Shown: piece by piece, positions 1 through 34,850 of the stretch
Numbering within the stretch: the first letter of the stretch is position 1
Layout: the number at the start of each line of letters is the position of its first letter
DNA from: an uncultured Verrucomicrobiales bacterium
GTDB taxonomy: Bacteria > Verrucomicrobiota > Verrucomicrobiia > Verrucomicrobiales > DEV007
NCBI GenBank assembly: GCA_938082635.1
Contig: CALLLI010000254.1
Coordinates: 1-34,850, forward strand
Direction of reading: 5' to 3'
DNA: 34,850 nucleotides
Notes under the pieces: model-generated
Told to the model about the DNA's origin: nothing
Seen by the model: the letters and a program-made list of their open reading frames with translations, nothing else
The model's database searches: none
Translations under genes and position numbers: made by a program

Positions 1-1
1 C

Positions 2-469
2 AAATACCCTTCAACCTTACGCGCTCTCCTCTCCTCAGGAACCTTTATTGAAGGCTGGGCTGTCTACAGCGAACGCGTCATGGTCGACGCGGGTTACCTC
101 GACGGCGACGACCGCATGCGGTTGATCAACTTGAAATGGTACCTACGCGGCATCACCAACGCCATGATCGACCAAGCCATTCACGTCGATGGCATGACTG
201 AAGAAGAAGCCATGCGCCTCATGATCGAGGGTGGGTTCCAAGAAGAACGCGAGGCTGCTGGCAAGTGGACACGTGCCCAACTCACTTCAGCCCAACTCAG
301 CACCTACTTCGTCGGCACGCAAGAACACTGGGACCTACGTCGGCAGATGGAGAAGATCTCGGGCGATGACTTCAACCTGAAGACGTACCACGATAAGCTC
401 CTGTCTTTCGGTTCGCCACCGGTGCAGTTCGTGAAGGCATTGATGTTAGACCTGCCTATCCCTAAGTAA
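2..469 (+). CDS. DUF885 family protein, C-terminal part (5' end outside window)
   Basis: The reading frame is open from base 2 to a TAA at 467-469, giving about 155 residues, so the gene begins upstream of the window. The first visible residues include EGWAVYSERV, and the rest is helical with LKWYLRGITNAMIDQAIHV and GGFQEEREAAGKWTRAQL. This pattern is typical of the C-terminal part of DUF885 proteins, a large family of predicted metallopeptidase-like proteins whose substrate is mostly unknown. The metal-binding motif expected earlier in the family is not in view, so activity cannot be judged. An internal ATG at 80 is not the true start, because family-like sequence continues upstream of it. 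The gene converges on the S74 gene with only 14 bases between the stop codons. Confidence 0.85.
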   Translation, partial: KYPSTLRALLSSGTFIEGWAVYSERVMVDAGYLDGDDRMRLINLKWYLRGITNAMIDQAIHVDGMTEEEAMRLMIEGGFQEEREAAGKWTRAQLTSAQLSTYFVGTQEHWDLRRQMEKISGDDFNLKTYHDKLLSFGSPPVQFVKALMLDLPIPK

Positions 470-483
470 GTGCCAACAGCGAT

Positions 484-2535
484 CTATCTCGAGATCACTG
501 CGGAGACCTTGGGCAAAGAACCGCTTGCAGGACTACCCTGAAGAAGCTTCACCAGCGCAGCGATCTGCTTATCTTGCTCGGCATCCTTGGCGCCTTGTGC
601 AGCCAACCGCTGTTGAGTGGCGGAGAGTTCAGCTTTTAACTTCGCGTTCTCATCTTGCAGTGCTTTCACCTCGGCATCCTTCTCCTTCTTCAATTGCTGA
701 ATAGCAGAGATCCCGGTCGCAAAGATTCGGTTGTAATCCACCGAGAGGAAGTCATCAACCTCTTTACCGTAGACAAAGGCACGCTTAGGAGACTCAGAGA
801 CACCAGTGATCACAAAGCTATTGTCATCGATCACTGCATTGACGTCGTACTCACTTGCGCTTTCGTCGACAACCACACGCACCCGGTCCCCAGCGAGCAA
901 CCCGTGTGCCTGACCCAACTGCAAACGTAAGCTCTTAGCCTCCGCGTTAAAGTGCAGCTCATTGGCAACCTCATAAATGTTCGGCACAAAGTCCTTGCTC
1001 TCGTGGACAGCCTCAGGGAACACCGCTTTCACTTCCTGAGCGATGAACCCTCTCTGAACCCTATCACCCATGGCAGCTCTATCCTTCATCTGGTAATCGG
1101 TGACAGCTAGTTTTTGAATGCCCTGTAAATCCTTCCGGGCATCCGCCGTTCCGACAACGTCTTTGATGCGCTCATCTGATACAAGATGGACGCCTGAGGC
1201 TTCTAAGACCCACGCAGCTTTAATCGAAACAGAAATGGGGGAACCGGTCCAAATGCCATTGTTCGTATTAACTGTGTAGTAGCGAGATACAAGCGTGCGG
1301 CTGACGTCCCCGTCCACATGCAGGGGTGCGACTGGAGAACTCGTTCCGATACCGACTCGACCACCGAACCGCGTCGTACCACCGCCAAGTTGGAGATTTA
1401 ATTGCGATGTCCCTCCATTGTTCCGACAAATAATCTCATTGTTGTCGAGGACGAGATTCTCCCCCGTCGTTGCGCCAATCGTCACATAACCACGCCCTGT
1501 TAAACCGGCATCAGCACCACCAAAGATCTGCAGTTGTGCACCGCCAACGGTCGGATCTCCGTTGATCCCTATCACATTCGCCTGTATTCGAAGGGAATCA
1601 TCGGCATTCTCATCTAGATAGACGTAATCTGCATCACCGAAGTTGAGGCGAGCCCCATGACCGCTGCTATCTGGACCGATCAGCCGAAGTGTCTCTTCAT
1701 TGGCGGATTGGATGACCGCCTTGTGGGTGGTCGTTGTTGTTCCGACCGACAGGTTGTCAGGTAGGTTGAGACTAGGGGTAGTCAGGGTTCCTGTGATCAA
1801 AGCTGCGTTGAGCGTGCCGGTGACCTCCAAATCCCCGGTAATCTTTGAACCAGCCTTGGCGGTAAAGCCTCCATCACCATTGATGGAGAACTTCGCCATT
1901 GGGACCTCCCCGGCCGTATCCATATCGTCTTCGTCATAGATATTGAGCAGCCCCTCTATTCCAGGCGAGTACATAGCAATCGTCTTACCATTCACAAAGA
2001 TGCCCGCAGATTCCCCTCCGGCTGTCGTCTCGATGAGCAGTCCGTCTTGGGTGCCCAACTTGAATTCCGAGGCCCCGGCTGCGCCGATTGTCGGTACTGA
2101 AGAAACACTAATCTTCCTATCAGAGGCACCTAGAGTCACCGCATTGAAGGCTTACGGGGCCGCCATGACCTGCTGGCGAGGCAGCGAAGGAAGCGGCTGG
2201 GGAGGATTCTTATCATCGAACAGGGTGATTTCAAGAAAGCGTGCCCCGCCAGCAAAAGCTTGATTAATAGGGCGATCGCTTTGGTCTAACGGCCCAAGCA
2301 CTGCATTGAAACGGCCTTCGATAACATCAACATTCGCGTCAAAATCACCCCAGTGCTTAATTCCGTCACTCTCTTGATCGTAGAGTGCAAATCGCACGGT
2401 CGCTTGAGAACTGATCACGGGATCACCATTGACGTCGGTCAGCCGCCCCTGATAATTCATTTGAGCGGAAGCCGCTTGAAGCCCGCCGAAGAGTAGGAGG
2501 ATTGCTGCCAGTGCGTTAGCGTGTCTAAGTTTCAT
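484..2535 (-). pseudogene. Peptidase S74 (intramolecular chaperone) tail-fibre-like secreted protein, interrupted by one in-frame TAA
   Basis: The reading frame would encode 683 codons but is split by a TAA at 2152-2154. The 127-residue first part has a signal peptide ending near ASAQ and a NYQGRLTDVNGDPV domain. The second part (484-2139) is in the same frame, and the junction reads RQQVMAAP-stop-AFNAVTLG. In comparable proteins the stop position is usually Tyr (MAAPYAF...), so one TAC/TAT to TAA change explains the break. The second part has shaft-like repeats, VGIGTSSPVAPLHV, and an S74 domain with SDERIKD. The Ser and the Lys five residues later match the autocleavage dyad of the family. 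RGFIAQEVKAVFPEAV and a C-terminal coiled coil (KKEKDAEVKALQDENAKLKAEL) follow. It is the last gene of a three-gene secreted cluster. Assembly error, true nonsense mutation or readthrough are all possible. Confidence 0.8.
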
Positions 2536-2588
2536 AGTTGGTTACTGGGTCTAGGTAAGGGTGTCTGATAGGGCAGGAATCTAATTCA

Positions 2589-5500
2589 CTAAGGTGCGGT
2601 TACTTTGATCTGAGGACGCGTGTAAGCGCGGTGTTGAACGACAAGTTCGATATCGACAAGGTCTTCGATCCTGAACTGGTTTGCCTCAATGTTTAAGAGA
2701 AGCCCAGTCGTCGCCACACTGAGTTCTTTGAAGTCGTTGATTTGAAACCCACTATTAGATTGGATTTCAGCCTCGACAGCCGGCGTCTCGGCGGACTGCG
2801 TGCTGAATATATACTCTAAACTCGTAGCGTCCTTGACACCAAACGTTTCGAAAACAAACACAGCTGGATTCGTATTCTGGAAGTAGCGAAACGGCGTGGG
2901 TACAAACTCCCCACTGTAGTCTCTGCGGTCGATTTGCAAACCGGCAGACTCATCACTTGCGATTTTTGCATCGTTGGCATTGACCAATTCCACCGGTGAT
3001 CGATCTGGCAGCGGAGGCACACGCGTGCGGAAGAACGTGTTCCCGCTATAGATCATGTTTCCATTGATACCGTTGTTTCCTGGCAAAGAAGGCACGGCAT
3101 TTCCATTCACGAACGACCCGGCCTTAAAGACGAAATGCACGGCAAGCCAATCGATCTTATCTCGATACAAACCCGAGCTGATACTAATGAGCTGATCGGG
3201 ATTGGAGGGTGAATACGTGTAGGTCGGTCCCGCGAAGAGTTGTCCAATTTCAAGCTGTGATGTATCCACGGGAATACTGATCGCAGGATTAAAGCCGCCT
3301 CCTGGTGCAGCGCTCACAGCCAGCCCGCTCAGAAGTGCATGAAAGTGGGCTTCCTTGGTGATAGGATTCCCATCCGAGTCCGTGCGAAGACCATCATCAG
3401 GAGGGAAGGCGCCAAACTCTTTGTTGGTATCAGCGGGATTGGGCGTGAGGACCCGATCGCGTAGAGAGACCGTCGCGGTGTCCTGGCGAAGTGTGCCTGG
3501 AGAGGTAAGACGGTCCTCATTGAAGAAGGCCATCGCTTGAAAAATGGCGTCCAACTCTAGCGCATTGCGCGCGCTGAAGATGGTACCGATATCCACGGCA
3601 AGACGGATTTGGGGATTCGCGTAGGCGAAGCGCTCCTGCCATTTGTACTCGAGTGCCCGTGCCGTCATGAATAACCACCACTGAGCTCTACGGAACGAAG
3701 CGTCAGCAATGAGAAGAGCGGCCTCTGCGCGTTGAAAGTGAATGGGATCCGCGAAGTAAGCACTGGCAAGATCGGCCCGCTTCGCGCGGAAGTTGTCCTC
3801 AATTCGGGCCACCTCACGAATCAACGCCGCGCGGTCAGCTATCGCTTGGGCGATGGCGGAAATGTTACTCTTTGTTTGAAGGTCTGTGGCCAGTACTTCA
3901 CGCTGAAGAGCTCCGATCTCCATGATGGACTGCTGGACGGTGAGGGCCTGATCCGCAAGAGCCAGCTTGGTCTGATATTGAATCGCCGCCTTATCAATCC
4001 CCTTCTCAGAGGTCACTGCAAACCCTGCCGCCGTACCTTGGGCAATGCCATTGATCCCACCAGCCGTCGCAATGGTAGCTCCGGGACCAAAGGCCAACGG
4101 ACTAGGTGTTAACCCAGCAATAGCCGCCGCTGAGTCATACGCCACCTGGGCCGCCGCTGCAAGTCCTTGGGATATCGCTAAGTCTCCATAAATGTCGTCC
4201 GTCTTGGTCAAGTAGGAGGACTGCGCGTTCTTGATCGAATCCTTAATCCCATTGGCAAGACCTACCGCAGCTTGAGCATTCCTCACATCGGTCTCCGCTT
4301 TGCTGAGCACTTGCTTGAGACCGCTATTCTGCTGAATGAGTCCGGCGATCGTCCGATCTGCGGTCGCGAGATCACTTCCAATGACGTCCGACTTCGGCTT
4401 CGTTCCGTCCCAACCATTCACGCCATCGTCCCATGGAAAACCCGTGATCTCTTCGAATCGATCTCTCAACGCAATCTCGAGGTCTAGCAAATCACCAGTA
4501 GTCTGGCTAACCCCGGTGAGGAACGTCGCATAAGATTGGATAGCGCCTCCTCCAGACCCGGGATTATTTGGATCCCCCAAACGGTCTAACGCTACTTGAA
4601 GCGCCCCTGTCGGAGCTTTGATGCGGTTCTTGAGAATGTCATAGGAATCGAATAGTTCCGCCCCCGAACCATCTGTCTCTCCCGGCTGCTTCTCCACAAT
4701 CAGAAGAAAGTCCGGATCCAATCCGAGCATGTTTGCTGTTCCATTGACAAAGTTCCGCACGCCGATCGATTCGCTCAAGGCAGTCGAAACTAAGGTAAAC
4801 GCAGAACGGACACCTGTGGAGTCGAGTGAAGTGGAATCGAAATCGGTATCTGCAAAGAGCCCCTTGAGCTGAAGGTAGAGGTTCGTGTCTGGTCCCTGAA
4901 CTTCAGCGATCAACTGTCGCGCTTCCGTGATGTCCCCTGAGGCGCTTCTCATGCCAAGAAGCCTTGCTAGGTCTGTTTTGAACTGAACGAGTTGCCCAAG
5001 AATCGTGAGGAAGGTGCGGTAGTCTTTGTAGCCAGCAAAGACCACTTCCGTCTCCGAGGAGAGTTCGATGATCTGCTCGACAGCACCACTCCCGGTGGAC
5101 GCCGTTCCCGTCCCGTCATTCCCTGCGCTGAAGGTGACGGTGAAATCGCCGGGATCTATCATTTCGACCATGGCCTTGATCTCACTGATCTTGGTAAAAC
5201 CGGTCACTACTGGGATGGAGAGCGTGTCCGCGCCCGCAGAAGGCAAGGTGCCTCCTTCCGACATCACCACTCGGAAATTGTCTGGGAATGCGGGAAGTGT
5301 CGTGGTGATGGTGAAATCGTTATTGGCACCCGGTAACATGATGGTTGCGACCCCACCGACTGCCGTGAAGATACGGGGCGTTGCCGAGGCATAGCCCAGC
5401 TCCGTAGCGGACTGGCTGCGGCCAGGCACACGACTGACAAAGATAAAGTTGCCATAGGGCCTTCCCTGAAAGTCGCTCACGAAATCCCCAGGCTCTACCC

Positions 5501-6314
5501 CGGCCATTTCAAAACAAAGAAGCTCAGAATACCACGCGGCCGCTTGGCCAACGACTTGAATGAGTTCACGATAGAGCGCAATTTCTCGATCAATGATAAA
5601 TTCGTTGGCTGAAGAATCTAACCCCAAGCGAATGGTTGCGAGTTTCGCTAGGCGTTTGTTGACGAACTGCATCTCGGCGACGGCAAGATCATAATAGATA
5701 TCGAGCAGCGCGAACTGAAGTTCACGGTTCAATGGGGCCATGGAGAGAGCATCACGAAGGACATCAATTTGATCCATGGCGGCCATGCGCTCATCGTCAC
5801 CATACCAAGGATTGTCATCATCACTGGTGTCCTGGAACGTCTCCGCAAAGAGATTCAGAATCACCGGATTGCCATCATCATCTGCGCCGCCCTCGCCATA
5901 CATCAACCAGCGATAACGGAACGCTCCTCCTGTGGCGGGATCCGTGAGTTCACTTCTGGTCGCAGTGACGCCCGTAGCAGTCCTGTAGCCCGCAGGATAG
6001 AGCACATCGTAGACTCCAGTTCCGCCGTTATTGCGTAACACCTCCTCCGCAAACGTGCTATTCGGCGAAGAAATCTGCGTGACGGCAAAGGGATGTCCAT
6101 ACCTGGACTGAGAAAGGTAAGTCGCGTCTGCGCCGCTACCAAACGTCGGTCCACCGGTCAGCCTATCAATGTTTCCTTGAAGCACCATCACGCCTCCCCC
6201 CTCAAGTGGGCCGGAAGCATTCTCGAAGTCCGGACGCGCGACCTTAGGTGGCACAGCAAAGGCACTCACCATGAGAAACAGGCTGGCCAACGGAAGGAGA
6301 AATGTAGACTTCAT
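2589..6314 (-). CDS. Large secreted protein of unknown function (about 1241 residues)
   Basis: I do not recognise a named family. I chose the ATG at 6314 because it gives a classic signal peptide (MKSTFLLPLASLFLMVSAFA); an ATG at 6335, one base past the previous gene's stop, would add seven residues. The N-terminal third is mixed and Gly/Asp rich. It includes YGEGGADDDGNP, DDDNPWYGDD and a segment resembling 'MAPLNRELQFALLDIYYDLAVAEM'-type helical repeats (trimmed). The middle, about residues 570-900, is Ala/Gln-rich and predicted helical or coiled coil (AEAALLIADASFRRAQWW and ARALEYKWQERF). The C-terminal part looks beta-rich. There is no obvious catalytic motif, LPXTG or sorting domain. It lies between the TSP3/Calx-beta gene and the S74 gene on the same strand, so a shared surface or extracellular role is plausible. 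That role is inference. Confidence 0.8.
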   Translation of the reverse strand: MKSTFLLPLASLFLMVSAFAVPPKVARPDFENASGPLEGGGVMVLQGNIDRLTGGPTFGSGADATYLSQSRYGHPFAVTQISSPNSTFAEEVLRNNGGTGVYDVLYPAGYRTATGVTATRSELTDPATGGAFRYRWLMYGEGGADDDGNPVILNLFAETFQDTSDDDNPWYGDDERMAAMDQIDVLRDALSMAPLNRELQFALLDIYYDLAVAEMQFVNKRLAKLATIRLGLDSSANEFIIDREIALYRELIQVVGQAAAWYSELLCFEMAGVEPGDFVSDFQGRPYGNFIFVSRVPGRSQSATELGYASATPRIFTAVGGVATIMLPGANNDFTITTTLPAFPDNFRVVMSEGGTLPSAGADTLSIPVVTGFTKISEIKAMVEMIDPGDFTVTFSAGNDGTGTASTGSGAVEQIIELSSETEVVFAGYKDYRTFLTILGQLVQFKTDLARLLGMRSASGDITEARQLIAEVQGPDTNLYLQLKGLFADTDFDSTSLDSTGVRSAFTLVSTALSESIGVRNFVNGTANMLGLDPDFLLIVEKQPGETDGSGAELFDSYDILKNRIKAPTGALQVALDRLGDPNNPGSGGGAIQSYATFLTGVSQTTGDLLDLEIALRDRFEEITGFPWDDGVNGWDGTKPKSDVIGSDLATADRTIAGLIQQNSGLKQVLSKAETDVRNAQAAVGLANGIKDSIKNAQSSYLTKTDDIYGDLAISQGLAAAAQVAYDSAAAIAGLTPSPLAFGPGATIATAGGINGIAQGTAAGFAVTSEKGIDKAAIQYQTKLALADQALTVQQSIMEIGALQREVLATDLQTKSNISAIAQAIADRAALIREVARIEDNFRAKRADLASAYFADPIHFQRAEAALLIADASFRRAQWWLFMTARALEYKWQERFAYANPQIRLAVDIGTIFSARNALELDAIFQAMAFFNEDRLTSPGTLRQDTATVSLRDRVLTPNPADTNKEFGAFPPDDGLRTDSDGNPITKEAHFHALLSGLAVSAAPGGGFNPAISIPVDTSQLEIGQLFAGPTYTYSPSNPDQLISISSGLYRDKIDWLAVHFVFKAGSFVNGNAVPSLPGNNGINGNMIYSGNTFFRTRVPPLPDRSPVELVNANDAKIASDESAGLQIDRRDYSGEFVPTPFRYFQNTNPAVFVFETFGVKDATSLEYIFSTQSAETPAVEAEIQSNSGFQINDFKELSVATTGLLLNIEANQFRIEDLVDIELVVQHRAYTRPQIKVTAP

Positions 6315-6336
6315 GTTATGCTCGGCGAGAATCATA

Positions 6337-7611
6337 TCAAGGATTTGGATCGAGGGTGAAAGGTGTTTCCGGTGGTAGGGGCACCTCTTTCACAAGCACC
6401 AGCCCTCCCTCTCGAGTACGCTTTAGATGGGTCTTAGACGAGTCCGCCGGAGAGGTGATATCTGTAAAGGTACCGAAGACAGACAGCTTCTGATCGATCT
6501 TCTGGCCAGGTGTGGCCGTGTTACAGTCCAAGGTAATTGTCCGTGTCAGCGGCTCTTCTGTAATACTGACCCGTTCCCCCCCTCCTCCAAACCGTTTAAA
6601 TGAACTCACCGCGACCGGCAAAGGCGGGGAAACTGCTCGAAAGCGAACAGAAGTATCCATCACATCCGTCGCCGCCCAAACTTCTTGGGGTAGCGAAGGA
6701 ATGATCCCGAGAGACTGTGAACTCAGCCCCTCGTCCAGATCAATCAAGCCATCGGAATTTCCCGATACGAAGGCGATCAGGGAAGGTTGCCCCGTCTTTC
6801 TCAGAACCCGTAGACGGAAATTACGAATGAAGAGTTCGTCGTGGAGTGCTCCATTCCAATAACAGTCGTTGTCCGTCAAGCACGACACATGAATGGCCCC
6901 GCCACCGAGCCGGTATCCTGCTGACATCGTAACGGAGTCCAATTCGATGACGAGAAACCTGCTAGGCTTGATCTCGTAATCATCAATGAAGGGGATCTTG
7001 ATCGTGCCATCCGAAGAATTCACACTCACAGACCCACTCAATGCTGGGGAGATATCCGTGCCAGGAATGGTACTCTGCGCATTGATGCTATACGACACCG
7101 TGCCCGAGAACGAACCCGACACCTGAAGCATCACGTCATGGGTCGGCGCATCGCCCTCGATAAAGTGTGAATTTGCCGAAACAAACTCAACGGCAGGAAG
7201 GTCAGCTAGGTCCAAGATACTATTGGCATCATCGGGATCCGTCCCATTTGCCCACTCGATGCCGTCATTGAAGCCATCATCGTCCGAATCGACGTCCATG
7301 CTTAGAGTTCCCAGCGTCGCTTCGAAACTATTGGAAAGCCCATCACCATCAAGATCATCCACGGTCGTGGTGTAGCGCACCACCCGATAGAACTTCCGCG
7401 CTTCGCTCGGCTCTGGAGCGGTCAGAATATGGCGGTGCATCATGCCTGGATCATCCATGACAGAACTCTCAGCAATGGGAAACCAACGCGTGAGGTTGTC
7501 GGAGTGCTGCGCTTCAAAATGGACGTCATTATTTGCCTTCAAATCATCGAAGATGATCGTCAGCGTCGTTCCGTCGGAACTCAAGGATACCGGATCAATG
7601 AGCTGATCCAC
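6337..7611 (-). CDS. Secreted protein with FYRV module, TSP3-like calcium repeats and a Calx-beta-like domain
   Basis: The uninterrupted frame with a GTG start encodes 424 residues. The N-terminus has a module with SDNLTRWFPI ending in KFYRVVRY. Next comes DDLDGDGLSNSFEA followed by DVDSDDDGFNDGIEWANGTDP, Asp-rich loops of thrombospondin type 3 or dockerin type that are expected to bind Ca2+. About residues 140-250 resemble a Calx-beta domain (FIEGDAPTHDVMLQV, DYEIKPSRFLVIELDSV). The C-terminal 170 residues are unrecognised. The GTG start lies inside the natural protein: the same frame upstream encodes a good signal peptide (VIFILCLSGWTAASAQ) but has no ATG, GTG or TTG before a stop. See the separate entry for 7612-7706. 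It is the first gene of the secreted cluster, with its stop touching the next gene. Confidence 0.75.
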   Translation of the reverse strand: MDQLIDPVSLSSDGTTLTIIFDDLKANNDVHFEAQHSDNLTRWFPIAESSVMDDPGMMHRHILTAPEPSEARKFYRVVRYTTTVDDLDGDGLSNSFEATLGTLSMDVDSDDDGFNDGIEWANGTDPDDANSILDLADLPAVEFVSANSHFIEGDAPTHDVMLQVSGSFSGTVSYSINAQSTIPGTDISPALSGSVSVNSSDGTIKIPFIDDYEIKPSRFLVIELDSVTMSAGYRLGGGAIHVSCLTDNDCYWNGALHDELFIRNFRLRVLRKTGQPSLIAFVSGNSDGLIDLDEGLSSQSLGIIPSLPQEVWAATDVMDTSVRFRAVSPPLPVAVSSFKRFGGGGERVSITEEPLTRTITLDCNTATPGQKIDQKLSVFGTFTDITSPADSSKTHLKRTREGGLVLVKEVPLPPETPFTLDPNP

Positions 7612-7706
7612 GACAAAATCCTGGGCAGACGCCGCAGTCCATCCAGACAGACAGAGGATGAAGATGACTCTAGAAATAGTTCTCCTAGCAGGCGAAAACT
7701 TCCCAT
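7612..7706 (-). other. Orphan signal-peptide coding segment, probable one-base frameshift at GGG (7702-7704)
   Basis: Reading on from the GTG at 7611 in the same frame gives KFSPARRTISR followed by VIFILCLSGWTAASAQDFV, a textbook signal peptide with basic n-region, hydrophobic core and ASAQ cleavage site. The only nearby ATG, at 7706, is out of frame by one base. If the GGG after this ATG were GGGG, the frame would read M-G-K-F-S-P-A-R-R and run directly into the signal peptide. A lost G in a homopolymer, real or from sequencing, is the simplest explanation. A non-canonical ATT start at 7677 is an alternative. Confidence 0.55.
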
Positions 7707-7824
7707 TCTGGAGGGGCCACGAAATTGCGTCAAGCGCATCTCTCTATTTCTGAAGAAAGTTCAATTTATTCGAAAAAATGCTAGAGTAGCCCGGGAGCGC
7801 CAGAGAATCTTTTTCCGGATTTTT

Positions 7825-8052
7825 ACCCTAGAAACGGCAATGAGACGTGCTGAGAGTCGCTCCTTTCTCCGAAAGAGAGCGGGTTCCCCTAAAAACGGGA
7901 GTGGAAACTGAGGACGATTCGTAACTTGTGCATTTGCAGCGAATTCCTATTGCTTCGCAATGGACCTTCTGGCTGACTACTCGTTGATGCACAACTGCTT
8001 ACATTTCAACGGTTCGCGCAGAATTCGGGGATTCCATTGCCGTTTTTAGGGT
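7825..8052. repeat. Three copies of an ACCCTAAAAACGGCAATGG-like motif in a gene-free stretch
   Basis: The region 7707-8145 holds no gene I can support. It contains three related motifs. One is on the plus strand at 7825-7842 (ACCCTAGAAACGGCAATG). A second is on the plus strand at about 7886-7904 (CCCCTAAAAACGGGAGTGG). The third is on the minus strand at 8034-8052 (ACCCTAAAAACGGCAATGG). The first and third form an inverted repeat with 17 of 18 matches and about 190 bases between them. Copies two and three also share flanking GCGG before and GGAA after. They lie upstream of the secreted cluster and could be regulator sites or remnants of a small repeat element. Confidence 0.5.
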
Positions 8053-8145
8053 TACCGCTTGATGGCACTCGATTTCGGAGAAATCGGCAACAATGACAGT
8101 CAACTCAGCCTGGCAACCGAAGTGGTCGCCCTACCATTCAATTGC

Positions 8146-8202
8146 TATCGGATCTAGAATCCGAGGGCCCATTGAATTGCGCCGCCTCGGGCCCGTCCGA
8201 TA
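8146..8202 (-). terminator. Nested inverted repeat over the 3' end of the pentapeptide gene
   Basis: The outer arms TATCGGA (8146-8152) and TCCGATA (8196-8202) enclose inner arms CCGAGG (8161-8166) and CCTCGG (8185-8190). Two GGGCCC blocks can also pair. The structure includes the stop codon at 8154-8156. In minus-strand RNA it could end the long transcript from the lolD-like gene to the pentapeptide gene. No clean U-run follows, so intrinsic termination is only tentative. Confidence 0.35.
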
Positions 8203-9113
8203 AGACTAACAACATTCCCGATGAAGTAGACGGCATTGTTCACCTCCACTAACCCAGTAGCTTCCTCGAATCCGGCCCACCCCGTGTCGGCAGCGGTGAG
8301 ATCCGCTGCTTCAAAGTCCGCCATCTGAAAGTCTGCTAGACGCATGTCTGCCAGGGTCAGGTCTGCGTTTCCAAAGCGGGCTTCCTTGAATGAAGATTGC
8401 GCAAGGATGGCTCTACCAAGAAGCGCGCCTGTGAAATCTGCCTTATCGGCAACGGCATCTTCGTCAAGATAGGCGCGCCGAAGGTCGCTTCCCGCGAAGT
8501 TCACTCCAGGAATGTGGGCATCGCCAAAGTTGCTCTTGTTGAGAGTGGCACCCGCAAAGTTCGCACCAGGAAGACGGGCGTGCTTGAATCGAGATCCCGA
8601 GAGAACGCTTTGGCTAAAGGTGACGGATTCCCCAACGACACCTCCAAAGTTCGCAGCCGAGGCCTCCACGTTGGCAAAGGACGCATTTGTAAGAGTAGAT
8701 CTGGAAAGATTGGCTTTGTCCAGAATAGCCCCATCAAACTTAGCTCCTGTTAGATCCATGTCGCTGAGATCAAGTCCCGTGAGGTCACGGCCTGACAGAT
8801 TCGCATTTCTCAGATCCAAATCCTCGATGACCACGCGGTAGAAACGAACGCCTTCCGTCTGCGAGACGGAGAAGGTGTGAGACTGCGCCTTTCCTGAAAG
8901 CCTCTGAGGAGCGGTATCGCCCGCAGGCTCCCATCGAACTAAATCATCACTGACTTCAAGTCTTCCCGGTGGTGAGACAACGGCATTGGAATCTGCTGTA
9001 AGGCTTGGCGCAAGCCAATCGATCAAGACGCCATTTCCCTCCGAGCGCCCAAAAATCTTACCTTGGGAGAACCCCAAGCTCATGGTGAAAGCCCATAGAA
9101 TGAAGGCTCTCAC
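8154..9113 (-). CDS. Secreted pentapeptide-repeat protein with N-terminal FYRV module
   Basis: I chose the GTG at 9113 (319 residues). It lies 19 bases after the clpC stop and gives a signal peptide (RAFILWAFTMSLGFSQG). The longer frame back to 9335 would overlap clpC by about 200 bases. Residues about 30-95 hold the module with LEVSDDLVRWEPAGD and VRFYRVVIEDL. The remainder is a right-handed beta-helix of pentapeptide repeats of A(D/N)Lxx type: ANLSGRDLTGLDLSDMDL, GAKFDGAILDKANLS, GANFAGATLNKSNF, ADMRLADFQMADFEAADL. Pentapeptide proteins have many roles and the target here cannot be told. Close spacing suggests cotranscription with clpC, but a secreted protein is unlikely to act directly with the cytosolic ClpC. 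Confidence 0.8.
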   Translation of the reverse strand: MRAFILWAFTMSLGFSQGKIFGRSEGNGVLIDWLAPSLTADSNAVVSPPGRLEVSDDLVRWEPAGDTAPQRLSGKAQSHTFSVSQTEGVRFYRVVIEDLDLRNANLSGRDLTGLDLSDMDLTGAKFDGAILDKANLSRSTLTNASFANVEASAANFGGVVGESVTFSQSVLSGSRFKHARLPGANFAGATLNKSNFGDAHIPGVNFAGSDLRRAYLDEDAVADKADFTGALLGRAILAQSSFKEARFGNADLTLADMRLADFQMADFEAADLTAADTGWAGFEEATGLVEVNNAVYFIGNVVSLIGRARGGAIQWALGF

Positions 9114-9132
9114 TAACGTTAACGTGATTGAG

Positions 9133-11642
<2,510 letters not shown>

Positions 11643-11646
<4 letters not shown>

Positions 11647-12764
11647 TCTTCGGTCGAGTTGGTGGATCCCTCGTCAAGTGACTGCAGGGCGTTACTAATA
11701 TCAGGCTCTGGGAGGCTTTTCAACCGGTCCCGGATAATTTGAGAGCGCATTTCGTCTCGCTCCTGTGTAGGAAGCTTACGATCGGCGCGGATTTGTAAAT
11801 GAGCGGGCTGAATCTCCATCAGAAGGGATTCCAAGACGACTGTAAACTCAGCCGGGAAGAACTTGAGATCCACTCCTAGTCGGAGCATGGACGTGAGGTT
11901 GAGCGCCTCTTTTGAAGGCATGACGTGCGCATGACGGAGGAGAGCGAAGGCGCGACCGACCTGATCACACAAGGTTGTCGTATTGTCGCTCAAAAGCTTC
12001 TTCCGTGCATTCTTCTCGTGATTGACGATCTGCTCGATGACTTTTTGGAGGCGAGCGATGATCTCGAGTTCCCGATCACCGAGGGTCGTTTGGTTCGAGA
12101 TCTGAAAGAGATTTCCAAGGGCCTCGGTCCCCTCCCCATAGAGTCCGCGTACCGCGAGCCCGATCTTGTTCACCGCCTGAATCACCTGATTCACCTGATC
12201 GCTCAGCATAAGCGCGGGTAGGTGTAGCATTGCCGAAGCTCTCAGACCTGTACCAAGATTCGTTGGACAGGCCGTGAGAAATCCTAGCTGTTTATCGAAG
12301 GCAAACTCCAGTGATTGCTCCAATTCGGTATCAATCTCATTGAGGATCTGATAGCTTTCACGCAGCGCTAAACCAGGCTGAATCGACTGCATACGCAGGT
12401 GATCCTCCTCATTGATCATGATGGAAATGCTCTGAGCTTGATTCATCACGGCAGCACTTCCGGCAGCGCGTGCCGCGTGCTCCCTGCTGATGAGATGACG
12501 CTCGACCAAGGCCTGCTTCTGAATCGCCGTCAGCTTATTGAGATGCCGGGAGAAGGCGTTCTCCAACTGGGGCAAGCTCTCGACCATCGGCTGAATGACA
12601 CGTAGAGTGGCCTCGTTCTCTTGCTTTCGCCCCCACCCCGGGAAGGCATGATCCACTAGATTCCGAGCAAGACGGATCCGACTCGTGACCACGATATCTC
12701 CGTGGGAAGTTCCCTGGCGCATCCAATCCGCAGGTGACTCTAAAAGGGTATCGAAACGAATCAT
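11643..12764 (-). CDS. mcsB: Protein arginine kinase McsB
   Basis: This 373-residue phosphagen-kinase-fold enzyme phosphorylates arginine side chains in proteins, using ATP. The diagnostic motifs are present: VTSRIRLARN (26-35), NEEDHLR (118-124), ACPTNLGTGLRAS with Cys166 aligned with the catalytic-loop cysteine of Bacillus McsB, and VRGLYGEGTEALGN (205-218). Near the C-terminus RDEMRS (336-341) fits the RDxxRA phosphoarginine-sensing motif of McsB except for Ser in place of Ala. This separates it from creatine or arginine metabolite kinases, which lack that domain. It follows mcsA by two bases and overlaps clpC by four. There is no CtsR gene, the classical McsB substrate, so the kinase may act mainly as a degradation tagger here. 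Confidence 0.95.
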
Positions 12765-12766
12765 CC

Positions 12767-13360
12767 TTAAGATACGACGTTCGCTGGAGGATTGGCCGCT
12801 TGATCCGCAGCGAGCTGCGCCATTTCGGCTTCCAATTTCAGGATTTGGTCTCGCAGACTCGCAGCTTTTTCAAACGCTTCACGAGTGACCGCGTCCTCAA
12901 GCTGCATCCGCAGGTTGTCCAGCTCGTCCCTCTGCTCTACCACCGCTTGATGTCGCTTTGGGACTTTCCCGATGTGATGAGTGCCCTTGTGCATCGCCTT
13001 GAGAAGAGAATCCAATCCTGCGCCGAAGATTTGATAACATTTCGAGCATCCAAGCCGTCCAGCCTTCTTGAACTGAGCGTGCGTAAACCCGCAAGCCTGG
13101 CAGGACGTGTTCTCATCAAGGTCGGTAAACTCGGCTGCCACTGCGGGTGCGGAAACGGGCAAATCGTCAGTTTCTAGCTCCAAATCTTCTTTCTCCTCTT
13201 CACCCACGCCCAGAAGCAAATCAGCGAGAGCAAAGCCAGTGGGATCCGTCACGCCCTTGGCTTGTGCACACGTTTCACACAAATTAACTTTCTGCATTTG
13301 TCCATCGACGATTTGCGTCAGAAAGACGCTCGCCTTCTCATCGCAGAGATCACAAGTCAT
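12767..13360 (-). CDS. mcsA: McsA, zinc-binding activator of McsB, with UVR domain
   Basis: The protein has 197 residues. Two zinc-finger-like pairs are visible: Cys3/Cys6 with Cys28/Cys31 (MTCDLC...NLCETC), and Cys87/Cys90 with Cys105/Cys108 (CQAC...CSKC). A UVR motif (LEDAVTREAFEKAASLRDQI) lies near residues 151-170. This is the known McsA layout. McsA stimulates McsB kinase activity and links it to ClpC. An acidic insert (GEEEKEDLELETDD) lies between the two zinc modules. Its start is 13 bases after the ilvE-like stop. The name is supported by adjacency to mcsB as well as by the motifs. Confidence 0.92.
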   Translation of the reverse strand: MTCDLCDEKASVFLTQIVDGQMQKVNLCETCAQAKGVTDPTGFALADLLLGVGEEEKEDLELETDDLPVSAPAVAAEFTDLDENTSCQACGFTHAQFKKAGRLGCSKCYQIFGAGLDSLLKAMHKGTHHIGKVPKRHQAVVEQRDELDNLRMQLEDAVTREAFEKAASLRDQILKLEAEMAQLAADQAANPPANVVS

Positions 13361-13373
13361 ACCTGTAAAGATG

Positions 13374-14246
13374 CTACGTATAAACCGGGGTGGCGCAAGA
13401 AATGGTGGAATCTTTGAATAATTTCATGCATTCAGCCGTGATTGGGCCCGGTTTTCCATCACCAATGAGTCTCCCATCCAATTCTACTCCAGGGATGACC
13501 TCCGCGGCTGTGCCCGTGAGAAAGCATTCATCTGCTGTGTATATTTCATATCGCGTGAACATTTCCTCGTGGACGGGACGGCCCAAACCCTCGGCGATAT
13601 CGAAGATCGCTCCCCGAGTGATTCCAGGCAAAGCACCAGCCGAGACGGGCGGCGTCGAAATGCGCCCATTCTTGATCACGAAGATGTTATCACCCGTGCA
13701 CTCGGCCACGTAGCCCTGCTCATTCAGCATGAGCCCCTCATCCCCACCCGCGTTGATGGCTTCCACCTTGGCCATCACGTTGTTGAGGTAGTTGAGCGAT
13801 TTCACAGAGGGACTCAGCGCGGCGGGCGCCGGGCGGCGAGTCGAACAGGTCGCCATCTTCAAGCCATGGGTATATTTTTCCTCAGGGTAAAGCTGGATCT
13901 TGGAAGCGATGATGATGACAGAGGCCTTCTCGCACAGAAAGGGGTTCAACCCCAAGCCACCCACCCCACGAGTGACGACCAAGCGGATGTAACCATCGTG
14001 CAGCTCATTCTCTCGGATCGTTGCCAGCGTCGCCTCGATCATCTCGTCCTTACTGACGCCGATGTTGAGGTGAATGGCCTTCGCCGAATCATAGAGCCTA
14101 GCAATGTGCTCGGGCAGCTTATAGACGCCTCCACCGTAGAAACGGATGCCCTCAAACACTCCATCTCCGTAGAGCAATCCATGATCGAACACGGAGATCT
14201 TGGCGTCCGCTTCACTTGAGAATGTTCCGTCGATGTAGATCTGCAT
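13374..14246 (-). CDS. ilvE: Class IV (branched-chain amino acid type) aminotransferase
   Basis: This 290-residue fold-type IV PLP enzyme is predicted to transaminate branched-chain amino acids and their 2-oxo acids. The start region FDHGLLYGDGVFEGIRFY (20-37) is typical. The PLP lysine is Lys149 in SVKSLNYLNN. AECTGDNIFVIKNGRISTPP and LPGITRGAIFDIAEG are the cofactor and active-site loops. Short class IV enzymes include IlvE, D-amino-acid aminotransferase and aminodeoxychorismate lyase. The SLNYLNNV segment favours IlvE, but substrate choice is not proven. It sits between the lolD-like gene (12 bases upstream) and mcsA (13 bases downstream), so it is probably transcribed with the stress module, an unexpected partner. 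Confidence 0.85.
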   Translation of the reverse strand: MQIYIDGTFSSEADAKISVFDHGLLYGDGVFEGIRFYGGGVYKLPEHIARLYDSAKAIHLNIGVSKDEMIEATLATIRENELHDGYIRLVVTRGVGGLGLNPFLCEKASVIIIASKIQLYPEEKYTHGLKMATCSTRRPAPAALSPSVKSLNYLNNVMAKVEAINAGGDEGLMLNEQGYVAECTGDNIFVIKNGRISTPPVSAGALPGITRGAIFDIAEGLGRPVHEEMFTRYEIYTADECFLTGTAAEVIPGVELDGRLIGDGKPGPITAECMKLFKDSTISCATPVYT

Positions 14247-14258
14247 AAAAGCGATTAG

Positions 14259-14963
14259 TTAGGCCATGGGGCTACCAGTAGCCCCGGCAAGCTGCCCGTC
14301 CGCAAGGTAAAGGATACGGTCCCCAAGCGAAGCAAGACGCGCATCATGGGTCACGATGGCCAAGGTCTTGCCCTCCTCGGTTGCCAGACTCAACAACAAC
14401 TCCATGATTCCTTGTCCTGCTTTGGAATCCAAGTTGCCGGTGGGCTCGTCAGCAAAGATAATCTCGGGATCGTTGATCAGCGCACGAGCGATCGCCACAC
14501 GCTGCTGTTCGCCTCCAGACAGCTCGGTCGGCAAGTGACCCATCCGATGATTCAATCCCACACGATGCAGCAGTGCTACCGCATCTTCATGGCCATCTTC
14601 CTTAGCGATCAAGGCCGGGAGCATAACATTCTCCAAGGCCGTGAGCTCAGGCAGGAGGTAGTAGTTTTGAAAGATGTAACCCATCATTTCATTACGAATC
14701 TGGGCCTGCAATTTCTTACTGCTTCCATACAAACTGTGCCCGCGGATGAGCACGCTCCCTTGATTCGGCTCTTCCAAACCCGCCAAAGTGTAGAGAAGCG
14801 TCGTCTTTCCCGCGCCTGAAGCACCGCAAAGAAACAACGTCTCGCCACGATTCACCTCCACAGAAACACCTTTCAGTACATGGATGTCCTGCTTGCCCAC
14901 ATGGTAGATGCGGTGCAAATCGCGGGCGCTTAACGCAGCGTTGTCTTGTAACACACTCTTCAA
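14259..14963 (-). CDS. lolD: ABC transporter ATP-binding protein, LolD/MacB type
   Basis: This 234-residue ATPase has Walker A GASGAGKTT (47-55), a Q-loop in FQNYYLLPELTALENV, the signature LSGGEQQRVAIARAL, Walker B IIFADEPTGNLDS and the switch His in IVTHDARLAS. The PTGNLDS and YYLLPELTALENV segments are typical of the LolD/MacB/FtsE subgroup. In LolCDE it powers release of lipoproteins from the inner membrane. No LolC/E permease gene lies beside it, so the partner must be elsewhere and the symbol is a best fit only. The assigned start is TTG; a GTG three codons later is possible. It is the first gene of a six-gene run reaching to 8154. Confidence 0.8.
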   Translation of the reverse strand: MKSVLQDNAALSARDLHRIYHVGKQDIHVLKGVSVEVNRGETLFLCGASGAGKTTLLYTLAGLEEPNQGSVLIRGHSLYGSSKKLQAQIRNEMMGYIFQNYYLLPELTALENVMLPALIAKEDGHEDAVALLHRVGLNHRMGHLPTELSGGEQQRVAIARALINDPEIIFADEPTGNLDSKAGQGIMELLLSLATEEGKTLAIVTHDARLASLGDRILYLADGQLAGATGSPMA

Positions 14964-15125
14964 TCTGGGCAGAGATAAGCTCGAAGTAGGACGGACGCGA
15001 GCGTCAATTGCTCATCTCTTCTCGAAAGAATCCTTTGCCCGAGGCACCTCCCTCTCTAAGCCCGTGGCCAGCCATCCAAATGAATCGTCTTTCCCTCCCC
15101 TCATCCTCTCACGCAGGAAAGAACA

Positions 15126-15176
15126 GAGGCCAAGAATCTGAGAACACTTAAAGTGTCCTAACAGAGTCTTGGCCTC
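15126..15176 (-). terminator. Long hairpin downstream of the AP2-H1 gene
   Basis: Ten-base perfect arms GAGGCCAAGA (15126-15135) and TCTTGGCCTC (15167-15176) enclose a second helix of four pairs and a central ACACTT/AAGTGT palindrome, giving one extended 51-base stem. It lies 58 bases after the stop of the AP2-H1 gene in the direction of transcription. It is probably its terminator or a 3'-stabilising structure. There is no strong U-run, so factor-assisted termination or an RNA-processing role is also possible. Confidence 0.5.
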
Positions 15177-15234
15177 ATACGACTGCGCTCGGCTCAAATA
15201 GTAAATCGAACCGTTACTGCTAGTGTCGAGCTAT

Positions 15235-15849
15235 TTACTTCTTCTTTCTAGCAGCCTTCTTGGCAACTTTCTTAGGAGCCTTCTTGGTGACCTTTTTAGC
15301 GACTTTCTTAGGAGCCTTCTTGGTGACCTTTTTAGCAACTTTCTTAGGAGCCTTCTTGGTGACCTTCTTGGTGACCTTCTTGGTGACCTTCTTGGTGACT
15401 TTTTTAGGAGACTTCTTGGCACCGCCATCACTCTTGGTGAGAGCTTTCTTGGCCATTTCAAGAGCCTCCTTACTACCATAGCGACTGATCGAGAACTTAG
15501 CAGTGCGACGCCCAGCAGAGTCGTCCCATGCTGCTTGCCAGTACTCATAAACCTTCTTACCACCTGGGGCCTTGGCCACCACGTGAGTCACGCCAGTCAC
15601 TCCACTCTGAAGAATTTTCTTTCGACGTGAATTGATGGCGTCTTGCTTGTACTGTGGCAACTTCTTCACGACTTCATCGCGATAAGCTTTTGCTGCAGAA
15701 AGCGCCTTGTTCTTACCACCAGATGCTTTGTCAGGGAAGTAACGCTGGTGTAGTGTACTACTGTGTGTGATCCGGACGTAGAAGCCATGATTCTTTTTAT
15801 CAGGCTGATCAATCCGTGAGATGCCGTAGTTGGATCGGGTCTTAGTCAT
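15235..15849 (-). CDS. Two AP2-like domains fused to a histone-H1-like basic tail; probable DNA-binding nucleoid protein
   Basis: The protein has 204 residues. Residues about 7-64 (YGISRIDQP, GFYVRI, KALSAAKAYRDEV) look like one AP2/ERF-type domain: three short strands and a helix. Residues about 82-138 (SGVTGVTHV, YEYWQAAWDD, FSISRYGSKEALEMAKKAL) look like a second. Bacterial AP2 domains are DNA-binding modules best known from HNH endonucleases, but no HNH motif is present here. Residues 145-204 are a lysine-rich tail of KK-separated VT, AP and VA dipeptides ending AARKKK, as in eukaryotic H1 and bacterial HctB-like proteins. It has a strong Shine-Dalgarno and hairpins on both sides, so it is likely a well-expressed single gene. 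A role in DNA packaging or global regulation is inference. Confidence 0.75.
   Translation of the reverse strand: MTKTRSNYGISRIDQPDKKNHGFYVRITHSSTLHQRYFPDKASGGKNKALSAAKAYRDEVVKKLPQYKQDAINSRRKKILQSGVTGVTHVVAKAPGGKKVYEYWQAAWDDSAGRRTAKFSISRYGSKEALEMAKKALTKSDGGAKKSPKKVTKKVTKKVTKKVTKKAPKKVAKKVTKKAPKKVAKKVTKKAPKKVAKKAARKKK
15265..15400 (-). repeat. 36-bp and 12-bp tandem repeats encoding the H1-like tail
   Basis: Two near-identical 36-base units lie at 15265-15300 and 15301-15336, with a third diverging after 28 bases from 15337. They encode the APKKVAKKVTKK pattern. Four 12-base units (TTCTTGGTGACC) at 15353-15400 encode the VTKK repeats. The units are nearly identical at DNA level, so tail length is likely to change by slippage or recombination between strains. 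Confidence 0.85.
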
Positions 15850-15856
15850 GCTATGT

Positions 15857-15863
15857 CTCCTTT
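15857..15863 (-). promoter_or_regulatory. Strong Shine-Dalgarno for the AP2-H1 gene
   Basis: On the minus strand AAAGGAG lies seven bases before the ATG at 15849. Most genes in this window lack such a clear site, so this one suggests efficient translation and fixes the start codon. Confidence 0.7.
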
Positions 15864-15980
15864 ATTTCAGGTTGGGTTGGGTAGGTTAATGGCTATCACG
15901 ACGTTGAATCACAACCTAGCGACAGCCACCACATGGGCGGATGATGATAGGATACCCGCCCCGAATCAATAGAAATATCA

Positions 15981-15992
15981 GGCGACTTCGCC
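15981..15992 (-). terminator. Possible terminator after trmL
   Basis: GGCGACTTCGCC can form a five-pair stem with a tight loop. In minus-strand RNA it is followed by TGATATTTCTATT, moderately U-rich. It lies about 32 bases after the trmL stop and could end the rplU-rpmA-trmL transcript. The stem is short, so confidence is low. Confidence 0.35.
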
Positions 15993-16023
15993 CGAACTTT
16001 AGTTAGACTGTAAACTTGCGTGG

Positions 16024-16476
16024 TCAATGCTCACAAGTTTGTCGAAGCGCCTCATACAATACTATACCAACACTGACTGAAAGATTGAGACTTCTAACGT
16101 TCTGAGTAGGAATTGTCCTACACGAATCAGCATTCTCCTTGAGCAGTGATTCGGGCAAACCTCTCGTCTCACTTCCAAAGACAAGGTAATCGTCAGCCCC
16201 GTAAGTCGCTGACCAATGTGTCGTCTGGGTCTTCGTCGTGAAGTAATGGAACTTCCCTCTTCCATTTGAAGCCGCCTGCAAGGCATCAAGAGATGGCCAG
16301 ATATGGCAGTCGACATCTTTCCAATAATCGAGCCCCGCCCGTTTCAATTGCTTGTTGTCGAGGCTAAACCCTAAAGGCTCCACCAAATGCAATCGTGTGC
16401 CAGTCGCTAAGCAGAGACGCCCCACATTTCCGGTATTAGGAGGAATCTCTGGCGTTACTAGTACAACATGAAACAT
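16024..16476 (-). CDS. trmL: tRNA (cytidine(34)-2'-O)-methyltransferase, SPOUT family
   Basis: I chose the ATG at 16476, giving 150 residues that begin MFHVVLVTPEIPPNTGNVGR, the normal start of TrmL; upstream in-frame ATGs at 16527 and 16488 add sequence not seen in the family. The SAM-binding trefoil-knot motifs are VFGSETRGLPESLL and RSLNLSVSVGIVLYEALRQ. TrmL 2'-O-methylates the wobble base of certain tRNA-Leu species. The gene follows rpmA by about 75 bases and probably shares its transcript. Related SpoU-family enzymes are longer, and the length and start motif fit TrmL better. Confidence 0.88.
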   Translation of the reverse strand: MFHVVLVTPEIPPNTGNVGRLCLATGTRLHLVEPLGFSLDNKQLKRAGLDYWKDVDCHIWPSLDALQAASNGRGKFHYFTTKTQTTHWSATYGADDYLVFGSETRGLPESLLKENADSCRTIPTQNVRSLNLSVSVGIVLYEALRQTCEH

Positions 16477-16551
16477 CCCTGTCTCCATAGCTGGAGGACA
16501 GGGATGCGCAAATTCTGAAGCTCCCAAGAGAGCGTCTAATTCCTGAAATGC

Positions 16552-16812
16552 CTAAACGGCGGCTGCCACAGCGGCGTCGATGTTGATCCGACGGCCATCT
16601 TTATCAAAACGAACGTTGCCGTCGATCAGCGCAAACAGAGTGTAGTCCCTGCCACAACCGACGCCCTTACCAGGGTGCCACTTGGTGCCACACTGACGAA
16701 TGAGAATGTTTCCAGCAATGACCTTCTCACCACCGAATTTCTTCACGCCACGACGCTTACTCTTACTGTCGCGTCCGTTCTTAACACTACCTTGACCTTT
16801 CTTGTGAGCCAT
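16552..16812 (-). CDS. rpmA: 50S ribosomal protein L27
   Basis: The 86-residue protein begins [20 protein letters not shown] and contains [26 protein letters not shown], the standard L27 core. It starts directly at the mature-type AHKKG N-terminus, without the cleaved leader seen in Bacillota and relatives. L27 sits near the peptidyl-transferase centre of the large subunit. It follows rplU by 27 bases, the usual bacterial pairing. Confidence 0.98.
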
Positions 16813-16839
16813 ATTTTGAGAATTTAAAAATTATGAAAA

Positions 16840-17154
16840 TTATGCTGAAATGCTATCGATGCGCAAACGCGTCAGGTGACGGCGATGCCCCTTCGTCTTA
16901 TGGTAACCTTTGCGTCGTTTAAATTTGAAGGCGATCACCTTCTTATCACGAAACTGTTCGATGACACTAGCCGCTACTGAAGCCCCCTCAATCATGGGAT
17001 CCCCAATATTGGCTGCTGAGCCATCACTATAGAAGAGAACCTCGCTTAGCGTGGTCTGATCGCCCACAGCGAGGTCAAGCTTCTCTACATCCAAGTGTTG
17101 GCCTTCGGATACCCGATATTGTTTGCCACCCGTCTTAATAATTGCGTACGCCAT
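16840..17154 (-). CDS. rplU: 50S ribosomal protein L21
   Basis: The ATG at 17154 gives 104 residues starting MAYAIIKTGGKQYRVSEGQ, the typical L21 start. An in-frame upstream extension to 17199 is not family-like and is rejected. The basic C-terminal segment FKRRKGYHKTKGHRRHLTRLRI, trimmed here to its key part KGHRRHL, binds 23S rRNA. First gene of rplU-rpmA-trmL. Its promoter must lie between 17155 and the divergent DUF151 gene at 17309. Confidence 0.97.
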   Translation of the reverse strand: MAYAIIKTGGKQYRVSEGQHLDVEKLDLAVGDQTTLSEVLFYSDGSAANIGDPMIEGASVAASVIEQFRDKKVIAFKFKRRKGYHKTKGHRRHLTRLRIDSISA

Positions 17155-17308
17155 AGTCCTTAAAATTTTCCTTTTGAAGGGAGGGAGTACCCTACACACC
17201 CCGCTATCGCCAGCAAGAGAAATCTTGACCCGCCTGTTTGCGACTCACGAGCGGGAAATTCATCAGCCGATCCATAAAACCGCCTTGCCGCCGTATCGCG
17301 TTCCCCCC

Positions 17309-17797
17309 ATGGTCCGTCAGCCATCTATGAGTGCCCATCAGGTCGTCGCCACCAAAGTTCGCGCAATCTTCCCTACAAACGCTGGCTGTGCTGTGTTTCT
17401 GGGGAACGCTGACAAAGTCTTCGTCATCTATGTAGACCCTGCTGTGGGCTCGGCGATCGCCATGACCTTGAAAAAGGTGTCCCGAGAACGTCCGCAAACC
17501 CACGACCTGATTGGACGCATCTTCCAAGGTTTGGGAGCGAAAGTTGAGCGCGTGGTGGTCAACGATTTCCACGACGGTGTCTTTTATGGACGGCTCATCA
17601 TCCACATGGAGAATGAGCTCGGAGAGAAAAAGATCGTTGAGATCGATGCGCGCCCGAGCGATTGCCTCGCCATCGCCCTCCAAGAAAGCAGCCCCATTTA
17701 TGTGGCGCAGCACGTATGGGAGGGCATGGAAGACATGACAGAAATTCTCTACAAGATGGAGCACCAGGACCTTGGATTCAGCAAAGATGAGGAATAG
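17309..17797 (+). CDS. DUF151 / bifunctional nuclease (BFN) domain protein
   Basis: From the ATG at 17309 the protein has 162 residues; another ATG lies at 17327. A longer frame from 17123 would overlap rplU and is rejected. The core has RPQTHDLIGRIF, AKVERVVVNDFHDGVFYGRL and EIDARPSDCLAIAL, then SPIYVAQHV, the hallmark of the DUF151 family. Some plant and bacterial members have been reported to have nuclease activity. The physiological role in bacteria is unclear. It diverges from rplU and overlaps the downstream lipoprotein gene by 11 bases, so the two are probably cotranscribed. Confidence 0.9.
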   Translation: MVRQPSMSAHQVVATKVRAIFPTNAGCAVFLGNADKVFVIYVDPAVGSAIAMTLKKVSRERPQTHDLIGRIFQGLGAKVERVVVNDFHDGVFYGRLIIHMENELGEKKIVEIDARPSDCLAIALQESSPIYVAQHVWEGMEDMTEILYKMEHQDLGFSKDEE

Positions 17798-18293
17798 CTT
17801 CGCCACTCTCTGCCTCCTGCTGCTCGTTGCCTGCCAGCCCCAAGGCAAGCCCGCGCACGATCCTAGCGGTTTTGAGAATCCCGCGGGTAAGGCCGCGCTC
17901 CTTCATCTCATCGCCGAGGCGAAATTAGCCTACCCTGATAACACCGTGCCTTACGCTGTCGGCCTTGGAGGCGCTCTCCGTCCCGCTTCTCCAGATTTTA
18001 TGGAATCGCTGGCCGACGAAGGCCACGCCTTTTTAGAGATGGATCAGCTAGACTACGACCGCGTGACGAAAGCGACCGTGATCAAAGGTGGCCGCGAGAA
18101 CCCCATCGTCTTCCAGCTCGCCACGATATCTCAGAAGGAACTCGGCAGTCACGAACTCGAAGTGGCCTGGAACCGAAATCGCGACATCGTTCGCAAAGTC
18201 CTAAGAGTGACCGGCGATCCTGACAAAGGCCCACTTACCGTGAGCGAGATCTCTGTGATCCAAGACAAGCGCGTGCCTGCCCCCAAGCTTTAG
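17787..18293 (+). CDS. Predicted lipoprotein of unknown function
   Basis: The ATG at 17787 gives 168 residues and overlaps the DUF151 stop; an in-frame ATG at 17772 is less likely. The N-terminus MRNSFATLCLLLLVAC is a lipoprotein signal with lipobox LVAC, so the mature protein should be lipid-anchored at Cys16. The rest (PYAVGLGGALRPASPDFMES, HELEVAWNRNRDIVRKVL) shows no family that I recognise. It ends six bases before the convergent cytochrome gene. Confidence 0.75.
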   Translation: MRNSFATLCLLLLVACQPQGKPAHDPSGFENPAGKAALLHLIAEAKLAYPDNTVPYAVGLGGALRPASPDFMESLADEGHAFLEMDQLDYDRVTKATVIKGGRENPIVFQLATISQKELGSHELEVAWNRNRDIVRKVLRVTGDPDKGPLTVSEISVIQDKRVPAPKL

Positions 18294-18299
18294 CCGTCT

Positions 18300-18647
18300 T
18301 TACTTCGCGCCCGCTTTCACCCAGGCAGCGATAAGTTTCTTCTCCGCCTCAGTCAGCTGCGCCTTCTCGACAATAGGTGGCATCCGCTTAGGATTCTGGG
18401 CAGGCAATGAAAGCTGCTGCACGAGAATGCTCAATTCAGGCTTCCCCGGCACGATAACCGCTCCCGATTCTCCTCCTTTGCGAATAGCCTTGAGACTGCG
18501 AAGACTGAAGCCCTTCTGCTTCACCAAGAGCCCATGGCATTTCTTACACTTCGCCTTAAAGATCGGCGCAATGTCGCGTTTGAACGTAGGCGGTTCCGCC
18601 GAAGACAACGCACCGACCATGACCCACAACGCTAAGAGAACTCTCAT
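18300..18647 (-). CDS. Small secreted c-type cytochrome domain protein (planctomycete cytochrome c type)
   Basis: The 115-residue protein has a signal peptide (MRVLLALWVMVGALSSA) and one haem motif, CKKCH at residues 34-38, in the context FKRDIAPIFKAKCKKCHG. Downstream are GGESGAVIVPGKPELSILVQ and MPPIVEKAQLTEAEKKLIAAWV. This is the pattern of the planctomycete cytochrome c (PSCyt1) domain common in this superphylum, usually the N-terminal part of much longer proteins. Here it stands alone. The axial methionine may be in RMPP. Its partner and electron path are unknown. Confidence 0.85.
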   Translation of the reverse strand: MRVLLALWVMVGALSSAEPPTFKRDIAPIFKAKCKKCHGLLVKQKGFSLRSLKAIRKGGESGAVIVPGKPELSILVQQLSLPAQNPKRMPPIVEKAQLTEAEKKLIAAWVKAGAK

Positions 18648-18682
18648 CGAGGTCAGTTTAACCTAGGAAATGCAGGTGGCCA

Positions 18683-19764
18683 TCATTCCTTAAGTAACTG
18701 CAGATCGTAGTTCAACCACTGAGAAAGGGAACAGAACGGCGCAGCAGGCAGTCCAGCAGCGTTGTATAGATAAGCATGCTGGGGTTCCACTTCGTAGGCA
18801 TAGCGCACGGCTACCAGAGCAGTCACGTTCTCACTCTCCACGACAAAGGTCTCGCCATCGATACGAGCGACCGCTGGATGCCAGACCTTGGTCCCATCTG
18901 CAACTTCCACATGATCCAAGGTGATTCCATCCTCCGTTGAAGGCGAAGCAAGTCCCCTCTTCACGGCGAGACGCAGTCCGCCATCGGCATGCTTAAAATG
19001 AACCACCGTCTCGTGACCAGCGACAGCCGTCCCGTGAAATAGAGGCCCTAGCGAACAAGACGATTCCCCACATCAACTTTATTCGCCGGATGGATATCAT
19101 TATCTAACATATCGATCATTACAGCCATCCACGCACTCGGATCAATGCTTCCAGGTTCTCAGGCTCCCCGAGCTCGCACTCACGGACCAACGTTGAATGA
19201 CCCAAGAAGGCGTCTTGCTGAATGTAAGGTTCGATCGGGGTGCCTCCGCGCGACGAATCGAGAGTGCCAATGGGAACACCCTACTCAGCATGCAACTTCC
19301 GAGCTGTGTAGAAGACCACAGCCGACACCTTCGCCACTGAGCTCGGAGTGACCCTCTTGAAATCGACGAAATCTCAAGCCCGAAAGGTCAGCATTCCGAA
19401 AATGCTCCGCTGCCGATTCCAACCGATTCGCCACCGACTGCATCGTCATGGCAATGTGCGACTGGCCGCTAGCATGCCAGACATCGCCCACGAGCACATC
19501 TCGCACCGTATTAGACATCCCATCCGCCACCACGACCAGCTCAATCCATGCTAGCGTCCAGAGGTGCGAGTCTTGCCTACCAGCCACCATCCTCTAAGGC
19601 TGTCGTCTGAACCGTCTGTCCAGCGAAAGCGACCTCCACCTCGCGCTCTGAAGCTAGCCCCAGATAGTCACCGACACGTCTCGTTGGGGCACCACAATTG
19701 GTCAGAAGACTCTGCCCAAACGCAGCTCTGCAGCCTCGCTGAGGCTTATAAAAGCCATCACCAT
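18683..19764 (-). pseudogene. Decayed sialate O-acetylesterase (SASA-type) pseudogene
   Basis: No continuous frame exists, but family pieces appear in the right order on the minus strand. The start reads ISLSEAAELRLGRVF, then a stop, then VVPQRDVSVTIWG. In another frame come REVEVAFAGQTVQ and LEDGGW, and then VLVGDVWHASGQSHIAM (family: VGEVWLCSGQSNM, carrying the catalytic Ser). Next are GVPIGTLDSSRGGTPIEPYI (family GVPVGLIDSSWGGT), and later NDIHPANKVDVGNRLV (catalytic DxHP). The end is VALVAVRYAYEVEPQ with LYNAAGLPAAPF. Several stops and frame changes are present. About 200 residues between the DSSWGG-like and DIHP-like parts are missing, as the whole remnant is only 1.1 kb. The gene is clearly dead; two fragments (18683-19006 and 19285-19590) remain open as short frames. 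Confidence 0.8.
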
Positions 19765-19858
19765 GATGAGTAGGAACCGTGCGGTTTCATAAAGCATCTT
19801 CACCCTGCCGTGGTATGGCCTGATAGCCGAGCTTGACCAGCAGAAACGCATCCACCCC

Positions 19859-20473
19859 ATGTCCGCCCCTAGAATTCAACTACGAGATACGGTCTTTGGT
19901 CACCAAGGCACTCCCATCGTCGGCCCAATCAGTCTCACGATCGCTCCTGGCGACAAGATCCTGCTCGATGGCCCCTCAGGATGTGGCAAGACCAGCCTGC
20001 TACGCGGCATGTTAGGCTTTCTGAACAGACTCCAGGGCAGCTATCAGATTGATGAGGAGGAGGTTTCGCCTTCAGCTATCTGGCACTTGCGCCAACAAAC
20101 GGGCTACATCAGCCAAGAGCTTCACCTGTGCACAGGCAGTGTCCGTGAATGGTTGAAGGAAACGCTACCACCGGCACGAGAACTTCATGAAACCGATCTC
20201 TCCCGCTTTCACCTAACAAACGCCATACTAGACCAGGCACTTGAGGACCTCTCCCGCGGCGAACGTCAGCGCCTTGCTCTCGTAGCAATGCTCGCCCGCG
20301 AACCCAAGCTCTTCTTACTCGATGAGGTCACTTCTGCCCTCAATGAATCCCTACGAAACCTCGTGGTCTCACACATTGCTAGTACTCAGGCTATCGTCGT
20401 CGTGATCTCTCACGACGACCTCTGGAAAGAGAGCGAAGCCTTTCACACGTATCCCCTACCAGTGATCTCATGA
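19859..20473 (+). CDS. fetA: ABC transporter ATP-binding protein, FetA/YbbL type
   Basis: This short 204-residue ATPase has Walker A GPSGCGKTS (38-46), a Q-loop in TGYISQELHLCTGSVREWL, a variant signature LSRGERQRLAL, Walker B LFLLDEVTSALNE and switch His in VVISHDD. Short ATPases with this signature pair with UPF0014 membrane proteins, and the next gene is exactly that, overlapping by four bases. In E. coli FetAB is reported to export iron and protect against oxidative stress. Substrate here is inferred only by homology. A second in-frame start further upstream is not needed. Confidence 0.88.
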   Translation: MSAPRIQLRDTVFGHQGTPIVGPISLTIAPGDKILLDGPSGCGKTSLLRGMLGFLNRLQGSYQIDEEEVSPSAIWHLRQQTGYISQELHLCTGSVREWLKETLPPARELHETDLSRFHLTNAILDQALEDLSRGERQRLALVAMLAREPKLFLLDEVTSALNESLRNLVVSHIASTQAIVVVISHDDLWKESEAFHTYPLPVIS

Positions 20474-21273
20474 AAGGAGCGCCCGACATTTCTTGGCTAG
20501 CACTGGCGAGCTGTTTCCTCCTACTACTGATTCCCATAGCAGTGACGGCGAGGCTGCATCTTGGGCTCACACGCGACCTCCTGGTGGCCGTGTGCCGCAT
20601 GACCCTTCAACTCATTCTAGCCGGTCTCTATCTCGGCTATCTCTTTGAATGGAATCATCCAGGGATGAATCTAGTCTGGCTTGCCGTCATGCTCCTGGCC
20701 GCCTCCGGCTCGGTCTTACACAATAGCGCTCTGCGCTGGCGCACCTTCATCCTTCCCGCCTTCCTAGCCTTGGCTCTAGCCACGCTTGGCATCGTTCTCT
20801 ATCTAAACGCGTTCGTCGTCCGTCTGGAGAATCTCTTCGAAGCTCGCTACCTGATCGTCCTTGGCGGAATGTTATTGGGAAACTGTCTCTCCGCTAATAT
20901 CATCTCCGCCAGCCGATTCTATCAAGCTATCCACCAGAATCGAAGCGCCTATGAGAGCCGACTAGGCAACGGAGCCCCCCTAAAGGAAGCTCTCCGTCCC
21001 TACGTGAAAGAGAGCCTCACGGCAGCCCTGCGACCAGGGATCGCTTCCATGATGACCATGGGACTCGTCTCCCTGCCAGGCATGATGACAGGGCAAATGC
21101 TTGGCGGCAGCGATCCTAGCGTAGCCATCAAGTATCAGATCGCCATCATGATTGCGATCTTCACATGCTCCACTCTGAGCATCTCCCTGTTCCTTCTGTT
21201 CACGAGGCGCGTGTGCTTCGATCCGTTAGGCAATCTTCGATCACAGCTCGTCTTTAAGACGAACAAGACCTAG
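20470..21273 (+). CDS. fetB: UPF0014 membrane permease, FetB/YbbM type
   Basis: The 267-residue protein has about seven hydrophobic segments. It carries conserved family motifs: RMTLQLILAGLYLGYLFEW, GMLLGNCLSANIISASRF, and the loop SMMTMGLVSLPGMMTGQMLGG. The GLVSLPGMMTGQ segment is diagnostic for UPF0014/FetB. It overlaps fetA by four bases, so the pair is translationally coupled and forms the transporter. The stop is six bases from that of the convergent beta-propeller gene. No regulator lies next to it. Confidence 0.92.
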   Translation: MKGAPDISWLALASCFLLLLIPIAVTARLHLGLTRDLLVAVCRMTLQLILAGLYLGYLFEWNHPGMNLVWLAVMLLAASGSVLHNSALRWRTFILPAFLALALATLGIVLYLNAFVVRLENLFEARYLIVLGGMLLGNCLSANIISASRFYQAIHQNRSAYESRLGNGAPLKEALRPYVKESLTAALRPGIASMMTMGLVSLPGMMTGQMLGGSDPSVAIKYQIAIMIAIFTCSTLSISLFLLFTRRVCFDPLGNLRSQLVFKTNKT

Positions 21274-21279
21274 AAGGGC

Positions 21280-24200
21280 CTACTCTTGATCAACCAGTTC
21301 AACCCGAACTCTATAAAAAGTCTGGCCTCCTTCACGTCGCTCAATTCTTCCACTGTTCGGGTCGTAGCCAGAGGTGTTCCAGGTCCGGAGATCGGCCGAC
21401 TCTTCGACGACAGGCCTTACATTCTTCTCGCCCACTTGATCAAAGGCATCTGACTGCAAACTCACAGAATCCGAATCTAGGGCCACGCTGACGACCAAGT
21501 CACGCTTCGAAGTCACCTCCAAAGGAGCGGTGCCATAGAGGAACTCAATCACATTGCTCGCGCCATCTTGATCCGCATCCCCTTCTAAAGGAACCATGGT
21601 CCAATCAGGTTCACCCGTCGGATTGAAGTGCGCAGTAGCCCACTCGGCATAATCCACCAAGTTCCCACTTGGACGGAATTGCCACATAGCCTCGTCGCTC
21701 AGCTCGCCCACGAAGTCCTTACCAGACGCCCGAACATAGTGCAGGCGTGTCTTATCAGCCAACGAGAAGCCCTCACCTTGAGCCGCCACAGCAAACACAG
21801 GCTCCACCGAACTCAGACCAGAGAGATCCAAGGGTTCGACCCCATAGCTACCCACAGCCAACCAAGCGAAGGTGCCTGCGTCATTCACATCGATCTGGCT
21901 CAAGTTCTGCGTGTAGACAGGTCCTGACAGAGCAATCTTGGTCACCTGATCACCACGCGCCACGCCGACCGAGCCGTCGTAGTCCATGAAGAGAAGCCCT
22001 TCGTGCGCCACGAGATTGCTTGGTGTGGACTCCAACTCGATGAATCCATCGCGCACCAGTGCAGCACTGTCGCCATCATTCTTCCAGGCCCACAAGAGCA
22101 ATCCAGGCTTCTTGTTCTCTTCGCCTGTCTTATAAATCTGCCCATTGAGGACCACCGTGCTCGTGTAACGTCCATCTAACACCGTCACTTCCGTCACGAG
22201 GTAAGCCTGAGTGCCGTCATAGACCGAAGCCTGCAGCACGCTATTCGACGACTCGAACCAAAGGCGCTGATCATTCTGAGAGTACTTAGGCGCCGTGGAA
22301 ATCAAAACCAAGCCGCCGCTATCACCGACCACGCCTTCAAGCATGCCCGGTAGACTCACCGCGTCACTGACCACTGGAATCGCAGGATCTGCAAAGCTCA
22401 GATCACGCAGATGATAGCGGCTTAAGTAGTTATTCCCCTCTTTCGTCTCAAGATAAGTCGTCCGCTTGTAGCTAAGCAGGAGACGCTCACCTTGGACAAC
22501 CATGGGCCCAAACTCAGCCTGATCCTTAGGATCGATCACGGTCGCCGAAGCAATGAACGGCTCAGCGGGATCATCGACATTCACGGCGAGAATGCTCACA
22601 CTGTCATAGTTCGAGTAACCACCCCAGTAGCTTCCACCACCACCCCAGGCAATCTCGACGTCAGCAACAATGCCCACGTCATCGAAGAACCAGCCACCCC
22701 AGTAACGATTGCTCACCACCTTCGGCCGCCACAGCAGGTGGCCATTGACGAGACTTCCTTCTGCGGTCGACAGACCACCATTCTGATAGCCGCCGCCAAG
22801 GTCATGGGTGACCGAACCTAACAACGTTGGCTCTGTGGGATCACTCACGTCGATCACGTCCGTAGCAAACTCGTTGTGGCGCACCCACTCAAAAACAGGC
22901 TCGGGCTTCCAATCCTCTGGCTCCTTCCCCTCGGGGAACGGCTTCTCTTCACCTGGAAGCTCAATCTTCTCATTCCACTGACGGTAGCGCCCCACATAAA
23001 GCTTGGTGCCATCTTGATAGAGACCAGCAACCCCACCCGGCTCCAGATAGAAATCAGACGCCACCGTATCGAAATCCTCTTTGCCCGTGATCCGCACTCG
23101 GGTCTTGATGTCACTCTGCCAGGACTGGCCATTCTCAATCTGCCACAGCGTGTCACCGACCTCCACCACGTGACCAACGTTCCACGCCAGAGCAACTTCA
23201 GTCAAAAGCTCCGGCTCATCGCGATCCGTCGCATCCACTACGATCATCTCCTGACCGGATATCGAAACGACCGTATCACCCACCGCAGTCGCCCGACGGC
23301 CTTGGACGTTATGTTCAATCGCACCGCGCACTTCTAGCCCATCATCACGCACGTCCACGATCTGCATTAGATTCTTATACTCATACCCATCCTGTGTCTT
23401 CACCCGCGTGGAAATAGGAAGTAGAAGTAGATCTCTGTCAGGCAGGTAACCCACAGCTTTCTCATCCCAGTTTGCCTCACTCCAAGAGCGACCTTCGCCA
23501 GGATACACGCGCTGTGTCAGGCTAGGCTTGCTCGGATCTGAGACGTCGAAAAGGGAGATGGCTACCCGATCCTCTTCGACGCCTACAGATAAGAGACGGT
23601 CGCCTTCTGGCACAAGATAGGTCGACCAACCTGGAATCTCCAACTCCCCGAGCGACTTCAAATTCTCTGGATCACTGAGATCGATAACAAAGAGCGGGTC
23701 CTTGCGAATCTCGACAAAGAACGTCACCACATACAGTCGATCCCCATCAAACCGCGTGGCATGAAGACGCTCTTGCGGCGCAAGAATAATCTCATCAAGT
23801 TTCTCAGCGTCGTCCCCAGAGAGATCGAAACTCTCCACATACGTCGTGAGATCGCGACGCCAAACATTCTTCTGGCTCACCGTAGTAAGAATATCATCCT
23901 TCACCCTGAGCTTGAATTTATCGGGCAAATTCGCCTTCAGCTCTACCGTATGAGCCACCTCCATGGAAGTCAGCGTGCGACTAATAGGGATGACGTTCAC
24001 CTTTGAACGTGTCTCTTCCAGCTCACTATCGTAATGCGAGGTCGTCACTAACAAATGATCTGGCGATGCCGTCACCACTGAATTCCAGAACCAACCATTC
24101 TGATCAACCAACTCTAGAGGTTCCAAGAGAGTTGGCGCACTCGGATCGGAGAAATTAATGCTGTTGACCTGCAAGCCCTGACGCCAGTATATCCCGCCCT

Positions 24201-25026
24201 CCTCGTCTTCCTTAGGTTGGTGAATCCGTGAGACCATGTAGAGACGGTTTCCAACGAGTCGACTTTCTAAGTAATCGCCATCGACAGCAACGCGATTCAC
24301 TACCTCCAGCGTATCGCCAGAGTGCTTCACCACAATCGCCTCGGTCTGTTGGACCGAACTGTAGGGCAAACGAAAGTCCCACAAACCATAGGCCGAATAA
24401 TTAACATAGTTAGCTAGCAGAAGAACATGTTCGTCATCGAGAACATACATTTGATCGCCCACAGCAGGCATGCGCAGCGTCGCCAGCTTTTGAGGACTGC
24501 TAGTCTCACTCAGGTCGAAGACTTGAAGCCCGCGTTGCTGATTGAAAAAATACAAAGTATCACCACGCCACTGCCAAAGATCCGATTCCTGCACGACATC
24601 AGGAGCCCCACCTTGCCCCCCACCATCATCACCTTCGGCCGCATCAAACGCAGCGAGAGGCCCACCACCACGGTTCGCTCCACTATTGTTGGAAGCCTGC
24701 TCAAACTTCGTGCTCCCCTGGTAAAAACTGTAGGGAAACGGATCCGTCATGGCCACTTCGGCCCGACAATCTTCTAACAAGACGTCGTCGGGAACACGCA
24801 ACTTGAGGAAGCCCTCATCACCCGCCAGGTGAGCCAAACTAAACACGGACCATTCCCCATCCTCGTCCTTCACTTGGAGCCGCGCTTGTCGCGTACCTTT
24901 GGCCAGATTCAGGAGAAACGCCCGATCTTCCATCAGAGGTTCAGCATCCGCCGGGTTAAAAGATTCTGCGCGGAGGCCGGCAAGGGAAAGGCCGGTCAGC
25001 AGTAAAGTAAGTAGGAATCGTTTCAT
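21280..25026 (-). CDS. Large secreted beta-propeller protein with C-terminal FYRV module
   Basis: The 1248-residue protein has a signal peptide (MKRFLLTLLLTGLSLAGLRA). Residues about 140-700 contain repeated blades such as VVQESDLWQWRGDTLYFFN, GLQVFDLSETSSPQKLATL, NSINFSDPSAPTLLEPLEL, LFVIDLSDPENLKSLGELE and VIDVSDPTEPTLLGSVTHD. These match the secreted beta-propeller family (Beta_propel type) distantly related to WD40. A Gly-rich stretch with GANRGGGPLAAF lies near 120-140. Towards the end are GDADQDGASNVIEFLYGT, a TSP3-like Asp-rich loop, and EESADLRTWNTSGYD with TFYRVRVEL, the module seen in two other secreted proteins here. No enzymatic motif is visible. It stands alone and converges with fetB. 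Confidence 0.85.
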   Translation of the reverse strand: MKRFLLTLLLTGLSLAGLRAESFNPADAEPLMEDRAFLLNLAKGTRQARLQVKDEDGEWSVFSLAHLAGDEGFLKLRVPDDVLLEDCRAEVAMTDPFPYSFYQGSTKFEQASNNSGANRGGGPLAAFDAAEGDDGGGQGGAPDVVQESDLWQWRGDTLYFFNQQRGLQVFDLSETSSPQKLATLRMPAVGDQMYVLDDEHVLLLANYVNYSAYGLWDFRLPYSSVQQTEAIVVKHSGDTLEVVNRVAVDGDYLESRLVGNRLYMVSRIHQPKEDEEGGIYWRQGLQVNSINFSDPSAPTLLEPLELVDQNGWFWNSVVTASPDHLLVTTSHYDSELEETRSKVNVIPISRTLTSMEVAHTVELKANLPDKFKLRVKDDILTTVSQKNVWRRDLTTYVESFDLSGDDAEKLDEIILAPQERLHATRFDGDRLYVVTFFVEIRKDPLFVIDLSDPENLKSLGELEIPGWSTYLVPEGDRLLSVGVEEDRVAISLFDVSDPSKPSLTQRVYPGEGRSWSEANWDEKAVGYLPDRDLLLLPISTRVKTQDGYEYKNLMQIVDVRDDGLEVRGAIEHNVQGRRATAVGDTVVSISGQEMIVVDATDRDEPELLTEVALAWNVGHVVEVGDTLWQIENGQSWQSDIKTRVRITGKEDFDTVASDFYLEPGGVAGLYQDGTKLYVGRYRQWNEKIELPGEEKPFPEGKEPEDWKPEPVFEWVRHNEFATDVIDVSDPTEPTLLGSVTHDLGGGYQNGGLSTAEGSLVNGHLLWRPKVVSNRYWGGWFFDDVGIVADVEIAWGGGGSYWGGYSNYDSVSILAVNVDDPAEPFIASATVIDPKDQAEFGPMVVQGERLLLSYKRTTYLETKEGNNYLSRYHLRDLSFADPAIPVVSDAVSLPGMLEGVVGDSGGLVLISTAPKYSQNDQRLWFESSNSVLQASVYDGTQAYLVTEVTVLDGRYTSTVVLNGQIYKTGEENKKPGLLLWAWKNDGDSAALVRDGFIELESTPSNLVAHEGLLFMDYDGSVGVARGDQVTKIALSGPVYTQNLSQIDVNDAGTFAWLAVGSYGVEPLDLSGLSSVEPVFAVAAQGEGFSLADKTRLHYVRASGKDFVGELSDEAMWQFRPSGNLVDYAEWATAHFNPTGEPDWTMVPLEGDADQDGASNVIEFLYGTAPLEVTSKRDLVVSVALDSDSVSLQSDAFDQVGEKNVRPVVEESADLRTWNTSGYDPNSGRIERREGGQTFYRVRVELVDQE

Positions 25027-25243
25027 TGTGAATGAGGTCTCTCAAAATAGAACGTGAGCACGGCGAAATTTCATCGGAAGAGTTATCGGGCCCGCCCCGA
25101 AAACCCTTTAACAAACTCATCACAAACAAGTTACACTGCCTAAAAATATCGACCTGGCTAGATTCTTAGCTAGATTAAGAGGCATTGATTGTTTAGCTCA
25201 AGGATCATCTCAGATCCCGGATCGAAGCACTCTTCGCTCAGCC

Positions 25244-25689
25244 ATGAATATACGAACTGTAAACGCCGAATTTAACCAGGAAACCGAGCCAGCCAACATC
25301 CGCACCGCCATCCTCAAAGCCGGAAACTATCAATTCACCATCGATTCTGAAACTCTCGCCTACACCATCACCAAGCTCGCCGTGAAGGAAGACCTCCTAG
25401 GCGAATAGCAAGTCCACCTCCGCCCCACTCCAGACGCGGATCCCTATTTCCAAACGCTCATCATCCAAACCGTCGACAACGACCAACTCACGGCCAATTC
25501 TACTGCTCGGAGATCATGAATGGCCAACCAAACACCCTATAGAACACTGTCCAAGGCACCTTCACCAGCAGCGACGGCACTGCAGACTACCACACCACCC
25601 TCAAACTAACAAACAGCCACCTAGAAGGCACGACCCACGCCCCCACCCGCCAACTCTTCCCCATCTGGACCGCCACCAAGGCAGAGTAG
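25244..25689 (+). pseudogene. Small decayed gene of unknown function
   Basis: An ATG at 25244 opens 54 codons (MNIRTVNAEFNQETEPANIR, then AILKAGNYQFTID...) to a TAG at 25406-25408. The same frame then continues sensibly (QVHLRPTPDADPYFQTLIIQ) before slipping by one or two bases into CSEIMNGQPNTL, another TAG, and NTVQGTFTSSDGTADYHTTL and LEGTTHAPTRQLFPIWTATK to the last stop at 25687. The two internal stops replace what look like Tyr (GEY) and Trp (TLW) codons. I recognise no named family. Two stops and a frameshift within 450 bases argue for a real pseudogene rather than sequencing error. Confidence 0.6.
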
Positions 25690-25731
25690 CCTCTTAGACA
25701 TTTCACATGAAAAACCATAAGATTCACTAAC

Positions 25732-26367
25732 TTACGCAGGCCGTCTGAAACGTTTCCGAGCCCGCTCAACTCGAGCGTGACTATCACAGCCCTCCAAGTG
25801 ATCATTCACGATACCCATCGCTTGCATGAAGGCGTAGACAGTTGTGGGGCCGACGAACTTCCAGCCGAGCTTTCGCAAATCCTTGCTCAAAGCCTCAGAG
25901 GCCGGCGTCTTTCCTAACTGACGCAAGGTTTCGTAGTCACAGACTGCCGGACGTTCCTCTTTCTTGGGTTCGTGTGCCCAGAAATAGGCCCCCAAGGACC
26001 CGCACTCTTCCGCCAGCTCGATCGCGCGTTTGGCGTTGTTTATCGTCGCCTCGATCTTTCCTCGGTGCCGAATGATGCCCGCATTCTTAAGAAGCTTCTC
26101 CACACGTCGCGAGTTGAACTTCGCTACGACTTCATAATCAAAGCCTTCGAAGGCTTCCCTAAAGTTCTCCCGTTTTCGCAAGATCGTTAGCCAACTCAGC
26201 CCAGCCTGAAACCCCTCCAAACAAATCTTCTCAAACAGTCGGAATTCATCGTCTACAGGCATTCCCCATTCGTCATCATGATAGGTGACATAGTCCGCAT
26301 GCCCGCCATGCCAACAGCAACGCACCTTCCCAACCCGATCTGTCGTCAGGCCATCCTTTGCTTCCAT
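25732..26367 (-). CDS. tagI: DNA-3-methyladenine glycosylase I
   Basis: From the ATG at 26367 the protein has 211 residues. A TTG at 26406 with AGGAG only three bases before it would add 13 residues; the family normally starts close to the RCxW motif, so I prefer the ATG. Motifs are KVRCCWHGG, YHDDEWGMPV, FEKICLEGFQAGLSWLTIL with the catalytic-region Glu, and VNDHLEGCDSH near the C-terminus. The Cys and His residues of RCxW, YHD and DHxxxCxxH correspond to the zinc site of E. coli Tag. It removes 3-methyladenine from alkylated DNA to begin base excision repair. It is divergent from the GT2 gene across fewer than 70 bases. Confidence 0.93.
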   Translation of the reverse strand: MEAKDGLTTDRVGKVRCCWHGGHADYVTYHDDEWGMPVDDEFRLFEKICLEGFQAGLSWLTILRKRENFREAFEGFDYEVVAKFNSRRVEKLLKNAGIIRHRGKIEATINNAKRAIELAEECGSLGAYFWAHEPKKEERPAVCDYETLRQLGKTPASEALSKDLRKLGWKFVGPTTVYAFMQAMGIVNDHLEGCDSHARVERARKRFRRPA

Positions 26368-26433
26368 GAGACCATTCTCGACTCCAGATCGCCCGCGAGC
26401 GACCAATTTCTCCTATTCTAAGAATCCTCTTCG

Positions 26434-27471
26434 GTGTATTCCGTGTCTTCCGTGGCTCCTTCTCTCATCAGCATCATCCTCCCCGTATACAACGCCGCAG
26501 AGACGGTTGGTGCTGCCATAGAGAGCTGCCTCAATCAGACCCAGCGTGAAACTGAGGTCATTGTGGTGGATGATACGTCTACGGATGGCACCACCGAGAT
26601 TCTCAAAAACTACGGTAATCGCATCCATCTACACCGGCTGAAAAGACAGGGTGGCGTGGCAGCTGCCTTTCAGTTAGGATTTGAACACGCACAAGGCCAT
26701 TGGATTGCCCGCATGGACGCAGACGATCTCAATCATCCCCAGCGTCTCTCCAAGCAGCTCGCCCTCCTTCAGTTCCAACCCGCTCTCGATGCCGTCAGCT
26801 GTCTGATCGACATTCGCAAACGTAGCGACGGCAAGCTGATTCCAGCCGATGGAGGGTATCAACGCTTCTGTCAGTGGCTTAATTCTCTAACCACACCAGA
26901 AGCCATTTCGGAGCAGCGCTTCATCGATCAGCCTGTCGTCAATCCGTCCATGCTCGTGCGCCGAAGCGTCTTCGAAACTCACGGAACCTATCGCAGCGAT
27001 CTCGATTGGGCAGAAGACTACGACTTCTGGCTACGACTGCTCCAATCCGGACGCAAGATCGCTAAAGTGCCTGAGGTGTTGTTTACGTGGACCGATCATC
27101 CGGCACGGCTCACCCGTAGCCACGATGACTACACGCAAGACGCATTCACCCGCTGCAAAGCCCATTTCCTCAGCCAGCTACCCCTTGTACGAGCCCACGG
27201 CATCATCATAGCAGGAGCTGGCCCGAATGGGAAATCCATGGCCAAGGCGCTCCGAGCTTGCGGCACTCGACTGCATCATTTCTATGACGTCCATCCACGC
27301 CGCATCGGCCAGGCTATTCAAGGACTTCAGGTGCAGTCGCTAGAGGATATTCACCCCAGTGACGCCGTGCTCTTAGGTGCTGTGGGCCAACCTGGCAAAC
27401 GTGCCGAAATCCTGAACCGAGCTCTAGCAAACGGCTATACAGAAGGCGAAGATTTCTTCTCGATTGCGTGA
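26434..27471 (+). CDS. GT2 glycosyltransferase with C-terminal nucleotide-binding-like domain
   Basis: The 345-residue protein starts at one of three closely spaced GTG codons (26434, 26443, 26452). Residues 11-230 form a GT-A fold: LISIILPVYNAAETVGAAIE, EVIVVDDTSTDGT, GHWIARMDADD with the metal-binding DxD at 95-97, and EDYDFWLRLLQSGRKIAKVP. Family 2 enzymes transfer sugars from nucleotide donors. From residue 257 a second domain begins IIIAGAGPNGKSMAKALRAC and has HHFYDVHPRRIG and AVLLGAVGQPGKRAEI. It resembles a Rossmann or CoA-binding fold. The acceptor is unknown and no polysaccharide locus surrounds it. It converges with the MATE gene nine bases away. Confidence 0.88.
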   Translation: MYSVSSVAPSLISIILPVYNAAETVGAAIESCLNQTQRETEVIVVDDTSTDGTTEILKNYGNRIHLHRLKRQGGVAAAFQLGFEHAQGHWIARMDADDLNHPQRLSKQLALLQFQPALDAVSCLIDIRKRSDGKLIPADGGYQRFCQWLNSLTTPEAISEQRFIDQPVVNPSMLVRRSVFETHGTYRSDLDWAEDYDFWLRLLQSGRKIAKVPEVLFTWTDHPARLTRSHDDYTQDAFTRCKAHFLSQLPLVRAHGIIIAGAGPNGKSMAKALRACGTRLHHFYDVHPRRIGQAIQGLQVQSLEDIHPSDAVLLGAVGQPGKRAEILNRALANGYTEGEDFFSIA

Positions 27472-27480
27472 CCGGCGTAG

Positions 27481-28890
27481 CTACACCACACGGGTTTTCC
27501 AACCACCGCGCACAAACATGACGAAGGCCATGACAGTCAGGAGACTGTCAGCACTGATCACGGCCCAGAAGACCCCGTTTGGCCCATGGCCTTGTGAGAA
27601 CGCTAGCCACCAAGCGAACGGGAGCTGAAAGAGCCAGAAAGCAATGAAATTCATCCACGTCGGTGTGGCCGTATCCCCGGCTCCATTGAACGCCTGGGTC
27701 ATGACCATTCCCCAACCATAGAATAGGTAGCCATACGAGAAGACACGGAGGCACTGCGCTCCGATTGCAATCACCTCTGGGTTCTTGCTGAAGATTCTGA
27801 CAAAGACATCTCCGAATAGAACGAAATTAAGCGTCACGACCATCATAAAGGCCATGTTGTACCAGCCTGTGATCCAAACGGCTCGTGCCGCTCGCTCTGG
27901 CATCTTCGCCCCAAGGTGTTGCCCTACAAGAGTCGCCGCGGCATTGGATAGTCCCCAGCTTGGGAGAATGGTAAAGATGACGATACGGATACCGATGGTG
28001 TAACCTGCTAAGGCATCGCTTCCAAACTTAGCCATGTAGCGCATCATGATGACCCAACTCGACGTGGCCACGGCCATCTGCGCTATACCGCCGACAGAAA
28101 CCCTGAACAATCGCTGGATGATGCCCCAATCGCGCTTCAGAGCGGCGCCGACCAGGCGCACCTGACCAGTCCCTCTCCGCAAATGATGTATCTGATATAT
28201 AATCGCCGCACTCCGCCCAATCACCGAAGCGATGGCAGCCCCAGTGAGACCCATTGCAGGAATAGGCCCAAAGCCAAAGATCAGGCAAGGATCGAGGATA
28301 AGATTGATTCCATTTCCCAACCAAAGGGCGCGCATCGCAAGAGCAGGATCTCCCGCTCCACGAAAGATGGCGTTATTCAAGAACAGCATCAGGATGACGA
28401 CGTTCGCAGACAGAATGATCCGCGCATAACCACTCCCCACAGCGACGATCTCCGCCGAGGCCCCCATCCATTTCAGCACGTGTGGCGCGGCAATCCAACA
28501 GGCAATGCCCGTGCTGACGCCCACGAATGCTCCCATGTAGAGCGCCTGGGCAGCTACTTTGGCGGCATCCTCCGGGCGCTTCTCACCGATGCGCCGAGAA
28601 ACCATCGCGGTCACCGCAATCGAGAGCCCAACAGCCAGAGCATAATAGAGTGTGAGGACCGACTCGGTCAACCCAATCGCCGCAGTCGCATCCGTCCCTA
28701 ACTTGGACACCCAATAGATGTCACAAATCGAGAACAACGACTCCATCGCCGTCTCCAAGACCATAGGTATGGCTAGCAGAACCACAGCCAGACTCAAACT
28801 GCCGGAGGTGTAGTCGTGCTGTTTCCCCGCTATCGCAGCCCGAATCGTGCCCCACCACGAACGAGACGCTGGCGACGAAGAATCTGACAT
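27481..28890 (-). CDS. MATE family multidrug/Na+ antiporter
   Basis: I chose the ATG at 28890 (469 residues). The longer frame to 28968 would translate the palindromic repeat cluster upstream and adds no family-like sequence. About twelve hydrophobic segments are present, with AIPMVLETAMESLFSICDIYWVSKLG near the start and the pseudo-repeat at FRVSVGGIAQMAVATSSWVI in the second half; both match the MatE domain pair (quoted parts: LAIPMVLETAMESLF, RVSVGGIAQMAV). Loop motif SRRIGEKRPEDA is typical. MATE proteins export organic cations or drugs in exchange for Na+ or H+. Substrate is unknown. It lies downstream of the DUF1592-DUF1552 pair on the same strand, separated by the palindromes. Confidence 0.9.
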   Translation of the reverse strand: MSDSSSPASRSWWGTIRAAIAGKQHDYTSGSLSLAVVLLAIPMVLETAMESLFSICDIYWVSKLGTDATAAIGLTESVLTLYYALAVGLSIAVTAMVSRRIGEKRPEDAAKVAAQALYMGAFVGVSTGIACWIAAPHVLKWMGASAEIVAVGSGYARIILSANVVILMLFLNNAIFRGAGDPALAMRALWLGNGINLILDPCLIFGFGPIPAMGLTGAAIASVIGRSAAIIYQIHHLRRGTGQVRLVGAALKRDWGIIQRLFRVSVGGIAQMAVATSSWVIMMRYMAKFGSDALAGYTIGIRIVIFTILPSWGLSNAAATLVGQHLGAKMPERAARAVWITGWYNMAFMMVVTLNFVLFGDVFVRIFSKNPEVIAIGAQCLRVFSYGYLFYGWGMVMTQAFNGAGDTATPTWMNFIAFWLFQLPFAWWLAFSQGHGPNGVFWAVISADSLLTVMAFVMFVRGGWKTRVV

Positions 28891-28923
28891 GCCTACGCAT
28901 AGAAGCGTTTCCGAATCTGACAA

Positions 28924-29000
28924 CTCGGATTCCGAGAGTAGCTCGACATTCCAATGTCGTTGCAGCACCGTCTCTTACACAAGCAACATTGGAATGTTGC
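28924..29000. repeat. Cluster of three perfect palindromes between DUF1552 and MATE genes
   Basis: CTCGGATTCCGAG (28924-28936), CGACATTCCAATGTCG (28944-28959) and GCAACATTGGAATGTTGC (28983-29000) are perfect palindromes or hairpins. The last two share the core ACATT-CC/GG-AATGT in opposite orientation and can also pair with each other. The last one ends one base before the DUF1552 stop codon. It may terminate the upstream transcript, or be an interspersed palindromic element like bacterial REP sequences. I saw no other copy in this window. Confidence 0.6.
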
Positions 29001-29001
29001 T

Positions 29002-30309
29002 CTACGAAAGATCAAGCACGCCGCCTTCACATAGCTCTGGGTTCCCGAAGCTATCCAGATGATGGCCTGCTCCATGAGCGAACGCCATCCAAAGGCGATT
29101 GATCGAGAGCTTATTGTAAGCAAGAGACCGCCCCATGTCGAAACCGAAGCCATTGCCCAACAAGACGAAGGGAATGTTATCCAACGTGTGAGAGTTGCCT
29201 TTGCCTAACTCATTCGTCCAGACGATGGTCGTATGGTCGAGCATGCTGTCATCGGCGCCTGGTTCAGGGGTGTCGGCGAGCTTTGTCACGAGATAGTTCA
29301 GTTGCTCAGCAAACCATGTGTTGATCTTGACCAGCTTCTTCTGGGCATCCTCGTTGTCGTCAAGCTCGTGAGAGAGACCATGGTGACCTTCATTGATGCC
29401 TAACCAACGCATGCGCGCTTGGCCGACCGAATTCGTGTATTGCAGCGTCGAAACACGAGCCATGTCGTTAGAGAACGCATTGACCATGAGATCGATCTGC
29501 ATGCGGCTGATCTCGGGAATGTTGTCATTCGTATCCGAGATCCCCGGCTCCAACTCAGGCGCGGCATGATGCAACGTCTGGGATTCTGCAGCTTTAAGCT
29601 CATTCTCCATTTCGAAAACGAACTCGGCATGCTCCGCCAACATCTGACGGTCCTCTGGACTGACCATCTTCTGCAACTTCTTGAGGTCCGTTTGTAACTC
29701 ATCTAGCACACTGCCCAGATGTTCCTTATCTTCAAGCTGACCGTAGAGTTTCTTGAACATCTGATAGGGGTCGTCGATCGCCCCAACAGGTTTGTTCGGC
29801 CCAGAATAAACCATGCGCGTCCACGGGTCTGCCCGATCTGGCACGCCGACGCCAAACTCCAGTGAGCCAAAGCGTGTACGAGTGGCTTCTTTACTCTGGA
29901 AATGGTTCTTCAATTCCTGATCGATCGATATGCCGCTACACCAGCCAGCCGGCGTATGCGAACCACCCTGAATGTTTCCTGGGAACAGCTCCTTGCCAGT
30001 GAGCAAGCAACTCATGCCCCGCATGTGACTATCACCATCACCACGCACCTTGTTAGACATTCCACGAAGCACGAGCATACGCTCACGGTAAGATTCCAGG
30101 GGCGCGAGAATTTCCTTCAAGGCAAAGTCACGCCCCTCAGTATCTGGCCAGAAAGATTTCGGAATCGTCCCGTTTGGGCTAATCATGATCACCATCCGCT
30201 GCTTTCGTGCAGAGTCGGCAGCAGCAGCTTGTAAGCTGGGAAGACCACTGAGAAATGGAAGCGAGGCTGCTGAAAGACCAATCTCGCGAAGGAAAGTGCG
30301 GCGAATCAT
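29002..30309 (-). CDS. DUF1552 family secreted protein
   Basis: The 435-residue protein starts [20 protein letters not shown], a twin-arginine-like signal peptide with RRTFLR followed by a hydrophobic stretch. The body has [55 protein letters not shown] and [19 protein letters not shown], all typical of DUF1552, a family related to DUF1501 and alkaline-phosphatase-like proteins. The biochemical function is not established. Its start overlaps the DUF1592-type gene stop by four bases. This pair is a recurring gene unit in Planctomycetota and Verrucomicrobiota, often thought to take part in breakdown of complex carbon outside the cytoplasm. Confidence 0.92.
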
Positions 30310-32567
30310 GATTCTTGAGTTTCGAGAGTGTCTAATTGATGGCAGGCAGCCGTGGTGACGATGTCGACGATGAGCTTCCGGATATGAAACCCCGACTTCA
30401 CGAAACTATCGTGCAAGCTGTCCAAGGTGTCCAATCCATAGGCGTTACACGATTGCTTCACCAGATGCTCAAAGAGATGTTGAATAAAGCCTCGCTGGGC
30501 CTCGCTGTTTGTCGCTGCGTGCTCGGCCACATCTCGCGCCCCGTTGATCGAAATGCGTTCCCCATCGATCGTCTCGTAAATGCTCTCAATCTCAATGGGC
30601 CGATTCTGCTCTTCGAAACGGAAACGCCCCACCGCATCGAATCGCTCCAGACTAAAGCCTAACGGATTGATCATCGAATGACAGTTCATGCAAGCTTTCG
30701 ACTTGGTCAGTTCAGTCACTTTCTCGCGCATGGTGAGATGCGGATCAAAGCGACTCTCCTCAAACTTCACGGCTTCCGGCGGCGGCTTGAGTGAACGCCC
30801 CAGGACATTCCTAGTGACAAAGACACCGCGATGGATCGGCGACGTCGACCGATGATAGGCAAAGCGCGCCAACAGGTAAGGATGAGTCAGGACACCCGCA
30901 CGCGCCTTCGGATCGAAATACACTTTGCGGAACTCTCTTCCATCGAAAGTCCCCTCGCCCATGAAGTCGGCCAACTTTCCGTTCAGATAAAGGTAATCAG
31001 CTAACAAGAGCTGACGGAAATCTGAGGACTCACTCCAAACGACTTCATCAATGAACATGTCGAGTGACCGTCGCATCTCGACGATCGTTTCCTGATCAAA
31101 GTCGGGAAATAGCTCTGGGTCTTTGGCCAAATCAAGCTCTCCCTCAATATGCAGCCAGTGGCGAAAGAACCCACGAACCTTGGCCCGCGTCAGAGGGTGA
31201 TCCAAGAGATGCGTCGCCAATTCTCGAATCACTTTAGGATCGTCTAGCACTTTCTTTTGAGACCTCTTACTAAGCAAACTATCGCGCAAATAAAGGGCCA
31301 ACCGCGAAGCCACATCATCCGAGTCAATCCCATCACCAGAGAGGATCTCTGGGTAAAGAAAGTGCGGCGAAGACAACGTTAGAATGATCACCCGCTTGAC
31401 GGCCACCTCTGGGGTCACCTCTCCGCCGAAATGCCGCCGCACATAGAATTCCAACTCACGCTCGGTCAATGGTCGACGAAACGCCTGCGCAACAACTCGT
31501 CCGGCAAACTTCTGAATGTCACCAGCCCATTCCTCGCTGTCTGGTTTCGCGCCGGCGAGCGATCCGAGATTCGCCACGACGTGATTGGCCACTTCGATAG
31601 ATGCGACAGTCGTCGCTTCATGCCAAGCCTTCGAAACCGCGATTCCTCGCACGTAGCCCATGCTGCTATCGTCTGCAGGGAACGCGGTACTCACCACCAT
31701 GACAGGAGCCATTCTCACCGGCGCGAGCACTTCCTTGGGAATGACACTATCCACGCCATGCGGCGGCTTCCACGCTAGCTCGATGGAGGCTGACTTTTCC
31801 TTAAACTTGAAATACTCCAAATGGACGGGGTAAGCTCGCCCACCTAACAATGTTACCGAAACACGCTCTTCTCGCATCTTGCCTGAGCTGACCCAGCCAT
31901 CGATAAGAGGTTTATCAGAATAAGCATTCACCGAAAGGCGAAATCCATTCTCCGTCCTCACAATAAACTCATAGACGCCCGTTTCTGGCGCAATCACGGA
32001 GCCTTCCCATTCGATGGCAAACGCTTCTGCCTTGATCTCCTTGAGCACCGGACTTGCCTCCTTGAAATTGAAATGGATTTCCGGATCGATACGCTCTAAC
32101 TTCCGCTTATCACGACGCGTGTTCCGACCTTCATAATAGGAAGCGTTTAAGCCGCGTTCGCTACCTAATTCTTTCGTTCGACGAAAGCTCCCCACAAGAT
32201 CCGCTGCGGATTGTTGGAACTGACTAGCGGTCAATCGTGACAGTTCCACACGAACCGGCTTGTTCCTCGCCCTCGCCGCCTCAGAATAGAAGGCCTCGTA
32301 GATGTATGAAGCCACCGCCTCGGCATCAGTATCCTCGCACAAGTCAGCAGCATCTTCGGGCATTGTCTTGTGAATGAGCTTCGCCAAATCAGGAATTGTC
32401 CGGTCACCAAACAACGGCTCATCATATTCATCGGCCACGCCTTCACCCTTTGGCCCATGACATTCAACACAGAGCTTACCGTAGATGACCTGCCCACGCT
32501 GTCGAGTGTCCTCAGAGAGCGCTGAGGCTAAAGAGATTACGAGAAGAAATAGGAGTCTACAAGGCAT
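30306..32567 (-). CDS. DUF1587/1592/1588/1585-type cytochrome protein with N-terminal cytochrome c and PA14 domain
   Basis: The 753-residue protein has a signal peptide ([18 protein letters not shown]) and a cytochrome c domain with CVECH at 33-37. A DUF1587-like region ([19 protein letters not shown]) is followed by a PA14-like insert of about 140 residues ([47 protein letters not shown]). Then come DUF1595 ([17 protein letters not shown]), DUF1592 ([20 protein letters not shown]), DUF1588 ([38 protein letters not shown] with a second CxxCH) and DUF1585. PA14 suggests carbohydrate contact. The protein is probably periplasmic and redox-active, paired with DUF1552. Function is inferred from family context only. 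Confidence 0.92.
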
Positions 32568-32613
32568 GAGCTAGGCACACTAGAAACAAGAACGCTCGTG
32601 AAACGATGCGGTC

Positions 32614-32636
32614 ATTGATCGGTAATTTCGATCAAT
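32614..32636. promoter_or_regulatory. Inverted repeat between two divergent genes, possible operator
   Basis: ATTGATCG (32614-32621) and CGATCAAT (32629-32636) are perfect eight-base arms around a seven-base spacer. The site is 47 bases upstream of the DUF1592-type gene and 88 bases upstream of the SUMF1 gene, in their shared 156-base intergenic region. The size and position fit a dimeric regulator site controlling both. A simple hairpin in the leader is the alternative. Confidence 0.4.
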
Positions 32637-32723
32637 AATGAGACGCATTCTACTTTACCGCACGATCTCATGCTGCTTCTCTTTGCGATTGCGCAGTCGC
32701 ACTCCGCACTCCGCGCATCGTAT

Positions 32724-34850
32724 ATGAGAATCTCTAGTCGCTTGTTCTCCGTCGCTGTCGTCATTCGCAGCTCACTTCCTCTGTTCTTGGCAATTTTCGG
32801 CCCTTGGTCATCGCTCCGTGCCAGCTCAGACTCAATCACGTTTAGCTGGGAGGTGATTGGCAATCCTGGGAATTCAGGCATGCAAACCCAGCCGCATGGC
32901 CAGATGAGCAATGTCATCACCATCGGTCAGGTCGATCACGAGTATGCAATGGCGAAACACGAAGTCTCAGCAGGGCAGTATGCTCAGTTTCTCAACTGCA
33001 AGGCCAGGTTCGGTGATCCTCACGGCCTCTACAACCCACAGGCAAGTTCCAGTTGGTTAGGCTACATTACCCGAAGCGGAAGTGGCACCTCATCTAGTCC
33101 GTATCAATACGCAGTGAAACCAGGCCGGAGCAAACTACCGGTCAACTTCGTCGCCTTCCACGACACACTTCGATTCGTGAATTGGTTAGCCAACGGTCAG
33201 GGAAACGGTGATACAGAGAACGGTTCCTACAACCTCTCTGAGAGTCTTCCTACCCGAAAGAGCGGTGCGACCGTGTTTCTGCCGAATGAGCATGAATGGC
33301 AGAAGGCTGCCTACCATGACCCGAGATCGACGTCACAAGGAGGCCCGAAGAACAACTCCCACTACTGGGTCTACCCACAACAGACAGATGAAGCCCCTAA
33401 CAGAGCGAGCCTTGACTCCTCTCGCAATATCATCAATCCCCAGCCAAACCTTTCCAACTATGGTAGGAGCAACACCCAAGGGCACTGCACGGTGGACTCT
33501 GGCGGCAGCGGCACGGAGTCTTACTACGGCATCATGCACCTGGGAGGCAATGTGGTCGAATGGCTGGAAGATCGTAACTCGACGCTCAGGAGTACTGACC
33601 AAGATATCCGCGGAGGAGACTGGTTAAATTCTGACTACGACCAACGCAACCACTTCATCAATTTCGCAGAGCCCACCCACGAATCGACCGACAATGGGAT
33701 CCGCCTAGCAGCAACGTTAGTCTATGCCAATCTCACTGGCGGAGGCTTAGGCGATGGCGGGGGTGATCCCGGCGATCCCGGCGATCCCGGCGATGGCGGT
33801 AGCGGTAGTTCTGGAGATGGCTCCGTTTGTCCAGCCTCCGAAAGCTTTCCCCCAAGCGGTCAAGGTTGGGTTCAGATGTTCAACGGCACGCAGGCATCAC
33901 TGGAAGACAATTGGCGCCAGAGTGGCTCAGGAGCATGGGAGGTAGTCGATGAGAACTTGCATCACGAGAACGTCAGCGGAAATAGCCATCTATTCTATGA
34001 TGGCACGAATAGCAGTTTCACGAGTTTCGAGATGGTGTGTGAGTGGAAGACGGGTGCGGGAACCAATTCTGGAATCTACTTCCATACAGAATACCAATCG
34101 GATGGCTTTCCGGCTATCGGAAACGAAGCCCAAATCAATAACACGTCTACTGCAGCCGCAAACAAGCGAACGGGCTCGCTCTTCGGTACCGTCAATTTAG
34201 AGACAACAAATGTTCAGGACGAAGTCTGGAACAAGCAACGTATCGTCGTGTCAGGAACGCGCGTCGTGATCGAGGTCAACGATGTGACAACTGTGGACAT
34301 CGACTTCGAGACCTTCAATCAGCATGTTCATCGGCCACTGGGTTCAGGGCTAATCGCATTGCAGGGAGAAGGTCTTGGTGGCTTCCCTGATAAAACCATC
34401 TTCCGAAATCTTTACATCCGTCACCTCCCAGTCGATGGATGTGGTGATAGCGATCCTGGGGATGGCGGTAGCGATCCGGGGGATGGCGGCGGCGATCCGG
34501 GGGATGGCGGCGACGATCCTGCAATCAATGGAGTTCCCTTTAGCAATGACAGTGCAACAGTAGCACTCTATCACTTCGATGGAGACAGTAGCGATGCCTC
34601 GGGCAACGGGCACCATTTACAGCCCTCGGGAAACGTGAGCTACACCAGCAGCGATCTGAGCTGGATGACAACGCCATCAGGTGCTGCTGCCTGCTTCGGA
34701 CCAAGCGACCAACTATCAATAGCACTACCAGATACAGAACTGCTTCCCAGCCCAGGATCGGAGTTGACCTTCGAATGGCTCATCAAACCGATCAACATTC
34801 CTCAACGATCAGAAAACAAGACTAGCTATGTTAGGCTTTACCAAAGTTAC
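32724..34850 (+). CDS. SUMF1 + DUF1080 + LamG-like secreted multidomain protein (3' end outside window)
   Basis: The frame is open from an ATG at 32724 through the last base (709 codons), so the gene is cut by the window. A signal peptide (MRISSRLFSVAVVIRSSLP, cleavage near LRASS) leads to a formylglycine-generating-enzyme-like SUMF1 domain, residues about 40-337: EYAMAKHEVSAGQYAQFLN, LPVNFVAFHDTLRFVNWL, ATVFLPNEHEWQKAAYHDP, GIMHLGGNVVEWLEDRN, IRGGDWLNS. A Gly-Asp-Pro linker follows, then a DUF1080 / 3-keto-disaccharide hydrolase-like domain at about 380-570 (MFNGTQASLEDNWRQSG, SGIYFHTEYQ, IFRNLYIRHLP). A second Gly-Asp-Pro linker precedes a LamG/concanavalin-like domain (ALYHFDGDSSDASGNGHHLQ). 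Binding or modification of glycans is inferred. It diverges from the DUF1592 gene. Confidence 0.9.
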   Translation, partial: MRISSRLFSVAVVIRSSLPLFLAIFGPWSSLRASSDSITFSWEVIGNPGNSGMQTQPHGQMSNVITIGQVDHEYAMAKHEVSAGQYAQFLNCKARFGDPHGLYNPQASSSWLGYITRSGSGTSSSPYQYAVKPGRSKLPVNFVAFHDTLRFVNWLANGQGNGDTENGSYNLSESLPTRKSGATVFLPNEHEWQKAAYHDPRSTSQGGPKNNSHYWVYPQQTDEAPNRASLDSSRNIINPQPNLSNYGRSNTQGHCTVDSGGSGTESYYGIMHLGGNVVEWLEDRNSTLRSTDQDIRGGDWLNSDYDQRNHFINFAEPTHESTDNGIRLAATLVYANLTGGGLGDGGGDPGDPGDPGDGGSGSSGDGSVCPASESFPPSGQGWVQMFNGTQASLEDNWRQSGSGAWEVVDENLHHENVSGNSHLFYDGTNSSFTSFEMVCEWKTGAGTNSGIYFHTEYQSDGFPAIGNEAQINNTSTAAANKRTGSLFGTVNLETTNVQDEVWNKQRIVVSGTRVVIEVNDVTTVDIDFETFNQHVHRPLGSGLIALQGEGLGGFPDKTIFRNLYIRHLPVDGCGDSDPGDGGSDPGDGGGDPGDGGDDPAINGVPFSNDSATVALYHFDGDSSDASGNGHHLQPSGNVSYTSSDLSWMTTPSGAAACFGPSDQLSIALPDTELLPSPGSELTFEWLIKPINIPQRSENKTSYVRLYQSY
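33762..33788 (+). repeat. Three 9-bp repeats encoding GDP linker
   Basis: GGTGATCCC followed by two GGCGATCCC units encodes Gly-Asp-Pro three times between the SUMF1 and DUF1080 domains. A flexible interdomain linker is the likely role. Confidence 0.8.
34449..34511 (+). repeat. Three 21-bp repeats encoding (S/G)DPGDGG linker
   Basis: Three near-identical 21-base units begin at 34449, 34470 and 34491 and encode SDPGDGG, SDPGDGG and GDPGDGG between the DUF1080 and LamG-like domains. Same composition as the first linker, so the domains seem joined by a common linker type prone to length change. Confidence 0.85.

Follow-up and report, generated by a model that had tools for sequence, protein, structure and literature searches.

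What role might a small, strongly basic protein with two AP2-like units and a histone H1-like tail have in a bacterium of the Verrucomicrobiales? The question is raised by one gene in the window, as we call the whole 34,850-nucleotide stretch of DNA that was analysed. The gene is an open frame on the minus strand at 15235..15849 (ATG at 15849, stop codon at 15235-15237) and encodes 204 amino acids with a pI of about 10.7, arranged as unit 1, a linker helix, unit 2 and a lysine-rich tail. It probably specifies a chromosome-packaging or regulatory protein in which known modules occur in an unusual combination.

A conserved gene in a conserved chromosomal place

The core of the protein was compared with those of two genus-mates. 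In these alignments, 123 of 138 and 123 of 139 residues were identical, while third codon positions were 51% and 48% identical. The NG86 method gave a dN of 0.065 and a dS of 2.75 for one pair, dS being uncomputable for the other. Because core residues are kept while third codon positions diverge, the AP2-like open frame is a real gene under purifying selection. An antisense frame that overlaps it (15223-15630, plus strand) was not taken as a gene. A GGAG ribosome-binding site was read in the sequence at 15857..15860 (minus strand) and is kept in three genus-mates. The strong ribosome site described in the initial annotation is thus a property of this gene, its genus and a few other orthologs, and most of the 35 upstream stretches lack a clear one.

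Codon adaptation was scored against a reference of 16 genes expected to be highly expressed in this genome, 15 of them for ribosomal proteins and one for EF-G, all identified from their sequences (leave-one-out range 0.69-0.81). The core scored 0.73 and the full gene 0.77, the C171 and C418 paralogs 0.72 and 0.64, and 20 of the 21 other window genes 0.57-0.72, with ribosomal protein L27 at 0.74. Codon usage within the ribosomal-protein range is at most a weak hint that the AP2-like protein may be abundant; codon adaptation is a poor proxy for abundance, since two HU genes scored 0.67 and 0.63 (the third was missed by the filter) and ribosomal protein L21 scored 0.61. As the genome has three HU-family genes, DNA condensation need not depend on the AP2-like protein.

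The gene lies within a single-strand series of genes in the order rplU-rpmA-SpoU-[gene]-ABC ATPase-class IV aminotransferase-UVR protein-guanido kinase-Clp ATPase. Upstream on the minus strand are the genes for ribosomal proteins L21 (rplU, 16840..17199, PF00829) and L27 (rpmA, 16552..16812, PF01016) and, next to the AP2-like gene, a SpoU-family RNA methylase (16024..16527; PF00588, E 9e-30). The adjacent downstream gene, also on the minus strand, encodes an ABC transporter ATPase (14259..14963, PF00005), presumably LolD-like. It is followed at 9133..14246 (minus strand) by genes for a class IV aminotransferase, a UVR-motif protein, an ATP:guanido phosphotransferase-type kinase and a Clp ATPase, which are kept in several relatives; the last three we take to be McsA, McsB and ClpC.

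The identities of the SpoU and ABC neighbors are also supported by synteny. In the 47-row clade of the window protein, L27 or SpoU was found upstream in 42 rows and the ABC gene downstream in 37; at least one flank was kept in 44 rows and both in 35, as counted at 45% identity or more and within set distances, both limits having been chosen after the first synteny results were seen. Flank misses partly reflect missing data, because many loci cover only 1.5 kb per side. Neither flank was found for L110, L034 and the C171 paralog; at L034 a contig end cuts the downstream side, and the 1.5 kb upstream contains neither L27 nor SpoU.

Flanking hairpins, which the initial annotation had also noted, were assessed by folding against shuffled sequences. 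The downstream hairpin, a possible terminator at 15126..15176 (minus strand), is strong: the stretch 15110-15180 has a folding energy of -32.2 kcal/mol (z -6.5), equaled by none of 200 shuffles. A terminator-like hairpin between the SpoU gene and the AP2-like gene (15978..15995, minus strand) is weaker (stretch 15970-16000, z -3.3, equaled by 1 of 200 shuffles) and weakly hints that the AP2-like gene may form a separate transcription unit. The interval 14900-16100 contains two terminator-like sites, not in excess of shuffled sequences (mean 1.3), and a search for sigma-70-like promoters gave none.

Two AP2-like units by predicted fold

We built an AlphaFold2 model of the window protein from alignment A1, which contains 34 rows, namely the window protein and close relatives. 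In this model, unit 1 (residues 7-62; 15664..15831, minus strand) comprises strands at residues 7-13, 22-29 and 32-39 and a helix at 46-62, and unit 2 (residues 86-140; 15430..15594, minus strand) comprises strands at 86-93, 100-110 and 113-120 and a helix at 126-140. Between them, a linker helix is predicted at residues 66-81 (15607..15654, minus strand). Each unit is a predicted three-stranded sheet packed on one helix, the AP2-type arrangement, as Foldseek fold matches also indicate. The two AP2-like segments first placed at about residues 7-64 and 82-138 were therefore recovered with slightly different limits. The pLDDT was mostly 70-90 across both units and the linker helix and below 50 for residues 143-191 and 199-204; its mean was 67.9 with the tail included, and the pTM was 0.40.

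Profile evidence separated the two units. The Pfam AP2 profile (PF00847) matched the window protein in unit 2 only, with an E-value of 0.0047 and 17.6 bits, but this did not reach the curated cut-off of 33.3. At E ≤ 1, all 34 rows of A1 matched the profile (best 1.1e-8). When units were scanned as isolated segments in 19 of these rows, unit 2 matched in 19/19 (best 2.5e-8) and unit 1 in 2/19 (best E 0.09), the isolated unit 1 of the window protein giving no Pfam AP2 match. On the strength of these scans, unit 1 is AP2-like by predicted fold, not by profile. A profile-profile comparison of the two units covered 15 columns at a probability of 17%, and a shared origin is therefore not demonstrated at the sequence level. 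The core as a whole is strongly conserved, with 42 invariant columns in A1.

Several weaker matches were recorded along the way. A PDB sequence search with profile A1 returned 11 distinct sequences, which were designed alphaRep proteins and uteroglobin fusions and were regarded as chance, as were two weak NCBIfam matches (E 0.18 and 0.54). Other weak Pfam matches occurred in single A1 rows, such as DUF1093 (best 1.9e-4, in 3 of 34 rows).

The lysine-rich tail

Residues 143-204 (15238..15423, minus strand) form an H1-like tail, predicted to be disordered in the AlphaFold2 model. Its 62 residues include 31 lysines, one arginine and no aspartate or glutamate, giving a net charge of about +32; the tail of about 60 residues with spaced KK pairs that had been noted at the outset is thus confirmed. 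Most of it is encoded by a 36-nt tandem repeat of 4.2 copies with 87% match (15255..15407, minus strand). Like chlamydial Hc2/HctB (PF07382), the tail is H1-like and made of lysine-rich, low-complexity repeats without acidic residues; unlike Hc2/HctB, it gave no HC2 match in a Pfam search with E up to 10 (cut-off 40 bits). Another H1-like bacterial protein that is similarly lysine-rich is AlgP (PMC9239181). Tail length varies within the genus, from 62 residues in the window protein to 36 in G002 and none of at least 20 in G003. This resembles the variation of Hc2 length by lysine-rich pentamers, as described in PMC2848022.

Distribution of the family and of its tails

At E ≤ 0.001, family matches were obtained in 79 of 95 relatives, in 94 of 384 genomes sampled from the class (profile A1) and in 62 of 387 sampled from the phylum (profile A4, based on an alignment of 87 rows); among these 62, only G674 is listed outside the class. 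Eight named contigs with close relatives are labeled Verrucomicrobiales, Verrucomicrobiaceae, Verrucomicrobiia or Verrucomicrobia. The AP2-like protein family is widespread in the bacterial class of the window.

The window genome itself contains two relatives of the window protein. C171 is 75% identical to it and has no tail, and in C418 a lysine/alanine-rich N-terminal tail precedes the AP2 pair. At E ≤ 0.01, HC2 matched nothing in this genome but C418 (38 bits in the genome search and 36.2 bits by hmmscan, against a cut-off of 40); since 2 of 14 control genomes also gave HC2 matches under the cut-off, this match is partly one of composition. The Pfam AP2 profile matched the window gene alone in this genome at E ≤ 0.01, and that barely (E 0.00976), with a match in 1 of 14 control genomes. 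The paralogs were missed by this search because they fall under the limit that the window gene barely passes.

Tails, defined as basic stretches of at least 20 residues, were then classified in 155 tandem rows: 12 were C-tailed, 7 were N-tailed, 4 carried an HNH domain and 132 had none of these. Basic tails occur at either protein end and on scattered branches. In the clade of the window, 6 of 47 rows were tailed; because the other 41 have no tail of at least 20 residues, the tail is an accessory part of the protein family. The AP2-AP2-H1 architecture first described holds for the window protein and is not the general form of its clade.

A rapidly built maximum-likelihood tree of 142 columns, with many forks left open, required at least nine changes between tail and no tail with HNH rows excluded, gain of a tail being indistinguishable from loss. 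Starred branches (SH-aLRT ≥ 95) force at least four changes for C-tails and at least two for N-tails, each against all other groups. Rows that cover fewer than 110 profile positions are absent from the tree, as are L131 and L136, which have a single unit.

Lysine-rich tails were enriched in the family when a rule of 25% lysine over at least 30 residues was used: 15 of 155 tandem rows passed it against 0 of 947 other genes (Fisher p 9e-14, on rows that are related and not independent). The background consisted of genes crudely called on 131 of the loci and read in their first or last 160 residues only, whereas tandem rows were read from stop to stop with only the core left out. A looser rule (K+R, 20 aa) gave little separation, with 20 of 155 tandem rows against 59 of 744 background genes, the latter in our judgement largely arginine-rich or antisense frames. 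The enrichment therefore depends on the lysine rule, which was picked after the looser result had been seen. The loose count exceeds the 19 labeled tails because L187 passes the looser rule and is labeled HNH.

A related arrangement was found in the sister family f3, whose protein has a single AP2-like unit, of the same type as unit 1. In 9 of 10 rows, its gene has downstream of it the ABC and aminotransferase genes that also follow the window gene. The ribosomal genes did not turn up upstream in the stretches covered for f3, so it is by the downstream genes that f3 and the window gene share a place. Counting from the methionine of MYG, 7 of the 10 f3 proteins have 28-49 K/A-rich residues beyond residue 80, one has 21 and two have none. 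We read the f3 tail as standing where the second AP2-like unit stands elsewhere. The wider spread of the tandem form suggests that it may be the older form.

Proposed function

Nucleic-acid binding agrees with the fold, with the HNH fusions and with the tail alike, and the fusions favor DNA. Contact with DNA appears the likeliest role, because the predicted fold matches DNA-bound tandem AP2 domains and the same module is fused to HNH nucleases. With moderate confidence, we propose that the protein binds DNA in the manner of nucleoid proteins and that its accessory tail serves in condensation. The two AP2-like units would contact double-stranded DNA through their three-stranded sheets, and the linker helix would keep them a set step apart. 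The tail, variable even within the genus, may contribute sequence-independent electrostatic affinity; this could lengthen residence on DNA and promote its bridging and condensation, as is thought for the H1-like tails of other nucleoid proteins. The protein would then act as a nucleoid-associated protein with a broad regulatory effect, not as a one-operator repressor. Tailed HU proteins such as Streptomyces HupS similarly join a folded DNA-binding part to a lysine-rich tail, although HupS has the HU fold, unlike the AP2-like window protein.

A serious rival, albeit one we consider unlikely, is an RNA- or ribosome-binding protein whose AP2-like units and basic tail hold rRNA. In the Toxoplasma mitoribosome, AP2-domain proteins have turned into structural parts. 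Chains of this ribosome were among the fold matches ranked similarly to the best ones, along with an unrelated LiCMS regulatory domain and dsRNA-binding domains, and chains 9hqv_Yn, 9i05_Xn and 9g6k_Lk, taken as its AP2-like proteins, align over both units; unlike the window protein, they are ribosomal proteins with long extensions (PMC11742926). The ribosomal-protein and RNA-methylase neighbors of the window gene also agree with such a role. However, the HNH fusions point to DNA, the upstream hairpin argues weakly for separate transcription, and these neighbors accompany none of the 108 other tandem rows within the DNA covered, often only 1.5-3 kb per side.

Somewhat less probable still is a sequence-specific transcription factor, in which the two units would read one composite site and the tail would only raise affinity. 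Foldseek placed the tandem AP2 DNA-binding region of Plasmodium SIP2 first and second, with alignments of about 140 columns; according to its title, this structure (PDB 6sy0) was solved with two SPE2 half-sites. Like the window protein, SIP2 has two AP2 units in tandem, and the 42 invariant core columns would suit reading of a defined site. SIP2 differs in being a eukaryotic transcription factor and in its 12-16% identity to the window protein. The whole-pair rmsd was 15-17 Å, so the mutual placement of the units either differs from that in SIP2 or is poorly predicted. Searches of the window protein with Pfam (to E 10), NCBIfam and PHROGs revealed no effector domain, PHROGs giving no match at all. 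A simple k-mer count over the 35 upstream stretches of orthologs revealed no common operator-like motif, only A-rich k-mers and a short leader common within the genus. The lack of both an effector domain and an operator signal makes a single-site factor less likely, and tails at either end suggest general affinity.

Bacterial AP2 domains are best known from HNH proteins, and AP2-integrase domains were reportedly treated by Balaji in 2005. Four relatives with the same tandem core carry HNH domains, all over cut-off, L103 and L187 with PF01844 and L191 and L192 with PF13391. L103 (38.1 bits) and L187 (36.9 bits) also passed the Pfam AP2 cut-off among 10 proteins scanned. The four thus represent two different HNH nuclease families and are candidate DNA-targeting nucleases. 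The window family shares the AP2 module with AP2-HNH endonucleases, whereas the window protein shows no nuclease domain, and no HNH match, in Pfam with E up to 10. That it is a leftover of such an endonuclease, deprived of its nuclease part and of any role of its own, as the HNH fusions and the known bacterial AP2 proteins might suggest, is very improbable given the purifying selection on the core, the conserved location of the gene in 44 of the 47 rows of the clade and the rarity of HNH forms (4 of 155).

The modules are already known: AP2-like units, tandem AP2, H1-like tails and the AP2-HNH combination. Among the matches listed in a literature search of open-licence PMC papers, no bacterial protein joining AP2 to an H1-like tail was found; what is new relative to these matches is the joining of AP2 and tail, the presence of this architecture on several branches and the single unit with a tail at a corresponding place. 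Extending the nucleoid-protein reading, we tentatively suggest, with more doubt than confidence, that the family represents chromatin proteins of the class's own, built on a tandem AP2-like reader with interchangeable H1-like tails, second unit and nucleases, through which a conserved chromosomal protein would be shifted, lineage by lineage, between reading of sites, general condensation of DNA and DNA cutting. If the nucleoid-type role is correct, these proteins would be the bacterial parallel of the AP2 chromatin factors of eukaryotes, would connect the AP2-like module with an H1-like tail and would represent a probable core component of the nucleoid in a poorly studied bacterial group. The bare tandem, C-tailed, N-tailed, single-unit-with-tail and nuclease-fused forms would provide a natural series for measuring what a histone-like tail does to one and the same nucleic-acid-binding core.

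Additional observations

Two other window frames (2589-6335 and 21280-25026, minus strand) each encode exactly 1248 amino acids, which we regard as coincidence because they share no significant BLASTP similarity. Annotated phages gave no tblastn match at E ≤ 0.01. In BFVD, the one match at E ≤ 0.001, and the best viral structural match, was Pseudomonas phage PaBG protein S5VVH9 (183 aa, E 1.2e-4). In the genus-mate G001, an in-frame stop divides the ortholog in two (L008, 267-608 and 3-263, minus strand; the same locus as L037), which reflects either a pseudogene or an assembly error. In G674, a 412-aa frame (L231) fuses a tandem AP2-like pair to about 250 further residues. Finally, genomes of the genus f2/g19, such as G187 and G214, contain up to seven short single-AP2-like proteins each, in frames of mostly 90-150 aa, representing an expansion.
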